57,255 nt of DNA from a virus, in the IMG/VR virus record IMGVR_UViG_3300046007_011961, positions 1 through 57,255 of that record. One strand, given 5' to 3'. Of the stretch, positions 1 through 57,255 are shown piece after piece. The notes under the pieces were generated by a model. It made no database searches. It was given only the letters and a program-made list of their open reading frames with translations, and was not told the DNA's origin. Made by a program: the position numbers and the translations under genes. Numbering within the stretch: the first letter of the stretch is position 1; every line of letters starts with the position of its first letter.

Positions 1-128
1 CTTCTACCTACTGCCGCCCCAGTTGCTTTGATATTTTCTTGATACTTGATAACTACTGCCGTAGCAGTGGCACCGATCACTACGCCTCCTGCGAATGCTG
101 CGATTGGACTTACTGTTGTTGTCGTCAT
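1..128 (-). CDS. Small Gly/Ala-rich membrane peptide, 3' end outside window
   Basis: The reverse strand opens with ATG at 126-128 and stays open to the left edge (at least 42 codons). The N-terminus (MTTTTVSPIAAFAGG...) is followed by a hydrophobic stretch rich in Gly, Ala and Val, which looks like one membrane segment, then a charged part (KYQEN). It lies 50 bases downstream of another Gly-rich small membrane gene on the same strand, so the two probably share a transcript. I do not recognise the family. The C-terminus is missing because the window ends. Confidence 0.5.
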   Translation of the reverse strand, partial: MTTTTVSPIAAFAGGVVIGATATAVVIKYQENIKATGAAVGR

Positions 129-178
129 AATTTTAGATTTTTTTGGTTGGTTTTTGTTGGTTGGTTTTTGTTGGTGAC

Positions 179-334
179 TTATTTTCCGAAAAGTCTTTTG
201 ACTCTTTTAGAAATTTCGTCTCCGTGTTTTTGAATGGTGTTTGCGGCACCGATTCCTAGGGCAACCCCGGCACCGATTAGCAGCACACCCAACACTGCAC
301 CACCTGGGGTGACTGACACACTCACTGTGATCAT
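179..334 (-). CDS. Small membrane peptide (51 aa)
   Basis: ATG at 332-334 and TAA at 179-181 give 51 residues. Residues about 10-33 (PGGAVLGVLLIGAGVALGIG) form a Gly-rich membrane segment, followed by a basic tail (KRVKRLFGK). This pattern fits a small inner-membrane or virion-associated phage peptide, but the family is unknown. It starts about 48 bases downstream of repeat copy 1 (382-447), which I suspect contains its promoter. Confidence 0.6.
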   Translation of the reverse strand: MITVSVSVTPGGAVLGVLLIGAGVALGIGAANTIQKHGDEISKRVKRLFGK

Positions 335-365
335 ACGATACGATTATTTGGTTGGTTGACTAACT

Positions 366-447
366 TGAACGTTATAGCCAGAAAGCTACAATACTACGTT
401 CATATTATTATCCCACCAAACTCCCCATTTGTCAGATGGGGGTAGGG
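366..447 (-). repeat. Structured intergenic repeat, copy 1 (candidate promoter)
   Basis: Bases 382-447 are identical over 66 bp to 999-1064, and the 35-bp core 382-416 recurs with changes at 1456-1490. Read on the minus strand, GTGGGA (411-416) is followed after 17 bases by TATTGT (388-393), which could be -35 and -10 boxes. An inverted repeat TGAACGT (366-372) / ACGTTCA (396-402) spans the -10 region. A second hairpin CCCCAT-N7-ATGGGG lies in the upstream half. The copy sits just before the minus-strand gene at 179-334. That this is a promoter or operator is inference. Confidence 0.6.
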
Positions 448-476
448 TGGGGATAGGACCCTGACGTACGCACAAA

Positions 477-902
477 CTACCAGCTCCAGTAGATTTCTGC
501 TCCACGATTGGCGCAGCCTCTGCCGAGCCTGTGGAAACAATTGTTTCGTGTGTAACCAGTCACTATATGCTCCGCCTCACCGAGCTTGTGAATTTCTTTT
601 TCGTACACCATCCCCCACTGACCGTAAGCGTTGTGGTCCATACCCTCTCCAAATAAGGCGATGTAGTACACCACGCCACAAGCTCTCATGAGCCTGTGGA
701 TTTGTGCGTGGAGGGATTTTTTCCCCCCCGAGCTACGTTTATTTGTCGTCGCCGCCCACAAATCAATTACACTATACTTATTCTCTGGATACATCTCATT
801 TAAGATGTCCGCCTCGCACGATGCGGCATCGTGAGACCTGAACGGCGCGGAGTTATACAAAGCTTCTTTCCCGTCGTTAATTTTGCAAATAATTCCAAAC
901 AT
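477..902 (-). CDS. Hypothetical protein
   Basis: This is an ORF of about 141 residues ending at 477, from ATG at 900-902; an in-frame TTG at 909-911 adds three residues and has GGAGG nine bases upstream, unusual in this window. It is rich in Cys, His and Trp (for example NNCFHRLGRGC near the end), suggesting a soluble metal- or disulfide-containing protein. No family recognised. It lies downstream of repeat copy 2 and is probably driven by it. Confidence 0.55.
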   Translation of the reverse strand: MFGIICKINDGKEALYNSAPFRSHDAASCEADILNEMYPENKYSVIDLWAATTNKRSSGGKKSLHAQIHRLMRACGVVYYIALFGEGMDHNAYGQWGMVYEKEIHKLGEAEHIVTGYTRNNCFHRLGRGCANRGAEIYWSW

Positions 903-998
903 AACTTTCAAATACTCTATGCCTCCAGGTTAGGTTTACCATCGCATGGAGGCTGCGGCGGCAATGAAAATAAATGCCTTTCGGCAAACTTTGAATCA

Positions 999-1064
999 AA
1001 AGCTACAATACTACGTTCATATTATTATCCCACCAAACTCCCCATTTGTCAGATGGGGGTAGGG
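999..1064 (-). repeat. Structured intergenic repeat, copy 2 (candidate promoter)
   Basis: These 66 bp are an exact copy of 382-447. The putative boxes are GTGGGA (plus-strand tcccac, 1028-1033) and TATTGT (plus-strand acaata, 1005-1010), 17 bases apart on the minus strand. The TGAACGT arm present in copies 1 and 3 is missing here; the sequence diverges just past 999. The copy lies upstream of the gene at 477-902. A short hairpin TGCC-TTTC-GGCA (975-986) with a T-rich stretch after it on the minus strand may attenuate the transcript. Confidence 0.6.
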
Positions 1065-1072
1065 AGGGGGGT

Positions 1073-1246
1073 TTATGTGTAGCACACTGGGTGCATTGTT
1101 TTTTTCAATAATACTCTAGCAATCCGCTCACGCGTATCGCTTTTTACTTTCTTTAACTTGTCGATTTGGTTCTGAAGAAACGTCAGTTCGTCCATCGACA
1201 GGTCTTGTATATGTCCCAGGGCTTTTACTACCTTTTTCGCGTTCAT
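1073..1246 (-). CDS. Small helical basic protein (57 aa)
   Basis: ATG at 1244-1246 and TAA at 1073-1075 give 57 residues. The protein is Lys/Arg-rich with a regular heptad-like helix in the middle (LTFLQNQIDKLKKVK). Its start overlaps the stop of the upstream 56-aa membrane peptide (TAGTATG), so they are translationally coupled. No family recognised; a small DNA- or protein-binding helix is possible. Confidence 0.6.
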   Translation of the reverse strand: MNAKKVVKALGHIQDLSMDELTFLQNQIDKLKKVKSDTRERIARVLLKKTMHPVCYT

Positions 1247-1247
1247 A

Positions 1248-1418
1248 CTATTCGTTATCTAGCACTACCGAAGCTGCTGCCTGCAGCAGTACACCTGATG
1301 ACAGGATTATCAATCCTATCCATATTGAACTTTCGGGTCTGCCTTGAACCGCTTTCCACAGACACAGATCCATTAGAAGCAGTGTGAGAGCACCTAGGGT
1401 GATACTTAATTTATCCAT
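1248..1418 (-). CDS. Two-helix small membrane protein (56 aa)
   Basis: ATG at 1416-1418, TAG at 1248-1250. Two membrane helices are evident, about residues 4-24 (LSITLGALTLLLMDLCLW) and 34-52 (IWIGLIILSSGVLLQAAA), joined by a short polar loop with Arg-Pro-Glu. The size and topology would also fit a small holin or membrane-remodelling peptide, but the true lysis module appears to be at 13.9-15.7 kb. Repeat copy 3 lies directly upstream. Confidence 0.6.
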   Translation of the reverse strand: MDKLSITLGALTLLLMDLCLWKAVQGRPESSIWIGLIILSSGVLLQAAASVVLDNE

Positions 1419-1440
1419 ATTGGTTGGTTGACTAGCTTAA

Positions 1441-1490
1441 TGAACGTTACAGCAGAAAGCTATAATATGACGTTCAGGTTATTATCCCAC
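1441..1490 (-). repeat. Structured intergenic repeat, copy 3 (candidate promoter)
   Basis: The core 1456-1490 matches copies 1 and 2 with several substitutions. The putative minus-strand boxes GTGGGA (1485-1490) and TATTAT (1462-1467) keep the 17-base spacing. The inverted repeat TGAACGT (1441-1447) / ACGTTCA (1470-1476) is present. Upstream on the minus strand lies a G/C-tract and before that a good terminator, as expected for the start of a new transcription unit (gene 1248-1418). Confidence 0.55.
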
Positions 1491-1512
1491 TAACTAGCTA
1501 TTTTGTGCTATA

Positions 1513-1534
1513 GGGGAGGGAGGGGGGAGGGGGG
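1513..1534 (+). other. G-run tract with G-quadruplex potential
   Basis: On the plus strand four runs of three to six G are separated by single A residues (GGGG-A-GGG-A-GGGGGG-A-GGGGGG). This matches the usual G-quadruplex pattern. Shorter G tracts follow repeat copies 1 (435-452) and 2 (1054-1071). The tract lies between a terminator and a candidate promoter of the minus-strand genes. Confidence 0.6.
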
Positions 1535-1546
1535 CAGCCAATAACT

Positions 1547-1577
1547 AAAAAAAAAGAGGCAGGTCCGAAGACCCGCC
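1547..1577 (-). terminator. Rho-independent terminator
   Basis: On the minus strand an 8-bp stem GGCGGGTC / GACCTGCC (one G-T pair) with a TTCG tetraloop is followed by TC and nine T. It lies 28 bases after the stop of the gene at 1605-1787, so it closes the minus-strand unit that runs from about 5.3 kb or further upstream. Confidence 0.9.
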
Positions 1578-1604
1578 CCCTTACTAACTCAACTGTAGTT
1601 TACA

Positions 1605-1787
1605 CTACCAGTTATAGTGATTTTTCAACCCTCTTAGAATCATGCCCGCGCTCCAGAGGACGAGCGCTGTTCCTATGATAATATCTAGCTTATCTAGCTT
1701 ACGAGTGTTTTCCTGTAAGTTGACTGGCTTGATATTCACTTCTTCCTCGATATAATTACGTGGATTTCTGATTGGATTTGTGTCCAT
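1605..1787 (-). CDS. Small single-span membrane protein (60 aa)
   Basis: A polar, charged N-terminus (EEEVNIKPVN) is followed by a C-terminal hydrophobic helix (LDIIIGTALVLWSAGMIL) and a short basic tail. It overlaps the upstream gene by 32 bases and is the last gene before the terminator at 1547-1577. No family recognised. Confidence 0.6.
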   Translation of the reverse strand: MDTNPIRNPRNYIEEEVNIKPVNLQENTRKLDKLDIIIGTALVLWSAGMILRGLKNHYNW

Positions 1788-1950
1788 GGTTGTGTCTACG
1801 TTTAGGTCTAAAACTTGCAGGTCTTTCTACTAGCTTTTGCGCCCACTCGTCGGGCTCCAAACTAGGTGGTCTAGTGTTCTTTGGTAGAACTATGCTTCTG
1901 CAGTTTTGTGCAGCTAAAAGTCTGAATAGTCTTGCAGCTGCATCGTTCAT
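1756..1950 (-). CDS. Small basic hypothetical protein (64 aa)
   Basis: A soluble, Arg/Lys/His-rich protein whose tail (FRPKRRHNHGHK) suggests nucleic-acid or membrane-surface binding. The ATG overlaps the stop of the next upstream gene by four bases (1947-1950), which supports translation. Its 3' end overlaps the following gene by 32 bases. No family recognised. Confidence 0.5.
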   Translation of the reverse strand: MNDAAARLFRLLAAQNCRSIVLPKNTRPPSLEPDEWAQKLVERPASFRPKRRHNHGHKSNQKST

Positions 1951-2132
1951 ATATTTTCAGGCCTAACAGAGCTTTTTTTATTGGCAGCACTAGCACCACG
2001 CCATGGGCTTTTTCTTTTAGTGTTTTTATTCTTAACACCATCCACCCAGAAGCTGGTCACACAGGCTGACCCGTGGAAATGCTTTTTGTCTTTTCTTTCC
2101 TGTTTTGCCCGAGCCTTACTATTTTTGTTCAT
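1947..2132 (-). CDS. Small basic hypothetical protein (61 aa)
   Basis: Very rich in Lys and Arg (KARAKQERKDKKHFHG at the N-terminus), with one Cys and two Trp; it probably binds nucleic acid. It is coupled to the downstream gene by an ATGA overlap. Ten bases separate it from the lipoprotein gene upstream. No family recognised. Confidence 0.5.
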   Translation of the reverse strand: MNKNSKARAKQERKDKKHFHGSACVTSFWVDGVKNKNTKRKSPWRGASAANKKSSVRPENI

Positions 2133-2142
2133 ATTATTATTG

Positions 2143-2460
2143 TTATTTACCGTTGTCTCCGCAATAGCTGCAAGATTTAATTCCGTTGTTTCCCTCCCTC
2201 AATACACCAATACTGCATGCTTTGCAGTGGATGTACTTGGATGCGCCACCACCATTCTCTTCTAGTTCGCTTTCTAGGCGAGCCAGCACATCGTTGTCTG
2301 ACTTTAGAGCAACAGGGCAAAATGTGCCCTGAATTGGAATGGTGACTTCAAATGCTGCAGAATACTTTGGTTTATCTGCAGCTGCCACTGTGTTGTTGTT
2401 TTCTTTTTTGCAGGCTGAAAAGCCCACGCTGATTAATAGGATTGTAATTAGTTTATTCAT
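2143..2460 (-). CDS. Small lipoprotein with Cys-rich tail
   Basis: The N-terminus MNKLITILLISVGFSAC is a lipoprotein signal peptide with the lipid-modified Cys at residue 17, followed by KKE as often seen in Bacteroidota lipoproteins. The mature protein of about 89 residues ends in two Cys pairs (CKAC and CSYC) that could form a zinc ribbon or disulfides. It overlaps the upstream gene by eight bases. It could coat the host envelope, for example in superinfection exclusion, but that is only inference. Confidence 0.65.
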   Translation of the reverse strand: MNKLITILLISVGFSACKKENNNTVAAADKPKYSAAFEVTIPIQGTFCPVALKSDNDVLARLESELEENGGGASKYIHCKACSIGVLREGNNGIKSCSYCGDNGK

Positions 2461-3349
2461 TTGTTATAGATTTGATTTCTTCGATTCCCTTTGCTGTTAA
2501 TTTATATATTCCTGGCGACCCTGCTTTACAGATATATCGCGCTGTAGAGATCCAATTGTAAATATACGTGGATGCATTAATTCGCATAGTTTTTTTTGCA
2601 GCCGTACTGGCCGCAATCAACTCTCTCACACTTACTCGAATCTCTTCAAGCTTTTCGATCTTTTTCTTAGCTATTTGAGTTAAGAGAAATTTGGTCTTGT
2701 CGGACATATAAGGTTTGATGATTGTATTCGCATTGTTTACATCCAAGACTACCCCTGGGGTGTGAATAATTTGACGTACAGCTTCTATACCTTTTTGGTT
2801 TAGACGCCAATATCTTACATTTCCTTTTATTTCTGCTCTTTCTATTAAAAATTCGTCTTTATAGTAATTTGACCAATTATATAGGCAGTTGCCTCTTAAT
2901 GCGCCTAGTTGAGCAAGTATTTCGCTATTTGAAATTTGGACTAATCCTGGTTCTTTAATGTTGTGACTTGCTGCGCGCGCTGCAAACAAATGTACTATTC
3001 GCTTTTTTACTTCGGTTATCTTTAGTCTCCTTGTAGGTCCTCCGACATCTAATACATCTAATTGCGGCTGACTAAATGTATTTGATTTTTTAACTGAGGG
3101 TTTTAAAAGCTGCTCCAGTGCTGAGGTCATCTCTATCAACCTATCAGCTGTCTCTATTTGAAGATTAAGCTCACTAATCTTTTTATGGCAGTCTTCCTTA
3201 ATTGCTTGATACACCATTTTGTGCTTGAAGTGAACCTGAGCAATATTATGCAGATCATTCTTTACGTCACCAGCTTCTTCAAAACTTGAAGACTTGGGCA
3301 GATTTGGAATACCTAAGAGCTCGAAAATATCTTTTGTTTCAGTTTTCAT
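2453..3349 (-). CDS. Protein with two winged-helix-like segments
   Basis: 298 residues. The N-terminal 110 residues are helical and charged. Two similar segments follow, each ending in the same pattern: YWRLNQKGIEAVRQI (about residues 180-195) and YKLTAKGIEEIKSI near the C-terminus. Each is preceded by a YNW motif and helices, as in winged helix-turn-helix domains, so I read it as a DNA-binding protein with an internal duplication. It is one base from the upstream gene and probably works with it. No named family. Confidence 0.6.
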   Translation of the reverse strand: MKTETKDIFELLGIPNLPKSSSFEEAGDVKNDLHNIAQVHFKHKMVYQAIKEDCHKKISELNLQIETADRLIEMTSALEQLLKPSVKKSNTFSQPQLDVLDVGGPTRRLKITEVKKRIVHLFAARAASHNIKEPGLVQISNSEILAQLGALRGNCLYNWSNYYKDEFLIERAEIKGNVRYWRLNQKGIEAVRQIIHTPGVVLDVNNANTIIKPYMSDKTKFLLTQIAKKKIEKLEEIRVSVRELIAASTAAKKTMRINASTYIYNWISTARYICKAGSPGIYKLTAKGIEEIKSITNE

Positions 3350-3350
3350 A

Positions 3351-4022
3351 CTAATGTTTTCCTATTAAATAACCGAATACCCCGTAGGTTGTTTTTCCGT
3401 GTTTGTATACATATGGTGCACAACATGGCACCATGTACTTATTACTAACTTCTCCTAGTCTAATTAGTGTTGCGTTGGTGGCTTCAGCTTTACTGACTCC
3501 GCTGTAATCGTAGACTGCTCGTATATAATGCTCGTTAGATAGCCCTCTCACATTATCTATACCCAGTGTAATAAACATCAAGCTACCATGAGCAAACATA
3601 TTGGATATTATGGATCGCAGTGCCAGTATCCGTTGATTTAATAAACCTCCAGTAAGATCAAACCACACTGCCACTGGAGTCTCCGAATAGCCTCTATCGA
3701 TCAGTCTGTTGAAGATGTCTCCGCATCTTTGATGTGTCCACAATCTGTGAGGATGCTCCTCTAATCTAATCCCGGTCCCGCTTGCTTCGTATGTATCGTC
3801 AAAAGTTAATAAACGCAGTTTGGACGCTTTGCTGCGGTGATGCTCCGATTTTAATATGTACTCTAGAATCATGTTTTCTTGGCGTCCAGATCTTGAGGGC
3901 ATGGTTATGATGTAACCAGGCTTATCAAAATTTAAATCTATCCACGGCCAGAATTTACTATTTATTAATTCATGAGATTTGTATTTTTCTTCAGAGTTCA
4001 GTACGAACGATTCGTTGTTCAC
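3351..4022 (-). CDS. Hypothetical protein, possible Rossmann-like fold
   Basis: 223 residues. Motifs include an early loop IITMPSRSGRQENM, and VWFDLTGG and FITLGID later, which alternate strand and helix as in nucleotide- or SAM-binding Rossmann folds. No catalytic signature is certain. It forms a tight pair with the winged-helix-like protein at 2453-3349, just downstream of tRNA-Arg. Function unknown. Confidence 0.5.
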   Translation of the reverse strand: MNNESFVLNSEEKYKSHELINSKFWPWIDLNFDKPGYIITMPSRSGRQENMILEYILKSEHHRSKASKLRLLTFDDTYEASGTGIRLEEHPHRLWTHQRCGDIFNRLIDRGYSETPVAVWFDLTGGLLNQRILALRSIISNMFAHGSLMFITLGIDNVRGLSNEHYIRAVYDYSGVSKAEATNATLIRLGEVSNKYMVPCCAPYVYKHGKTTYGVFGYLIGKH

Positions 4023-4031
4023 TTGAAAAAG

Positions 4032-4105
4032 TGCGTCCGGCAGGATTCGAACCTGCGGCCATCAGATTAGAAATCTGATGCTCTATCCAGCTGAGCTACG
4101 GACGC
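4032..4105 (-). tRNA. tRNA-Arg (TCT)
   Basis: A full cloverleaf is readable on the minus strand: acceptor GCGTCCG / CGGACGC with discriminator A, a D-arm with GCTC/GAGC, anticodon stem TCAGA/TCTGA with loop TTTCTAA (anticodon TCT, codon AGA), and a T-arm with TTCGAAT. CCA is not encoded. AGA is typically rare in hosts and favoured by AT-rich phages. Confidence 0.95.
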
Positions 4106-4112
4106 TTTAAAG

Positions 4113-4298
4113 TTATTTTACAATTACCCAATACTTGGTTTGGTATGGTGTGTGTACACAGCTGTGACTATGGTATTCGTGTACTGCGATTCTGTCTCTA
4201 TGTGAGTATGGTGCGTATATTTTTTTGTACTCATATTCATGGGTGCTAGTGCAAGCCACAGAAGCAAACGCAGATAAAATCAAAAGTAAATTTTTCAT
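4113..4298 (-). CDS. Small lipoprotein (61 aa)
   Basis: The signal MKNLLLILSAFASVAC places the lipid-modified Cys at residue 16, followed by TST. The mature part of about 45 residues is rich in His and Tyr, which could bind metal. It sits between tRNA-Arg and tRNA-Leu in the same orientation and is probably co-transcribed with them. No family recognised. Confidence 0.65.
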   Translation of the reverse strand: MKNLLLILSAFASVACTSTHEYEYKKIYAPYSHRDRIAVHEYHSHSCVHTPYQTKYWVIVK

Positions 4299-4309
4299 AA
4301 TTAAAATAG

Positions 4310-4394
4310 TGGCCAGGGCGGGACTCGAACCCGCATAAGGACTGCTCCTCGGCAGATTTTAAGTCTGCTGTGTCTACCATTTCACCACCTGGCC
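4310..4394 (-). tRNA. tRNA-Leu (TAA)
   Basis: Class-II tRNA on the minus strand: acceptor GGCCAGG / CCTGGCC plus A73, the TGGTGAAATGGTAGACAC D-arm typical of bacterial tRNA-Leu, anticodon stem GCAGA/TCTGC with loop CTTAAAA (anticodon TAA), a long variable arm and a T-loop TTCGAGT. CCA is not encoded. It reads the AT-rich leucine codon TTA. Confidence 0.95.
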
Positions 4395-4400
4395 TTGTAC

Positions 4401-4703
4401 TCAATAAGGATAATAAATACAGTCAGAATTGTTGAGTTTCAATCTTTTTCGGTTTGTAGTAAGCATTCCCCATATGCTAGGCGCTCCATCTGATATCCAG
4501 ATATGTCCTGAGTCAAGGCTTTTTAGCATCCTGATAGCATCCTTCAATTCTTCCAAATGAAACCATTTAGACTGCACAGGGTCACCATTTTTTTTACCTG
4601 TGATCTCTAAAACCTTAAGAGTGAACTTTGTGTCTTGGAGGCGGCGAGGCCAGTCGTACCCATTACCAAGTCTCCAGCTATTTCTGTCTTTGTCTATGTT
4701 CAT
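4401..4703 (-). CDS. Hypothetical protein (100 aa)
   Basis: A soluble protein with several Trp residues (NSWRLGNGYDW, IWISDG, IWGM). The middle is helical (HLEELKDAIRMLKSL). It lies between tRNA-Leu and tRNA-Met with only a few bases on each side, as is common for small phage genes inserted in tRNA clusters. No family recognised. Confidence 0.6.
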   Translation of the reverse strand: MNIDKDRNSWRLGNGYDWPRRLQDTKFTLKVLEITGKKNGDPVQSKWFHLEELKDAIRMLKSLDSGHIWISDGAPSIWGMLTTNRKRLKLNNSDCIYYPY

Positions 4704-4721
4704 TTTATCTCGTCAAAAAAG

Positions 4722-4794
4722 TGCGCCCGGAGGGATTCGAACCCCCAACCAACGGCTTATGAGGCCGCTGCTCTGACCATTGAGCTACGAGCGC
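4722..4794 (-). tRNA. tRNA-Met/Ile2 (CAT)
   Basis: Cloverleaf on the minus strand: acceptor GCGCTCG / CGGGCGC (one T-G pair) and discriminator A, D-arm GCTC/GAGC, anticodon stem GCGGC/GCCGT with loop CTCATAA, T-loop TTCGAAT. The acceptor is fully paired, so it is not an initiator. An elongator Met and a lysidine-modified Ile2 share this anticodon and cannot be separated by eye. Confidence 0.93.
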
Positions 4795-4802
4795 GTGAAA
4801 AA

Positions 4803-5330
4803 TTACATTAAGCTGATTAATAGATTTTCTAGACTATCTTCAGCATTCATACGCATGCGGAGTTTCTTGATGCTTTTACTCAAAATAAACCCCACATTCT
4901 CTGCGGATAATTTAAACTGCTCTGCAATTTGTTTATAGCTTAAATTACCCCAATAGCGCGCTCTGATCACATCATGTTGTTTTTTAGATAATTTACCTAA
5001 ATGTTTCATCAACGTTTCACGCAACCCGTACATGTTGAAATCGGTGTCCACAGAATATGTTTCCGTTGTTTTTTCAAAATCATTTTCTTCAATGTAAACA
5101 TACTTTCTTTCTTTTGCACTAGTAGTTAGTGCATGATTTCGACACACTGTAAAAAGCCATTTCGAAAGATAATCGGAAACTTTTGTCTGCTCTTGCTTAA
5201 ATAGCTTCAGAAAAGTTTCTTGCACAATTTCTCGTGCACATTCTCGGTTTTTTACGATATTGTAAGCGTATTGCAAAAGAGGTTTTTCGTACTTCTCCAT
5301 CGCATATTCTACCCATTTTTCTTGGTCCAT
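4803..5330 (-). CDS. RNA polymerase sigma factor, ECF-like
   Basis: The protein shows sigma-70 family order. Region 2 has YAYNIVKNRECAREIVQETF and a helix ending KWLFTVCRNHALT; a linker follows; region 4 has HDVIRARYWGNLSYKQIAEQ and a recognition helix near LSAENVGFILSKSIKKLR. With only regions 2 and 4 it is ECF-sized. I chose ATG at 5330 (MDQEKWVEYA); an in-frame ATG at 5375 adds 15 residues of less typical sequence. It probably directs host polymerase to phage middle or late promoters, possibly the repeats at 366-1490. That target is inference. Confidence 0.85.
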   Translation of the reverse strand: MDQEKWVEYAMEKYEKPLLQYAYNIVKNRECAREIVQETFLKLFKQEQTKVSDYLSKWLFTVCRNHALTTSAKERKYVYIEENDFEKTTETYSVDTDFNMYGLRETLMKHLGKLSKKQHDVIRARYWGNLSYKQIAEQFKLSAENVGFILSKSIKKLRMRMNAEDSLENLLISLM

Positions 5331-5396
5331 AGTTAGCAAATTAATAGTTGTTCTATTCAAGATATTATACCACAAATAGAAGATAAAATTTGCTAG

Positions 5397-5843
5397 CTAT
5401 GCTTGAGGCTTATTGTATTTGGTAGTTCTGAAAAAAACGTAACCTTTATGCGCTGGGCTATACTCTAGCACGTACGTTTGTTCTTTTTCTTCTTCTACGA
5501 TTGCACCCGCAAATATTCCGCCTTTAGCCAACACAAATCCAAATCTGCCGGTGGGTACATTGTTGATTGTGCCGTAGATTTTAAAGTGTGTCTCACTATC
5601 CTCAATTTCTGTAACTGTGCCAACATAACAAAATCCGTCTGTTCGATATATTTTCACAGCCTTGCCTATAGGTGTATGTGCAATAATACCAGGGTCAGCT
5701 TTACCATGTATGTCGGTGAAGTATGCTTCTTGGTCTATTTGCAGTTTAAAGCCAGGTACTGAAGACTGCTTCAGATCTAAGTTCGCTCCTCCAAATACAG
5801 AATCAACTAACGCTAAACAAAGCACAGTTGTTATAATTTTCAT
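5397..5843 (-). CDS. Secreted hypothetical protein
   Basis: 148 residues with a cleavable signal peptide (MKIITTVLCLALVDSVFG) and no lipobox. The mature part is rich in beta-strand patterns and aromatics (GFCYVGTVTEIED, GRFGFVLAKGGIFAG), suggesting a small beta-barrel-like extracellular or periplasmic domain. It lies just upstream of the sigma factor. Family unknown. Confidence 0.6.
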   Translation of the reverse strand: MKIITTVLCLALVDSVFGGANLDLKQSSVPGFKLQIDQEAYFTDIHGKADPGIIAHTPIGKAVKIYRTDGFCYVGTVTEIEDSETHFKIYGTINNVPTGRFGFVLAKGGIFAGAIVEEEKEQTYVLEYSPAHKGYVFFRTTKYNKPQA

Positions 5844-5848
5844 AGTAC

Positions 5849-6280
5849 TTATTGAACTGCTATTTTTCTGTAGCTCTCTACGTTTTTATTGTCTTCGGCT
5901 GTATTTAATCGTCGTTTAATTTCGTCAATTTCTTTACGCAACTGACGAACAGTTTCTCTCAGTTCGTAAACTTCACTAGATGCGTACGCATTACTCGATG
6001 TGTCATCATAATTAAAGCGAGTGTTTCCTGTGGCAAATATATGGTAACCTGAGTTGGTATATACTGAACCCCATGAAGCTGAACTGGCGACATCCGTTAA
6101 ACAACGCCATGCATCTGGATTTTGATCAGGTGCTTCACCTTCGGTATCTCTTAATGCTGAATACACCATACCGTTGTGAATTACCCAATCATTTATATAG
6201 TAGTTTGAAGATACGTCGAATACTTCAAACTTAGGAACATCTTCATCATCGTCAGGTATTTGCGTGAAGTTATCTTCCAT
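5849..6280 (-). CDS. Virion-associated protein with chitin-binding-like motif
   Basis: About 143 residues from ATG at 6278-6280; an in-frame TTG at 6292 is less likely. Residues about 25-60 (YINDWVIHNGMVYSA, then PDQNPDAWRCL) match the aromatic pattern of small carbohydrate-binding modules of the CBM5/12 type found in phage tail proteins. The C-terminus is a coiled coil (VYELRETVRQLRKEIDEIKR). It overlaps the metallophosphoesterase gene by 11 bases. A tail-tip or decoration role is inferred. Confidence 0.6.
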   Translation of the reverse strand: MEDNFTQIPDDDEDVPKFEVFDVSSNYYINDWVIHNGMVYSALRDTEGEAPDQNPDAWRCLTDVASSASWGSVYTNSGYHIFATGNTRFNYDDTSSNAYASSEVYELRETVRQLRKEIDEIKRRLNTAEDNKNVESYRKIAVQ

Positions 6281-7844
6281 AACAATATGCAATTTCTTTG
6301 ATACCTACTTCATCCAGAATAAAACAGCTTTGTCTTGAAATATTATTTAAGCCCATTGCTTCACTATGTTTATCTCCGCGTACAGTAGTGCTGAGCATAT
6401 AATGCTCAAACTCAGCATACTCTTTCATCTCGAGATGATGTTGATCTGCAGTGAGCAATACTTTTTGTCTGACACCAATCAATGCCTCAGGCTTACTTAA
6501 GAAAAGATTTGCAACATAACTTTCACGAGCTTTTCCTGAGGAAGGAAGGCGGCCTTTGTATTCTGCGCTGTAGCCGTGAGATGCTATGAATAAAGTGTTT
6601 TGAATTTTGAACAAGCCATGGTCAGATTGAAACACTTCAAAGCAAATACGTTTCTCGCTACGATAGTAGGCTTCAAGTGCTTTAAACAACACCCAATCAC
6701 CAAAGTCATTATGATTACCTTTAACGCTCTTAACTTCAACTTTACCGAATAGTGAGAGTAGTGTGTCGATGAGATACACTATACTGTTGAAGGCGAAAGT
6801 GAACTGTTCTTCTTTGATGCAATCATGTACAAGCATAGTTCCTTTAGTGGTGAACCCTGCTCCAGTGGTGTGCAAGATATCGCCCAAGGCAGCAAGCACG
6901 CATTTATCAAAACCATAATTTCTATCTTTGACGATTTTTGCAATTTCTTTGGCATATGCTGTAATATATTCTTCTGCTTCAGTAGTGCTGTAACCTTTAC
7001 CTCTGTAAGATTCTTTACTATTTGTCTTTGCTCCGAAGTGGACATCAGACAAACCAACCAACATGGTTTTTGATTTGGACTTATCTTGTGACGGTCCGGT
7101 ATACTTGATTGGTGAGTATTTTGGAGGTTGCCAGTTAGAAAGAAAATTTGAGAATGGGTCTAGTACTCCCTCTTGTAGCTGCTGCCATTTACGTGCAGCT
7201 TCTTCTGTATCCTTCCAGCTTTGCTTTTGAAACTCTTGGTAAAGCTGAAATTTCTTTTTTTGTAGTATGTCGTTAGTTACTTCGCTAACGTCTCTCTCTT
7301 TCAACTGCTCGTCTGTGATAGGTTCTGAGTCGTGAGTAATTCCAAGAACACGTAGAATCTCTACCAGATAATTGCGAGGAATTTTATAGTTTCTGCATAC
7401 TTCATTAATAGTATGGTCGTTACCGTACCAGTTACTATAGTTCTCTTTAATGCCTCTAACTGTATCTCCCTTGAGTACCACATTACCGTTAGCTGCACGC
7501 AACCACATTACGTACTTGTCGTCTTCTTTATTGTATACGTACTTCTCAGTAAATTTGAGACTACTGCCCCACTCGCTAGCGTCTTCTGAGTCTGTCTTTA
7601 CTTTTTTAGCTTTGCTGGGGTTGTTAGGTAGAATAGGGCCTCCCTGCTGTAACACCTGTTTTAGTTCTCTGATAGCAACGCTACCGAGTCCTTGCTTACG
7701 TAAATAGGTATCGATACCTTTTTTCTGTTTCTTCAACTTCACACAAGCTTGCAACAGTTCCGGTGGAGCCCAAAAGTTTGCTTCTGTATTGTGAGCCGTT
7801 TTTCCGATTTTTAAAACTGTCGATTTCTTTTTTGATTTTAGCAT
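6270..7844 (-). CDS. Metallophosphoesterase with N-terminal helical region
   Basis: 524 residues. The C-terminal half has the calcineurin-like metal-binding blocks in order: GLSDVHFGA, ALGDILHT, VKGNHNDFGD, ASHGYSAEY and LLTADQHHLEM, so the dinuclear site looks complete. The N-terminal 250 residues are charged and include a possible helix-turn-helix (DHTINEVCRNYKIPRNYLVEIL). Such proteins may be nucleases or phosphatases acting on DNA or nucleotides. It lies between the fibre gene and small structural genes, not with replication genes. Exact substrate unknown. Confidence 0.8.
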   Translation of the reverse strand: MLKSKKKSTVLKIGKTAHNTEANFWAPPELLQACVKLKKQKKGIDTYLRKQGLGSVAIRELKQVLQQGGPILPNNPSKAKKVKTDSEDASEWGSSLKFTEKYVYNKEDDKYVMWLRAANGNVVLKGDTVRGIKENYSNWYGNDHTINEVCRNYKIPRNYLVEILRVLGITHDSEPITDEQLKERDVSEVTNDILQKKKFQLYQEFQKQSWKDTEEAARKWQQLQEGVLDPFSNFLSNWQPPKYSPIKYTGPSQDKSKSKTMLVGLSDVHFGAKTNSKESYRGKGYSTTEAEEYITAYAKEIAKIVKDRNYGFDKCVLAALGDILHTTGAGFTTKGTMLVHDCIKEEQFTFAFNSIVYLIDTLLSLFGKVEVKSVKGNHNDFGDWVLFKALEAYYRSEKRICFEVFQSDHGLFKIQNTLFIASHGYSAEYKGRLPSSGKARESYVANLFLSKPEALIGVRQKVLLTADQHHLEMKEYAEFEHYMLSTTVRGDKHSEAMGLNNISRQSCFILDEVGIKEIAYCYGR

Positions 7845-7883
7845 AAACTGTTGTTAAGAAGTACTATATGACTTGAACAATAG

Positions 7884-7918
7884 CTGTACAATTTTTGATG
7901 TTTTTTGGAATTGTACAG
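7884..7918. repeat. Perfect inverted repeat, 10-bp arms
   Basis: CTGTACAATT (7884-7893) and AATTGTACAG (7909-7918) are perfect complements around a 15-base loop. It sits in the 136-base gap between the stop of the fibre gene and the start of the metallophosphoesterase. No strong T-run follows on the minus strand, so it may be an RNA processing site, a weak terminator or an operator. The rest of the gap shows no gene. Confidence 0.65.
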
Positions 7919-7980
7919 GATCTGTTCTCGAGTTCTCCGTCAATATAACCAACTACATAGCTACTGCAAATAAAAAATCA

Positions 7981-9615
7981 CTACAAGTAATAACCGAAAA
8001 AGATGTCTCCGCTGATATTGGTCGCAGATCCTGCTGCCTCAATTTCAACAACCATTGCAGTAGATTCACCTGCAGCCAATCTTCCACCAACCCCGAAATT
8101 AGCAGGGTCGTCTGGATAGTATTCATATACGTAGTCAACATCCATGTCCTTAGGATCTACTTTAGAGTCTATATACACCACAGTCTGCCCATTCCATTTC
8201 ACACTAAAGTATCCTTCGACAGCTCCTATCAAATGTCTAACGTATATGTAAGGATATTGATATCCTTGCGCATCTATACCTCTTCGGGTCGGGTTACTAG
8301 CGTCGTTAGTATACACAAAAGTTAAAGTTGCTCTAGACCTGACTTGATTTACCTTATCGAGAGTGAACAATACTCCATGGTTGTCGTAATATGTCTTTCC
8401 TTCCCATGGAAATGAGTACGGATTTATATCCCAGCTGGCAGCATCTCCTATATTTGAACGTACGTAATTATTTGCAAAGTTCGATAAGTCCGCAATATCG
8501 GAAACATTTCCTGCTACCCTGTTTCGAGGTATCCAGAATGTAGCTACTGCCTCAGTAGAAGGTGCTGGTGCTGTAGGTAGTGCGGCCTGCTGGTCACTGG
8601 TTAAACTCTGTATTTGTGTTGAGGTTAAGGCGGCTACCTGTACAAGCCTAAACGCTGCTAGTCCTTGAGTTGTAAACGCACTAAGCTTATCTGTAGTTAG
8701 ATTAAATATGGCGGCTGTGGATATTGCTGCGATATCCTCGGTTTGCATTGTAGCCAGTTGCGCTGTAGTGAGTGCGCTGATTCCTGTCGAGGTTAATCCA
8801 TTTATTGCTCTAGGTGTCATTGCAGCTATCTGCGCACTAGTTAAAGTTGGAAGTACTTCAGTTTGTAGTCCGACTACCTGTGCAGCTGAGAGCGTACTAA
8901 TCTGTCTGGTAGTCAAAGCACCGATTTGGGTTAAGCTCATTATTGCCAACTGTGAAGTTTTTAAACCAGGCATTGCTACAGGAGCCAAAGATATTATCTG
9001 TGAAGCACTTAAAGACGAAATTATGTTTGTCTGTAATGAGCTAATTTGATTAGCCGTTAATGCATTCACTTGATCTGCAGTCAATAATCTGATTTGTGCA
9101 GTACTGAGTGCAGCTAATTGAGTATTTAACAATGCAGAGATTTCGTACTTACTCAGCGCTGTAAGCTGGCCTGATGTTAACGCTGCAAATTCTTGTACAG
9201 GTAGTGCAACAATTTCGCTAATTTCTATAGACGGATTTACGTTGTATAGTGTAGGTTTCGTCAAATTATCCAGGTCTTCTAGATCAATAACCAGCTTTTT
9301 GACTTCATAAAGTATTGATTCAAAAGCAGTTTGCAACATCTCAGGAGTCCTAACCACAACCTCAATTACATTTGTTCTGTAGTATGATGAACCTGCCTCA
9401 GGCTGATCTTCTGGAAAATCTTCTAACTGTACAGGAGTACATACTGCAGCAAAACTATCATCAATTGTACCTTTTGCAAAATTCGTGATTCTCTGATTGA
9501 CAAAGATCTTGTTCGGCATATTCTCCGCATTGACAGCTTCCAATACCAGTTTGTATGAAGAGATGTGCGGCACAGCGACAGTGCTCCGCTTTAATATTTG
9601 AATATTCTTTGACAT
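7981..9615 (-). CDS. Tail fibre or adhesin with octapeptide repeats
   Basis: 544 residues from ATG at 9613-9615; the ORF runs further upstream but overlaps the divergent gene, and ATG at 9615 leaves a normal 67-base divergent spacer. Residues 1-144 form an N-terminal domain, probably the virion-attachment part. Residues 145-344 are 25 tandem eight-residue repeats with consensus ALTTxQIx. The last 200 residues are rich in Tyr, Trp and Asn with beta-type patterns (YPYIYVRHLIGAVEGYF) and would form the receptor-binding or trimerising head. Assignment rests on architecture, not on a named family. Confidence 0.7.
   Translation of the reverse strand: MSKNIQILKRSTVAVPHISSYKLVLEAVNAENMPNKIFVNQRITNFAKGTIDDSFAAVCTPVQLEDFPEDQPEAGSSYYRTNVIEVVVRTPEMLQTAFESILYEVKKLVIDLEDLDNLTKPTLYNVNPSIEISEIVALPVQEFAALTSGQLTALSKYEISALLNTQLAALSTAQIRLLTADQVNALTANQISSLQTNIISSLSASQIISLAPVAMPGLKTSQLAIMSLTQIGALTTRQISTLSAAQVVGLQTEVLPTLTSAQIAAMTPRAINGLTSTGISALTTAQLATMQTEDIAAISTAAIFNLTTDKLSAFTTQGLAAFRLVQVAALTSTQIQSLTSDQQAALPTAPAPSTEAVATFWIPRNRVAGNVSDIADLSNFANNYVRSNIGDAASWDINPYSFPWEGKTYYDNHGVLFTLDKVNQVRSRATLTFVYTNDASNPTRRGIDAQGYQYPYIYVRHLIGAVEGYFSVKWNGQTVVYIDSKVDPKDMDVDYVYEYYPDDPANFGVGGRLAAGESTAMVVEIEAAGSATNISGDIFFGYYL
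8584..9183 (-). repeat. Coding array of 25 octapeptide repeats
   Basis: Within the fibre gene 25 successive 24-base units encode variants of ALTTxQIx (examples ALTSGQLT, ALSTAQIR, ALTANQIS, ALTTAQLA, ALTSTQIQ). Position 2 is almost always Leu and position 7 Ile, Leu or Val, while DNA identity between units is low. The array is therefore old and selected at protein level. A solenoid or elongated shaft is the likely structure. Confidence 0.85.
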
Positions 9616-9682
9616 CAGGTAAAAAAGGTTGCTATCTATTCCCTGTAGCTTAAACTCCCCGCTAGTTAAAATCAATAAAATT
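9616..9682. promoter_or_regulatory. Divergent intergenic region
   Basis: These 67 bases separate the minus-strand fibre gene from the plus-strand structural genes, so promoters for both directions should lie here or just inside the genes. I see AT-rich stretches near both starts but no clear -35/-10 pair and no copy of the 366-1490 repeat. Confidence 0.4.
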
Positions 9683-10339
9683 ATGGAAAACAAAACAGAC
9701 AATAGTATGTATCGAGTCGGAGATATCGTCATAGGTAGCTCTGACCCTAGTAAGTCGGTGTATTCAATCACTGGAACAAAAGTAAACCCAGAGGGTGTTT
9801 CTTTATTTGGTAGCGATGAAGCTCTGACAGCCAGAGCTAAAGATTTGGCAAGGTCTGCTGTAATGGCTGGAGGTATACCGCTTCCTGTCAATCAAGGTGA
9901 CAGCAAGAACAATCAAACTAAAAAAGCAAAGAAGAAGCTTACTAAAACCAACAAAACCGCTCCATTCTCTATCGAGAGCTATGTTTCAAACGTATCGCAT
10001 GAGCATGAGATAGGTAATTATGTTAATTATACTCCTCCTTACAGCGCACCATACACTCCAGAGCCTGAGCGCACATATTCAGTGGTACAGTTTGAAAACG
10101 ATTTTGGTAAGATAAAGTCAAAGGTAGAAAATATTGTAGAGCATGAGTTGGCATTTATGCTTGTATACTCGGATGAGGACGCTATGGTATTCGAACCTAA
10201 GGTAGGTGAATTGCTGGCTATTCATACACCAGACAAACAGCGTATCGAAGTATACTATCCAGGAGTTACTTTTGACTCGCCAGATAGCACTAAAAAGTTT
10301 ATGATTCTATTTAAAGTACCTGCAGAAAATCAAGAATAA
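9683..10339 (+). CDS. Hypothetical protein, start of structural block
   Basis: 219 residues from ATG at 9683 (MENKTDNSMYRVGD); the frame is open upstream, but this start follows AATAAAATT and respects the divergent gene. A low-complexity basic linker (KKAKKKLTKTNKT) splits an N-terminal strand-rich part from a C-terminal beta-rich domain (FMLVYSDEDAMVFEPKVG). It precedes the portal gene, where phages often encode a neck or head completion protein. Not recognised. Confidence 0.55.
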   Translation: MENKTDNSMYRVGDIVIGSSDPSKSVYSITGTKVNPEGVSLFGSDEALTARAKDLARSAVMAGGIPLPVNQGDSKNNQTKKAKKKLTKTNKTAPFSIESYVSNVSHEHEIGNYVNYTPPYSAPYTPEPERTYSVVQFENDFGKIKSKVENIVEHELAFMLVYSDEDAMVFEPKVGELLAIHTPDKQRIEVYYPGVTFDSPDSTKKFMILFKVPAENQE

Positions 10340-10343
10340 TTTT

Positions 10344-10508
10344 ATGGAAAAAAATGGAATGTTGACGGAAAAGTCCATAAGCGACTATGACAACACAAAG
10401 AAAGCTGAGTACTATGATGCTGAAGGTTTCGAGGTTGCTGATGAAAAAAACAAACACAAGCTCAGCAAACCTGAACGATTAAACAAAACGCAGGACAATA
10501 AAGAATAA
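10344..10508 (+). CDS. Small charged protein (54 aa)
   Basis: ATG at 10344 and TAA at 10506-10508. The product is hydrophilic, rich in Lys, Asp and Glu (for example EVADEKNKHKLSKPERLNK), probably unstructured or helical. It starts four bases after the previous stop and ends two bases before the portal start, so it is very probably translated. It could be a small head or scaffold cofactor; unknown. Confidence 0.6.
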   Translation: MEKNGMLTEKSISDYDNTKKAEYYDAEGFEVADEKNKHKLSKPERLNKTQDNKE

Positions 10509-10510
10509 CT

Positions 10511-12280
10511 ATGATGTCTCCAGACGATCCGCAGAATTATTTTAAGATAGGCGACAACGGCAGAGATCGCTACTCTAATCCTTTCTATAACATCCCATTG
10601 CAATATCTTCCGATGAATATCGAGGGTATGTTGCTTTGGGCAGAACATTTCTTGTATAGAAACGGATTCTACAAACAGGCGTTAAACCGTATTGCAAACT
10701 ACTTTATTACATCGCTATCGATTGAGTGTGATGATGAAGAGGCAAAAAAAGAATATCATGAGCTATTAGATAAACTTAAATGGAAACAAATTTGTTCTAA
10801 AGCAGGGCTCAATCTACTAGCTTACGGTAACGAGTTTATTACAGTTAACCAGGGGTTCTATAGATATTTGAACTGTCCTTCTTGTGGTAAGTCTACAAAC
10901 ATCGACAAGCTACAGAACTACGAGTTTAATAAAAATAAATTTAGTATGGTTTGTTTGAAATGCTCCTACAAGGGTGAGCATAAGGTTGTAGATAAGCCTG
11001 CTAATAGTGTAGATAAGATTCATGTAGTTCATTGGCCTGCTAAAGAGATCAAGATCCGTTACGAGGAAACTACAGGAGAGGCAGAATACTTCTGGGACAT
11101 CCCTCAGCAGTACGCTAAAAAAGTAACTACTAAAAACAACAAGTTTTATAGCAAAAAGACTCCTCAGATTGTTTTCGAGTGTGTGTTTAATAAAACCATG
11201 CTTGCGTTCAATTCAAAGAACTTTGTGCATCTCAAGCTCGATACACCAAGCACTATCAGAACAGATGGAAAGGCTATTCCTCCAAGCATGTTCATCTTTG
11301 AAGATTTGTTCATGTTGCAGACGTTGAAAAGATATAATGAAGTTATTTGTTTTGAAGATATCGCCCCGTTCAGAGTCATCAGCATGGGTGACGGCACTAA
11401 TCCTGCAGCGAACCCGTTCTTGAATCAAAACGGCGCTCTATGGTCGCATGCTGTAGATACCATGATCGAGGAACACAGACGAGATCCAGGATCATATCAT
11501 AAGTTTCCCTTCTCTATTAATTATCAACAACTAGGAGGAGAAGGTACAAAACTAGCTCCAACCGAAATGATGGAGTATGCAAAAAATGGTATTCTAAATG
11601 CTTTGGATGTTCCTGTGGAAATGTTTCAAATGACCTTCCAGCAAACAGCTGCAGGACCTATGCTGCGTATGTTTGAAAATGCTTGGAGCGTTATTCCAAG
11701 TAATTACAACATGTTGCTAAATCATATGGGTGAAGTATTGGGCAACATCATGGGTCTGCCCAAAGCTAAAATATCTCTCATTCCGATTACCTTCTCAGAC
11801 GATATGGAAAGAAAGTCTGTCATTGGTCAGCTTGTATCTGCAAATGCGATTGCAAGATCTGAATTGCTCAAGCTTTACAACTTTGACTATGAAGATCAGA
11901 TTCGTAAGAAACTTGAGGAAGATCGTATTGCTCAGGATGTGCAAACCGAAGAACAAGAAAAGCAGCAACTAGCTCAAGCTACTCAAGCCAATCTGATGCA
12001 GATGCTGCAAGGTCAGCAACAGCAGCAACCTGGAGGGGCACCTGCAGGCGGAGGCGGAAATATGACGCCTCAAGATGCACTAGCGCAAGCACAACAGCTA
12101 GCTCAGCAACTGTTCCCTATGGATGGCGCTCAGAGAAGATCACAATTACAGCAGATTAAAGCACAGGATCAAGATCTGTACGCTCAAGTAAAAGCGCAAC
12201 TAGATCAATTAGGTTCCCAAGCTAAGTCTCAAGGCTTACAGGGAGCTAAACAACAAGCAGCACAAGCCCCTCAACAGTAA
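10511..12280 (+). CDS. Portal protein
   Basis: 589 residues. The middle and C-terminal parts match tailed-phage portals: helical wing and stem with a loop near LDVPVEMFQ, an AWSVIPSNYNMLLNHM helix and a TFSDDMERKSVIGQLVSA segment, then a Gln/Ala-rich tail (QQQQQPGGAPAGGGG) as seen in several portals. Two Cys pairs (CPSCGKS near residue 122 and CLKCSYKG near residue 148) form a zinc ribbon inserted in the N-terminal part. The protein would form the dodecameric DNA gate at the capsid vertex. No terminase or capsid gene lies in this window. Confidence 0.8.
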   Translation: MMSPDDPQNYFKIGDNGRDRYSNPFYNIPLQYLPMNIEGMLLWAEHFLYRNGFYKQALNRIANYFITSLSIECDDEEAKKEYHELLDKLKWKQICSKAGLNLLAYGNEFITVNQGFYRYLNCPSCGKSTNIDKLQNYEFNKNKFSMVCLKCSYKGEHKVVDKPANSVDKIHVVHWPAKEIKIRYEETTGEAEYFWDIPQQYAKKVTTKNNKFYSKKTPQIVFECVFNKTMLAFNSKNFVHLKLDTPSTIRTDGKAIPPSMFIFEDLFMLQTLKRYNEVICFEDIAPFRVISMGDGTNPAANPFLNQNGALWSHAVDTMIEEHRRDPGSYHKFPFSINYQQLGGEGTKLAPTEMMEYAKNGILNALDVPVEMFQMTFQQTAAGPMLRMFENAWSVIPSNYNMLLNHMGEVLGNIMGLPKAKISLIPITFSDDMERKSVIGQLVSANAIARSELLKLYNFDYEDQIRKKLEEDRIAQDVQTEEQEKQQLAQATQANLMQMLQGQQQQQPGGAPAGGGGNMTPQDALAQAQQLAQQLFPMDGAQRRSQLQQIKAQDQDLYAQVKAQLDQLGSQAKSQGLQGAKQQAAQAPQQ

Positions 12281-12287
12281 TATTATT

Positions 12288-12635
12288 ATGGCAAAAATTT
12301 ATAGATGCATGGTAAGTGACAAGCCTATACCTGAAGAAAGGGTCAAGGCTTTGAAGATGTTAGGTATACCGGAAGATAGATGGACTTGTGTAGAGCATGC
12401 GGTACAAACACCTAAGAAAGGAATATACTTAGGTGAAGCAGGCACAAGTCAGCTACTCATTGTGGATAAAGTTTACGATGACTCTGTGCGTTCAGTGTTC
12501 CGTGGAGCAAGAAAAGAAACTTCTGAAAATAAAGAAGACGAGGAATTAGAATCTCCTGCCTACAATGAAAAGGAGTTGAACTATTACATATCTAATGACG
12601 AACCCTCAGAACCCGAAGAAAACACAGCCAGTTAG
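12288..12635 (+). CDS. DksA/TraR-like motif protein
   Basis: 115 residues. The N-terminus has RCMVSDKPIPEERVKALKML followed by a TCVEH segment. This resembles the IPxxRxxAL core of DksA/TraR zinc fingers, but only one Cys remains at each end, so zinc binding would be atypical. The C-terminal half is acidic and low in complexity. It could modulate RNA polymerase or be a structural protein; the position after the portal favours the latter. Confidence 0.5.
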   Translation: MAKIYRCMVSDKPIPEERVKALKMLGIPEDRWTCVEHAVQTPKKGIYLGEAGTSQLLIVDKVYDDSVRSVFRGARKETSENKEDEELESPAYNEKELNYYISNDEPSEPEENTAS

Positions 12636-12662
12636 TCTAGTTTATAAAATTCCCTAAATATT

Positions 12663-13028
12663 ATGGAAAATATAGAACAAACCAATGATGTTGATTTAAA
12701 TGATACGAGTAATGAAACTCGCGTTGTTTTACCTGATGTTGATTTAAATGATACGAGTAATGAAACTCGCGTTGTTTTACCTGATGTTATACCTTTTGAT
12801 ATGGCAGGAAATGTTACTGTTACAGAACACTATCATGAGGTTATTACCCCTAATAAAATAATTGATGACCCACAACAAACCATCAATTTTTCAAATATTA
12901 AACCTCTCATGAATGCGACGTATGTAAAAAATATTGAAGAAAATTTATTAGAACTCTCACAAACGCAACAACCGCGAGTTTTTTTATCTGATGACCTAGA
13001 AACAGCTGATGAAAACATATTTCTATAA
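12663..13028 (+). CDS. Hypothetical protein with internal duplication
   Basis: 121 residues starting with ATG at 12663 after AAATATT. Residues 9-40 are two identical 16-residue units (DVDLNDTSNETRVVLP) from a perfect 48-bp tandem duplication. The rest is acidic and contains a segment (IDDPQQTINFSNIKP) of mixed type. It follows the portal block. Function unknown; the duplication is in frame so the protein remains intact. Confidence 0.55.
   Translation: MENIEQTNDVDLNDTSNETRVVLPDVDLNDTSNETRVVLPDVIPFDMAGNVTVTEHYHEVITPNKIIDDPQQTINFSNIKPLMNATYVKNIEENLLELSQTQQPRVFLSDDLETADENIFL
12687..12788 (+). repeat. Perfect 48-bp tandem duplication
   Basis: Units 12687-12734 and 12735-12782 are identical, followed by the first six bases of a third unit (GATGTT, 12783-12788). 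No difference between copies suggests a recent event. It lies wholly within the gene at 12663-13028 and adds exactly 16 residues. Confidence 0.97.
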
Positions 13029-13033
13029 ATAAT

Positions 13034-13573
13034 ATGCACGACGCCGACCACCACTTACACGCATCTGATACAGTTGTTAACTTACAAGAGTTACTCGAAA
13101 CAGTAAATAATTTAGAGAGTGACTCAAGAGTTAGAGAAGCTGAGCTTGATAGTTTAAAGATAAGGCTAGAGTCTAATGTTTTAACGGTACAAGAGCAATT
13201 ACGAGGTCTAGAGCGTGCCGTCCAAGATATCAGAGATATGGCTAGAGACGCTAAACATATCAGTGTTGGAGTAGATGGGCAAAACGGTTTACGAGGATCT
13301 ATAGCAAATTTAACTAGAGACGTTAATAGTATGACTCAAGATTTTAATTTCTTAAGGCAGACTGCAAACAGCTATAATGAAACTAAAGACCTCTTGATGC
13401 GTCTTTTTGTCACTTCTGCTGTGGCTGTGGTTGTCCAGTTCGGTGGTGCTGTATGGTTTGTTTCTTCGTTACACAGTAAACAAGAAACTATCAGAGAAGA
13501 TTTGAATAGAGTTATACGACATATTGATAAAACTTACGACGAGCAGGGTAAGGCGCCATTACCTGTAAAATAG
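13034..13573 (+). CDS. Coiled-coil membrane protein
   Basis: 179 residues. A long coiled coil covers about residues 15-115 (NLESDSRVREAELDSLKIRL and later), then one membrane helix at about 120-145 (FVTSAVAVVVQFGGAVWFVSS), then a charged tail. It could be an inner-membrane spanin-like or injection protein near the lysis genes. No family recognised. Confidence 0.65.
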   Translation: MHDADHHLHASDTVVNLQELLETVNNLESDSRVREAELDSLKIRLESNVLTVQEQLRGLERAVQDIRDMARDAKHISVGVDGQNGLRGSIANLTRDVNSMTQDFNFLRQTANSYNETKDLLMRLFVTSAVAVVVQFGGAVWFVSSLHSKQETIREDLNRVIRHIDKTYDEQGKAPLPVK

Positions 13574-13574
13574 C

Positions 13575-13865
13575 TTGAAGGTTAGTCAATACAAGAATGA
13601 GCGGGGCGAGGTACTAGGATATATGTTCATGTGTCCTGGTTGCGGTAATTATCATGCTCCAAAAACACTAGATGACGGTAATGGACACACATGGAAGTTT
13701 AACGGTAGCCTAACTACACCCACTTTCTTTCCATCGTTATTGTTTTCAGAACAAGAGCAAATCTGTCATTCTTTCGTTAAAGATGGCCACATACATTTCT
13801 GTAGCGATAGCACACACAGCGCAGCGGGTCAGTCCGTTCCTTTGTTCACACTGGACAATAACTAG
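13575..13865 (+). CDS. DUF6527 family protein
   Basis: 96 residues. It matches the small phage and prophage family often named ammonia monooxygenase by mistake: MCPGCGNYHAP near the N-terminus, WKFNGSLTTPTFFPSLLF, then CHSFVKDGHIHFCSDSTHS and AGQSVPLFTL. The Cys and His residues suggest metal binding. No ATG fits; it starts at TTG 13575, one base after the previous stop, and the next Met is within the motif. Function unknown; the family commonly lies near lysis or tail genes. Confidence 0.75.
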   Translation: MKVSQYKNERGEVLGYMFMCPGCGNYHAPKTLDDGNGHTWKFNGSLTTPTFFPSLLFSEQEQICHSFVKDGHIHFCSDSTHSAAGQSVPLFTLDNN

Positions 13866-13886
13866 ATCAACTGCTAGAATACCCAA

Positions 13887-14111
13887 ATGAAATCGGGTTC
13901 TAGCTTAATGTTCGTTGTTGTAGGGCTATTATTATCTGCTTGCGCTACACGAAGCAGACTGCCCCTGTATTCTCCTGTAGTTGTCCCGCCTCCTGCACAT
14001 AACACAAATTCACTCGGAGGCAACATAGATGATATCGATAACTCACTTAAAAAAGCTTCATCTGAGATAGACAGAATTAAAATACTGATAGATTCCATAC
14101 CAGTTAATTAA
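13887..14111 (+). CDS. Small lipoprotein, outer-membrane spanin candidate
   Basis: 74 residues. The signal SSLMFVVVGLLLSAC ends in a lipobox with Cys at residue 19. A Pro-rich stretch (VVVPPPAHN) and a helical C-terminus follow. Short Pro-rich lipoproteins next to a holin and endolysin are typical of outer-membrane spanins. The pairing with the next gene, which has a coiled coil and membrane helices, supports this but is not proof. Confidence 0.6.
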   Translation: MKSGSSLMFVVVGLLLSACATRSRLPLYSPVVVPPPAHNTNSLGGNIDDIDNSLKKASSEIDRIKILIDSIPVN

Positions 14112-14113
14112 GT

Positions 14114-14644
14114 ATGAAAAAATATATTATTTTTATTTCTGTTTTTCTGTGCGCTGCTTCTTTAAAAGCAGACGACAAGAACGCATTCAATAGCGAGTTG
14201 AAGCGTAGATTATCTTTGGAGTTGAGTAATCTACAGACTTCTATGATGGATGCAAAGAATGAGATAGCTCAGCTGCGTAGAGATAAAGCCCATATAGATG
14301 CTGATCTTAAAAACATGGAGAGCTGGGGTAAAGTTCAAGAGCAGGAAAAAAATGATTACTATGAGCAAATCATAGAAGCAAATCAAAAAACTTCAGATGT
14401 ACAGGCACAAGTAGACACTGAGATAGAAAAGAATAAAGCCACACTTTTAAAATATCGTAGAGTCAAATCTATACTAGGTTATATCTTTGGACTTGTTTTG
14501 AGCTATCTCTATATCAGGCTAGGTGCTCAAGCATTGTCGACAATAGCGTCAACGCTAGTAGGTCCATGGGCTTTTGTATTACGTTTTGCTGGACCTGTAC
14601 TGGCTTTCGGGGCAGGCTATTTAACTGTTAATCTAATGTTTTAG
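14114..14644 (+). CDS. Coiled-coil protein with signal peptide and C-terminal TM helices
   Basis: 176 residues. An N-terminal signal (MKKYIIFISVFLCAASLKAD) is followed by a coiled coil at about 27-115 (SLELSNLQTSMMDAKNEIAQ and further) and two hydrophobic helices at about 120-140 and 150-175. It starts two bases after the lipoprotein stop. It could be the inner-membrane partner of the spanin-like lipoprotein, although the topology is not the usual one. Confidence 0.6.
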   Translation: MKKYIIFISVFLCAASLKADDKNAFNSELKRRLSLELSNLQTSMMDAKNEIAQLRRDKAHIDADLKNMESWGKVQEQEKNDYYEQIIEANQKTSDVQAQVDTEIEKNKATLLKYRRVKSILGYIFGLVLSYLYIRLGAQALSTIASTLVGPWAFVLRFAGPVLAFGAGYLTVNLMF

Positions 14645-14646
14645 TT

Positions 14647-15087
14647 ATGTTTAAATCTCTAATCAATGTTGCAAAAAATGCTGCTTCGTTCTTACAAACC
14701 GGAGTAACTCCTCCTGGAGTATGTCCTCTAGAACAGAAAGATGTGGCAGATACCAATCACTTCGCCAGTAAAAAATTCTTTGCAGCCTTTTCAGGATTTA
14801 TTATTTTAGCTGTTTTTTACATCAGCAGCATAGGTATACTGTTTCTCCTAGATCACGAGCCTGCATTACTCGCAATCTATCCCACAATATTCACAAAAAC
14901 AGTAGAGGTGTTTGCAGCTATCATGGCAGTGTACCTAGGAGGGCAGGCAGTGGTAGATCTCAAGTACAACAGCACCAGCAACGCCTCGCTAGACGCCAAG
15001 GTTGAGGTTGTTGATATAACTGAACGTAAAATCACAAACGAAAAAGAAGACGACTATACACTGGAAATTGAAGATGAAACTAAATGA
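14647..15087 (+). CDS. Membrane protein, holin candidate
   Basis: 146 residues. Two membrane helices at about 45-68 (FFAAFSGFIILAVFYISSIG) and 80-98 (FTKTVEVFAAIMAVYLGG) are followed by a long acidic cytoplasmic tail. Its position directly before a lysozyme gene, overlapping it by 14 bases, is the main reason to call it a holin. Holins have no conserved sequence. Confidence 0.6.
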   Translation: MFKSLINVAKNAASFLQTGVTPPGVCPLEQKDVADTNHFASKKFFAAFSGFIILAVFYISSIGILFLLDHEPALLAIYPTIFTKTVEVFAAIMAVYLGGQAVVDLKYNSTSNASLDAKVEVVDITERKITNEKEDDYTLEIEDETK

Positions 15088-15676
15088 TAAAGGTATTGAG
15101 TTTATTGTTACTGAGGAAACAGGCGGGAGAGCCTACTATGAAAAGGTATATAAGAGCACTTTTACCTGGCCAGGAGGAGCGTCTGGTCCTACAGCCATGG
15201 TGGGTATTGATGTTGGCTATTATACTGAGGAAGAGGTCAACAAGATCTTTAAGCCTCTTACCGAGCCCTCAGAACTAGCATTGATACAGGGAGGAAGAGG
15301 ATTAAAAGGGTTAAGCGCTAAAGAGTACACAGTCAGACTCAAAGGCATTACTTTCTCTTGGGAAGAAGCTATTCAAACATTTAAAGAATTTATTCTACCT
15401 AAGTTTACAACTCTGACCTGTAAAACTTTTCCAGGAGTCCTAGATCTGCATGAAAATGCGCAAGCAGCTATGGTTTCTGTTGTATTCAACAGAGGAGTAG
15501 CTTTAAAGGGTGCCTCTAGAGTTGAGATGCTAAATCTTCGAGAACTGATCAAAGCAGGTAAAGACTATGCTAAAATGGCTGCACAGTTCAGGAGCATGAA
15601 AAGGATATGGGACAAGACTAGTGGTCTTGTAGCTAGAAGAGAACGTGAGGCTCTTCTTATAGATAGCTGCAGCTAG
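15074..15676 (+). CDS. Endolysin, pesticin/lysozyme-like muramidase
   Basis: 200 residues from ATG at 15074 (MKLNDKGIEFI); a TTG two codons earlier is less likely. It has TEETGGRAYYEKVY with a likely catalytic Glu, then TWPGGASGPTAMVGIDVGYY, and a later NRG motif (VVFNRGVAL), as in pesticin-type muramidases that cleave peptidoglycan. No signal peptide is seen, so it needs the holin. It converges tail to tail with the next gene, sharing four bases. Confidence 0.8.
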   Translation: MKLNDKGIEFIVTEETGGRAYYEKVYKSTFTWPGGASGPTAMVGIDVGYYTEEEVNKIFKPLTEPSELALIQGGRGLKGLSAKEYTVRLKGITFSWEEAIQTFKEFILPKFTTLTCKTFPGVLDLHENAQAAMVSVVFNRGVALKGASRVEMLNLRELIKAGKDYAKMAAQFRSMKRIWDKTSGLVARREREALLIDSCS

Positions 15677-15957
15677 GCAGTATCTTCATCATCATCATCG
15701 GATTCATTATCGAATCCTTCTATTAGTTCCTCATCTTTTAGCGCCATATTATGCATATGCTTTAGGGCAGCAGATATATGCATATCGCCAAAATTAATAA
15801 GCCCTAGTTTAATTACAGGGTTATCGTAGGCTTCATGAGCATACAATTCTCCTTTTTCGTTACATACAAGCAGCATATACCCTCGGGTATATTCACCTAA
15901 CTGCGTTATAAAGCTGCTCGGTATCATAAACCCATGGTCTTCTTTATCCTCGTGCAT
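15673..15957 (-). CDS. Hypothetical protein (94 aa)
   Basis: An acidic small protein ending in an Asp/Glu-rich tail (FDNESDDDDEDTA). It is the last minus-strand gene of the long right-hand block and overlaps the endolysin stop by four bases. The terminator at 15984-16023 lies upstream of it, so it either has its own promoter or depends on readthrough. Not recognised. Confidence 0.5.
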   Translation of the reverse strand: MHEDKEDHGFMIPSSFITQLGEYTRGYMLLVCNEKGELYAHEAYDNPVIKLGLINFGDMHISAALKHMHNMALKDEELIEGFDNESDDDDEDTA

Positions 15958-15983
15958 GATTAAATTATAGCACTCTGGTAGCT

Positions 15984-16023
15984 AAAAAAAAGGAAAAACC
16001 CTATTAAGGTTTTTCCTCTTTTT
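15984..16023. terminator. Bidirectional rho-independent terminator
   Basis: A 9-bp stem GGAAAAACC (15992-16000) / GGTTTTTCC (16008-16016) has a T-run at 16017-16023 on the plus side and an A-run at 15984-15991 that is a T-run on the minus strand. It can end both the plus-strand lysis transcript and the minus-strand transcript that includes 16025-16522. Confidence 0.9.
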
Positions 16024-16024
16024 C

Positions 16025-16522
16025 CTAGAAGACCATCTCTTGGTATTCTATTTTTTGCGCATCTGTTAACGGCTTCAACAGTGTGGCGTCATTGACTTGA
16101 TTCTCAGAGAAATATATGCCAGTACCGTACATAACCCGGTAATGATATACCCATTTAGTCTCTATAGGGCTAGATTTGTTGGTTGTGCTAGAGCTCAAAT
16201 TTAATTGTTGATATCTGTGAGCCATGCTACAATCTTTTAATGCTCTATATCCTCTGGCGATAGTTTTTTCAACTACAGGAGGAAGATCATGGAAATATAC
16301 ATACTTGTAATCTTTCTCAACAACCTCTCTGTTACCTAGGTTGAATTTGACTAGGTCTTTGTAAAAACTAGCGTTGTCCGCATATTCATTCAATACAGCT
16401 TTGGCTGTTGTTACAGCTACTACACTTTTAAGAATATTTTTATTGCTTAACGCCGCAAGCAGCACCGTTGCATCTGCCTCTGTATGCTGCTTTTTCTTCT
16501 GCTGGATGTTTGATTTCTCCAA
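16025..16522 (-). CDS. Hypothetical protein
   Basis: 165 residues, polar N-terminus rich in Lys and Gln, then mixed helices and strands. The start at 16522 overlaps the end of the upstream gene by 83 bases; no in-frame ATG lies closer to the usual spacing, so the true start may be a later GTG or TTG or the two frames may be joined by frameshifting. Just upstream of the terminator. Not recognised. Confidence 0.55.
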   Translation of the reverse strand: MEKSNIQQKKKQHTEADATVLLAALSNKNILKSVVAVTTAKAVLNEYADNASFYKDLVKFNLGNREVVEKDYKYVYFHDLPPVVEKTIARGYRALKDCSMAHRYQQLNLSSSTTNKSSPIETKWVYHYRVMYGTGIYFSENQVNDATLLKPLTDAQKIEYQEMVF

Positions 16523-16793
16523 TACGTGTTATTTGCGCTTTTAAATTTACTATCTCTTCCTGCAATCTCTCTTCCTGCTCCTTACGCATTAAATACTTTT
16601 CCCTATAGATCTCCCTGAAGTCTCTCATGTGTTGAGAGTTATATTCAGTTAGCCCTCCAACAGCCACAAGGATCAGAAGAAAGCTAGATACAATATGATA
16701 GATTGTACTAGCTGCTGGACCTAAGAGTAAACTTACAGCACCGAACACACCAAGCGTACCGGTTATAGTTATAAGTGTTTTTTTAATTTTCAT
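16440..16793 (-). CDS. Small membrane protein with coiled-coil tail
   Basis: 117 residues. Two membrane helices at about 8-26 (ITITGTLGVFGAVSLLLG) and 31-50 (YHIVSSFLLILVAVGG) are followed by a charged coiled coil (REKYLMRKEQEERLQEEIVN) and a Cys-containing tail. The last 83 bases overlap the next gene. The ATG follows a CTCCTT, not a Shine-Dalgarno sequence. Confidence 0.55.
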   Translation of the reverse strand: MKIKKTLITITGTLGVFGAVSLLLGPAASTIYHIVSSFLLILVAVGGLTEYNSQHMRDFREIYREKYLMRKEQEERLQEEIVNLKAQITRIGEIKHPAEEKAAYRGRCNGAACGVKQ

Positions 16794-16828
16794 AAGGAGT
16801 CGTCTAATTTACTGGCAGTTAATATGAG

Positions 16829-16864
16829 TATGGTACATACCATAGATCTACCAATAACGTAGAT
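16829..16864. promoter_or_regulatory. Two adjacent inverted repeats upstream of the 16.8-kb gene
   Basis: TATGGTA-CA-TACCATA (16829-16844) and ATCTAC-N7-GTAGAT (16846-16864) lie next to each other in the 80-base gap before the gene at 16440-16793. Two close palindromes suggest an operator or a structured 5' leader on the minus strand. No promoter boxes are clear. Confidence 0.45.
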
Positions 16865-16874
16865 ACTCAAATTA

Positions 16875-17084
16875 TTATACCATCATTTGAGCTATTTTTT
16901 CGACGGCTGCTTTCGACAATAATTGATTTATTGTTAACGGAGGAATCATATTATTATGAGACACATCCAAAGCTTCATACATACATTCACAAGCATTAGC
17001 GATTTTTTTTAAATCGTCTGCGTTGTTAAAATGCTTTGCGATCAAAGCTATGAATGTGTCGCTACTGTGGAAGTTAGCATTCAT
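16875..17084 (-). CDS. Small hypothetical protein (69 aa)
   Basis: I use ATG at 17084 (MNANFHSSDTF); the longer frame to 17156 would overlap the upstream gene by 83 bases and add a poorly typical leader. The product is helical (FIALIAKHFNNADDLKKI). With this start the overlap is 11 bases. Not recognised. Confidence 0.5.
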   Translation of the reverse strand: MNANFHSSDTFIALIAKHFNNADDLKKIANACECMYEALDVSHNNMIPPLTINQLLSKAAVEKIAQMMV

Positions 17085-17535
17085 CGCGATAATTACATTT
17101 TGGATAGTTAGCTTCAAGATAATGGGCCACAGGCTCGCACACATAGCCTTCCCCATTTCCTCTGACCAATATACCGCCAGTACCTTTATAAACAGTGTCT
17201 TGATATACGACGATCAGAGACCCTGGAGATGTACTCGGACCTGAGAAAAATACCAATGCATCTGCGTTGGTGTTTTCAAATGTGTTTATTATGTCTGTGT
17301 ATAGTTCAGTCTTTTTAAGCTTGTCGTAGAAAAACATGTTGCTCAAATGTATGGTATTTTTTGAGCATCCGATTTTAAACGATACGCCGATCTGATCTAC
17401 CAGATCTAGTTCAAGAATAGGGTGGTTGATGCCGAGCTCTTTAAAATATTTTTCAGCAACTGCTCTTATTGTAGCTTTTGACGCACCGAAGTGTTTGGCT
17501 ACTGCATCGCAAAAGCTTATATGTGTTTTTGTCAT
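17074..17535 (-). CDS. Hypothetical protein (153 aa)
   Basis: The N-terminal 35 residues (SFCDAVAKHFGASKATIRAV) could form a helix-turn-helix. The C-terminal half is beta-rich with LVFFSGPSTSPGSLIVVY and a Gly-rich turn (YKGTGGILVRGNGEG). Family unknown. It is followed by the 69-aa gene with an 11-base overlap. Confidence 0.55.
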   Translation of the reverse strand: MTKTHISFCDAVAKHFGASKATIRAVAEKYFKELGINHPILELDLVDQIGVSFKIGCSKNTIHLSNMFFYDKLKKTELYTDIINTFENTNADALVFFSGPSTSPGSLIVVYQDTVYKGTGGILVRGNGEGYVCEPVAHYLEANYPKCNYRDEC

Positions 17536-17552
17536 AACTGTTTACATTTTAA

Positions 17553-18155
17553 CTACAGCATCTTTGAGTATATAGCCCGCTGCAATTTACCTAGCCAATT
17601 CTGTACAGTATAACAGCAATTTGCAATTTTTATCCAAAACCTTCTCCAACCTACATAGTTTAAAATTTTCTTAGTTCTGTTCCACAATAGTTTTTCTTTT
17701 GCAGCGGCAGCTTCTTGGTACAGCTGATTATTCGCCTCATAAGAATTAAGAAAATCGACCTTGAAGAGCTCTATTTTGTCCAGCTTCCCATATATGAAAT
17801 AAGCATTGAACTCTACCCATATGTCCTGTGTAGCTGAATATTTTAAACTACTGTAGAAGTTGATTACTCCGTGGTGGGCTATAGGTTTTAAATATTTATT
17901 TTTAACCACGATTTCTTTGTAAGGATTCCATGGTTTTGGTTTTATTGTTGCCAGTTCTTCTTCTGTATAGCAGATATATTCACGCTCCACTACTTCCTCA
18001 TGAAGCTCACCTGCTTCATTTATCACATATAGCGCCAGGTCGCAGTCCAGATCTTTTGTTTGAAAATCTACACTAGCCCAGGTTTCTTTTAATTCCTGCA
18101 ATAGCTCGCTTAAAGGTAGCGGGTACTTGCACAGAATAGTGTCAAACATTCCCAT
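17553..18155 (-). CDS. Conserved phage protein of the MGMFD type
   Basis: 200 residues starting MGMFDTILCKYPLPL, an N-terminus found in many hypothetical proteins of phages and bacteria. A central part has beta patterns (YLKPIAHHGVINFYSSL, VEFNAYFIYGKL) and the C-terminus is basic and aromatic. Family known only as hypothetical; function unknown. Confidence 0.65.
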   Translation of the reverse strand: MGMFDTILCKYPLPLSELLQELKETWASVDFQTKDLDCDLALYVINEAGELHEEVVEREYICYTEEELATIKPKPWNPYKEIVVKNKYLKPIAHHGVINFYSSLKYSATQDIWVEFNAYFIYGKLDKIELFKVDFLNSYEANNQLYQEAAAAKEKLLWNRTKKILNYVGWRRFWIKIANCCYTVQNWLGKLQRAIYSKML

Positions 18156-18169
18156 AAGTTTAAACTGTG

Positions 18170-18457
18170 TTATTGTTCTAGTGTTGTACCTGGTTTGAAG
18201 AATTCTATGAATGCTGGAGTAGATTCTCCAACATACGCACCTTCAACGTTAAATGAAAAGTATTCGTAAGCTTCTTCTTCACTCATGTCGCGCATCAATA
18301 TCTCAATGCACTTATGCCTATCGAATACTGCTATAGGGTTATTAAATTGAGTAGCTACACCCACGAATGCTTCTTCAAACCCGTCAGCCATCAGCACCGG
18401 CTGGTCAGGGTAGTTATCGTCTAGCCATGCATCTATCTGTTCAATTAAATTTTCCAT
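18170..18457 (-). CDS. Conserved small phage protein (95 aa)
   Basis: I use ATG at 18455-18457 (MENLIEQIDAWL), since the nine residues before it lie in the overlap with the small upstream gene. The C-terminal part (DRHKCIEILMRDMSEEEAYE, then FNVEGAYVGESTPAF) is a well-conserved block in many phage genomes. Function is unknown. Confidence 0.65.
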   Translation of the reverse strand: MENLIEQIDAWLDDNYPDQPVLMADGFEEAFVGVATQFNNPIAVFDRHKCIEILMRDMSEEEAYEYFSFNVEGAYVGESTPAFIEFFKPGTTLEQ

Positions 18458-18461
18458 ACGT

Positions 18462-18608
18462 TTAGCTGTACACCAAATATTCAATCACATAAGCAACCAG
18501 CAAACCTGCAGCTGCTCCTGTAACAAAAGGAATTAATGTATTGACGGTAAAAAGTTTTAATTTGTTCATATCATAGTGTTTCTGTTCTTCTGTATCTAGT
18601 ATTTTCAT
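18462..18608 (-). CDS. Small membrane peptide (48 aa)
   Basis: ATG at 18606-18608 overlaps the stop of the UV endonuclease gene (ATGA), and the TAA lies at 18462-18464. A polar N-terminus (MKILDTEEQKHYD) is followed by one membrane helix (TLIPFVTGAAAGLLVAYVIE). The coupling supports translation. Family unknown. Confidence 0.6.
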   Translation of the reverse strand: MKILDTEEQKHYDMNKLKLFTVNTLIPFVTGAAAGLLVAYVIEYLVYS

Positions 18609-19495
18609 AGATTCTCGAACGACTTTTCTTTCATCTTGAATTCATAGTCCAGATCTATGCTTTTACCGTACGTATCTGGTACAGCTGTAGCATAGTCTGC
18701 ATGTTTACGAGGGTTGTTTTGATCTGGTGCTGATTCGCTATAGTGAAACAAGGGCCTGATTATTTGTCCCCATGACTCATAGCTGATGTTAAATGCCTCT
18801 TCTTCAGAGAGACCATCAGGGTGACACTTGTGATGCAGATAGTCGAAAGTGATAGGAAACCCTCCTCTAGGCTTCATATACTGATCTAACTTCTTAACAC
18901 TCCAGCCTGAAACCTTGTCATCGTTCTCCAACACAAGGCGCATTCTGGTGTGGAGCTTCAATCTAGAATAGTTTTCTACAAACTTGTCTGCCACCCTATC
19001 CCAATCTCCATTACAGTTAACATGTATGTTTATCGGATTCATGAATATATCATAGCAGCCAATATCGTTCATAAAGTCTGAATAGAAATCTAGCTCTCTG
19101 ATTGTTCTAATTACAGCGTCTTGATTTTCGCTGGCTAGAACATTAAACTGATCAGGATGTAGGCTGAGTCTTACCTCAGGGAACTTTTCTCTAGTGTCTT
19201 TGATATATTGCACCTTTGCTAATATCTGAAAGAAGTTAGGTAGGTCCCTCATCTTTACCTCCGCTTTATCGTATGTGATAAGCGGAAACAGGCTGGAGCT
19301 TAGTCTGTAGTTTAGATTATGTTCTCCACAATAAGCTATAGCTAGCGCAGTAACATCTAGGTTGTGCTCGATGATTTCACCCAGCTTAGTCAGCCCCAGC
19401 TCCCTCGGTAGAGAGCTGAAGCTTTTGTATGTGATAGTTCTAAACTTTAAAGGCTCGAGAGCCAGTACAATACAACAGACGCCTTTTTTAATCAT
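18605..19495 (-). CDS. uvsE: UV-damage endonuclease (UvdE/UvsE)
   Basis: About 296 residues from ATG at 19493-19495 (MIKKGVCCIVLALEPLKFRT), the usual length and start of the family; a longer frame overlaps the upstream gene. Family motifs are clear: YRLSSSLFPLITYD, LSLHPDQFNVLASENQD, LVLENDDK, ITFDYLHHKCHP and HYSESAP. These carry the His, Glu and Asp ligands of the metal-dependent TIM-barrel nuclease that nicks 5' of UV photoproducts. It would repair phage DNA, with the phage DNA ligase at 24571-25707. Confidence 0.93.
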   Translation of the reverse strand: MIKKGVCCIVLALEPLKFRTITYKSFSSLPRELGLTKLGEIIEHNLDVTALAIAYCGEHNLNYRLSSSLFPLITYDKAEVKMRDLPNFFQILAKVQYIKDTREKFPEVRLSLHPDQFNVLASENQDAVIRTIRELDFYSDFMNDIGCYDIFMNPINIHVNCNGDWDRVADKFVENYSRLKLHTRMRLVLENDDKVSGWSVKKLDQYMKPRGGFPITFDYLHHKCHPDGLSEEEAFNISYESWGQIIRPLFHYSESAPDQNNPRKHADYATAVPDTYGKSIDLDYEFKMKEKSFENL

Positions 19496-19514
19496 TGATT
19501 TGTATGTAGCGAAT

Positions 19515-19700
19515 TCATTTTTGTGTTTCTTGAGATATGATTTCTTCCAACTCTTTTTTAAGAAAAGCCTGGGCACAATAATACCTAGACTCTCCTTCTG
19601 GTGTTGTAGCTGGTCGGCTGTTCTCTAGCAGATACTCTGTCCATAGTTTAAGTACTTCTAGCTTTCTTCTAAGCTTTTTTTCAATTTCGTCGCACAACAT
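19515..19700 (-). CDS. Small helical protein (61 aa)
   Basis: I use ATG at 19698-19700 (MLCDEIEKKLRRKLEVL). It starts one base from the stop of the upstream zinc-binding gene, and upstream sequence in this frame overlaps that gene entirely. The product is helical and charged with an aromatic tail. Family unknown. Confidence 0.5.
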   Translation of the reverse strand: MLCDEIEKKLRRKLEVLKLWTEYLLENSRPATTPEGESRYYCAQAFLKKELEEIISQETQK

Positions 19701-19701
19701 A

Positions 19702-19893
19702 TTAGTCTCTGTCGTCTTGGTCGTCCTGGCAGCATTCGCACCGCCAGAGTGATTTACTTGGGTTTTCTTTGTTTCTTTGGACAATGTATAGGTAAGTGCC
19801 GTTAGCGATGTCCAAACCTGTAGTGATATCTCCGCAATCTGTGCATTTAAACTCCATTTCTGGAAGCACACCCTCTTTACTTAATATTGCCAT
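19702..19893 (-). CDS. Small zinc-ribbon protein (63 aa)
   Basis: Two Cys pairs (KCTDCGD and RCECCQD) about 30 residues apart flank an aromatic strand region (TYLYIVQRNK), a typical small zinc-ribbon layout. It overlaps the upstream gene by 17 bases. Probably binds nucleic acid or a polymerase; not assigned. Confidence 0.6.
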   Translation of the reverse strand: MAILSKEGVLPEMEFKCTDCGDITTGLDIANGTYLYIVQRNKENPSKSLWRCECCQDDQDDRD

Positions 19894-20107
19894 CTAATAA
19901 TCCTTTTAATTTGTTTCTAGTACTTGCGCATGCTACATGATCATCAATTATCTCTAGAGCTTTACGCATACGGTTTCTCAACCCCTGAATTCCATCGTCA
20001 TCATCATCACCCAGGCACATACCTTCGCGATACGTGCCTGAGTAGATTAGTTCTCCGTTTTTAAAGACTTCAAATTTAGACGAGCCATCTTTAATCATAT
20101 TAATCAA
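19877..20107 (-). CDS. Small hypothetical protein (73-76 aa)
   Basis: ATG candidates at 20107 and 20098; both fit. The N-terminal half is beta-like (KFEVFKNGELIYSGTYREG), followed by an Asp stretch (GDDDDDG) and helices. It overlaps genes on both sides by several bases. Not recognised. Confidence 0.5.
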   Translation of the reverse strand: MINMIKDGSSKFEVFKNGELIYSGTYREGMCLGDDDDDGIQGLRNRMRKALEIIDDHVACASTRNKLKGLLDGNIK

Positions 20108-20303
20108 TAAACGCGTATCGAGCTACAGGCTGTTGAATGCTGCGATCCATGTAGGGGTAGTTTTGAACATATCGAGCTTTGCTGAAGTGTAGGCTGTGAT
20201 TGTCTGCAGTCTCAATCAAGATCTCTCGGTCTTTGTTTTGCTCGTCAAACAAGCTTTTGTCCTCTGTAATGTCTCTCCATTTGATGTCACTCATAATTCC
20301 CAT
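20100..20303 (-). CDS. Small hypothetical protein (64-67 aa)
   Basis: ATG at 20303 or 20294 (MSDIKWRDITED). The product is soluble and rich in aromatic residues at the C-terminus (YVQNYPYMDRSIQQPVARYA). It begins one base after the next upstream stop. Not recognised. Confidence 0.5.
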   Translation of the reverse strand: MGIMSDIKWRDITEDKSLFDEQNKDREILIETADNHSLHFSKARYVQNYPYMDRSIQQPVARYAFID

Positions 20304-20304
20304 A

Positions 20305-20913
20305 CTATTTTGCTAGCTCTAAGAGTGCGTGGTGCAGCAATAGCTCTGCATTAAACTTACCAGAAAGCCACATATCAAGTATTTGTAGCTTGGTATATGG
20401 TGTTTTGATATGTGACAAAGCCTGCCGGATTCTTAGGGAACTTTCAGCTAGCTGTTTCTTCATTCTACGCTCTCTAGCGTCATTCATCTTAACATCGAAC
20501 CAGTTGATGGCGTAGTTAAAATCCTCTTCATTGCTGCTGTTAAATATAGCATCATGCAGGAAGTCATGTGCTTCCTGGTCATCTTTGTCTACGCCTAGGC
20601 TCTCTGCGAGTTCATTATATAATTTGTCGCTAGCAGCCTGATTCTTGATAACTTGCTCTCTAATGACTTTTACTTTGAATTTGTCGTTCTTTTCCATAGT
20701 TTCGGGTATTTCAAACCAGCTTAAACTAAACCTATGTGCTGGAAATTCTTTTAAAACTACTGCGGTCCAACTAGAATTAGTTTGCAGTTCATGTACAGTG
20801 TATTCGTTACCCACCACTAGAAGTTTAGCGGCAGCTTCAGACATGTTAGTGAACCAAAAGGCACTGATGCCTTTGAACTTTATCTTACTTCCGATTTTAG
20901 CTAATGTTTTCAT
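20305..20913 (-). CDS. Hypothetical protein (202 aa)
   Basis: The N-terminal 75 residues have beta patterns (IGSKIKFKGISAFWFTNM, LVVGNEYTVHEL) that could form a small barrel. The rest is helical and charged. No family recognised. Three bases separate it from the upstream gene. Confidence 0.55.
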   Translation of the reverse strand: MKTLAKIGSKIKFKGISAFWFTNMSEAAAKLLVVGNEYTVHELQTNSSWTAVVLKEFPAHRFSLSWFEIPETMEKNDKFKVKVIREQVIKNQAASDKLYNELAESLGVDKDDQEAHDFLHDAIFNSSNEEDFNYAINWFDVKMNDARERRMKKQLAESSLRIRQALSHIKTPYTKLQILDMWLSGKFNAELLLHHALLELAK

Positions 20914-20916
20914 TTA

Positions 20917-21381
20917 CTAATCCTTTCTAAAATTATTTCTCTCGTATTCAGCATCCGCACCTTCTTGAAAGCCTCTTTCGTATTCTTTGTTAAGTTGTTC
21001 TTGTAATTCTTTAATCTTATCTGCTGCATGTGTCGCTACATGCCAAGTAGGGCCAGCAGTCACAACTCCATCAGCTTCTGTAGCATTAGGAAAGTTTTCT
21101 TGATCGTCTTTAAACCAAGGGTAGTTTAGAGCTTTTCCTAAGATTTGGTCAATCTCTCGAAACTCTTCCAACATCTTGACATTTTGTTTATTGAGTTTAG
21201 CGATCACTTCTCGGTGCTCGTCAATGATACGAGCATAATCTTTGACTAGCTCGCCCATGGTTATGTATTCTCCCCGTTGCGTGAGCAGATCCCTTGAGAT
21301 ACCTTCTTGTATCTCTATTCTTGCTTTTAACCGCTTTACCTCATTCTGAGCTTCTTCTAATTGTTCAATAGTTGTTTTCAT
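20917..21381 (-). CDS. Coiled-coil hypothetical protein (154 aa)
   Basis: The N-terminal half is a long coiled coil (TTIEQLEEAQNEVKRLKARI and later), then a Trp-containing linker (NYPWFKDDQENFP), then a second helix. It overlaps the upstream gene by four bases. Family unknown. Confidence 0.55.
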   Translation of the reverse strand: MKTTIEQLEEAQNEVKRLKARIEIQEGISRDLLTQRGEYITMGELVKDYARIIDEHREVIAKLNKQNVKMLEEFREIDQILGKALNYPWFKDDQENFPNATEADGVVTAGPTWHVATHAADKIKELQEQLNKEYERGFQEGADAEYERNNFRKD

Positions 21382-21599
21382 CCTAGGTTATTTAGGTTCC
21401 AAAAGTTACGATTAATAATTTCTTGTTGTTGTTCTTCAGTAAGCTCACCGTTACCAACACGATGAGCATAACTCCAACTATCTGCATTATTCAATAATGT
21501 TCGAATACCGGAACCGTTTCCAGAAATTGTCATCATATTGATGTTGTGCAGAAACTGCTCATATTGAGCTACTTTCTCTTCTAGTGTAGGTGTATTCAT
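21378..21599 (-). CDS. Small hypothetical protein (73 aa)
   Basis: A helical protein (LEEKVAQYEQFLHNINMM) with a C-terminal Asn-rich end (NRNFWNLNNLG). It is coupled to the downstream coiled-coil gene by ATGA and lies one base from the upstream gene. Not recognised. Confidence 0.5.
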   Translation of the reverse strand: MNTPTLEEKVAQYEQFLHNINMMTISGNGSGIRTLLNNADSWSYAHRVGNGELTEEQQQEIINRNFWNLNNLG

Positions 21600-21600
21600 A

Positions 21601-21882
21601 CTAATACGTAATTTTTAGATTATCTAATCTGTCTTCTATTGTTCTTAAGCTATTTTTAAGTTCATTGATGCTCTCGTCATATTCGACCAGCTGAGTCAAA
21701 AACAAACTGACTTTTTGCTCTTCACTAAGTTTACTCCAAAAGTTTTTGCTAAAAGTATCAGCGTTGGTGATGCGATACTCATTGAAGGATATAATTTCAA
21801 TACCTAGGTTTTCGATTAGTTTAACTGATAGTCTACCGTGATTTGGATAGATGCTTTTTAATATAGACTTATCGATTTTCAT
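21601..21882 (-). CDS. Small hypothetical protein (93 aa)
   Basis: The N-terminus is mixed (KSIYPNHGRLSVKLIENLGI) and the C-terminus is a coiled coil (YDESINELKNSLRTIEDRLD). ATGA overlap with the upstream gene. Family unknown. Confidence 0.5.
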   Translation of the reverse strand: MKIDKSILKSIYPNHGRLSVKLIENLGIEIISFNEYRITNADTFSKNFWSKLSEEQKVSLFLTQLVEYDESINELKNSLRTIEDRLDNLKITY

Positions 21883-22478
21883 TCTTCTTTTAAATGTGGT
21901 GTTGCGAAGTCAACTTCATCTAGGTTAGCTTGTGGTCTGTCTGCCAGCCTAAGCGTCAGTCTTTTCCATTCTTCAAATCTGGTAATCTGAATTTCTGAAT
22001 CTATACGGTATTGTTTAACTGCTTCGATATACTCATAAGCATTATTAAAAATCACCATATTATTCTCGTGAAGAGGAAGCATTCCTCTTTCTTTTTTAAA
22101 TGCATTTAATCTTTCATACAATGCCTTTTCACTTTTTGATATGAAATCATCAATCTTAATCCCCCATCGAGATTGAAACACGATGATTGGACAATGATTG
22201 TTTATCTGCACAAATGCAATATCACCATCATCAGTCAATGAGTGATATATATTGTTGCACAGAATTTCAAAGTCGTGTGCGTTTTCGTAAAAATATTTAA
22301 ACGCATCATGTTCTGCTATCATGGCATATCTATCTTCGCTATCATAAATAAACCTGCACAGCGTTGCGGCTGCTTTATATTCAGGATACTCTTGAGCCTC
22401 AACGTCAATCATGTGCTTGATTGCTTTGATGGCTTGTTTGTGCTTTTTTTCTAATTCTTTTATAAAGCTACTTTTCAT
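21879..22478 (-). CDS. Hypothetical protein (199 aa)
   Basis: A mostly helical, charged protein with a beta segment in the middle (DIAFVQINNHCPIIVFQSRW). There is no catalytic signature I can name. It overlaps the upstream gene by 11 bases. Confidence 0.5.
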   Translation of the reverse strand: MKSSFIKELEKKHKQAIKAIKHMIDVEAQEYPEYKAAATLCRFIYDSEDRYAMIAEHDAFKYFYENAHDFEILCNNIYHSLTDDGDIAFVQINNHCPIIVFQSRWGIKIDDFISKSEKALYERLNAFKKERGMLPLHENNMVIFNNAYEYIEAVKQYRIDSEIQITRFEEWKRLTLRLADRPQANLDEVDFATPHLKEE

Positions 22479-22653
22479 TAGGTATAACTATTTCAAACGT
22501 GTAACCGTCTTCTGCTCTATAAGTAGGATATAGTGCCTTCACTTCCCTATGCATGCTTTCCATATTTTTCCTATCATACTCATAAGAACCTACTATTCTT
22601 TTACCGCTTTTTGTGCGGCGATCTTTGATGTATATATTTAATATGTAGGTCAT
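22468..22653 (-). CDS. Small hypothetical protein (61 aa)
   Basis: A basic beta-rich small protein (YILNIYIKDRRTKSGKRIVG at the start, YTFEIVIPNEK at the end). It starts one base downstream of the small membrane peptide at 22655-22762. Not recognised. Confidence 0.5.
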   Translation of the reverse strand: MTYILNIYIKDRRTKSGKRIVGSYEYDRKNMESMHREVKALYPTYRAEDGYTFEIVIPNEK

Positions 22654-22654
22654 A

Positions 22655-22762
22655 CTAGTCTACGTTATAGTGAATCGCAAAAGCCAACAAAGCAAATATA
22701 GCTACTGTCAGTATTAGCGGCGTTGGAAGCTTGTTTAAAGCTGCAATGTTGTACGGCTCCAT
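22655..22762 (-). CDS. Membrane micropeptide (35 aa)
   Basis: ATG at 22760-22762 and TAG at 22655-22657. After a short N-terminus it has one hydrophobic helix (TPLILTVAIFALLAFAI). It fills the gap between two genes with no spare space, which supports it, but it is short. Confidence 0.45.
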   Translation of the reverse strand: MEPYNIAALNKLPTPLILTVAIFALLAFAIHYNVD

Positions 22763-22776
22763 AGATTTTCTTGAGT

Positions 22777-23124
22777 TTATTCGTCAAGCGTATCTTCAAT
22801 TTTCATTGTTTTACCCATCCATGCTTGAGGCCTGATATTAGTGAACCAGTCTTGTATACTGGGTATTCTACCCAAGTCCTCTTTTACATGCTGCTCGCCT
22901 ACCCATCTCGTAGGTATCTTCTTCCCGTTGCTGAGTGTGATTGTTATACCGAACTTCTGCTCACACTCATATATTCCTTCACTGTGATGTCTGAGAGCCC
23001 TGTGCCTGAAGTCGGCATAATAGGCTTTAGACTCATCGAACCAGTTATGGATAGGGAGGTAGTCTCCTACCTCCCCTCCCCATTTCTTCACACTACTCAT
23101 AGCGTGATGATAAGGATGACTCAT
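22777..23124 (-). CDS. DUF6915 family protein
   Basis: 115 residues that follow the family from end to end: MSHPYHHAMSSVKKWGG, DYLPIHNWFDESKA, FRHRALRHHSEGIYECE, WVGEQHVKEDLGRIPS and a closing AWMG. The many conserved His residues suggest metal binding, but the function is unknown. Its start overlaps the DUF6878 gene by one base. Confidence 0.8.
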   Translation of the reverse strand: MSHPYHHAMSSVKKWGGEVGDYLPIHNWFDESKAYYADFRHRALRHHSEGIYECEQKFGITITLSNGKKIPTRWVGEQHVKEDLGRIPSIQDWFTNIRPQAWMGKTMKIEDTLDE

Positions 23125-23576
23125 TAGAACTTGTCGTTATAAGTCTCTACAGATTGTACTCGCTCATTATACTCAAGCTGCCCTGTGCCGTCAGGATTAA
23201 TGGTTACAAGCCCATACGACCCTTCATTAATTTCCCAACCCGGATGCTTTGCCTCCAGAAGGCTATATACAACCTCAAGGATTAACCCTTCCGCAGTGTC
23301 CTCTTGTTCAATTATCTCGCTAATAAGTTCACCGTTAACAAATTTACTTGTTTTTGTAAATAGCTTGCATGGCTCTGCGTTTAAGTCTGTGTCCTCTCCA
23401 TTCTCATCTATAAAAGAAACAGAGTCTATCTGGCCGCTGTCGCCACTACCATCAAACTCAACTTCCACTCTAGCTATTTTATGTTTTTCTAGAAGCTGTT
23501 TAACAATTTCTCGATTCTTATTAACCAACTCGAGTGCTTCTTCTTTTTGTTTTGCTAATATTTGTAAGTAGTCCAT
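23124..23576 (-). CDS. DUF6878 family protein
   Basis: 150 residues. The pattern VEVEFDGSGDSGQIDSVSF, then YSLLEAKHPGWEINEGSYG and a final NPDGTGQLEYNERV is characteristic of this family in phages and plasmids. The N-terminus is helical. Function is unknown. It neighbours a DUF6915 gene, and I infer that they act together. Confidence 0.75.
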   Translation of the reverse strand: MDYLQILAKQKEEALELVNKNREIVKQLLEKHKIARVEVEFDGSGDSGQIDSVSFIDENGEDTDLNAEPCKLFTKTSKFVNGELISEIIEQEDTAEGLILEVVYSLLEAKHPGWEINEGSYGLVTINPDGTGQLEYNERVQSVETYNDKF

Positions 23577-23587
23577 GTTGTTTTAAT

Positions 23588-24397
23588 CTAGTTGTAGGTT
23601 CCGTAGTCTTCAGGCTTCATCGGATCATAACCATCCATCATTGCGAAAAACCGCTCTCTCGACAGTTTACCTTCACACTCATAAATAGCTGTCGCCAGAA
23701 TTTCTCCATAAACTCCGCCGAGTTGTTCTCGTATAGTGTCATCATCGCTGAAGTCTAGTTTACTGATGTCGTAACTGATCTTCATAAGCTCATTAGCACT
23801 AATCTTCCAACCTCGTCTAATAAGTTTATTTACTCTAAACAATGCACATAGCGGGAAACCGCTGCCGGCATAATATAGTTCTTTTGCAACGATAGCTTCT
23901 AAACTGAATTGATTTAGTACCAGTTTATCATCTTCAGTGTAGTAGTTTTTAGTGTGTACGAAATCAAACGTTTTGTGGATTTTTTCTACATCTCCACAGA
24001 ACCTAATAACTATCTGCACACCTGAGGTAAGTGTAATAGCGTTTCTTGAAACGTAAATCGGAGTATATTCACCCACAACCTCTAACTCTGCAAGCCGCTT
24101 TATAGGTGTTAGAGGAGTATCTAAACCAATTGTGACACCTGTGGCTGTTACTTGCAAAGGTATTCCACGCCAACCCATAAGGGCTGTATAGTATTCCGCA
24201 AGACGAAGAGCTGTCTTAGTATTTTTTAGATATATATCGTAATCATTGACAGGTTCATCTAGCAGCATACTGCTGATGCAGCCTCCAGTTACAATAAAAT
24301 CCCGCTCCACGTCTTCTCTAAGGTTACGATCCGTAATCGAGCTTACCCATTCTTTTACCTTATTTTTAATATTTTTTTCTACTTCTTTTTTATTCAT
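23588..24397 (-). CDS. Nucleotidyltransferase-fold protein
   Basis: 269 residues. Residues 34-57 (FIVTGGCISSMLLDEPVNDY followed by DIY) match the GG...DxD core of polymerase-beta nucleotidyltransferases such as tRNA CCA-adding enzymes and poly(A) polymerases. The third carboxylate is not certain. A helical C-terminal part follows. It could modify tRNA ends or another phage RNA or protein; the five phage tRNAs, mostly without encoded CCA, make tRNA an attractive but unproven substrate. Confidence 0.7.
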   Translation of the reverse strand: MNKKEVEKNIKNKVKEWVSSITDRNLREDVERDFIVTGGCISSMLLDEPVNDYDIYLKNTKTALRLAEYYTALMGWRGIPLQVTATGVTIGLDTPLTPIKRLAELEVVGEYTPIYVSRNAITLTSGVQIVIRFCGDVEKIHKTFDFVHTKNYYTEDDKLVLNQFSLEAIVAKELYYAGSGFPLCALFRVNKLIRRGWKISANELMKISYDISKLDFSDDDTIREQLGGVYGEILATAIYECEGKLSRERFFAMMDGYDPMKPEDYGTYN

Positions 24398-24401
24398 AGT
24401 G

Positions 24402-24566
24402 TTAATTATCGTTTGAGTCTGCTTCAGTTACGTACTTATCTAGTAGATCTATTTTTTCATCTAGCGCCTGATTGAGCTTCTCAATATCCCATTCATAAAT
24501 CTCTTGAAGCTCATCAAGAAGATCTTTGATTTTACTTATGCAGTCTGCTACTGATCTATTGCCCAT
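24402..24566 (-). CDS. Small helical acidic protein (54 aa)
   Basis: ATG at 24564-24566, TAA at 24402-24404. Nearly the whole protein is a coiled-coil type helix (SKIKDLLDELQEIYEWDIEK and on). It lies four bases from the ligase and four from the nucleotidyltransferase gene, which supports it. Not recognised. Confidence 0.55.
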   Translation of the reverse strand: MGNRSVADCISKIKDLLDELQEIYEWDIEKLNQALDEKIDLLDKYVTEADSNDN

Positions 24567-24570
24567 ATTT

Positions 24571-25707
24571 TTAAATATTAACTTCTTCTAGGTTTTTTGT
24601 TCTGATCTTAATTGTGTTGTTAAACCTGGGGATTCCGTCGCTGCTTAAATTCTGATACTTTACAGTTGCCTGCATTCCCAGTATATCTAGACGACGAGCC
24701 CACAGTCTTCGCTGATATTCAATTCCGCCCACAGGAACAGAATCAAATTCTTTACCGTCAGCCATGGCTAGTCGAAGAATTATACATCCTTCACGACTAC
24801 CCTTACCTTCTTTATAGCCTACAATCTCATACTCGTTTTCGTGAAAATCCTTACGTTTAAGCAAGTCTTTTGTACGCTTATGTTGATATAGACTATTACC
24901 TGTACGAATCATCTGCCCCTCGTAGCCTTCAGCCATATATTGCTGATATAAGCTATCCAACTCTTCTTGAGTGTGAGCTGAAACAGTATTTACGGGTTTT
25001 ACATATGGACTACGTAAGCCGTTAATTCCAATAAGCATTAGAAGATAATCCATCTGTCTCCGATTGAAAGGTTGCTCGGAGGTTGTGATTATATCGTATA
25101 CATGATATTGCACACTCTGTTTGCACCTCTCGATGTCCTCAGGATTAGCTTTAGGCTGCTTCACAATGCTCACGATTTCTTCAAACTTATCTTTAAGTTC
25201 GTGTGAGTACATTTCGCCGTCAAGAGCGAGCAGATCTGGGTATTGCTCAAACAACGGCTGCACAGCTTCTTTGATATGTTCTAGTGTTACGAAAGGTTTC
25301 CATTGTCGGCTAAATACTCCATGCCTCGTAACAATACAGCGCAAACCGTCTAGCTTAGGCTGACTGTATATAGGAAACACCAGCTTATCTTTATAATCCG
25401 TATAGTCTTTAGCAAGCATTGGATCTAATCGCAATGGGTGAGCTCCATCAAGAGCATCCACATCCTCAACATAACCCTCGTCTTTTTTCTTTTGCCATTT
25501 GGCTTTGGATTCTAGCTCTGCCTGTTCTTCTGCAGTAGTCTCGTTCTTTTTACCGATGTTTTTACCAATACACTTGGTAGGAGCACTGATTATCTTTTTT
25601 CCTTCTACTTGCCCACTTACTGTATGGTAGCATCCGTCTTCAAAGAATATCTGCCACTCCTGAATAGCCCCGGTGGAAGTATATTTGAATAGCTTGGGTA
25701 GGTTCAT
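24571..25707 (-). CDS. ATP-dependent DNA ligase
   Basis: 378 residues. Nucleotidyltransferase motifs are present: motif I QPKLDGLR with the AMP-binding Lys at 118, LALDGEMY, EGYEGQMIR, a KRTKDLLKRK segment and a C-terminal OB part ending GIPRFNN. An N-terminal part (LFKYTSTGAIQEWQIFF) resembles the WGR domain seen in some phage ligases. It would seal nicks during replication and after UvsE or HhH-type repair. Confidence 0.9.
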   Translation of the reverse strand: MNLPKLFKYTSTGAIQEWQIFFEDGCYHTVSGQVEGKKIISAPTKCIGKNIGKKNETTAEEQAELESKAKWQKKKDEGYVEDVDALDGAHPLRLDPMLAKDYTDYKDKLVFPIYSQPKLDGLRCIVTRHGVFSRQWKPFVTLEHIKEAVQPLFEQYPDLLALDGEMYSHELKDKFEEIVSIVKQPKANPEDIERCKQSVQYHVYDIITTSEQPFNRRQMDYLLMLIGINGLRSPYVKPVNTVSAHTQEELDSLYQQYMAEGYEGQMIRTGNSLYQHKRTKDLLKRKDFHENEYEIVGYKEGKGSREGCIILRLAMADGKEFDSVPVGGIEYQRRLWARRLDILGMQATVKYQNLSSDGIPRFNNTIKIRTKNLEEVNI

Positions 25708-25805
25708 TTTTTACGGCCTATTGTTTTTGTAACTGTAACTGTTTTACGGATGGTGACATTTCCCGACTTAACTGTTTTGACTCTACGAATAGTTGATTTC
25801 TTCAT
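25704..25805 (-). CDS. Basic micropeptide (33 aa)
   Basis: ATG at 25803-25805; TGA at 25704-25706 overlaps the ligase start (ATGA). The peptide is almost all basic and beta-prone (STIRRVKTVKSGNVTIRKTV). It probably binds DNA or RNA; short, so tentative. Confidence 0.45.
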   Translation of the reverse strand: MKKSTIRRVKTVKSGNVTIRKTVTVTKTIGRKK

Positions 25806-25813
25806 ACTGATTA

Positions 25814-26254
25814 TTATCTAATTATCATTCCTTCTTGAGGTTTGGTAGGGAAGTATTTGTCGATTTCTTCTACAGCCTCGCGAATCAGTTCCAGGGAGTT
25901 ATGACTCAACGACCAAAACTTTACACGATCCACATTATAATCATCTATATTTGGAACTACAGATATGCGTAATTTACTTTTTTCGTAAGTTGCGTGTGCT
26001 GTGAGCTGCCAATACATGGTCCAAATTCTCAAGTGCTCTCTATAATGCCATGACATATTATCTGTATGTATGACGCTGATACAGCACTGATAGTGTGTTT
26101 TTTTAATACATGTTGGATTGACACATACAAATAACCCAGGCTCGATTTTGTTTAAAAATTCTTTCGGGGTATCATTTAAATGTCTGGTAGGCCACAGAAG
26201 TTGTACACCTGCTCTAGCTGTGCTGCCTTTATTTACAAAATAAATATTACTCAT
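25814..26254 (-). CDS. Hypothetical protein (146 aa)
   Basis: A soluble protein with several Trp and His residues (NMSWHYREHLRIWTMYWQL) and Cys residues in the middle. No known motif. ATGA overlap with the upstream gene. Confidence 0.5.
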   Translation of the reverse strand: MSNIYFVNKGSTARAGVQLLWPTRHLNDTPKEFLNKIEPGLFVCVNPTCIKKTHYQCCISVIHTDNMSWHYREHLRIWTMYWQLTAHATYEKSKLRISVVPNIDDYNVDRVKFWSLSHNSLELIREAVEEIDKYFPTKPQEGMIIR

Positions 26255-26631
26255 TGTTTTCTGAAGTCTAGTTCGTCTTCAAATACTTTTCTTATATCTT
26301 CTGCTATATGATGTTGTGTGTTGAGTATTGCTTGCACATGTTCTGAAGATAGGGAATCTAACGTTCTCCATTGCAGCTCTTCTTTTCCATCTTTGCCTCT
26401 GGTGCCCCATTTAAACACAGTACGGATCTTTTCGTGAGGGTCGTTAGTGTAAACAAAGGCAGGCGTAGCAGGCTCTTTGTTTACGCTCCTTCTCACATAG
26501 TCTATACCGCCGTCCAGCATGTATTGTTCGCCATTAGCATCAGTGTGTGTTTTATAGTCGTGTCTATGCAGCGATTCTAAACGCGTACCATCGGGTGTTA
26601 TGATTGCGCTCACCAATAACTTATTCTTCAT
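26251..26631 (-). CDS. Hypothetical protein (126 aa)
   Basis: The N-terminal part has beta patterns (LLVSAIITPDGTRLESLHRH, GEQYMLDGGIDYVRRSV) and the C-terminal part is helical. The GTRLES...H pattern occurs in small uncharacterised phage proteins. Function unknown. It overlaps the upstream gene by 11 bases. Confidence 0.55.
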   Translation of the reverse strand: MKNKLLVSAIITPDGTRLESLHRHDYKTHTDANGEQYMLDGGIDYVRRSVNKEPATPAFVYTNDPHEKIRTVFKWGTRGKDGKEELQWRTLDSLSSEHVQAILNTQHHIAEDIRKVFEDELDFRKQ

Positions 26632-27262
26632 CTGTTTGTTTTTCCCACCAAAGCTCCTCGCCTTCTTTCCATTTTTCTTGTTTCTTTTTACAGTCGGTAC
26701 ATACAGTATGCCACCAGCCTGAGGTATACAGCTTTCCAGGCTTACCGTCGTTTTGACATATCTTACCGCTCATATGCTCTGCAAACGCAATCACACCGTC
26801 TACATAGCCGCAATACCTATCCCATGCAGCATGGATCTGTTTTTCAGATAAGCCGGCAACCTCTTCTTTTGTGAACTTCCTATAAACGTCGTGGTATACT
26901 CTAAGTGTGCCGAATTTTTCTTTTACTTGCGTGAATTTTACGCCGAAGCCTGGGAACTTTTCGTACCTATCAAATTTTGCAACATAGAGAATGTTGTTGG
27001 GTAGCTTAAACCACCGTTCAATTTTTCTACACTTGTTATGTAAAAATACTTCTAAATCGTATTGATACGGAAACTTCTCTTTTTTCAATATATAGCGAGA
27101 CCCTGCTCGCTGCAGCATGTCACACATTTCCCTGATAATAGGCTCCCAACCGTCTCCACATTCTAATCCCCAGCACATGCATGTTTCTGACATGTCTAGA
27201 GTATGTTCCTGAAAAATCTCAGGAAAGTCTACGTATAGCTTATCTTGCAGTTCTTTGTTCAT
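26621..27262 (-). CDS. Conserved phage protein with C-terminal Cys pairs
   Basis: 213 residues. The pattern MCWGLECGDGW, then VKEKFGTLRVYHD, an AAWDRYCGYVDGVIAFAEHM helix and KICQNDGKPGKL before GWWHTVCTDCKK is a recurring hypothetical family in phages and bacteria. Three Cys and a Gly near the end could hold a metal. Function is unknown. Confidence 0.65.
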   Translation of the reverse strand: MNKELQDKLYVDFPEIFQEHTLDMSETCMCWGLECGDGWEPIIREMCDMLQRAGSRYILKKEKFPYQYDLEVFLHNKCRKIERWFKLPNNILYVAKFDRYEKFPGFGVKFTQVKEKFGTLRVYHDVYRKFTKEEVAGLSEKQIHAAWDRYCGYVDGVIAFAEHMSGKICQNDGKPGKLYTSGWWHTVCTDCKKKQEKWKEGEELWWEKQTDEE

Positions 27263-27266
27263 AGCT

Positions 27267-27479
27267 TTATAATAATATCCTTATATTCACCTTTCTGTTA
27301 ATCTTAACCGCAATTTCTTCAACAGTTTCTTTGACAAAATATTTAAAGCCGTTAGTAAGCTCGATACTTGTCATTTTTTTATCGTCGTTGATTTCCTGGA
27401 GAGTAGCTATCATATCAACGTTGATATAGATAGGTGGTTCTGAATAAGATACAGTTAATTTAATTAGTGTTAGACTCAT
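27267..27479 (-). CDS. Small hypothetical protein (70 aa)
   Basis: A small beta-rich protein (SLTLIKLTVSYSEPPIYINV, SIELTNGFKYFVKETVEEI) that may be one SH3- or OB-like unit. It lies six bases from the RNA ligase gene. Not recognised. Confidence 0.5.
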   Translation of the reverse strand: MSLTLIKLTVSYSEPPIYINVDMIATLQEINDDKKMTSIELTNGFKYFVKETVEEIAVKINRKVNIRILL

Positions 27480-27485
27480 AAGCTG

Positions 27486-28532
27486 CTACCCTTTCTTCAT
27501 GTCGTAAGGCTGATTCATTACTTTCAGGCTCCACCAAGATTTTTGCAAAGCTTCTGACTTGATGGGCACTACCGACCGAATGACTAGACCTTCAGCGTTT
27601 GTTCTTCCGTTATCATACTTAGCTTCGTTAGCCATCTTTTGAAGTTCTTCACTAGATGGAAAATTATTTGCAGTGAATCTATGTAGTACAGAGACTGTCG
27701 GAATGTTGTGTAAGCTGCAAAAGCACCTAGTATAATCCCAGTCCAACCATTGCCAGGTTTTAATATTTTTTAGCTGAAAAGCAAAGAACGTAAGCTCTTG
27801 CAGTTTCATAGGGTTTCCTTGAATACCTGGACCGCATACTTCACCTTGAATAGCTAGTTCAGATCCGCTGAAGGATAATGCTTCTTCCAGCTTATACTTT
27901 CTAGCAACTTCCCAAAAAACATTACCCTCTGTCTCTTCAAGCTCTAGGTTTCTAGAGCACACTCTGAATTGTCCATCTTTATAGATAAACGTTCCACTAC
28001 TGCCGTCACATTTCAGAGTTGCAATGAACTCTTGCCCATTAAACCTAGATTCTCTGATTTCTTGTAGTGCTTTAGGTTCACTACGAAAATTCAACTCATC
28101 TGTTTTACTTATAATGCTTGTAGGGAAACTTCCTTTACTTTTTCCTGACAAATTACTTGCAGTAGGAGCTACCCATTTTTCTACACCAAGATGTACACTG
28201 ACCTCATTTCCCTCCACCCATTCTTGTGCAGGAGCACCTGCTGGTGCTGCAAGACTATCTAACACATGTAATGGTATTAGTAGCCCAGCACTATACTGAC
28301 CTTTTAGTTTAACTGTTTTAAGTCGAACCTTATCATCACCGACGTATGTCTCATCTAATAGTGCTTTTGGAACAAGTGAGTCTGGAAAGACCATTACGAC
28401 CAGCTCTCCCACACTATATAGTCCTTTTCTAGCTACAACATGCCAGCCTAGAACAGAGGCACGCTCAATCCTATCTGCTCCCTCGATAGGAGACAATTCT
28501 AGTACTTTTGCAATTACTGCTAATTTTTCCAT
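27486..28532 (-). CDS. RNA ligase, DRB0094 (TIGR02306) family
   Basis: 348 residues. The N-terminal OB-like part (LAVIAKVLELSPIEGADRIE) and ligase core are both present: motif I LKCDGSSGTFIY with the AMP Lys at 174, SRNLEL, then IQGEVCGPGIQGN, AEGLVIRS and WSLKVMNQPY. This family seals RNA, typically 3'-OH/5'-P nicks. Phage RNA ligases usually repair host-cleaved tRNAs, and this phage carries five tRNAs. Substrate is inferred. Confidence 0.9.
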   Translation of the reverse strand: MEKLAVIAKVLELSPIEGADRIERASVLGWHVVARKGLYSVGELVVMVFPDSLVPKALLDETYVGDDKVRLKTVKLKGQYSAGLLIPLHVLDSLAAPAGAPAQEWVEGNEVSVHLGVEKWVAPTASNLSGKSKGSFPTSIISKTDELNFRSEPKALQEIRESRFNGQEFIATLKCDGSSGTFIYKDGQFRVCSRNLELEETEGNVFWEVARKYKLEEALSFSGSELAIQGEVCGPGIQGNPMKLQELTFFAFQLKNIKTWQWLDWDYTRCFCSLHNIPTVSVLHRFTANNFPSSEELQKMANEAKYDNGRTNAEGLVIRSVVPIKSEALQKSWWSLKVMNQPYDMKKG

Positions 28533-28541
28533 AAGTTTAAT

Positions 28542-28934
28542 TTATTCTTCCCAACAAAACACCACATTGTCGAACTCACCAAGAGAGTCTATTAGATTAT
28601 GTTTAATGATTAGCTGCCAGATATAGTACCTGTTAGCCGCACCAGAACCTATCTTACTGATATAGAACTTTTGATGCGGCGCATTTTTAATTATCCCATG
28701 CAATTGATCTAGCTGCTCAAAGAACGGCTTAACGTACTCATCAGGCTTATAACAATCTGCTTTTACAGACGGATGTCTTTTGGTGATGAAGCCTATTGCT
28801 CTAGGATGGTTGCGTAACGCAGCCGCTCCGTCCGTACCTTGCCTGCTCTCATTATCTCCATAGACAAAATAAGTCTCAGGTGACTGATTTAACAGCTCTT
28901 CGGTTACTTTTATTTTTTGGTATGATGCAGGCAT
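28542..28934 (-). CDS. Conserved phage protein with YGDN...GAA motif
   Basis: 130 residues. The motif FVYGDNESRQGTDGAAALRN followed by HPRAIGFITKRHP, and KFYISKIGSGAANRYYIW, identifies a family of phage and bacterial proteins (I believe DUF7831). The Gly-rich loops suggest a nucleotide- or ADP-ribose-binding Rossmann-type fold, but function is unknown. Confidence 0.65.
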   Translation of the reverse strand: MPASYQKIKVTEELLNQSPETYFVYGDNESRQGTDGAAALRNHPRAIGFITKRHPSVKADCYKPDEYVKPFFEQLDQLHGIIKNAPHQKFYISKIGSGAANRYYIWQLIIKHNLIDSLGEFDNVVFCWEE

Positions 28935-28939
28935 AGGTA

Positions 28940-29176
28940 TTATTTAGAGTAGTAGTTCAAGCGTTCAATTTCTCGAAGCAGACACCACACAGCTTTACTA
29001 TAGTCTTTCTCTGCAGACTCGCCAGGCTTTCTTCCTGCCCGATAGATGTATTGAATCGCTTGGGCTACGTTTCCAGGGAAATGTTCGCTGATTGCGATGC
29101 AGGATATTCCTGTAGGATGCCAGTTGTAATAGTCCGGCTGATTAATTGTGCTGTCAAATTGTTTAGGGTCGACCAT
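28940..29176 (-). CDS. DUF3310 family protein
   Basis: 78 residues. The block GISCIAISEHFPGNVAQAIQ followed by YIYRAGRK and a LLREIERL helix is the core of the DUF3310 family, related in part to T7 gp1.7 nucleotide kinase. The whole domain is present. A role in nucleotide metabolism is known for T7 gp1.7 only and is not shown here. Confidence 0.85.
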   Translation of the reverse strand: MVDPKQFDSTINQPDYYNWHPTGISCIAISEHFPGNVAQAIQYIYRAGRKPGESAEKDYSKAVWCLLREIERLNYYSK

Positions 29177-29179
29177 AAT

Positions 29180-29371
29180 TTATTTTTCTTGTAGTAGTTG
29201 CAGGTACTCTACTCTTCCGTAGGTATCACCTGTATCGATTATACGTTTAACCAAAGCCAAAGCCTCTGTCACTCTTTTTTCAGTCAAATGCAGTTCTTTT
29301 TTAGTGTTGATCAGCTCTGTCTGTAGCGACTCTATATGCTGCCACAATTCTTTCGGTGTACTATCCATCAT
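29180..29371 (-). CDS. Small coiled-coil protein (63 aa)
   Basis: Almost all helix with heptads (LWQHIESLQTELINTKKELH). Overlaps the upstream gene by 11 bases and is three bases from the DUF3310 gene. Not recognised. Confidence 0.5.
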   Translation of the reverse strand: MMDSTPKELWQHIESLQTELINTKKELHLTEKRVTEALALVKRIIDTGDTYGRVEYLQLLQEK

Positions 29372-29669
29372 AATGATTTATCAAGCTATCCATCAGTAAT
29401 CTTATATCAATAGTGCTTACAGGCTTACCTGTTTTAGTTGGATGCTTTATCCATGTCATATAGCATTTGTGTATGCTTCGACTTCTACCGTAGCACGTCA
29501 TGGTCATCTCTACACTTACCTCCACGCCAAACATATCTCTATAAGTGTGTTGTTTAGATGGTTTAAACAGCTCTCGCTGGTCTTTGACGTTTACGTAAAT
29601 GCTTCTATACTTACGAGAACGTAGTACATAGGAGCATGCCTTGTACAATCGTACATGTTCTTCTATCAT
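29361..29669 (-). CDS. Hypothetical protein (102 aa)
   Basis: A basic protein with Tyr/Arg-rich segments (YVLRSRKYRSIYVNVKDQ). One Met start at 29669 fits. Its C-terminus is mixed. Not recognised. Confidence 0.5.
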   Translation of the reverse strand: MIEEHVRLYKACSYVLRSRKYRSIYVNVKDQRELFKPSKQHTYRDMFGVEVSVEMTMTCYGRSRSIHKCYMTWIKHPTKTGKPVSTIDIRLLMDSLINHYDG

Positions 29670-29682
29670 GTTTTTAGCTAAG

Positions 29683-30351
29683 TTAAACTACGAACTGGTT
29701 AAATGCGTTTTGCATCAATCCTAAGTAGTTTTGATAGTTGTTACAAATATCTGAATGGCTTGGTCTTTGAAAACTAAGCAGCTCATTTGTTACAAAACAG
29801 TTGTTGCGTGAGAGATAATCCTTTGCCATGTAAATATCGATTGCTCCATATTTAGCCATAAGACTATCGCTCCAATGCTGATCTGTATCGAAGCCGTACA
29901 TCAAAGCCTGTAATCCTTTTCTTGAGTAGGCTATAGTATGCATAGCAAATGCACTCCTCAACTTCAGAAGGTCTGCAGAGTATCTCTCTATAGGTTGCGA
30001 ATAAAACTCGTTTGTAAGTGTGGCTCCTAGATACAGCGCATCCCAGTCTTCAGGTAATTGCGATAAAGCCGCTTCGAGTTTCCTGTTTGTATATTCACTT
30101 CCTTTAGGGAAGTATACGTCATCCTCACATATTAATGCTGTATTGCATCCGTCTGCCAAAGCTTTTTCTACCGCATTACATATTGCTTTAGCACAGCCTA
30201 GTCTGCCGGATGAGGCTAGTACACCAGGTATACGCTCATATTTAGCTACACCCAACGCCTCAAATTCTTGAGTTGCTTCCTGCCAACGGTCAGGTCTAGA
30301 AGCTAGATTAACGCAGTACACATTATCGAAAAAGTTAAATGTACTTGTCAT
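29683..30351 (-). CDS. Glycosyltransferase family 25-like
   Basis: About 222 residues from ATG at 30349-30351 (MTSTFNFFDNVYCVNLASRP); the longer frame to 30414 lies within the upstream gene. GT25 features are present: VNLASRPDRW near the N-terminus, ICEDDVYF with the metal-binding EDD, and an AMHTIAYSRKGLQAL segment. GT25 enzymes transfer galactose or related sugars to lipopolysaccharide or collagen. Here it starts a set of sugar-modification genes; acceptor unknown. Confidence 0.85.
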   Translation of the reverse strand: MTSTFNFFDNVYCVNLASRPDRWQEATQEFEALGVAKYERIPGVLASSGRLGCAKAICNAVEKALADGCNTALICEDDVYFPKGSEYTNRKLEAALSQLPEDWDALYLGATLTNEFYSQPIERYSADLLKLRSAFAMHTIAYSRKGLQALMYGFDTDQHWSDSLMAKYGAIDIYMAKDYLSRNNCFVTNELLSFQRPSHSDICNNYQNYLGLMQNAFNQFVV

Positions 30352-31181
30352 ATTATTATACCATCTTCTAAGTAAATATCTTGCCAATTTTGTGGACCGC
30401 TTGGCCCGAACCATGTAGCTGGAAAAATTATTTGTTTTCCTGGATGGCTAGATAGGAAGGCTGACCACCAGCCAAATGTAGAATTTGTGCATATAAAATT
30501 AGAGCATAAGGAGGCTAACCATAACTGCTTCCAGTCAGCACAAACAGCGTTGGTAATTTTATCTTTTGGTAGATATTTCCCTAATGTCTCAGTGCACCAA
30601 GCATAGTCGTCTGAAACTATCAAATAATGTTTAGGGTTAGTAGCAGCATTTATCTCGAGTGCACGCTTCAAATACTCTTCAGTTGTTGGTGGATGTATTT
30701 CTGGATACTTTAGGTAATCACCTCTACGCACAAATACCGCTGTTGTATTTTCTACTAGCTGAGGAAATTCTTCTAATAAACTTGTTTTTATTTCTTCAGG
30801 AGCAGCAAACAAATCAACCACATCTTGACGATATGCCTTGAAATATTTTTCGCTTTGAAAATATCCGTTAAATTTTACAGACGTTACCCAGGTAGGGTTG
30901 ATTTCTTTATAATGAAATCCCTCCTCATGTATTTGTTGCCAATCATGTGCACCAGATTCTGGTACTGTGAAAGGATTAAAATCTACATTACGCAATATGT
31001 TTGATTTGTAATTTGCAGCCTGCCGTTCAGGGAATTTTTCTAGCCAAGCCACATGCATGTCGAACCTGGGTATGACATCAACCCCATTTTTTTTAGCATT
31101 CAATGCTTGGGCGTATGCATGAGCTATTTGGAACATCTGGTTCCCTAATCCTCCCATTAGTTTTGCTGAACTGTATAGCAT
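30348..31181 (-). CDS. Alpha-1,2-fucosyltransferase-like (GT11)
   Basis: 277 residues. GT11 motifs are clear: MGGLGNQMFQIAHAYA at the N-terminus, FVRRGDYLK for the GDP-fucose site, and CTNSTFGWWSAFLSS near the C-terminus. The usual HxRRGD motif has Val-Phe-Val before RRGDY, a small divergence. The stop overlaps the GT25 start. It would add fucose to a galactose acceptor, so the two genes may act in sequence. Confidence 0.9.
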   Translation of the reverse strand: MLYSSAKLMGGLGNQMFQIAHAYAQALNAKKNGVDVIPRFDMHVAWLEKFPERQAANYKSNILRNVDFNPFTVPESGAHDWQQIHEEGFHYKEINPTWVTSVKFNGYFQSEKYFKAYRQDVVDLFAAPEEIKTSLLEEFPQLVENTTAVFVRRGDYLKYPEIHPPTTEEYLKRALEINAATNPKHYLIVSDDYAWCTETLGKYLPKDKITNAVCADWKQLWLASLCSNFICTNSTFGWWSAFLSSHPGKQIIFPATWFGPSGPQNWQDIYLEDGIII

Positions 31182-31185
31182 AAGA

Positions 31186-31410
31186 TTAAACGCCGTCTAT
31201 GTATTCATCTACAGCATCACTTGCTGCGCTATACTCTGCTGTATGTGCGGATACAGGGAATACACCTGAAGCCCAGAAAACTTCACGGTCTTCTTCACCA
31301 TAATCCATCACAATGAATTTACCCTCAGGTATTGCTACATTGTAAGATTTCACACGGTCTGCCCAATACACGCAGTTTACTTTTTTATTTTTTGTTTTTT
31401 TATTATTCAT
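31186..31410 (-). CDS. Small hypothetical protein (74 aa)
   Basis: A Lys/Asn-rich start (NNKKTKNKKVNCVYW) is followed by a beta-like part (IPEGKFIVMDYGEED) and an acidic end. It lies between the fucosyltransferase and another small gene. Not recognised. Confidence 0.5.
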   Translation of the reverse strand: MNNKKTKNKKVNCVYWADRVKSYNVAIPEGKFIVMDYGEEDREVFWASGVFPVSAHTAEYSAASDAVDEYIDGV

Positions 31411-31412
31411 CG

Positions 31413-31637
31413 TTACGGTCTATTAGCCTCCATGATTATTTCGTTAGCGTAATACACACTCAGTATCATATTACCTTTTTTATCTGGGTGCTCGAACTCA
31501 TATAGTGGAGTAATAGGGTTCCCTAGCTCATCTGTACCATATACTTCGACACATCTACCTAAACCAAAATATGAGCCTTCCGGCTCATCTTTATCTGTAT
31601 AGTCGATATAGTAAAATTTTCCTTTTTGAGGAATCAT
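31413..31637 (-). CDS. Small hypothetical protein (74 aa)
   Basis: A beta-rich protein (GKFYYIDYTDKDEPEGSYFG, RCVEVYGTDELG). It ends two bases from its neighbour and starts just downstream of tRNA-Tyr. Not recognised. Confidence 0.5.
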   Translation of the reverse strand: MIPQKGKFYYIDYTDKDEPEGSYFGLGRCVEVYGTDELGNPITPLYEFEHPDKKGNMILSVYYANEIIMEANRP

Positions 31638-31647
31638 ATGAAAGTGG

Positions 31648-31731
31648 TGGGTAGTGTGGGGATCGAGCCCACCGAGCCATTACAGCGCCAGATTTACAGT
31701 CTGGACCGTCTCCTTAACGGTATAACTACCC
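31648..31731 (-). tRNA. tRNA-Tyr (GTA)
   Basis: Class-II tRNA on the minus strand: acceptor GGGTAGT / ACTACCC with discriminator A, anticodon stem CCAGA/TCTGG with loop CTGTAAA (anticodon GTA), a long variable arm and a T-stem GTGGG/CCCAC with loop CTCGATC. The T-loop starts with C where most tRNAs have T. CCA not encoded. Confidence 0.92.
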
Positions 31732-31737
31732 AGGTAA

Positions 31738-32352
31738 TTAAACTTGTATGTATGTATGTAGATCAAACATGTATAGTTGGTCTTGCGTGGTTCTATAGAC
31801 CGTACATGCCTTATTGTATGCTGCCATAACTACGGAACCTCCAGAATGTTGGCACACGAATTTTTTTGCAGATGTGATGATATCTACCCATTCAAAGATA
31901 TCAGATGACTGTATACTGTCTGCGTTGGGTGGAGCAACACAATTTACATATAAAGCTTCAGGATATTTGGAGATAATCGATGCCGCAGCTTCTGAGCTAT
32001 TGGCTGAATGCGCGTTGAAGTCCACGACAACTTCAGTGTGCAGTTTCTCTATTTTTTTAGGGGTATAGTAAAGCTTGGGTTGTGTGTTAATAACTCTCCC
32101 AAATAGTTGCTGTTCCCACTGTTGTATAATGTTCCCAGCGTGGCCATTCATATATGTTGTGTTACCTACAGCATCCACGAAACCTTTTACGTAAGGATTA
32201 CAATCCCATACAAGCTTCTTTACATCAGGATGTCTATATGTGTTGTAGTTTGACACATATACATCTATACCCAGTGCGTGCGCTACTTCAGGTATTGTGC
32301 TGAGCTGTAAATTATCTCCTAACCCTCCCCATGACTGCGATATAACGATCAT
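31738..32352 (-). CDS. GT-B-like glycosyltransferase
   Basis: 204 residues. The N-terminal WGGLGDNLQLSTIPEVAHAL resembles the first Rossmann loop of GT-B transferases such as heptosyltransferase-like GT9 proteins, and QHSGGSVVMAAYNKAC near the C-terminus is similar to their donor-binding loop. It is short for a full GT-B enzyme. ATGA overlap with the methyltransferase gene upstream. Confidence 0.6.
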   Translation of the reverse strand: MIVISQSWGGLGDNLQLSTIPEVAHALGIDVYVSNYNTYRHPDVKKLVWDCNPYVKGFVDAVGNTTYMNGHAGNIIQQWEQQLFGRVINTQPKLYYTPKKIEKLHTEVVVDFNAHSANSSEAAASIISKYPEALYVNCVAPPNADSIQSSDIFEWVDIITSAKKFVCQHSGGSVVMAAYNKACTVYRTTQDQLYMFDLHTYIQV

Positions 32353-32978
32353 ACAGCTTTAAATAACCCTGTAAGTATGTTGGAAGTTTGCCCGTCACCT
32401 TTTCTAATGGTGTCTTCCATGTTCGATAATGCTACGACTTTATAATTTAGCTCAGTCATGAAATTGACCAAAGACTGCCTATTAAAATGCCATAGATGTT
32501 CATCAGGCCTTCTATGTTTCCATACATAAAACCAATCATCCGACAAATAATGACATTCAGGTACCGATATATAGATGTACTTGGTGTTTAATTTTTTTAT
32601 TTCGTAGATGTCGTCGAAATGTTCCAACACATCAAAAAAACAAACTACATCGTATTGAAAGTTGTATATGGCTGACACTTCTGTGCAGCCTTTAGGTATA
32701 GGGTAATCGTTTACCTCAAATCCATAGCAGTTGGGTATTACTTTTGCTGCAGCATCTAAGAAATCTCCGTTACCGTAACCCACATCCAGTATAGATGTAA
32801 TGGTGCTATCACATGAACCTAACAAATAACCTAGACGCAGATACGACATGTACTCTGATAACTTGCCATAAGCGTTATACCTTTTGTCTATATACTCTAC
32901 ATCGTATTTCTGCTTTGCATCAAAGATTTTTTCTTGTTTGATGAGTCCATTGTTTAATTTTGTGTAATTGTTTAACAT
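32349..32978 (-). CDS. SAM-dependent methyltransferase
   Basis: 209 residues. SAM motifs: ITSILDVGYGNGDFLDAA (motif I), a motif II FEVN, and DVVCFFDVLEHFDDI (motif IV with the typical VLEH). It belongs to the Methyltransf_23-like type that often methylates sugars or lipids. It overlaps the GT-B-like gene. Likely part of the sugar-modification island. Confidence 0.82.
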   Translation of the reverse strand: MLNNYTKLNNGLIKQEKIFDAKQKYDVEYIDKRYNAYGKLSEYMSYLRLGYLLGSCDSTITSILDVGYGNGDFLDAAAKVIPNCYGFEVNDYPIPKGCTEVSAIYNFQYDVVCFFDVLEHFDDIYEIKKLNTKYIYISVPECHYLSDDWFYVWKHRRPDEHLWHFNRQSLVNFMTELNYKVVALSNMEDTIRKGDGQTSNILTGLFKAV

Positions 32979-33017
32979 GTACGTAAATTAGTGGCGGGAT
33001 TTGATATGTTGTGCGTA

Positions 33018-33263
33018 TTACGTATGCATTTTATTGTTACGACGCACACCTACCCATGTACCTATAAACGATCCTAGGCATGAAGGAATTAGCAGCCAGT
33101 GGTTTTGAATATACCCTATAGCTGCAAGGCTCGCAACCAAATTTATCATAGCTGACCAGCAGCCAGCAAGTAATGGTTTATCTTCTTGTGTAGCTTTGAT
33201 GTAATAGGAGTAGAATACGTTCATCACAAACACAGCTAAAAATGTTAGTATCCAGGAAATCAT
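33018..33263 (-). CDS. Three-helix membrane protein (81 aa)
   Basis: Hydrophobic helices at about 3-22 (SWILTFLAVFVMNVFYSYYI), 32-51 (GCWSAMINLVASLAAIGYIQ) and 56-74 (LLIPSCLGSFIGTWVGV), ending in RRNNK. It follows the FkbM-like gene. It may be a membrane anchor for glycan modification or a flippase-like piece; not recognised. Confidence 0.6.
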   Translation of the reverse strand: MISWILTFLAVFVMNVFYSYYIKATQEDKPLLAGCWSAMINLVASLAAIGYIQNHWLLIPSCLGSFIGTWVGVRRNNKMHT

Positions 33264-33269
33264 AGTGCA

Positions 33270-33992
33270 CTATATATTAATAGCTTCTTCAAACGATACG
33301 TACGCCCTATTAAGCGTGTCTTGACTGTGCCCTCCATTTGGTCCCGGACCATATGTAGGCGACTTGTATAGAAGCGTTAAATCGTTTGCGTCTGCGTATA
33401 ATGCTTCAGAAAGATTTAACATATTGTTACGGATAAAAAAGCAGTTTGTGCCGGACGAGTCACAACACACCAATGTGTAGCCGTACATGGCTGTAAGCTT
33501 CTTCCATACCAACAAAGACGCTCCAAAATAATTACTATGCCCGTCCCAGCCTCCAGTGCGAGTGTACTTCACTACCTTATCTTCGTGAGGTAGATGTGTG
33601 CCATTATACTCGAATATCAAAATATCACACGTATAGTGTTTCAATATCTCCTTAACGCAATAAAAATCATTGTAGTCTATATCTACAGACAGCAGATGAA
33701 TATGGTCTGGTACGTTATACTTTTGAAATAGTTGTACAGCATTTTCTTTAGTGACAAGCTCTCTTTTAAGATTTATATTGGCGTCTTCATGGCTACCGTC
33801 CATCATAAGCCCTGTCCAACTATACTGTTCTCTAAGAACTCTGGTATTGCATTCCGTACCACTCTCTACGCCAAATTCTACATAATATTTATTATGGGGA
33901 TCTGTGTACAGGCTTTCAATTATCTTAATTGTTATCCCGTCTTCTCCGTGTTGCGAAAATAGCTTATGTTCGTAGTTATTCAATATACCCAT
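33270..33992 (-). CDS. FkbM-like SAM methyltransferase-type protein
   Basis: 240 residues from ATG at 33990-33992 (MGILNNYEHKLFSQHGED); the frame extends to 34058 but that part is the tRNA gene. The pattern SQHGEDGITIKIIE, YYVEFGVESGTECNTR, WTGLMMDGS, LLSVDIDYNDFY and a late LVCCDSSGTNCFFIR is a recurring family related to FkbM methyltransferases. A role in sugar or lipid modification is inferred. Confidence 0.7.
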   Translation of the reverse strand: MGILNNYEHKLFSQHGEDGITIKIIESLYTDPHNKYYVEFGVESGTECNTRVLREQYSWTGLMMDGSHEDANINLKRELVTKENAVQLFQKYNVPDHIHLLSVDIDYNDFYCVKEILKHYTCDILIFEYNGTHLPHEDKVVKYTRTGGWDGHSNYFGASLLVWKKLTAMYGYTLVCCDSSGTNCFFIRNNMLNLSEALYADANDLTLLYKSPTYGPGPNGGHSQDTLNRAYVSFEEAINI

Positions 33993-34016
33993 ATGCTTAA
34001 CGTCTAAAAAAATTGG

Positions 34017-34104
34017 AGCCTTGTGTGGGATTCGAACCCACAAAGAAGTTTCCTTCATACTCGATTACAAATCGAGGCCCTTAGCCAATTCGGGTCAACA
34101 AGGC
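34017..34104 (-). tRNA. Class-II tRNA with TGT (Thr) anticodon
   Basis: On the minus strand: acceptor GCCTTGT / ACAAGGC, T73, and encoded CCA at 34014-34016. The D-arm CCC-N11-GGG resembles tRNA-Ser, the anticodon stem CTCGA/TCGAG holds loop TTTGTAA (anticodon TGT, codon ACA), and the variable arm GAAG-GAAA-CTTC is long, as in Ser, Leu and Tyr tRNAs. Threonine tRNAs are class I. A single change in position 36 turns the serine anticodon TGA into TGT. So the body looks like Ser and the anticodon like Thr. U73 is also unusual for Ser. Confidence 0.88.
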
Positions 34105-34111
34105 GTTAAAA

Positions 34112-34666
34112 TTAATCTACTCCATCGTGAGTACAAGAATCAATAAGTTTTTGACGTTTTCTTATACCTAGAGTTGTCCTACCTCTACCTCTGTTTCTAC
34201 CTTTGTAAAATCTTGACTGACTGTCGCAGTTAGGACAAAGTAATCTAAAATTATCTATATTATTATTTGAGGCATCTCCGTCAATATGATCCAAAGCTAA
34301 AATTAACTTTTGCCCCAACCATGAGTGTATTCCACAAACAGAGCAAATTTCCTTAAGCCCTAGAGCTAGCAACGCTTTTTTAATTGCAGGTCTCAAGACC
34401 AGTTTGCCTGCCTGCAGTAGCTCTATGTTTTTGGTTACAGCTTTTTTTGCAGCTTCAGCAGAACTGCATTTGTTTGAACAATATCTACCGAAGCTCGAAC
34501 CTTTTTTAAACCACATGTCGACACCGCACCATCCGCAAGTAGTCTTGTTCTTTTTTTCTCGTAGTGTATTGTTCTTTTTTGCTGCACAACTCTGCGAGCA
34601 AAACAACCTTTTACTACTTTTTGACTTAAACTCTGTGTGACATGTATCACAAAAGGTATGGAACAT
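34112..34666 (-). CDS. HNH homing-type endonuclease
   Basis: About 184 residues from ATG at 34664-34666 (MFHTFCDTCHTEFK); the frame upstream starts with GTG inside a strong hairpin and is less likely. Two treble-clef-like Cys groups (CDTCH...CSQSC, CGWCG...CSNKC) precede the HNH core LALDHIDGDASNNNIDNF with CPNC. Such proteins nick or cut phage DNA and spread by homing. It lies seven bases before the odd tRNA gene. Confidence 0.87.
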   Translation of the reverse strand: MFHTFCDTCHTEFKSKSSKRLFCSQSCAAKKNNTLREKKNKTTCGWCGVDMWFKKGSSFGRYCSNKCSSAEAAKKAVTKNIELLQAGKLVLRPAIKKALLALGLKEICSVCGIHSWLGQKLILALDHIDGDASNNNIDNFRLLCPNCDSQSRFYKGRNRGRGRTTLGIRKRQKLIDSCTHDGVD

Positions 34667-34710
34667 ACTGATTAAATAAGTAGAAGATATCTGGCTGCTA
34701 AGTATGTTCC

Positions 34711-34756
34711 GGTTGACATAGGGCACTAGTTATTATGCTAGTGCCCTAGTCATACC
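34711..34756. repeat. Long intergenic hairpin
   Basis: An 11-bp perfect stem TAGGGCACTAG (34719-34729) / CTAGTGCCCTA (34738-34748) with an 8-base loop extends outward through GGT-TGAC / GTCA-T-ACC with single bulges, to about 18 pairs. There is no T-run on either strand. It lies between the gene at 34769-35035 and the HNH gene, so it could be an RNA processing or attenuation element or a scar of insertion. Confidence 0.75.
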
Positions 34757-34768
34757 AGCTATAACGTA

Positions 34769-35035
34769 TTATAGTAGGCCCTGGTCTTTCATCTCTTTGT
34801 ACTGCTTACGTGCCAGCACCAATCCCTCAGGCGTATATTTATATACTCCCGGAGTATCGGTCCTTTCGACGAACCCTTCAAGCTCAAGATAGCGCATAGC
34901 TTTCTTTGCTAGCAGGTCTACCGCAGCCAACATTTTTTGGACCTCCAGAGCTTCTTCATTCTGGGAATCCTCCTCTTCAGACCAGCGGTCGTGTTCATCA
35001 TCGTCTAACATATTTGAATTATTTCTAAAACTCAC
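34769..35035 (-). CDS. Small winged-helix-like protein (88 aa)
   Basis: An acidic N-terminus (DDDEHDRWSEEEDSQNEE) is followed by a helix-rich part ending in EGFVERTDTPGVYKYTPEGL, which has the wing pattern of small winged-helix proteins. The two segments of the protein at 2453-3349 end in a similar way. It may bind DNA. Not assigned to a family. Confidence 0.55.
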   Translation of the reverse strand: MSFRNNSNMLDDDEHDRWSEEEDSQNEEALEVQKMLAAVDLLAKKAMRYLELEGFVERTDTPGVYKYTPEGLVLARKQYKEMKDQGLL

Positions 35036-35049
35036 AATGAAGTAAAGAA

Positions 35050-35643
35050 CTATTGTAAGTTAAACACGCCATAGTAAGCAACACCATGACAGCCGCCTTC
35101 GGCCAAACTTACCAAGTTACCTGAATAGCCGTACGCCGTCATTGATGGCGATGTACCATTTATCCAACTATCCAGATTTTCTTTGGTCAGCATGTGTGGA
35201 TGTCCGTCATGTGCAGGTATATTCACCCACTCAAAAATCCTTAACACTTTAGAAGCTTTCTTCGCGTTGTCAATGATTTTTGCCGGATCTATAGTGTGCT
35301 GTAGGCAATTATAAATCCAGGTTTCATCCCACCCCTCTTCGTCTGCATCTTCACCTGGGTAGATGCCTACGTCTATTTTTTTGGATGCATAGCGGTCAAT
35401 AGTCCACTGCGGATAGCTGATAGGGTCTATCACCTTTCCTTTTTTTAAGTTTTTACACTTAAGCAGCATAGAGGTAGGACCGCCTCCGATATCTAGTACA
35501 CTGGAATTGTTAAGGATGAAGGACCAGCCTTGCGGCTTAAGTCCCATATATTTTGCATATATGTAATGTTTTCTATCTTCCTCGTATGTATTACAACAAT
35601 CCCCCCAATAGTTTTTTTCGAAATCGTAATCTTCTGTAGTCAT
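35050..35643 (-). CDS. SAM-dependent methyltransferase
   Basis: 197 residues. Motif I is NNSSVLDIGGGPTSMLLK, followed by an acidic motif region and DETWIYNCLQHTIDPAKI, then RIFEWVNIPAHDGHPHML. The ILD-GGG-S and CLQH patterns fit class-I methyltransferases with small substrates. It is part of the island at 29.7-35.7 kb. Confidence 0.75.
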   Translation of the reverse strand: MTTEDYDFEKNYWGDCCNTYEEDRKHYIYAKYMGLKPQGWSFILNNSSVLDIGGGPTSMLLKCKNLKKGKVIDPISYPQWTIDRYASKKIDVGIYPGEDADEEGWDETWIYNCLQHTIDPAKIIDNAKKASKVLRIFEWVNIPAHDGHPHMLTKENLDSWINGTSPSMTAYGYSGNLVSLAEGGCHGVAYYGVFNLQ

Positions 35644-35648
35644 ATTAA

Positions 35649-35999
35649 TTACTTAGAAACTGCGTTACGGCTTTTACGGGTATCCCATGCTTTATATGCA
35701 GCTAGTGAGCGGCTAGCTTTGCACATCCTCTTTTTTTGCTTAGTTTTAACCGCTTTACAGGCCGCAGACTTACGTACTGCTTTAATTGCAGCATTCTTAC
35801 GTCTAGTTACCCAAGCCTTGCGAGCAGCTTCAGATTGATTCCTTTTGCAGGCAATCGCTACTGGTTTTGTTTTGACCTGTGCTGTGTTTGCTAAACTGTA
35901 ATATGTTTCTCCATTAATCAGCTTTTTAGCCAAAACAATACCTGCTTTAACCATGTTGTTGAGTACTTGTACGATTTCTTTTTCGAATGATTTCTTCAT
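35649..35999 (-). CDS. Basic DNA-binding protein with AxKAWxTR motifs
   Basis: 116 residues. The N-terminal 30 residues (KEIVQVLNNMVKAGIVLAKK) could form a winged helix. The rest is very basic with repeats SEAARKAWVTRRKNA and LAAYKAWDTRKSRN and Lys-rich stretches (AACKAVKTKQKKRM). Similar short motifs occur in phage and bacterial DNA-binding tails. It may compact or coat phage DNA. Confidence 0.65.
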   Translation of the reverse strand: MKKSFEKEIVQVLNNMVKAGIVLAKKLINGETYYSLANTAQVKTKPVAIACKRNQSEAARKAWVTRRKNAAIKAVRKSAACKAVKTKQKKRMCKASRSLAAYKAWDTRKSRNAVSK

Positions 36000-36021
36000 A
36001 ATATTATTATTTTTTTTATTT

Positions 36022-36768
36022 TTACTGCTCTAACACTTGACTCCAGTACCGACTGTCTGGATATCCTTGCTTTACGTCCCAATATATGCATCTAGCAACG
36101 TATGGTGGAATTCTCCACATCGTGCACATGTCCACCCAATGCTTTTCAATTTTTTCATATTGTTTGGCATCTTTTACCTGATCCAGACCATAAGCCTGAA
36201 ACATGTGAGTGTCTAAACATGTGAGTTTTGCCTGGGTAGGATAGCACATTTCTATCGCAAAACTCGTCTTTGCTGGTCCTAAGCCTAACGTTACGCGCTT
36301 CAGTCTATTTCTAAATTCAACCCAGGATTCTCCATCGACTTTTTTATATGCTTCAGGATTTTCCCAGAACTTATGCGTGAACTCTGATATAAACTTGACT
36401 CGTACGTTATGCATACCTACTCTGCTGCCTTGTATGGCTTCTAGTAGGTCGTCCCATTTATTAATCCAACGCCACCAATTTTTGATTGCTTGATATCCTA
36501 CGATATTAGATTTCCAGGAGGTATGTACGCTCATAAAAGCGAACAACCATCGCCGAAGTATCTCGCTATCATTCTTTGGGGTTATACTGTCCCAATAATC
36601 CAAATAAGCTGGTACTACAGAGTAGTCCATCTCATTGAAGAATTTCTCTACTGTCGAATATCTCCAAGCATCAGGTTGCTTAGAGTCTAGATCCCACAGT
36701 TCTAGTTGACTTTTAAATTTAGTTACAGGAGAGCCATCATAACCTGTAATAAAATTAAGTTGCAACAT
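36022..36768 (-). CDS. HhH-GPD-like DNA glycosylase
   Basis: 248 residues. A helix-hairpin-helix-like segment RVTLGLGPAKTSFAIEM is followed 13 residues later by CLDTHMF, whose Asp would be the catalytic residue of HhH-GPD base-excision glycosylases. The rest is helical and Trp-rich. Substrate base unknown. The 3' end of RuvC overlaps its start by 14 bases, so the two are co-expressed. Moderate confidence in the family. Confidence 0.6.
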   Translation of the reverse strand: MLQLNFITGYDGSPVTKFKSQLELWDLDSKQPDAWRYSTVEKFFNEMDYSVVPAYLDYWDSITPKNDSEILRRWLFAFMSVHTSWKSNIVGYQAIKNWWRWINKWDDLLEAIQGSRVGMHNVRVKFISEFTHKFWENPEAYKKVDGESWVEFRNRLKRVTLGLGPAKTSFAIEMCYPTQAKLTCLDTHMFQAYGLDQVKDAKQYEKIEKHWVDMCTMWRIPPYVARCIYWDVKQGYPDSRYWSQVLEQ

Positions 36769-37282
36769 TTTTACCTGTCTTTAATAGGTTCTGATTCTTC
36801 CTTCGTAGGAATTCTGCAATCAGTAACCCGTCTGCATCTTTTTTGATGTTTAGCTGCGGAAACAACCTTCTACCTATATCTAGACTGGCTTTTTTGAGCT
36901 CGTCGCTACCTTTGATACCTGTGGGTAATAAGTGTTTTTGCCACTCTTTACTATCAATGTACTCATAACGGAACTGATGCTGCTCCACAGCAATCAGCGT
37001 GGCCTCAAGTGCCCTTACAGCAGACAACGAAGCATTGAATCTGGTACTGTTTACCATAGGTCGCTCTAATCCTACTATAAACTGAGTGCCCTGGTATAGC
37101 GCTCGCAGCTTTTCAAACAATTCACACAAATCATTGAAGTTTATCCTGGTTATGTGTTTTGCTTCTTTGGTGTAGCTTAACTCTTTTTTAACAGGTAGAG
37201 GGTATAGGCTAGCAACACCCTCACTGTTCACCACACCTATACCATTATTGGTTACTCCGTTATCTATTCCTATGTATATCAT
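36755..37282 (-). CDS. ruvC: RuvC-like Holliday-junction resolvase
   Basis: 175 residues. The RNase H-fold carboxylates are in place: D7 in IYIGIDNGVTNNGIG, E73 in VGLERP, and D149/D151 in IKKDADGLLIAEF. The length fits phage RuvC proteins. It would resolve branched replication or recombination intermediates before packaging, together with RecA and SbcCD encoded nearby. Confidence 0.88.
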   Translation of the reverse strand: MIYIGIDNGVTNNGIGVVNSEGVASLYPLPVKKELSYTKEAKHITRINFNDLCELFEKLRALYQGTQFIVGLERPMVNSTRFNASLSAVRALEATLIAVEQHQFRYEYIDSKEWQKHLLPTGIKGSDELKKASLDIGRRLFPQLNIKKDADGLLIAEFLRRKNQNLLKTGKNVAT

Positions 37283-37293
37283 AATTTATGTGT

Positions 37294-37324
37294 GCCTAGG
37301 TACAGGATCGGACCATACCTAGGC
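37294..37324. repeat. Perfect inverted repeat upstream of ruvC
   Basis: GCCTAGGTA (37294-37302) and TACCTAGGC (37316-37324) pair perfectly around a 13-base loop, 11 bases before the ruvC start on the minus strand. No T-run follows on that strand. It may be an RNA hairpin affecting ruvC translation, an RNase processing site or an operator. Confidence 0.65.
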
Positions 37325-37332
37325 CTGTTAGG

Positions 37333-37521
37333 CTAGACAATGCTATTAAGCAGCTCCATTACTTTTTCGTAATTTTTGTGCTTGGCATTTCTTAATGTTA
37401 GGTTGTTTTTTAACCATCTTGCATCGTCGTTATGCTTGACTGTTTTCCGATAAGCTGGAAGATCCATCTTTGCGATGAGTTTCTCAACTTCCGCTAATTT
37501 TTGTAAGTAATCACTAGACAT
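37333..37521 (-). CDS. Small helical hypothetical protein (62 aa)
   Basis: A charged helical protein (SDYLQKLAEVEKLIAKMD, RNAKHKNYEKVMELLNSI). It is 17 bases from the upstream gene. Not recognised. Confidence 0.5.
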   Translation of the reverse strand: MSSDYLQKLAEVEKLIAKMDLPAYRKTVKHNDDARWLKNNLTLRNAKHKNYEKVMELLNSIV

Positions 37522-37538
37522 ACTGAGACAAGCTTTAA

Positions 37539-38030
37539 TTAAGTCATTAGCAAATTGATTTCCGTAGAAGTCAATCTATCTAATGCTGTGGCAACGCCTG
37601 CAGCATAGCAGAAAGTATCATCTTCTGAACATTCGCTAGATACGCAGATGTATCTACCTGATTTATGCTTGATAACTAGATGCGTATATCCTCCTTTAGG
37701 AAGGAAGATGTACATCGGATCACTACGAAACGTAGACGGTACAACCAAAGCCCTGCTAGCAATATTTCTAGAATTGCGTGGCACATCATACAATGGAAGG
37801 TATAGAGCCCAGCGGAGATGTTTAACTCTCACACTGTTTCCTGCTTCCTGCAGCTGTTGAATGGTGAGACCATTCTTTGCAGCGAACACAGGTTTAACAG
37901 GCTTTGGTCTAGCTTTCCAGGCCCACATCTTATGGTTTAAGTGGTCTGTTTTAATGAACGTGTCGGATACCTCATGGTACTCTGTTGTGTACCTAGACAT
38001 ATCACAATCGTTATTCTGCGCTGTAGTCAT
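37539..38030 (-). CDS. Hypothetical protein (163 aa)
   Basis: ATG at 38030 (MTTAQNNDCDMSRY) is preferred; an in-frame start at 38060 would overlap recA by 50 bases. The protein is beta-rich, with GGYTHLVIKHKSGRYICVSS and CYAAGVATALDRL near the end. It lies directly downstream of recA. Function unknown. Confidence 0.5.
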   Translation of the reverse strand: MTTAQNNDCDMSRYTTEYHEVSDTFIKTDHLNHKMWAWKARPKPVKPVFAAKNGLTIQQLQEAGNSVRVKHLRWALYLPLYDVPRNSRNIASRALVVPSTFRSDPMYIFLPKGGYTHLVIKHKSGRYICVSSECSEDDTFCYAAGVATALDRLTSTEINLLMT

Positions 38031-39228
38031 ATGTTGTCTTGTTTTCAACTTCAACTTCAAGGTCAGACTTTTTCTTGCGTCTGGCTTTATTTGTTTCGGC
38101 GATAGCTGCCTCTACTTCAGGCGGAGGCATGTCAGGGATTCCGAATGCTTCCCTGATTTTTTCTTTAGCTTGTGCACTGCTTTTAATCAGTAATGCTAGA
38201 TCTTGTTCTCTAAACTTCTTCTCTGTATCTATAACACCTTTGATAGGCTCATTCTCAGTTTCTAGGAAAAACTCCATATCTGGAATCTTCCACGTATACC
38301 ATCCACCAGTCTTTGCAACTATAGCAGGGTAATGTTCACCCAACATACGCACTAACGGAGAATACCAATCGATACCTCCATTGATATGTACATCGAATTC
38401 TATCTTCTGACTGTTACCCTCACGCCCTAGTTTATTACGTTTTACAGTCATGGTGTGCGTTGAACCTGACTTGCGTTTAACACCCATATGATCCTCTTCT
38501 AGGTTATCTCTGATACGAGCAACCTTGAATTGGTATGTACTGTTGAAACGTTGAGCGTCACCGCCAAGCAAAGCTTCAGGCTTTTCAGCTCCGAACCCTT
38601 GCATTCCACCAATCTGGTCACGCAGCTGATTGGTGGCAACAAATACCATATTCTCACATTCCAAGTAAGGAATAATGCTACGGTAAAATGCAGCCATCAA
38701 CTTTGCATGCTCGCCAGGTTTTGCCTGACCAATCACGTCCTGATCTCGCTCGTAGTCAGTAGCACCACCAGCAATCGAATCTAGTGCAATAAGCACAGGC
38801 GTTTTTCCGTCGCTGTGTTTGCTATAGTTTTCGATAATCATTTTACATAATGTCAAAGCCTCTTCAATACCTCGAGGATTATGATAAATGACTTTGGTTG
38901 GATCTACTCCCTGCAACTCCATATAACGGAAGTCAGGGGCACTCTCGGTCTCAATCCAGAACATGTACCCTCCAGCTTTCTGGAATATTTTAGCAAGGTC
39001 GAACAGCAATGTAGTTTTGCTGCAGCCCTTCTTCCCGTAAACGAGATAGCACCGACCGTAGGCCATAAACCTACGGTCGAATGCATATTCCATTAGGGGG
39101 TTATCTAGAACAATACCTGTAGGAGGAAGTTCCTTATCCACGGTATTTAGATCTAGATTCACAGCTTCAGTTTTGAACGTTTTGCCAAAACTTTTTTTAA
39201 CTGCACCTAACAGGCCATCTATATTCAT
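38011..39228 (-). CDS. recA: RecA-like recombinase
   Basis: 405 residues. Walker A is YGKKGCSKTTLL (residues 64-75) with Cys-Ser where most RecA proteins have Gly-Ser-Gly-like bases; Walker B VLIALDSIAGG (Asp150). ATNQLRDQIGGMQG matches the L1/L2 region and SFE-like residues. Basic tail RRKKKSD at the end. It would carry out strand exchange in replication-coupled recombination. The SSB candidate is just upstream. Confidence 0.9.
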   Translation of the reverse strand: MNIDGLLGAVKKSFGKTFKTEAVNLDLNTVDKELPPTGIVLDNPLMEYAFDRRFMAYGRCYLVYGKKGCSKTTLLFDLAKIFQKAGGYMFWIETESAPDFRYMELQGVDPTKVIYHNPRGIEEALTLCKMIIENYSKHSDGKTPVLIALDSIAGGATDYERDQDVIGQAKPGEHAKLMAAFYRSIIPYLECENMVFVATNQLRDQIGGMQGFGAEKPEALLGGDAQRFNSTYQFKVARIRDNLEEDHMGVKRKSGSTHTMTVKRNKLGREGNSQKIEFDVHINGGIDWYSPLVRMLGEHYPAIVAKTGGWYTWKIPDMEFFLETENEPIKGVIDTEKKFREQDLALLIKSSAQAKEKIREAFGIPDMPPPEVEAAIAETNKARRKKKSDLEVEVENKTTYDYSAE

Positions 39229-39234
39229 ATTTTA

Positions 39235-40263
39235 TTATTCTTGTGACATAAACCGCTGAGCTTCTTCGCGGCTTAACATACCAGCCATCATAGGATTCTT
39301 AGGTAGTGAACTTAGGTCCACTGCGGCTGGAGGGTTAATAGCTGTGGTTGGGGCCGAGATATTAACCTTGGGGATGTCGATAGCCGCTACCGCAACAGGA
39401 GCAACTACAGCTTTAGCAATTTCTTGCTTGGGCTGAATTTCTTTTGCAGGCGGCGACAACCTTTCAGCTAAACTGGCTCCTTGCACAGCAGACTTAGTTA
39501 ACCCAGGAAACCCGTTCATGCAATCATCAAATACATCTGGTGAATACATTTCGCGAAGTTTTGCAAGGATTTCTTCTTTGCTCTTTGGAACAAAGATCTC
39601 ATCCAAGTTATACAGATAGTCGCTGTCTGCCAACTGCAACGGCAGTTGTACAGCTTGATTATTTTCTACCTGTACTGTCCAAGGATTTGCAGAGTTGTCC
39701 TTTAATTTCACAAACACTGGCACACAGCGTTCATGATCATTGACAGGTTGTCTGCGATTACCGTTCAAGTCTTTGCCTTCCAACCAAGTCATTAACGCGT
39801 CTGCACCATTACGGAGAGGCAGGTCAAGCACATGTGCACCAGCTCCTAGATTCTGAGCAAACGCCACATTGTACACTACACGCTCAGCAAGCCTGCCGCA
39901 GTTTGGGTATTTCTTGAACTTTTTACCATTGCTCTCACCATCAACAACCCTCGCATCGTCAGGATACAGGAGCTTGAAGTTGTTTGCAAAGTAGTCTGCT
40001 GGGTCTTGAGCCCGATTAGGTACATAGTATTTTTCTTTGTAGTTGGTGCCAAAATTATCTCGGATAAAGATCTTTTTGTACCATACACCCTGTCCTGCTT
40101 CGTCTGCTTTGTAAGCAGGCAGGAAATAGAGATATGCGCCCTCCTGGTTATTTGTTTTATTAAATATTGCCTTACGTACACCGTCTTTGATGTATGGTGC
40201 AGCTGATGCGGTTAGATTTAGTTCTGAGCCTTCGAATTTAAGAGATGGTTTAATGATTGCCAT
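39235..40263 (-). CDS. Single-stranded DNA-binding protein candidate (gp32-like)
   Basis: 342 residues. The central part has AYLYFLPAYKADE, KKIFIRDNFGTNY, then PADYFANNFKLLYPDDA and RVVYNVAFAQNLGAGAHVLD, which resembles the order of strands in the OB core of T4 gp32-type proteins. The tail is low-complexity Pro/Ala, ending in an acidic peptide (EEAQRFMSQE), as SSB tails do. The position next to recA supports the call, but no zinc site was seen. Confidence 0.65.
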   Translation of the reverse strand: MAIIKPSLKFEGSELNLTASAAPYIKDGVRKAIFNKTNNQEGAYLYFLPAYKADEAGQGVWYKKIFIRDNFGTNYKEKYYVPNRAQDPADYFANNFKLLYPDDARVVDGESNGKKFKKYPNCGRLAERVVYNVAFAQNLGAGAHVLDLPLRNGADALMTWLEGKDLNGNRRQPVNDHERCVPVFVKLKDNSANPWTVQVENNQAVQLPLQLADSDYLYNLDEIFVPKSKEEILAKLREMYSPDVFDDCMNGFPGLTKSAVQGASLAERLSPPAKEIQPKQEIAKAVVAPVAVAAIDIPKVNISAPTTAINPPAAVDLSSLPKNPMMAGMLSREEAQRFMSQE

Positions 40264-40326
40264 ATATATGTGTGTTATTTATCTATTTAGTTTTATTTTT
40301 ATTTATCTGTACTGCGATTGTTTAGT

Positions 40327-40920
40327 TTATACCATGAACACTGATTTAAAGGTCTGCTGGCCTCTAAGCTTGTTTAGAAAAGCTTGCACCATCATACCTG
40401 CCACTATTGTGGGGAGAGTATGGCTGATGTTCTGATCTTTCTCGTAGGCTAGCAAGCACCCACCTTCTTCCTGACTACTGTCAACATATGGTTGTAGCTG
40501 CTCTTTGGGCAAATCACTATTGAATAGAGCGCCTTGTCTGCTTGTGCAGCGCCCATCAACCCAAAACAGCTTATTTTTACCTGCGGCCCATCCATAATCA
40601 TAGAGTGCCTTACGGAATGGCATGCTGTCAACACAACTAAAGATCATGTCGTAATTTTTGAAGTCTTTTACGGTCATTCTCTTTTTGATACCATTGACTA
40701 CGTATTTTTCTTCCAGAACACTTACTTTATGCTGCCCTACATCATCAAGCTTAAAGTTCTGGTGTAGTAGATTTTTTAAATCAACCGTATCGTCATCGAA
40801 GATATCTACCTGCATGGCAGCATAGTCGAATTGCTTACGGTTGAACCCGTAATCGAAGAATATAGCCAAGAGGTTTGACCCAATACCTCCGGCTCCGGCA
40901 ATACCAATTTTTTTAAACAT
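40327..40920 (-). CDS. E1/ThiF-like adenylyltransferase
   Basis: 197 residues. The Rossmann ATP loop is GIAGAGGIGSNLL (residues 6-18); then IFDDDTVDLKNLLHQ, the E1 motif with His instead of the usual Arg, GQHKVSVLEEK with the conserved Lys, and FSCVDSMPFRKAL, the ThiF/E1 Asp-Arg pair. A single candidate Cys is in EEGGCLLAYEKDQ. Four bases separate it from the JAMM gene, as in PRTRC cassettes and bacterial ubiquitin-like systems. It would adenylate the C-terminus of a small beta-grasp protein. The partner is unknown. Confidence 0.82.
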   Translation of the reverse strand: MFKKIGIAGAGGIGSNLLAIFFDYGFNRKQFDYAAMQVDIFDDDTVDLKNLLHQNFKLDDVGQHKVSVLEEKYVVNGIKKRMTVKDFKNYDMIFSCVDSMPFRKALYDYGWAAGKNKLFWVDGRCTSRQGALFNSDLPKEQLQPYVDSSQEEGGCLLAYEKDQNISHTLPTIVAGMMVQAFLNKLRGQQTFKSVFMV

Positions 40921-40924
40921 GTTT

Positions 40925-41344
40925 TTATACTTCAGTTAACGCTGCTACTGTTTTTTTAGGGATGTAATATACTGCGGATTGTTCTCCTATCCATTCAGAA
41001 TGGGAGAACATGTTTGTTGTTGGGGCGAATATTATGTTGTACCTGAACCCTTGGAATAGTTTCTCAAGGTCCAGACTACTAGGGCAAGGTGACCATTGCG
41101 GATGTGTATGAAAGCTTGCATAGAACTTCCAGCCATCTCCGACTCTAGTCAACACATTTTCCCTCAATTCTGTTTGATCTGTCTCATAAAGTCCTGCAGC
41201 AGTAGCAGTACCTTCATGAATGTTTTTAACTTTTACAAAACAATATTCATTGTTTTTTGCCAATATGATGCCGCCTTGCTCCTCTATGGGATCTGTACAG
41301 CTTTCGGCTGCCTGCAGCATTATTTTAAATAATTTAGTATTCAT
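40925..41344 (-). CDS. JAB/MPN (JAMM) metalloprotease
   Basis: 139 residues. The JAMM zinc motif is complete: Glu in EEQGGIILA near residue 22 and H79-x-H81-x7-S89-x2-D92 (FHTHPQWSPCPSSLD). It is a single-domain protein, so it is not a tail NlpC/JAB fusion. JAMM enzymes remove ubiquitin-like modifiers or process their precursors. It overlaps the 718-residue gene by ATGA. A partner role with the E1-like enzyme is well supported by gene order. Confidence 0.88.
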   Translation of the reverse strand: MNTKLFKIMLQAAESCTDPIEEQGGIILAKNNEYCFVKVKNIHEGTATAAGLYETDQTELRENVLTRVGDGWKFYASFHTHPQWSPCPSSLDLEKLFQGFRYNIIFAPTTNMFSHSEWIGEQSAVYYIPKKTVAALTEV

Positions 41345-43497
41345 TTGTTTTCGACTACATCATCAAACACTTTAGTGACAAGCTCTTCTATTTTTTCTGA
41401 AGGGTCACGTTCAGGAACATAGTCGTTATGTACGTTTTCTGCATTGGGTTGAGCCGCACCCCTAAGCGTTCCTATATGTTGCTGCATAGTGCTGTCATTT
41501 TTCAATGCAAGCAATCTAGCAGCAATATCATCATAACCAGCTCCAGCATAATGCCTATCGTTTACAATACAGCGATATTGTTTTGTTGCGAAGTCATATA
41601 CCTTTGCAGTCTCAATAATTACAGCATATTCGCGAAGTGTGCCCTTCACGTGATACGCTTGCTTACCCAGGAACTCAATTATCTTTGCATCAGTTAGTTT
41701 TACTGCTGTGGCCAGGAATTCTTTTGACCTTTCAATTACTTGCCGTTTTTGCTCATTGACTACATCCAGAAGTTTTACAATGTCTCCTCGTGTAATCAAT
41801 ACCTCTGATACCAGCTCTTCAGTTCCATCTTCTTTTTTCTGTACCCGCTGGAATGTAGAACATTCTATCAGAATGTTTACCAACTGCTCAGCACACCATA
41901 TATAGTTTCTAACTCCGTGGGTTTTATAAAACCCTCCAGGAACTAGACCATAATAATTTTTCCCATTAGTCTTTTTGTTTAAGACTTCTACTTTCTTGAT
42001 GAGCTTGCCTAGATGCACTCTAACCAATCTGTCTTTATCTACCTGCAGTTTAAAATGCTTGTGCTGGGAGTCTATACACAGCTTCAGTGCAGGAGCAAGA
42101 GGACCAGGTTCGTAAGTAGCGTATTCGTCCCTGGTGATAGTTGAATGAATCTTCACTGGCAGACCGTTAGCAATGATATCATGATATTTGATACTCATTC
42201 TGCTGATGCTCTTCAAAAACAACTTATAGTCGTCTTCGTTATGATAGCAGCTTGCACGGCTAATCGCTTTAGCTAGCTCATCTTTATTGATACGCACACC
42301 ATTAATATACCTTTGGTATGTTTTTGATATGGACGTATTGATGCTGATGTTATTAATCTTAACAGCAGAAACGACCTTTCTTTCCGCTCCCTCAAGTTCT
42401 ACGTCTTGCTCTGGCGGCTGCTCTACAGGTTCACCCTCGTCAGCAACTGCAGGTGCATCTTGCGGTTGCTCAGGATCAGACTTATTAAGGGTCTTCTCCA
42501 TGTGAGCTGCATATATGTTTGTGATCGTGTATATGTCGAATTCACCATTAAAGTTTAATTCTTGATATAGAACATCCAGTAAATTGTCCGCTTCTATTGA
42601 AATTTGCTCATAGATTGCGCTGCTTTTTGTGAATGAGATGTTGTTGATTGTCGTCTTGTCTATAGAGCCTTCAACCAATTTCCCAACAACAAGAAGAGTA
42701 GTATTCTGCTTATAGTCGGTTTCAATCGCATTTGAGATATGCTCGCTGTACTTTGATTTACTCTTACCATCATTTAGCTTTTTGCTCATCTTGAGACGAG
42801 TCATCTCTGCGGTGTGTACGTTTATGAAACACCCGTGTTGCAACATATCGATCAGTTTTGGCTCTGCACAACACATAGCAAAGATATGTGCTACGTTTAC
42901 ATCGTATGCATTAGCCACCACATGCCTGTATGTTTTTTTAAATCCTACAGTGTGCTCTATAGTATGAAAATAAAATCCTTTGTCCAGATAGTCATACATC
43001 TTATCATCGTTTCTACAAATAACTGAAAATTGAGGACTATTCCAGTCTTTGTACTCAGTTAAAAACCTATATGTATGGTCTCCTTCTGTGAATTCGATAG
43101 GGTCTTGTTCAATTATTTTTGGACGTACAGATTCCGGTGTATTTGAAGGAGTGAATTTTAACGTTTTAAACTGCCTAGCATGATCTGTGGAAATTTCCTT
43201 CAAGATATACTTATTTTCAGCGGTATGGGTGTTAATTTTTTCGTTAAACACAAGCGTATTCATCCCATTATTGTTTAGCAAATTAATGCTCAGGACGATA
43301 GGTCTGTGTTTGTTAAACGCATACATCTTGCCTATGGTTTTAAACTGTAACGCCGAGTAGTTCGCGTAAAAAACCATGTCATAGCCGTTAGCATATTTAT
43401 AGTCTAATTTAATATCTGCGTCAGTGAAGCATTTCGCCAGTAGTTGATATTCTTTGGATATTTCTTTGAATTTAGATGATTTTATGAGCAGCGGCAT
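41341..43497 (-). CDS. Large unknown protein linked to E1/JAMM genes
   Basis: 718 residues with no motif that I can name. An acidic linker at about 345-370 (DPEQPQDAPAVADEGEPVEQ) splits an N-terminal half with clustered Cys and His (FAMCCAEPKLIDMLQHGCF) from a C-terminal half with YINGVRINKDELAKAIS, YYGLVPGGFYKTHG and YAGAGYDDIAARLLA. It is coupled to the JAMM gene and follows a terminator that closes the upstream gene. It might be the E2-like, substrate or scaffold component of the putative modifier system; all that is inference. Confidence 0.6.
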   Translation of the reverse strand: MPLLIKSSKFKEISKEYQLLAKCFTDADIKLDYKYANGYDMVFYANYSALQFKTIGKMYAFNKHRPIVLSINLLNNNGMNTLVFNEKINTHTAENKYILKEISTDHARQFKTLKFTPSNTPESVRPKIIEQDPIEFTEGDHTYRFLTEYKDWNSPQFSVICRNDDKMYDYLDKGFYFHTIEHTVGFKKTYRHVVANAYDVNVAHIFAMCCAEPKLIDMLQHGCFINVHTAEMTRLKMSKKLNDGKSKSKYSEHISNAIETDYKQNTTLLVVGKLVEGSIDKTTINNISFTKSSAIYEQISIEADNLLDVLYQELNFNGEFDIYTITNIYAAHMEKTLNKSDPEQPQDAPAVADEGEPVEQPPEQDVELEGAERKVVSAVKINNISINTSISKTYQRYINGVRINKDELAKAISRASCYHNEDDYKLFLKSISRMSIKYHDIIANGLPVKIHSTITRDEYATYEPGPLAPALKLCIDSQHKHFKLQVDKDRLVRVHLGKLIKKVEVLNKKTNGKNYYGLVPGGFYKTHGVRNYIWCAEQLVNILIECSTFQRVQKKEDGTEELVSEVLITRGDIVKLLDVVNEQKRQVIERSKEFLATAVKLTDAKIIEFLGKQAYHVKGTLREYAVIIETAKVYDFATKQYRCIVNDRHYAGAGYDDIAARLLALKNDSTMQQHIGTLRGAAQPNAENVHNDYVPERDPSEKIEELVTKVFDDVVENK

Positions 43498-43518
43498 AGC
43501 TTAATAGATTTTAGTAGG

Positions 43519-43555
43519 TAAAATAAACCCTCTGGCGCGCAAGGCACCAGAGGGT
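43519..43555 (-). terminator. Rho-independent terminator
   Basis: On the minus strand ACCCTCTGG / CCAGAGGGT (43547-43555 and 43527-43535) forms a 9-bp stem with an 11-base loop, followed by TTATTTTA. It closes the transcript of the gene at 43586-43954. The next gene begins 22 bases on, so some readthrough or a hidden promoter must serve it. Confidence 0.85.
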
Positions 43556-43585
43556 GTAATAATTCAGGATGTCAGTAATAAAGTA

Positions 43586-43954
43586 CTATTCAATATCGAA
43601 CAGTACTGCTTGTCCGCCAACAAGCATACCTGTCAAAAGAATGGCAGGATCGAATTGGGCTTGAAGCTTGGTTTGAAGCTTCTGTACGTTTTCTTGTGCT
43701 CGGAAATTACCTCCAGCGAATTCAAATTTTTCGCCGTTGATAAATACCCACCGAGCTTTTGCCTCCGCATTTTCAATGATTTTTTCGGTAGCTTCCTCGA
43801 GACTGAGGTCCATGACAGTGCTGTGGCCAGTACGGTCAGCGATTTCAATCTTATACTTTGGAGTAGCAGCCAGCTCTGCTGTAAAGCTCTGGATGTTTTT
43901 GAGTGCTTCTGCGAGGTCTGCGGTTCCGACGGAGGAGTTATTTGATTCTGACAT
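43586..43954 (-). CDS. Small protein, possible ubiquitin-like modifier
   Basis: 122 residues. The part at about 30-80 has a beta-grasp-like order: strand YKIEI, strand STVMDLSL, helix EEATEKIIENAEAK, strand ARWVFINGEKFEF. Toward the end LLTGMLVGGQAVLFDIE contains Gly-Gly before a short tail, as a precursor to be cut by a JAMM enzyme would. It has its own promoter and terminator, as expected for an abundant small protein. The fold reading is my inference; no database match was made, and another role is quite possible. Confidence 0.5.
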   Translation of the reverse strand: MSESNNSSVGTADLAEALKNIQSFTAELAATPKYKIEIADRTGHSTVMDLSLEEATEKIIENAEAKARWVFINGEKFEFAGGNFRAQENVQKLQTKLQAQFDPAILLTGMLVGGQAVLFDIE

Positions 43955-43994
43955 ATAATTATTATTTTTTAACTGATTACTTTGGTTTGTGACT

Positions 43995-44023
43995 ATTATA
44001 ACTCGGAATGAGCTATAGGTCGA
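43995..44023 (-). promoter_or_regulatory. Sigma70-like promoter
   Basis: On the minus strand TCGACC (44018-44023), 17 bases, then TATAAT (43995-44000), a perfect -10 box and 4 of 6 at -35. It lies 41 bases before the ATG of the small gene at 43586-43954. It is the best host-type promoter visible in this window. Confidence 0.6.
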
Positions 44024-44050
44024 TTAATTTTGTTCTGGGGAGAACGTTAC

Positions 44051-44338
44051 TTACTTACAGGATGAGGTACGGCAATTACGTTTTGGGCGAATGCCATACA
44101 TGCGGCACATAGCGTTAAAGTCTGTGCTAGGCACCAAGCGGCGATGTTGGCTGTTTTTGCCGTGTGTGATACGGCGGATTACTGGAGCTTCTTCAAGCAG
44201 GTTAAGAAAACCTGATCCGTAGGTTTTCACAAGATCACTCACAAAGAAGTACTTGCGGCGCTCAAGATGTACGCAGCGGCTACCGTTGTTGTCGTGATAT
44301 ACTGTTGTTTTATTTGTTTTGGTTTTATTCTTAGTCAT
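44051..44338 (-). CDS. Small basic protein (95 aa)
   Basis: A basic protein with Lys/Thr N-terminus (KNKTKTNKTTVYHDNN) and a helical middle (YFFVSDLVKTYGSGFLNLL), ending RPKRNCRTSSCK. It may bind DNA. It lies just downstream of the GP88-family gene. Not recognised. Confidence 0.5.
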   Translation of the reverse strand: MTKNKTKTNKTTVYHDNNGSRCVHLERRKYFFVSDLVKTYGSGFLNLLEEAPVIRRITHGKNSQHRRLVPSTDFNAMCRMYGIRPKRNCRTSSCK

Positions 44339-44367
44339 ATTTGTACTAGTTCACTGAGTTGTATACA

Positions 44368-45090
44368 TTACCTATGGATAGGGAATTGTATGTGTCTGAT
44401 CTCGCCGGATTTTAATGTCCGGTCAATGCAAGCTCGGCATCTTGAGCATGCGCCCTGTTTATTTAAGGTTTTAGTCTTCCCTGTTACTTCAGGACAAACC
44501 AGTAATGGTCTATCCTTAGGAAACTCAGGAGGAACTTCATTACCCATCCAAGCAACAGATATGTTTGAATGGTTTTTAAAGACTTTGTATGTTTTAAGTA
44601 CATCGTCCTTATTGTCAACGTCGCAGCTTAATAGAAGCGTGAGATTTTTTAATCCAGCTAATATGGGTACTGCGAAGAGGCTTCGGGTATACACCCAAAA
44701 GTGTATATACTGATGAGCATCTATAACCGTTCGCCAAGCATTAGCGTAGTTCTCGTTGAAGAATTCTCCGCCAGTGTGTATGCGGAAAAATGGCTGCATT
44801 CTACCAGTATCGTAATACCATTTTTTGATACTATTACTGATAACCTCCACCTGCTCTTCTATAGGTTTTTCCCACACAAGGTCTTTGTTATAGTCCTCGT
44901 TAGCTCTATAGTGTTTATATATCCTACGAAGCGTAGCATCGTAGCATACTTTTAAACAGGCTTCTGTAGCATGTACACAAGTACCGCCATCTTCCACACG
45001 GCCTTGAGATATACTGAACGTGTTATTATGTGCGTCGAAAAATCTGACTTTACTATTGTTAGTCAGTTTAAAGCTTAAACATTTATCCAT
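44368..45090 (-). CDS. GP88-family protein
   Basis: 240 residues from ATG at 45088-45090 (MDKCLSFKLTNNSK), which avoids overlap with the polymerase gene. Family features: an N-terminal Cys cluster (CVHATEACLKVCYDA), FFRIHTGGEFFNENYANAWR, HFWVYTRSL and a C-terminal CSRCRACID. It is a phage family of unknown role (Gene product 88); the Cys groups could hold a metal cluster. Confidence 0.75.
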   Translation of the reverse strand: MDKCLSFKLTNNSKVRFFDAHNNTFSISQGRVEDGGTCVHATEACLKVCYDATLRRIYKHYRANEDYNKDLVWEKPIEEQVEVISNSIKKWYYDTGRMQPFFRIHTGGEFFNENYANAWRTVIDAHQYIHFWVYTRSLFAVPILAGLKNLTLLLSCDVDNKDDVLKTYKVFKNHSNISVAWMGNEVPPEFPKDRPLLVCPEVTGKTKTLNKQGACSRCRACIDRTLKSGEIRHIQFPIHR

Positions 45091-45091
45091 A

Positions 45092-47785
45092 TCAAGCTTT
45101 CCACTCCCAGGTGTTTTCATCGAAATTCCAGGCAGTTTCTTTTTCGAACACTTTTTGTTTACCCTTCCAGCGATCCATGATTGCTAGTTCGCAACCTACA
45201 TTATCACCGGTAGCCAGCTTGGTCTTATGACAGAAAATATATTTCAATACTTCCTGTATATAATCATCCTTACACAGATCTTTGTGTACAGCCCAATAAC
45301 CTGCATCGTGCACAGTATTTATTGGATATATGTACTTCATCCAAAGACCTTCCTTTTTGAGTAGGTTCTTTAGATTGACCGATGCTTCCCACATAAACCA
45401 TGCAAGCTCACTAGCAACAGGGAAGGCAAGACTCTCATTCATCCACCCGGCAAGAATACCGAAGTTGTCAGTGGTTTCATAATTCAGCACGAGCCCTCTG
45501 GCGTTTGTGATTCGCTGATGGTTCTTTACTTCATCAGTACACCTGTCTCGATAAGCCATATATCGCTCATATCTTTTCCAGGTATCCAGAGCATACTCTA
45601 GTGTTTCTTTACCCACATGCAGACCATTCTCAGCATAAATATCTGCTTGGATAGGTAGCGCAGCAAATTTTAAACCTGCTGTGTAACTTACTCGAAAAGT
45701 AATACTTTTTGCGATAACATATTTACTAACATCTTTCTTTGTTAGTGTATGGTCGTTAAAGTATTCTCTCATCTTGGTCTGATGGAAGTTACCTGCCCTG
45801 ATATCGTGTATGAAGTCTTGATCCTGGCTCAGAAAAGCCATGATTGCCAAGTCTGCTCCAGCAACGTCAAGCTCACACCAGTGATAGTCTGGATTTCCTG
45901 TATAGAATATATTACGGATATTCTTTGGCAGGAGATGAGCAACTTTCTTTTGTTCTTCGCTATTATAATTATTATAGCCAGGTACAAAGATCTCAGGTAT
46001 GTATGCCAACACCTTAGATGCAGGGTTTTGTACGTTAGGACTGCTACTGGCCCTGAAGTTCTTAAGACATTCAAAGAAGCTGGCATGAACTTTACCATCA
46101 TTACAGATAGCTGCCCAGTAGCTCTGTTTTAATGGCTCATCTATATCTTCATCAAACTCCGCCTCTGTATCTGCTACCACACCTTTTTTACTAAGGAATT
46201 TTGTAGCAAATACTCCAAGACGGCTGACACTTAGCAACAGTTCAATAGCTTTACATACTGCCTGTACAGGCTCATAATCAGGCTCTTTAGCTAGTATTTC
46301 CTCCAGCTGGAACTTTATAGTAGCTAGACTTTTACTATTCGTGCTAGGTGCGTACAGCTGTTGAGTCTGCGGTTTTTGATTGTCGTACCAGGCTTTACTT
46401 TTAGGGCTTTTTCCAGACTTGGTATAGTAGGCAGGCTCAACTTTGAGTACTTCAAACAAAAGATGCTTCTTCTGTAGTGAGCTATTAGGATTGAAGTCGT
46501 CTACGTTAAACCGATTTTTCAAGAAGTCTGCCAGTTCTTTTCTCAACTCCTCGTATTTGGCGCTATACTTTTCAGTAATATCGTTCAACACATCCTTATC
46601 AACATCGATACCAGTAAGCTCCATATCTGTGAAATAATGGGTTAATGGTAGGTATATGTCGTAATAGGCAGACTTGAGATGCTCAGGGAACTGCTGCATC
46701 ATTCTTAAGCAGGCTTCACGATGACTCACAGCATCACCTGCACAATAGTAATAGTAGGTTTCAGGCTCTAAGAATTTCATCCTAGCTAGCTCGCTTTTGG
46801 CAAGCTTATGCTCTTTCATCTTTCTATTGAGCGCGGTGTAGTACGGAGGATAGTCCGTAAACATCTTGATGCCTGTCTCTAATCCTTTACTTAAGCGGCT
46901 GTCAAAGAATGCAACCGCCTTCATGCCGTCAAATGCCAGCGTCTCATCAGGCAGATTAAACCCTCTATGACGAAGTCTTAGATCGTCAGCACGAATATTC
47001 CAACCAAGCCTTTTTGCGTTAGGATGCTCCAGAAGAAGCTTCATGGTATCTAGAAGCTCTCTGTTTTCAGTAATACCATCTTTACTGATGTTCAGTATTA
47101 TCGCCAAATCTTTTTGGCAGCAATACTGAAACTCATACATAACCTCATCATCAGTAAATTTATTTCCGAACCACTCAGCGTCATACCCTACCGTCAGCAT
47201 ACCTTTATCTATATACTGTTGAAGTATTCTGGTATTCTCGGCAGGGTCGTCTATGAGTATATAGTTGAACTCTTCGTATTTGAGGTTATTACTCAATACA
47301 CGTTTTGCCAGTAGAAATATTTCACGGAATTCTGGTCGCTTGGTAGGGTCCATTGCAACCAACATACCTGGAGCATAGTTGGCTAGAACTTTGCCGTAGG
47401 GTGTGTCCGTGATTTCGCCTATATAATCTCCCATCTTTATGTTTGAGCGCATAATACGCTTAAACACCTCTGCACCTAACGGAATAATGAGCTTGGGTTT
47501 GATTGCTTCGATTTCTTTATCGAGAGATTCGCGCCATTCTTCAATATCTTCAGCAGAAGGTTTTGACTTACTTCCGATACCATGTTTCACCATACCGGTG
47601 AAATGTACATTGGTTAGTGGTATGCCTGCCGCACTCAAGGCATTGTGTACCTCTTCAGCAGCAAACCCTTTTTTACCGAAAGCCCTAGCTTCCAAGTCGT
47701 CCTTGTTAGGATGACTGTAGACGATAAGTAATTCTGGTGTGTTCCCCTCTGGAACAGACGTATCTATTTTTACTTTAATTGCCAT
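45092..47785 (-). CDS. polA: Family A DNA polymerase with UDG-like and exonuclease domains
   Basis: 897 residues from ATG at 47783-47785. Residues about 19-164 are a uracil-DNA glycosylase-like fold (ELLIVYSHPNKDD, GMVKHGIGSKS) with a degenerate active site. A DnaQ-type 3'-5' exonuclease follows at about 180-370 (D202/E204 in GYDAEW, N263/D267 in GWNIRADDL, YCAGDA). The polymerase has motif A CELDVAGADLAIMAF, motif B YVIAKSITFRVSY with the fingers Lys and Phe kept, and motif C NTVHDAG instead of HDE. The UDG-exo-pol order is known for SPO1-like phages. Probably the replicative polymerase. Confidence 0.92.
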   Translation of the reverse strand: MAIKVKIDTSVPEGNTPELLIVYSHPNKDDLEARAFGKKGFAAEEVHNALSAAGIPLTNVHFTGMVKHGIGSKSKPSAEDIEEWRESLDKEIEAIKPKLIIPLGAEVFKRIMRSNIKMGDYIGEITDTPYGKVLANYAPGMLVAMDPTKRPEFREIFLLAKRVLSNNLKYEEFNYILIDDPAENTRILQQYIDKGMLTVGYDAEWFGNKFTDDEVMYEFQYCCQKDLAIILNISKDGITENRELLDTMKLLLEHPNAKRLGWNIRADDLRLRHRGFNLPDETLAFDGMKAVAFFDSRLSKGLETGIKMFTDYPPYYTALNRKMKEHKLAKSELARMKFLEPETYYYYCAGDAVSHREACLRMMQQFPEHLKSAYYDIYLPLTHYFTDMELTGIDVDKDVLNDITEKYSAKYEELRKELADFLKNRFNVDDFNPNSSLQKKHLLFEVLKVEPAYYTKSGKSPKSKAWYDNQKPQTQQLYAPSTNSKSLATIKFQLEEILAKEPDYEPVQAVCKAIELLLSVSRLGVFATKFLSKKGVVADTEAEFDEDIDEPLKQSYWAAICNDGKVHASFFECLKNFRASSSPNVQNPASKVLAYIPEIFVPGYNNYNSEEQKKVAHLLPKNIRNIFYTGNPDYHWCELDVAGADLAIMAFLSQDQDFIHDIRAGNFHQTKMREYFNDHTLTKKDVSKYVIAKSITFRVSYTAGLKFAALPIQADIYAENGLHVGKETLEYALDTWKRYERYMAYRDRCTDEVKNHQRITNARGLVLNYETTDNFGILAGWMNESLAFPVASELAWFMWEASVNLKNLLKKEGLWMKYIYPINTVHDAGYWAVHKDLCKDDYIQEVLKYIFCHKTKLATGDNVGCELAIMDRWKGKQKVFEKETAWNFDENTWEWKA

Positions 47786-47786
47786 A

Positions 47787-48254
47787 TTAGAGTTCCATAC
47801 CATCTAAGGATATACAGTTAGACACTGTATCTATGATATTGTTTCCGAATGTTAGTATGCCATCTTTTGTGAAACATAGTGTTTCCTCAGCAAATTCAAC
47901 CAGTATACCGCAATCATCTATTGCAGCATCAGGCATATAATCGTAAGGAACTAGCCCGAGCAAACCCGAGTCTGTGCAGTATGCTTGCCCTCGTTGGTCT
48001 TTGTAGGTACCAGGACCACAAGCTGTAGAGAATGATAACACTGCCAAGTCTTCCCGAATTTTTTCATAGTGTCCGTTTAGGGTATACTTGGTTGTGTCCT
48101 CTAAATGGTTGCCTCCTGCGATAGCTGTATCTGCAACATTACAAATAGTTAAATACTGTAACCAATCTCCGAAATTTTTACCTAGCAAATATTCAGGATC
48201 AGTAAGCCAATATTTTCCTATTGGTACTATAAATGAACGGTATACGTTTTGCAT
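47787..48254 (-). CDS. Hypothetical protein (155 aa)
   Basis: A soluble protein with Trp/Tyr-rich start (GKYWLTDPEYLLGKNFGDW), a Cys in TACGPGTYKDQRGQAYC and acidic middle. It lies between the helicase and polymerase genes with two- and one-base gaps, so it likely serves replication. No family recognised. Confidence 0.55.
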   Translation of the reverse strand: MQNVYRSFIVPIGKYWLTDPEYLLGKNFGDWLQYLTICNVADTAIAGGNHLEDTTKYTLNGHYEKIREDLAVLSFSTACGPGTYKDQRGQAYCTDSGLLGLVPYDYMPDAAIDDCGILVEFAEETLCFTKDGILTFGNNIIDTVSNCISLDGMEL

Positions 48255-48256
48255 AA

Positions 48257-49669
48257 TTATACTGATGAATGAAACCCTGTCCCTGCTGCAGGGAGAAGAT
48301 CCGCTTTGGGAGCGATGTTTGTAAAATTGCTTTTACTCATTTTTTTCTTCTTGTCCTTATCTTCTTCTTTAGTCCTTGCTTCTGCCCCCTGTTCTTTGTA
48401 CTCGAAATTCATAAATTCCAGCTCGGCCAGATAGTCAAACCGGAAATTTTTAGCATGTCGAGATTTGATAGAGAAGATACTTACAATACTGTCTTGAGGA
48501 GTGTCACGTCCTATAGCCAGTACCATATCTGCAGGTCTCAGAATACCCTTGAAGCCACTGATCTCATCATTACTGAAACTTCTCTTCATCTTTCCTCCTG
48601 CCTGATGAAGAAGCCATACGCTGAACATATGTTCACCGCCAATCAAATGATTGCTGAGATCGTCAACTTCAAACGCTACTTTGCTGTACCTTTGCCAATC
48701 CGCATCAAATTTATCTGATGTAGTGAGATAATCCATCTGATCAATATATACCAAGTCAGGATGCCATCCATCCTGTTCATAGAGCTTGTCTAGGTAGTTT
48801 GCGATATATTGCGCAGTGACAGGAGCAGCATCACGCAAATCATGAATCTTTAGATGACTAAGGGCCAGCTTGTCGTCACAGTTCATGTTCGCGTGAGCTG
48901 CTCTTAGATCTTGTTGAGCAAACGGATTTCCTCTGTGTAGATCTGTGTAAGGTATTCTGTACAAATTACTGTACACACGGTTACAGATATTCACAGCAGG
49001 CTCCTCGATACTCAGATAAAGAACCTTTCTTCTTTGTCTGGCGTTATGAATTGCGCTGTACGTACCCATGGCTGTTTTACCGCTGCCTGAGTGTCCAAGT
49101 ATGATTCCATACTCCTGATAGCCTAATCCCTGAGCCACACCATCTACAGCACCAAAACCAGTACCCATGGTTTCTTTACTCTCTACAAATACCAGCTCTT
49201 CTACAGGACAATATGCTTTAATATTTTCTGTAGAGTTATTCAAATCTATATCATTTACCAGCTTTGAGGCTGCACTCACCAAAGCTCTAGGATCATTAGC
49301 TTTCTCTACCCTGAGAGCTTGAAATCTTCTGTATGCTATAAAATCTGAAAAGTTTTTCAGTATATAGTCAGCCCCTAGAGGAGTTGAGTCATCGTATATA
49401 AATTCAAAGAAAGCTAGCACCTGGTCCATACTAGATGCGCCGACTCCTCGGTTTTGTAATTCAGGTTTCACCTCTAATAAACATATTTGAGGATTGATAG
49501 GTCCTGAGCCTATCTTAAGTGCTGCAGCTACGAAAGCATTGTATATGTTGAGCGTTCCAAAATCTTCTGGAGTCACTTTCAAGTCTAACGCTTTAATCAA
49601 TACGCTTCTGTCTCTGTACAGACACTTTATAGTCAGTTCTATGTAATCAGCTTCGTTATATTTTTCCAT
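48257..49669 (-). CDS. dnaB: DnaB-like replicative helicase
   Basis: 470 residues. Residues 1-150 are the N-terminal helical domain with a DnaB-type pattern. Walker A is LGHSGSGKTA (191-200), followed by LYLSIEEPA (H1a region), and Walker B is DLVYIDQMDYL (Asp310). A RecA-like C-terminal domain follows with MVLAIGRD and IKSRHAKNFRFDY. The C-terminus is basic. It would unwind the fork with the primase and polymerase encoded in the same operon. Confidence 0.9.
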   Translation of the reverse strand: MEKYNEADYIELTIKCLYRDRSVLIKALDLKVTPEDFGTLNIYNAFVAAALKIGSGPINPQICLLEVKPELQNRGVGASSMDQVLAFFEFIYDDSTPLGADYILKNFSDFIAYRRFQALRVEKANDPRALVSAASKLVNDIDLNNSTENIKAYCPVEELVFVESKETMGTGFGAVDGVAQGLGYQEYGIILGHSGSGKTAMGTYSAIHNARQRRKVLYLSIEEPAVNICNRVYSNLYRIPYTDLHRGNPFAQQDLRAAHANMNCDDKLALSHLKIHDLRDAAPVTAQYIANYLDKLYEQDGWHPDLVYIDQMDYLTTSDKFDADWQRYSKVAFEVDDLSNHLIGGEHMFSVWLLHQAGGKMKRSFSNDEISGFKGILRPADMVLAIGRDTPQDSIVSIFSIKSRHAKNFRFDYLAELEFMNFEYKEQGAEARTKEEDKDKKKKMSKSNFTNIAPKADLLPAAGTGFHSSV

Positions 49670-49673
49670 ATTA

Positions 49674-50240
49674 TTACCCTAGTATTCTGTCGATATCTAG
49701 CCCACTACTCTTAGCGTATTCTATTATACTGGTAGTAAGTTCTTTCCTGGCGATATGCTTGTACTTATCAATCACAGGTTCGCATCTATCAGGAGTAGCC
49801 AGAATTCTGAACCATGCAAAAAATTTCAAACTAGAGTTCATCAAAACACTAGCCGAGGTTTCTCCATGGTTTATATACACCATAGCTAGAGCATTCTGCT
49901 GCTTCCATATATCTGCAGGAGTTAGCGATGAATTTGTTATCTCTACCTTGTAACCAGAATCATCGTTTTTTCTTGCTTCTAGAATATACTTAACTCTAGT
50001 TCCTTGAAGGTGCATGGGTGCAAAGAACCCCTTCTGGTCGCCCATCTTAGAATATATTAATTCTATGTATGATGCGGCATCTAGTTCATGCTGCTTGCAT
50101 AACTGTGCAGCTTCTCTGAAATAATCTTCATCTTTTTTAGAACACCTGTGTGTGTAGTTTTGTATACTTAATCGTTTTTTCTCATTAAAATAATGAATGA
50201 GGTCTTCTATCAGTCTAGGGTCAGTTTCTTTGATGTCCAT
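49674..50240 (-). CDS. Hypothetical replication-linked protein (188 aa)
   Basis: ATG at 50240 (MDIKETDPRLIEDL) is preferred; the frame extends to 50303 in the primase gene. The protein is helical with charged residues and has no signature. Its place between primase and DnaB suggests a helicase loader or a primase-helicase linker, as for T4 gp59, but no sequence evidence supports this. Confidence 0.5.
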   Translation of the reverse strand: MDIKETDPRLIEDLIHYFNEKKRLSIQNYTHRCSKKDEDYFREAAQLCKQHELDAASYIELIYSKMGDQKGFFAPMHLQGTRVKYILEARKNDDSGYKVEITNSSLTPADIWKQQNALAMVYINHGETSASVLMNSSLKFFAWFRILATPDRCEPVIDKYKHIARKELTTSIIEYAKSSGLDIDRILG

Positions 50241-51138
50241 GTTCGTGTAATATGATAGCCTGTAACTGCTCGGTCGTAGTATCATCAGGAGACTCAAATC
50301 CATATTTCCTCAGATCAATGTTAATGCATCGTCTTCCGTTGGCTTTGAATTCTTGCTGAATTTCTCTAGCAAGCTCCTGAGTACTATCCTCGCCGTCAAG
50401 TATCAATGTTATTGTTTTCCATTCTTGTATGAGTTGTTTTTGTTTTGACGCTATTCCTTTACCTAGAGTCGCCACAGCGTTAGCCAGCTTTAGAGCTTTC
50501 TTCACACCTTCCACAACCACCACATCTGCGTATTTCTTAGCAAAATGGTAATTGAATAGATGATCGCCTTTCGGAAACAGGTGCATATAGCGCATAAACT
50601 GAAAACGATCTCCGTTCCATGTGCCTGGGATAAATCTCAGCTGCCAACCAGCATAACTTTGATCTTTATCGAACACTGGAAAGAATAGACTGTCTGCTGT
50701 GTTGACTGTGTAGCCGCTATCGAAGGTGATGTTTATGCCTCCTGTAGCTGTGATGTATCTGATACCCAGACTATCATAGTAAGCAACATTACTAAGGTGA
50801 TCCTTAAACATGAACTGCATTACAGGATGGTTAGCAGGAACATCACTAAGCTTCACAGCCTCGCTATATGGTAATATCTTAGCGTACTTATATTCTACTT
50901 CTTCATCGGCAACATATTCACGATTAAACGTAATACCTTCTCCGAGTAAGTCAGCTATAGGCATACTTTCTTCACATATGAAGCACCTGCTCGTACTGCG
51001 CCCAGGTGTCACATACCGTTTCATTTTCTTACTATTTTTGGGATCACAGGTCGGGCAGGGAATTCTATAACTACCTCCCGACACTGCTTTTATTTTCCCA
51101 AACTTAGTCTTTAGCAGGTCTCGAACCTTTTGATTCAT
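50221..51138 (-). CDS. dnaG: DNA primase (DnaG/T7-type)
   Basis: 305 residues. The zinc-binding part has C28-P-T-C31 and C52-F-I-C55. The Toprim core has VVVVEGVKKAL (Glu210) and TLILDGEDSTQ, the DGxD motif with Asp248 and Asp251. It lacks the helicase domain of T7 gp4, which is a separate gene here. It makes primers for lagging-strand synthesis. It overlaps genes on both sides. Confidence 0.9.
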   Translation of the reverse strand: MNQKVRDLLKTKFGKIKAVSGGSYRIPCPTCDPKNSKKMKRYVTPGRSTSRCFICEESMPIADLLGEGITFNREYVADEEVEYKYAKILPYSEAVKLSDVPANHPVMQFMFKDHLSNVAYYDSLGIRYITATGGINITFDSGYTVNTADSLFFPVFDKDQSYAGWQLRFIPGTWNGDRFQFMRYMHLFPKGDHLFNYHFAKKYADVVVVEGVKKALKLANAVATLGKGIASKQKQLIQEWKTITLILDGEDSTQELAREIQQEFKANGRRCINIDLRKYGFESPDDTTTEQLQAIILHEHGHQRN

Positions 51139-51352
51139 TTTTAGCTAAGGCTTCCAAGCCCTCCAAGAATTTACTATCTGTGAAATAGAAAACGTCCTGT
51201 ATTTCTGGTTCAGGATTTTTCCTATAATCAGGATGGATGTGCCACGCATTGCTTACAATTTGAGCCAGGCGTAATTCTGGACGTTTGTACCAGTATTCAC
51301 CTAGCGTGTCAAGTAACTGGGCTATGTATACCTGGCGTTCTTCATTTTTCAT
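51104..51352 (-). CDS. Conserved small phage protein (82 aa)
   Basis: Contains YWYKRPELRLAQIVSNAW and VFYFTDSKFLEGLEALAK, the conserved blocks of a small phage family of unknown role. It overlaps both neighbours (primase and helicase genes) by 11-35 bases. Confidence 0.65.
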   Translation of the reverse strand: MKNEERQVYIAQLLDTLGEYWYKRPELRLAQIVSNAWHIHPDYRKNPEPEIQDVFYFTDSKFLEGLEALAKNESKGSRPAKD

Positions 51353-52802
51353 AGTTTTGCCAATTTATTTGTTGAGGGCTATCCACAATCTTAACTGTCC
51401 ATCCCTGTTCTTCGTAGTACTTTATACGCTTCTTGGCCATACCTTCCAATACAGCATCGTGGTTATCCATGAAGTCTACAAGTACAAAATGCGTTTTAGG
51501 TGTCAAATCAAACTTAGCTCTCTGCTCATCTGTAAGTATACGGCTACCTCTATAGGCTTCCTGCAATACTTCGACTTTAGAAGAGCCTCCAGATGCCTGC
51601 ACAACTACACGACAGTTAGGTATATCCACGCCTGCTCTAAACGCATCACTAGCTACAAGAATCTGGAATTCGTTGTTACTGAACTCTTCGATAACTTTAT
51701 TCTGCTGCTTAGGTGAAAGAGCAAATGTTCCAACATTCTTCTTGCTGCTCTCCCTATGCAAATACTGTGTACCTGCAGGTAAGTATTTAGCCATAGGAAT
51801 GAGATGGTCTTTCACATGATCGATAAATACGATTGTTTGCCACTCTTTAGGTATAAGTGAGCATACTCTACCTATAAGCTCGTTGCGCTTATCGCATTTC
51901 TTGATACCGTGTTTAAACTTACTTTCGATACTTGTATAGTTATCAATAATAAGGTTGTCAGGCATCCTTATCATATAAACCATTCCAGGTACAACAGCTC
52001 CAGCTTGTTCTGCATCCTCGTACGGGAAGTATATGAGATCTTCTCCAAACAGACCTTTTAATAGTTTATCTGAATTATTAAACAGTCCTTCTGTAGTCGC
52101 ACTATAACCGAACATCCTGTAAGGCTTCATTTGCTTCAAACAGTTTTGAAAAGAATCTTGGCTCGCAGACTGCATCTCATCTACAAGCAGCATTTGACAT
52201 TTCTCTAGTGAACAGTTCTGTAGCGATTTGAAGGTGGTGATTGTGATGTCATTACTAACATCATGCTTACCATCTCCCACGATACCGATATGTTTATCAG
52301 GGAAAAACGTCTTAAACTTTTCGTACGTCTGCAGAACAACCTGCTTTAGAGGAATGGTGAGGATTGTGTTTAGATTATTCCAGGCAGCATACGTCACTGC
52401 CTGGATATGTGTCTTACCAAACCCTCCAGCAGCATTCACTACGCCGCTATCTTCCATACCTTTAAATATCATGTCCATGGCAGCCTCCACCTGATAGTCG
52501 CGCAGTTTGATCTTTTTAACTGCAGCCCAATCAGGAGGAGGCATAGGTGTGCGGAAGTCCTGAACTTCCACAACATCCATGTTTTTAGATATCAGCTTTA
52601 ATATGTCTGAATAAAACCCAGCTAGTGTGTATATAGCACCATCCGAGTCAGCGGCATACAGTAGTTTTTCTACAAACACACATTCACGCTTGTACTGTAC
52701 ACTTTTCATTTCTCTATGGTGATACCTGAGAAACTTATGCAAGTACATCGGACATGGTGTGATCTTAAGTCCGCCGTCAAACCTAGTTAGCTGTATTTTC
52801 AT
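51342..52802 (-). CDS. SF2 DNA helicase (UvsW-like)
   Basis: 486 residues. Motif Q-like RDYQVEAAMD leads to Walker A NAAGGFGKTHI (residues 123-133), motif II LVDEMQ (DEMQ, 208-211), GYSATTEG motif III, and motif V/VI FRAGVDIPNCRVVVQASG and YRGSR. It resembles T4 UvsW and related phage ATP-dependent helicases that unwind branched DNA and R-loops. It would act with RecA and RuvC in recombination-dependent replication. Confidence 0.88.
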   Translation of the reverse strand: MKIQLTRFDGGLKITPCPMYLHKFLRYHHREMKSVQYKRECVFVEKLLYAADSDGAIYTLAGFYSDILKLISKNMDVVEVQDFRTPMPPPDWAAVKKIKLRDYQVEAAMDMIFKGMEDSGVVNAAGGFGKTHIQAVTYAAWNNLNTILTIPLKQVVLQTYEKFKTFFPDKHIGIVGDGKHDVSNDITITTFKSLQNCSLEKCQMLLVDEMQSASQDSFQNCLKQMKPYRMFGYSATTEGLFNNSDKLLKGLFGEDLIYFPYEDAEQAGAVVPGMVYMIRMPDNLIIDNYTSIESKFKHGIKKCDKRNELIGRVCSLIPKEWQTIVFIDHVKDHLIPMAKYLPAGTQYLHRESSKKNVGTFALSPKQQNKVIEEFSNNEFQILVASDAFRAGVDIPNCRVVVQASGGSSKVEVLQEAYRGSRILTDEQRAKFDLTPKTHFVLVDFMDNHDAVLEGMAKKRIKYYEEQGWTVKIVDSPQQINWQNYEK

Positions 52803-52966
52803 TTTTTAGCTCTAAATACTCTCTTGCGTGTTTGAGTCTTACGCTTAGGTCTACTCTTCTCTATCTGTTTATCTACAGCCTCAACCAAGGTCTGCTTGGC
52901 AAAATCCTTCACATAGCTTGCCACGCCTGTGATGAACTTGTCAATTATCGTGTCTTTATTTGTCAT
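52799..52966 (-). CDS. Small basic protein (55 aa)
   Basis: ATG at 52964-52966, TGA overlapping the SF2 helicase start (ATGA). The N-terminus is helical and the C-terminus is a strongly basic run (KSRPKRKTQTRKRVFRAKK), suggesting DNA or RNA binding. Overlaps the SbcC stop by four bases. Not recognised. Confidence 0.6.
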   Translation of the reverse strand: MTNKDTIIDKFITGVASYVKDFAKQTLVEAVDKQIEKSRPKRKTQTRKRVFRAKK

Positions 52967-55014
52967 AGATTGATTGTATTGTCTACGTACTCAGTTAGCT
53001 CATTGTGATGGTCGATCACAATCACTTGTTTGAACTTGCTGCTTTTACCTAGCGTCTTGATGATTTCGAAGTACTTCTTCGCGTTCTCATTATTTAGCCC
53101 GTAGCTGCCCTCGTCAATAATCATGAATGGGAATGCTCCTACGAACATGTTGTGTAGTGCCAAACGCAAGCTGAAACCGACCATAACCTGCTGACCGCCT
53201 GATATAGCAGGCAATTGCAACCCTTCTTCATTGAAGATATCAATGCCGAAAGTTTCATTTACCTTAGCTGTATATGGGAAGTCGAAACTTAGCAACACAT
53301 CATTCATGTACTCTGTAACTGTGCTGCTATATGTTTGGATCAGTGCTCTTGGAAACCGACCTGTATGAAATAAATCATACACGCTTTTCAGTACATGCAC
53401 ATACTCTCTACGCTTATTATTCTTCTCAGTATAAGTATTACTGTCAGCAAGATCTTGCTTCAATGTTTTTATTTCTCGCTCATTAGCAGCTATCTCTATT
53501 TCAAGATTTTTCGCAGCTTCCATAGCCTTATGCAGGTCGTTTATTTTTGCTTGAACAACGACCTGCTCAGAGGCGAATTCTGCGATATCCTTGTCGTATG
53601 ATACTAGGGAAGCTAGGGCCAACTGTTTAGCATTAACTGCTTTTGTGGCAGTATCTAGCGCATCATTATATCCTTCTAGCTTGGCTTCCCAGTTAGTGTA
53701 CTTAAGCACCACACTCTCACACAGATCGTATGCTTCTTGATCGAAGTTAACGTCTTTGTAAGCACTGAGGGAATTTTCTATAGCTTCCAGCTCTTTGTTG
53801 TAGGTTTCCCATAGTTGAGCTAATTCAAGACTTTTAGTGAGAAATCCATTAACTTGAGCTAGTGCAGATTTTTCTTCTTTACCCTTCTCTATAATGGCTG
53901 CTCGCTCTGCGTCAAGATGCTCGATAAGCTTTACAACATCATCTACATGTGTACCGCAAGTAGGGCATACTCCTGTACCTAGTCCTGACTGTTGGTAGTT
54001 ACTAATCTTGCTATTAAGCTCAGCCACAGCCTGCCTTTTGACTTTAAGGCTTGCTTCATAGTCTGCCACAGACTGTTGCAGATTCTTTATATCTGTATCG
54101 CTCAATTCAGGCTCTCTCAAAGGTTTTTGAAGAGCCCGCTTTTTGTCCAGCAACTTCTGTTTAGCTTCATGAAACGAGAATGCTGCTCGTTGAGCTGCCA
54201 GGCAGTCTCTATAGTCCTGTATATTGATGAGCTGCATCTTACCCTTTAACGTCTCAATATCTGTATTGATTTTCGTTAAATTACCGGAAGCATCCTGCAT
54301 TTCGGCTGTAAGCTTTACATGCGAATCAAACGATTGTTCTACCGATTTAAGAAAGGCTTGCCTGGTGATTAAAGAAGCGAACTCTGTATCGTATGATGCT
54401 GGAAGCGCTGCTAGTTCAGATTGACTCATCTCTACCAGCTTCTCCAAACATTGAATATCGTTGGTCAACTGCGCAATGTCTTTCACAGGGTACTCTGGAG
54501 GAGCATCCTTGATATAACTATTCCATATGATATCTCGTACCTTGGTTGTGTTAGGTACCATGAATATTTTCTGGAACAATTTTTCTTTGGTAGCATTGTC
54601 TCCGTTGAACAGTAGAGCTATTTCTCCCTGATTGCTAACAATTACGTTCTGTACAATATTCTTGTCGATCTGGAATAGTTGCTCCCAGATCTCATTTACT
54701 TCACTACTCTTCTTGTATGTTTTTCCATCATACATGAAGTTTACCTTGGCTGTATCAATATGCCGCTCAAGGATAGCTTCTTTGTCGTTAATTATAAGAT
54801 GACCTATAACATGACCGCTTACCTGTCCCACTGTAAGCATATCTGATTTGGTCTTACCATAACCTTCTCCTGTTAAGAGAAAGATAATAGCCTCTACAAT
54901 ACTACTTTTACCAGAACCGTTACCTCCAATGATTCCTGTGACTCCTGCAGAAAAATCAAAAGATGCACTTCTATGTGTTCTAAAATTTTTAAGCGTTAGT
55001 TTTGTGATTTCCAT
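52963..55014 (-). CDS. sbcC: SbcC/Rad50-like ATPase (T4 gp46-like)
   Basis: 683 residues. Walker A GIIGGNGSGKSS (residues 27-38), long coiled coils with a zinc hook CPTC (350-353), ABC signature LPAISGGQQ (602-609) and Walker B MIIDE (631-635) are all present. It forms a nuclease complex with SbcD, whose gene is at 56707-57255. The pair processes DNA ends for recombination-dependent replication. Confidence 0.93.
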   Translation of the reverse strand: MEITKLTLKNFRTHRSASFDFSAGVTGIIGGNGSGKSSIVEAIIFLLTGEGYGKTKSDMLTVGQVSGHVIGHLIINDKEAILERHIDTAKVNFMYDGKTYKKSSEVNEIWEQLFQIDKNIVQNVIVSNQGEIALLFNGDNATKEKLFQKIFMVPNTTKVRDIIWNSYIKDAPPEYPVKDIAQLTNDIQCLEKLVEMSQSELAALPASYDTEFASLITRQAFLKSVEQSFDSHVKLTAEMQDASGNLTKINTDIETLKGKMQLINIQDYRDCLAAQRAAFSFHEAKQKLLDKKRALQKPLREPELSDTDIKNLQQSVADYEASLKVKRQAVAELNSKISNYQQSGLGTGVCPTCGTHVDDVVKLIEHLDAERAAIIEKGKEEKSALAQVNGFLTKSLELAQLWETYNKELEAIENSLSAYKDVNFDQEAYDLCESVVLKYTNWEAKLEGYNDALDTATKAVNAKQLALASLVSYDKDIAEFASEQVVVQAKINDLHKAMEAAKNLEIEIAANEREIKTLKQDLADSNTYTEKNNKRREYVHVLKSVYDLFHTGRFPRALIQTYSSTVTEYMNDVLLSFDFPYTAKVNETFGIDIFNEEGLQLPAISGGQQVMVGFSLRLALHNMFVGAFPFMIIDEGSYGLNNENAKKYFEIIKTLGKSSKFKQVIVIDHHNELTEYVDNTINL

Positions 55015-55297
55015 TTAAGTATTCTTTTATAGTTTTGTTTACGAGCGCCTCAGGCATATTAGCGTATTTGAAGTTTGCATACGGTATGCAGCCTCCCTCC
55101 CAACCTGCAGGTAGTGCACCAAGGTCGTTAATTTCTTCAGCAACCACATGAGACAGCCCCTCGCTACGCAGACTATCTTCATGGATGATCATGATATTCT
55201 CTACAGAATTCTCCACTTCTGTGATTTTAAGATCTGCATGGGCAGCTACTACAAACTCTTTTTCAACAGTAACTTTATATAGTTTATAATCGGTCAT
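54989..55297 (-). CDS. Hypothetical protein (102 aa)
   Basis: N-terminal beta pattern (KLYKVTVEKEFVVAAHADLK) and a helical C-terminus. It lies between SbcC and paralogous small genes and overlaps both by a few bases. Not recognised. Confidence 0.5.
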   Translation of the reverse strand: MTDYKLYKVTVEKEFVVAAHADLKITEVENSVENIMIIHEDSLRSEGLSHVVAEEINDLGALPAGWEGGCIPYANFKYANMPEALVNKTIKEYLNGNHKTNA

Positions 55298-55554
55298 AAG
55301 TCTTCCTCAGTCTCTATCTGAGTAACCTTTACAATTTTGTACTCTATCACTAAATCAAATTTTAAAAGTTCCTCTTTGCCACAATTTGCTAATCTTGCCT
55401 CAGCTCTACGCAAAGCTCGCTGTCTACTTTCTTCTGAATCTGTAAAATAATATTTAGTGTTTGGATAAATAGGTCTCCAAAGAGTATCTTCACGCGGATT
55501 GACTGTTTTTTGCCAGCGGCACCTTATTTGATAGCTCATGGTTGTCTTATTCAT
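55294..55554 (-). CDS. Small hypothetical protein, paralogue of 55551-55826
   Basis: 86 residues. The pattern IRCRWQKTVNPREDTLWRPI, PNTKYYF, a helical part and a closing EYKIVKVTQIETEEDL is matched segment by segment by the next gene. ATGA overlap. Function unknown; the pair arose by tandem duplication. Confidence 0.6.
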   Translation of the reverse strand: MNKTTMSYQIRCRWQKTVNPREDTLWRPIYPNTKYYFTDSEESRQRALRRAEARLANCGKEELLKFDLVIEYKIVKVTQIETEEDL

Positions 55555-55826
55555 GATAGCTCTTCAACAATTCTAATTTCTCTGATTTTTACAATTCTGT
55601 ACTGCATTTTTCCACGCTCTGCTTGAGGTGTTTTGGCTGTAGTTTTCTCTATTCTTGCCTGCATCTTTTCAAGTACAGGAGCAATATTACCTTCCTCGTA
55701 GTTATAGCGCAGATTAGGTCTAAGAGGATGCCAATATCCCCAATCAGGCTGAGTGCTCCACTCTCGCCAATACCTTGTCTGTATTTCAAGTCTAGTATTA
55801 TCTGTTGTTGTTTTCATATCTATCAC
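55551..55826 (-). CDS. Small hypothetical protein, paralogue of 55294-55554
   Basis: 91 residues. Matches its neighbour: TRYWREWSTQPDWGYWHPLR, PNLRYNY, a central helix, then QYRIVKIREIRIVEEL. DNA identity is low, so the duplication is old. Unknown function. Confidence 0.6.
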   Translation of the reverse strand: MIDMKTTTDNTRLEIQTRYWREWSTQPDWGYWHPLRPNLRYNYEEGNIAPVLEKMQARIEKTTAKTPQAERGKMQYRIVKIREIRIVEELS

Positions 55827-56191
55827 AGTACCGAATTACAGTACTCACTATGCATGCTACGTAATTCTTGAGCGTACTCATTTTCCATAGCCTCACACTC
55901 TCTTGACACTTCGTAACGTAATGCACGATATATATCAAAAAACTTTTCGGCTACTTCTTTATAATCTTTAGATGTATCTATGTCCTCATTCTCCAACCAA
56001 TCTGCAGGTAGAAGTAAACATGAATTGTCTACATACTCAGGCTGAGGTAGCCCAAAATGAGGAAGTATCTGTAGCATGTCCTCATGGGAAATTAAGTCAT
56101 CGGTATCATCTACCTGAGCCTCCCACACATTGTCGTTTATCTTTTGTTCTACGCTAGCCAAAAAGGCCATGCATTCTTCTTTAGTGTACAT
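55823..56191 (-). CDS. Hypothetical protein (122 aa)
   Basis: An acidic helical protein (YTKEECMAFLASVEQKINDN, then DNSCLLLPADWLEN in the middle). It overlaps both neighbours. Not recognised. Confidence 0.5.
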   Translation of the reverse strand: MYTKEECMAFLASVEQKINDNVWEAQVDDTDDLISHEDMLQILPHFGLPQPEYVDNSCLLLPADWLENEDIDTSKDYKEVAEKFFDIYRALRYEVSRECEAMENEYAQELRSMHSEYCNSVL

Positions 56192-56672
56192 TTCGTATGT
56201 TTGGTGGGAAATCTGCGGTTTCTTCGAGAATAGTTAGCTCCGTAGCAGCTTTAATATGTTTACGAAAAGCAGCTCTACTAACCCATAAACGCACATAAGA
56301 TGTTGCAGCAGTGTGGTATAGTTTACCTGAGTATTCTGGTATGCGCAAAATACTTGGAGGCGGATAACCGTAGTTAGATACAATTAATAGCACATTACCT
56401 GCAGTTGTTAAATATGCTTCCACATGGTCCATCTCTGTGGATGTGTCAGTTCTACTCATTCGTAGTACGTGCGGAATATCATATCTTGTCCAAAGACTCT
56501 GCAAGCCGAACTTTTCAGCTAGTTCGCATCTATTAAGACATATCTCATCTTCTGCTTGTGTACCTTTATAGGCAGAGCCTCCCCAGTATGTATTGTTGTA
56601 TAATTCTGGATAAGCTGTGCGAGAGCTTAGATTTACCCTATTACGTATAGGATCATAATTTTTATTATTCAT
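56181..56672 (-). CDS. Hypothetical protein (163 aa)
   Basis: A soluble protein with beta segments (AEDEICLNRCELAEKF, GNVLLIVSNYGYPPPSIL). A 12-bp palindrome TTAAACGTTTAA (56689-56700) lies just upstream. No family recognised. Confidence 0.5.
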   Translation of the reverse strand: MNNKNYDPIRNRVNLSSRTAYPELYNNTYWGGSAYKGTQAEDEICLNRCELAEKFGLQSLWTRYDIPHVLRMSRTDTSTEMDHVEAYLTTAGNVLLIVSNYGYPPPSILRIPEYSGKLYHTAATSYVRLWVSRAAFRKHIKAATELTILEETADFPPNIRNVH

Positions 56673-56706
56673 TGTTATTTAAACGTTTAATTGTATTTTT
56701 ATCTAA

Positions 56707-57255
56707 TTAGGCGTATATCGTTTCTTTAAAGCTATCCAGGACTGCCTTAGGATCACTGTCAGTTAGAAGCTTATATGCAATGTCATAAACTTTTTCACTG
56801 TTCTCTATACCATTAGTCAACTCTCGCAGAACTGTACTGAAACGATCTGCAGTTTTAAGCTCTGAACGAATATTGACCAACTCTTCCTGTCCGTCTTTAT
56901 CTTGCTTGACCTTCGTCATTTTAACGAAGCCTATGTCGTATAGGAAATTGAGTTGATTACCTACATCCACATTGTTGTGTAACTTTACCAGGAAAACAGG
57001 CTTCTTAGGACCTAATTTATATGTTGCATAAATAGTGTCTTTTGCGACTTGTGCTATATTATCCGGATTAACGTCAATAGTCACATACTGTCTAGGCAAG
57101 TCGTATTTAATTGTCTTTAACTTTTCTCCGTCAAAGTAGTACAAGCCTTCTTTTAGTGTCTCATTGGCTGCAGTAACACCAAGACTTCCGCAGTATCCTA
57201 CAAACATTTCTTTATCGCATCCAATGTCATGAAAACGCATCTGTCTTCTGATTCT
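56707..57255 (-). CDS. sbcD: SbcD/Mre11-like nuclease, C-terminal part (cut by window edge)
   Basis: The frame is open to the right edge, giving 182 codons plus stop. The start of the visible part (RFHDIGCDKEMFVGYCGSLG, then NETLKEGLYYFDGEKL) resembles the end of the catalytic domain and capping region of T4 gp47/SbcD proteins (GSL...KG...). The metal-binding motifs would be outside the window. Upstream position relative to SbcC supports the call. The internal Met at 57240 is probably not the true start. Confidence 0.65.
   Translation of the reverse strand, partial: RIRRQMRFHDIGCDKEMFVGYCGSLGVTAANETLKEGLYYFDGEKLKTIKYDLPRQYVTIDVNPDNIAQVAKDTIYATYKLGPKKPVFLVKLHNNVDVGNQLNFLYDIGFVKMTKVKQDKDGQEELVNIRSELKTADRFSTVLRELTNGIENSEKVYDIAYKLLTDSDPKAVLDSFKETIYA

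Follow-up and report, generated by a model that had tools for sequence, protein, structure and literature searches.

A viral E1/JAMM gene cluster with the parts of a possible ubiquitin-like modifier system

A virus fragment of 57,255 bases (IMGVR_UViG_3300046007_011961; the window is the whole of this stretch, positions 1-57,255) carries a cluster of four genes, for an E1-like enzyme, a JAMM protease, a 718-residue protein (P718) and a small ubiquitin-like protein (Ubl). A preliminary description of this DNA had located all four genes correctly, and all are on the minus strand; we confirm the cluster, and its interpretation as a Ubl modifier system is supported. We consider it likely that the cassette encodes a viral system for Ubl conjugation and deconjugation that acts on replication and recombination proteins. 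The locus is laid out as follows.

43995..44023, minus strand: promoter-like match 5' of the Ubl gene
43586..43954, minus strand: Ubl gene, 122-residue precursor (conserved core, residues 33-114, at 43613-43858)
43527..43555, minus strand: hairpin resembling an intrinsic terminator, its tail rich in T, in the gap that separates Ubl from the enzyme genes
41341..43497, minus strand: P718, 718 residues, candidate E2-like carrier or E2/E3 fusion
40925..41344, minus strand: JAMM/JAB metalloprotease gene (motif HTHPQWSPCPSSLD at 41069-41110)
40327..40920, minus strand: E1-like adenylating enzyme gene (Cys155 at 40456-40458; His53 at 40762-40764)
39235..40263, minus strand: neighbouring gene called SSB
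38011..39228, minus strand: neighbouring gene for a RecA/UvsX-like recombinase

The genes for P718, JAMM and E1 are coupled, as had been claimed: the first two share 4 bases, and 4 bases lie between the second and the third. The Ubl gene stands apart from them by an 88-base gap, and its separate expression is plausible because of this gap, the terminator-like hairpin and the upstream promoter-like match, the last of these being weak (no excess over shuffles). Of 23 loci, 20 have a terminator-like hairpin at this position 3' of Ubl, though with a different sequence, as if Ubl were produced in excess. Of the two neighbours that the preliminary description had named, RecA is family-supported, but the SSB call rests on position and on that description, with no family match.

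The E1-like protein is a Rossmann enzyme as described, with a Pfam ThiF match at 2.5e-18, the GAGGIGS motif at residues 9-15 and a conserved Asp98. Across 79 distinct sequences the Gly motif, Asp42, Lys65, Asp98 and Cys155 are invariant; Cys155 (79/79) is the candidate thioester cysteine. In MoeB, adenylation depends to an important degree on the Arg of the N-x-x-R-Q motif; the canonical Arg is replaced here by His, as reported (His53), and across the 79 sequences this position is Tyr in 48, His in 31 and Arg in none. Judged by sequence, the missing Arg is a departure within the E1-like superfamily, membership of which rests on the ThiF match. The closest solved relatives are NEDD8 E1 and Cap2, matches to the ThiF/MoeB equivalogs were absent or under cut-off, and the enzyme contains no CxxC zinc pairs. 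A single-protein search of the phage collection with E1 returned only crAss cr85_1 (31% identity), and nothing close; in all, 280 viral relatives of E1 came to light.

The JAMM protease is complete, as had been noted: the E...HxHx7SxxD pattern is present in full (motif at residues 79-92, with an invariant Glu pair upstream), and the Prok-JAB match (8.4e-8) exceeds the family cut-off. The motif is kept in 13 of 14 loci with a distinct Ubl that ends exactly at Gly-Gly, and tail trimming is therefore not the sole use of JAMM.

The Ubl precursor has two C-terminal features that bear on its processing.

43613..43618, minus strand: Gly113-Gly114, end of the conserved core and predicted processing/activation site
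43589..43612, minus strand: tail QAVLFDIE at the C-terminus, which JAMM is predicted to cut off; variable or absent in relatives

The Gly-Gly thus falls eight residues before the end, where the preliminary description had placed it, and closes the core in 61 of 62 distinct relatives (the sole exception, L152, is near a contig end). The tails that follow it range from 0 to about 150 residues, up to a whole domain, and L062 and L063 have a separate stretch beyond it. A conserved Gly-Gly with a variable tail is the pattern expected of a processed Ubl precursor. The Ubl of L119 is a tandem repeat of two units with Gly-Gly at the end of each; this arrangement resembles polyubiquitin.

No known Ubl family in the libraries searched matched the protein by sequence, and Foldseek gave no match at E < 0.001 for the models of either Ubl or P718. 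The beta-grasp fold suggested for Ubl nevertheless found support in its AlphaFold model (beta-beta-alpha-beta-beta-alpha-beta; mean pLDDT 67, moderate confidence), the VIA structural matches of which are nearly all beta-grasp proteins, with a best Z of only 5.4. They include MoaD, ISG15, SUMO and ubiquitin, at low Z, and some align through the Gly-Gly: residues 32-114 of the model onto residues 1-74 of MoaD, and residues 28-114 onto residues 78-157 of ISG15 (in an E1-E2 complex). The preliminary description had staked its interpretation on the fold and conservation of this protein, which models as beta-grasp and is conserved beside E1/JAMM in both related and distant viruses.

The likeness to MoaD raises the question of whether Ubl is instead a ThiS/MoaD-type sulfur carrier, thiocarboxylated by E1 for tRNA thiolation or cofactor synthesis, with JAMM only maturing it as in cysteine-synthase-linked operons. 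The E1 does belong to the ThiF family, the Ubl model superposes on MoaD, and some sulfur-assimilation operons pair JAMM enzymes with ThiS/MoaD-like proteins (PMC1779556). We regard this role as quite unlikely: there is no rhodanese, cysteine desulfurase, tRNA-thiolation or sulfur gene among the neighbours scanned, which are replication genes, and the lack of zinc pairs in E1, the retention of JAMM beside tail-less Ubl, and the tandem Ubl and invariant-Cys partner all suit conjugation better. It is very improbable that Ubl acts with no covalent transfer at all, in the manner of phage lambda tail protein I and its JAB partner; tail assembly clusters do hold Ubl/JAB pairs without E1 (PMC1779556), but here E1 is always present, with its ATP-site residues intact except for the Arg and with an invariant Cys, and no tail genes were seen adjoining the cassette.

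The candidate carrier for conjugation is P718, in which two features are relevant.

41458..41790, minus strand: P718 C-terminal domain, residues 570-680, with weak similarity to DUF7737
41569..41571, minus strand: P718 Cys643, the sole invariant cysteine of the family

P718 had been called an unknown protein, and Pfam, PHROG and NCBIfam indeed gave no family above cut-off; a single-protein search of the phage collection found nothing. The best family hint for its domain is DUF7737, the function of which is not known, and DUF7737 did not turn up in the five genomes and the controls searched for it. Iterated profiles unite P718 with a 400-residue protein of archaeal-virus type in one family, at E-values as low as 1e-30. 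When the two proteins were first compared as profiles, the match was weak (probability 9%). Deeper alignments favour homology, but the hhalign set used for them contains both groups and gives no independent value; the case for homology rests on the E-values of the iterated profiles. Only five positions are near-invariant among 77 family members, which differ in length by 300 residues, and Cys643 is one of them. The model of the C-terminal domain runs helix, four strands, Cys, helix, helix, an order that fits the UBC fold, and places Cys643 where E2 enzymes carry theirs (between beta4 and alpha2), with residues 644-652 under pLDDT 50. Among its weak VIA matches (Z 2-3.4) are proteins of RWD/UBC fold and UBE2H, an E2.

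The chances that P718 is the missing E2-like carrier are, in our estimate, about even. Neither E2 profiles nor E2 structures matched P718 significantly, and the HPN motif is absent; because the E2 sequence match is lacking, we do not file P718 as an E2 and propose only that it is E2-like in function. Where the preliminary description recognised no E2, the C-terminal domain of P718 may be a candidate. Alternatively, P718 could be a substrate, a receptor or an unrelated replication protein, with E1 alone moving Ubl from Cys155 to lysines, an option raised for E1/JAB operons by Iyer et al. (PMC1779556). This reading, which is a variant of the conjugation system and not exclusive of it, seems to us possible but somewhat doubtful. 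It accords with the missing E2 match, with the N-terminal 560 residues, to which no fold is assigned, and with a DUF7737 hint that says nothing on function; it sits less well with the near-invariance of Cys643 and with a P718 gene that stays near E1, JAMM and Ubl in bacterial and archaeal-type viruses. Another gene, lying between P718 and JAMM in L001-L003, L013 and L018, was considered as an E2 and rejected, its N-terminal motif looking by eye like a 3'-5' exonuclease.

The preliminary description had asked whether E1, JAMM and P718 co-occur, and 63 of 80 viral E1 loci hold all four parts, Ubl included. Wherever the upstream sequence is long enough, in 66 viral loci, a Ubl homologue is near E1; in each of the 14 loci without one, E1 lies at most about 4.2 kb from the contig end. 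JAMM was not seen in L076, L085 and L101, the latter two near contig ends. The loci include some from phages of bacteria and some from viruses that have archaeal TFIIB-like genes; the order is P718-Ubl-JAMM-E1 in L067, L070 and L096, and some marine archaeal contigs have an E1-JAMM fusion with Ubl directly upstream. Across related loci the cassette is syntenic with core replication genes. That many viruses of bacteria and archaea, only distantly related to one another, share the set suggests that a miniature ubiquitin system belongs to their replication toolkit.

This distribution also bears on a counter-defence role, in which viral Ubl, E1 and JAMM would tag or untag host defence proteins (for example, Cap2-modified CD-NTases or Bil-tagged virion proteins). 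The E1 and JAMM resemble the Cap2 and Cap3-type proteins of CBASS, hosts use Ubl-like conjugation in anti-phage defence (PMC10097602), and the many deSAMPylases of Borg elements are interpreted as counter-defence (PMC12660748). We hold such a role to be unlikely, because the set, far from being sporadic in an accessory region, is conserved and keeps its synteny with core replication genes, and includes a dedicated Ubl and a candidate carrier beyond a deconjugase. It overlaps with the conjugation system that we prefer, the difference being the target only.

In that conjugation system, the Ubl precursor would be produced in excess, probably from its own transcript, and JAMM would trim its tail to expose Gly114. 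E1 would then adenylate Gly114, hold Ubl as a thioester on Cys155 and pass it to Cys643 in the C-terminal domain of P718, which as an E2-like carrier would attach it to target proteins, its large N-terminal part perhaps selecting substrates; JAMM would also strip Ubl from targets. The position of the cassette among replication and recombination genes points most probably to the viral replication/recombination machinery as target, or else to host proteins present there. A broader proposal, which we advance tentatively and at somewhat short of an even chance, is that many bacterial and archaeal viruses have, as a core part of replication, a self-contained pathway (with a Ubl family of its own, an E1 lacking the Arg and a new family of E2-like carriers) that regulates replication proteins in the way SUMO and ubiquitin act at eukaryotic forks.

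Prokaryotic Ubl conjugation is known from host defence and predicted operons. Here viruses carry the full Ubl set beside replication genes, with conservation that shows selection; it would provide a viral reservoir of Ubl chemistry and a new candidate E2-like family, with an E1 in which another residue stands in for one considered necessary for activation. In the openly available literature we found no paper describing this cassette. The Bil and Bub bacterial systems follow the same logic of Ubl, E1, E2 and JAMM in host operons, whereas this cassette is virus-borne and its Ubl and P718 have no family match in the libraries used. The PRTRC cassette (type 6d of Iyer et al. 2006) has these four roles too, in an operon of JAB, E1, a small Ubl with a conserved C-terminal Gly and an E2-like protein (PMC1779556). 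Among NCBIfam families, PRTRC ThiF matches the viral E1 best (9.7e-12), at 44.7 of 144.75 bits far under cut-off; PRTRC A, B and C were unmatched, and we rejected membership. The viral cassette is distinct in its setting, the replication modules of viruses, and in its Ubl and partner protein. Type II CBASS likewise pairs E1 with JAMM, and the viral E1 matches Cap2 structures (4e-6) and PADLOC E1-E2 (1e-4), but Cap2 conjugates the CD-NTase itself with no separate Ubl, whereas the viral cassette has a separate Ubl and no fused E1-E2. No CD-NTase was found among ten cassette and flanking proteins (36755-44338) in Pfam, or among the cassette proteins in PADLOC, and type II CBASS was set aside. Borg elements carry JAMM deubiquitinase-like enzymes, like the viral JAMM, on a mobile element; their account, in the portion used here, covers proteases and not an E1/Ubl/carrier set (PMC12660748). 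The ThiF/JAB cluster of crAss-like phages (cr85_1, DAC15 and the PhiCrAss group) places a small beta-grasp-like protein, a protein of ~390 residues, JAB and E1 beside replication genes. Its E1 is only ~30% identical to the viral E1, over part of the length, and its small protein has a beta-grasp-like stretch without the terminal Gly-Gly; the genes for the small and the ~390-residue protein resemble those of Ubl and P718 in layout and are at most candidate homologues. Cultured crAss-like Bacteroides phages hold these similarly arranged clusters, and experiments are therefore possible.

The cassette, best read as a viral ubiquitin-like (Ubl) conjugation and deconjugation system that would serve replication or recombination proteins, lies in a 57,255-base virus fragment within a replication module (DnaB-like helicase, DNA polymerase, primase, SbcC-like protein, Holliday junction resolvase and ligases), and its genes run in the following order:

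43586-43954, minus strand: 122-residue protein, putative Ubl precursor; no family match above cut-off
41341-43497, minus strand: 718-residue protein (P718); no family match above cut-off
40925-41344, minus strand: JAMM protease (Pfam Prok-JAB, 8.4e-8)
40327-40920, minus strand: E1-like enzyme (Pfam ThiF, 2.5e-18)
after E1, minus strand: SSB, so named from its position and the preliminary description
after SSB, minus strand: RecA/UvsX-like recombinase

This block is syntenic among close relatives. Scanning with an E1 alignment yielded 280 viral relatives, of which the best 80 were retained for locus comparison (several are near-identical contigs, hence not all independent). The four parts co-occur: 63 of these 80 loci have all of them; in the 14 loci without a Ubl, E1 always lies no more than about 4.2 kb from the end of its contig (counted by reading the locus listing), so that the Ubl is conserved near E1 in 66 of 66 loci with enough upstream sequence. 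Gene order varies (P718-Ubl-JAMM-E1 in L067, L070 and L096), and in L067 the genes that follow encode a sigma factor and DNA polymerase A. A large group of loci, probably archaeal, has TFIIB-like genes (L072 also a DNA ligase and an RFC-like clamp loader), and in some marine archaeal contigs E1 and JAMM form a single protein of 400 residues, and the Ubl gene lies immediately upstream. Marine Group II archaeal chromosome contigs (L126:7941-9175) have adjacent E1 and JAMM genes with no recognisable Ubl of this family nearby. Cassette-bearing contigs labelled Dependentiae (L119; E1 followed by a RecA gene, the window's arrangement) and Methanomassiliicoccaceae (L120; sigma-70 gene) resemble phage contigs binned into MAGs.

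The small protein behaves, on sequence, like a Ubl precursor. IMG/VR relatives align well as far as Gly113-Gly114 and diverge beyond (tails QAVLFDIE, LLQELLSLE, LGIAE, TK, C, VK, TKA or none); in a wider search the Gly-Gly at the core end is kept in 61 of 62 distinct members, 14 of which stop exactly there. L119 has two tandem units, both ending LTGDLAGG, the layout of polyubiquitin. Two Ubls (L062:4644-5375; L063:4937-5422) run on past Gly-Gly by about 75-157 further residues, an extension that recalls ubiquitin-ribosomal protein fusions. The AlphaFold model (17 sequences; mean pLDDT 67) has beta-grasp order and a disordered tail, and its matches in the structural listing VIA are almost all beta-grasp proteins (MoaD aligned over residues 32-114, ISG15 over 28-114), yet the best Z is 5.4 and a Foldseek search gave no significant match, which leaves the fold probable but unproven.

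In the window the Ubl gene is separated from P718 by a terminator-like hairpin whose tail is T-rich; hairpins of this kind, differing in sequence, occupy that position in 20 of 23 loci, an arrangement through which the tag could be produced in larger amounts than its enzymes. The match to a promoter is weak, and since neither promoter-like nor terminator-like sites exceed shuffled expectation across the region as a whole, the case for the hairpin rests on its recurrence at this position.

Across 79 distinct E1 sequences there is little or no variation at the glycine motif, Asp42, Lys65, Asp98, Arg103 and Cys155; of these, Cys155 is the natural candidate for the thioester residue. The loss of the canonical Arg, first reported as a His, proved to be family-wide (Tyr in 48, His in 31, Arg in none), one consistent departure from the superfamily. 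The closest solved relatives are NEDD8 E1 (2.8e-7) and CBASS Cap2 (4e-6). One E1 gene (L018:13659-14991) is interrupted by an insert, possibly a self-splicing intron, with a 323-residue homing-endonuclease-like ORF (13892-14863). The complete JAMM motif is found in the window and, almost everywhere else, beside E1. Of 14 loci with a tailless Ubl, where trimming is not needed, 13 still keep the motif, which suggests a role in deconjugation besides maturation. A gene of about 210 codons, absent from the window, lies between P718 and JAMM in L001 (8946-9572), L002, L003, L013 and L018; its product has an N-terminal motif like Y-I-L-H-I-E-T-A and resembles a 3'-5' exonuclease.

The preliminary description recognised no E2, and sequence searches with P718 likewise find none, but P718 itself is a candidate. 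An iterated profile seeded on a 400-residue protein of archaeal-type viruses retrieves it (E down to 1e-30), and Cys643 is among only five positions at least 95% identical across 77 family members. In the AlphaFold model of P718 (mean pLDDT 74.5), residues 570-677 follow the element order of E2 enzymes (long helix, four strands, Cys643, two helices). VIA matches to this part are weak (Z 2-3.4); among them are kinetochore RWD domains, a subunit of the BRCA1-A complex and the E2 UBE2H, some of these being RWD/UEV folds. Ten of 15 family members weakly match Pfam DUF7737, of unknown function (best 1.8e-4). We put the chances of an E2-like carrier at about even.

No library used recognised the Ubl family or the invariant-Cys partner family that accompany the Arg-less E1, and no description of the cassette was found in the non-subscription literature searched. 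CrAss-like phages, cultured and metagenomic, carry a similarly ordered cluster (L038:4855-8570; L164:2483-6660; L165:2625-6756) of a small protein whose beta-grasp-like N-terminus ends in KSG, a protein of about 390 residues with invariant PCxG and CTFKG, JAB and ThiF. Iyer et al. (PMC1779556) predicted bacterial operons of E1, JAB, Ubl and E2-like genes, and host defence makes use of Ubl-like conjugation (PMC10097602); here, instead, the full set sits in viral replication modules, carried by viruses of bacteria and probably also of archaea.
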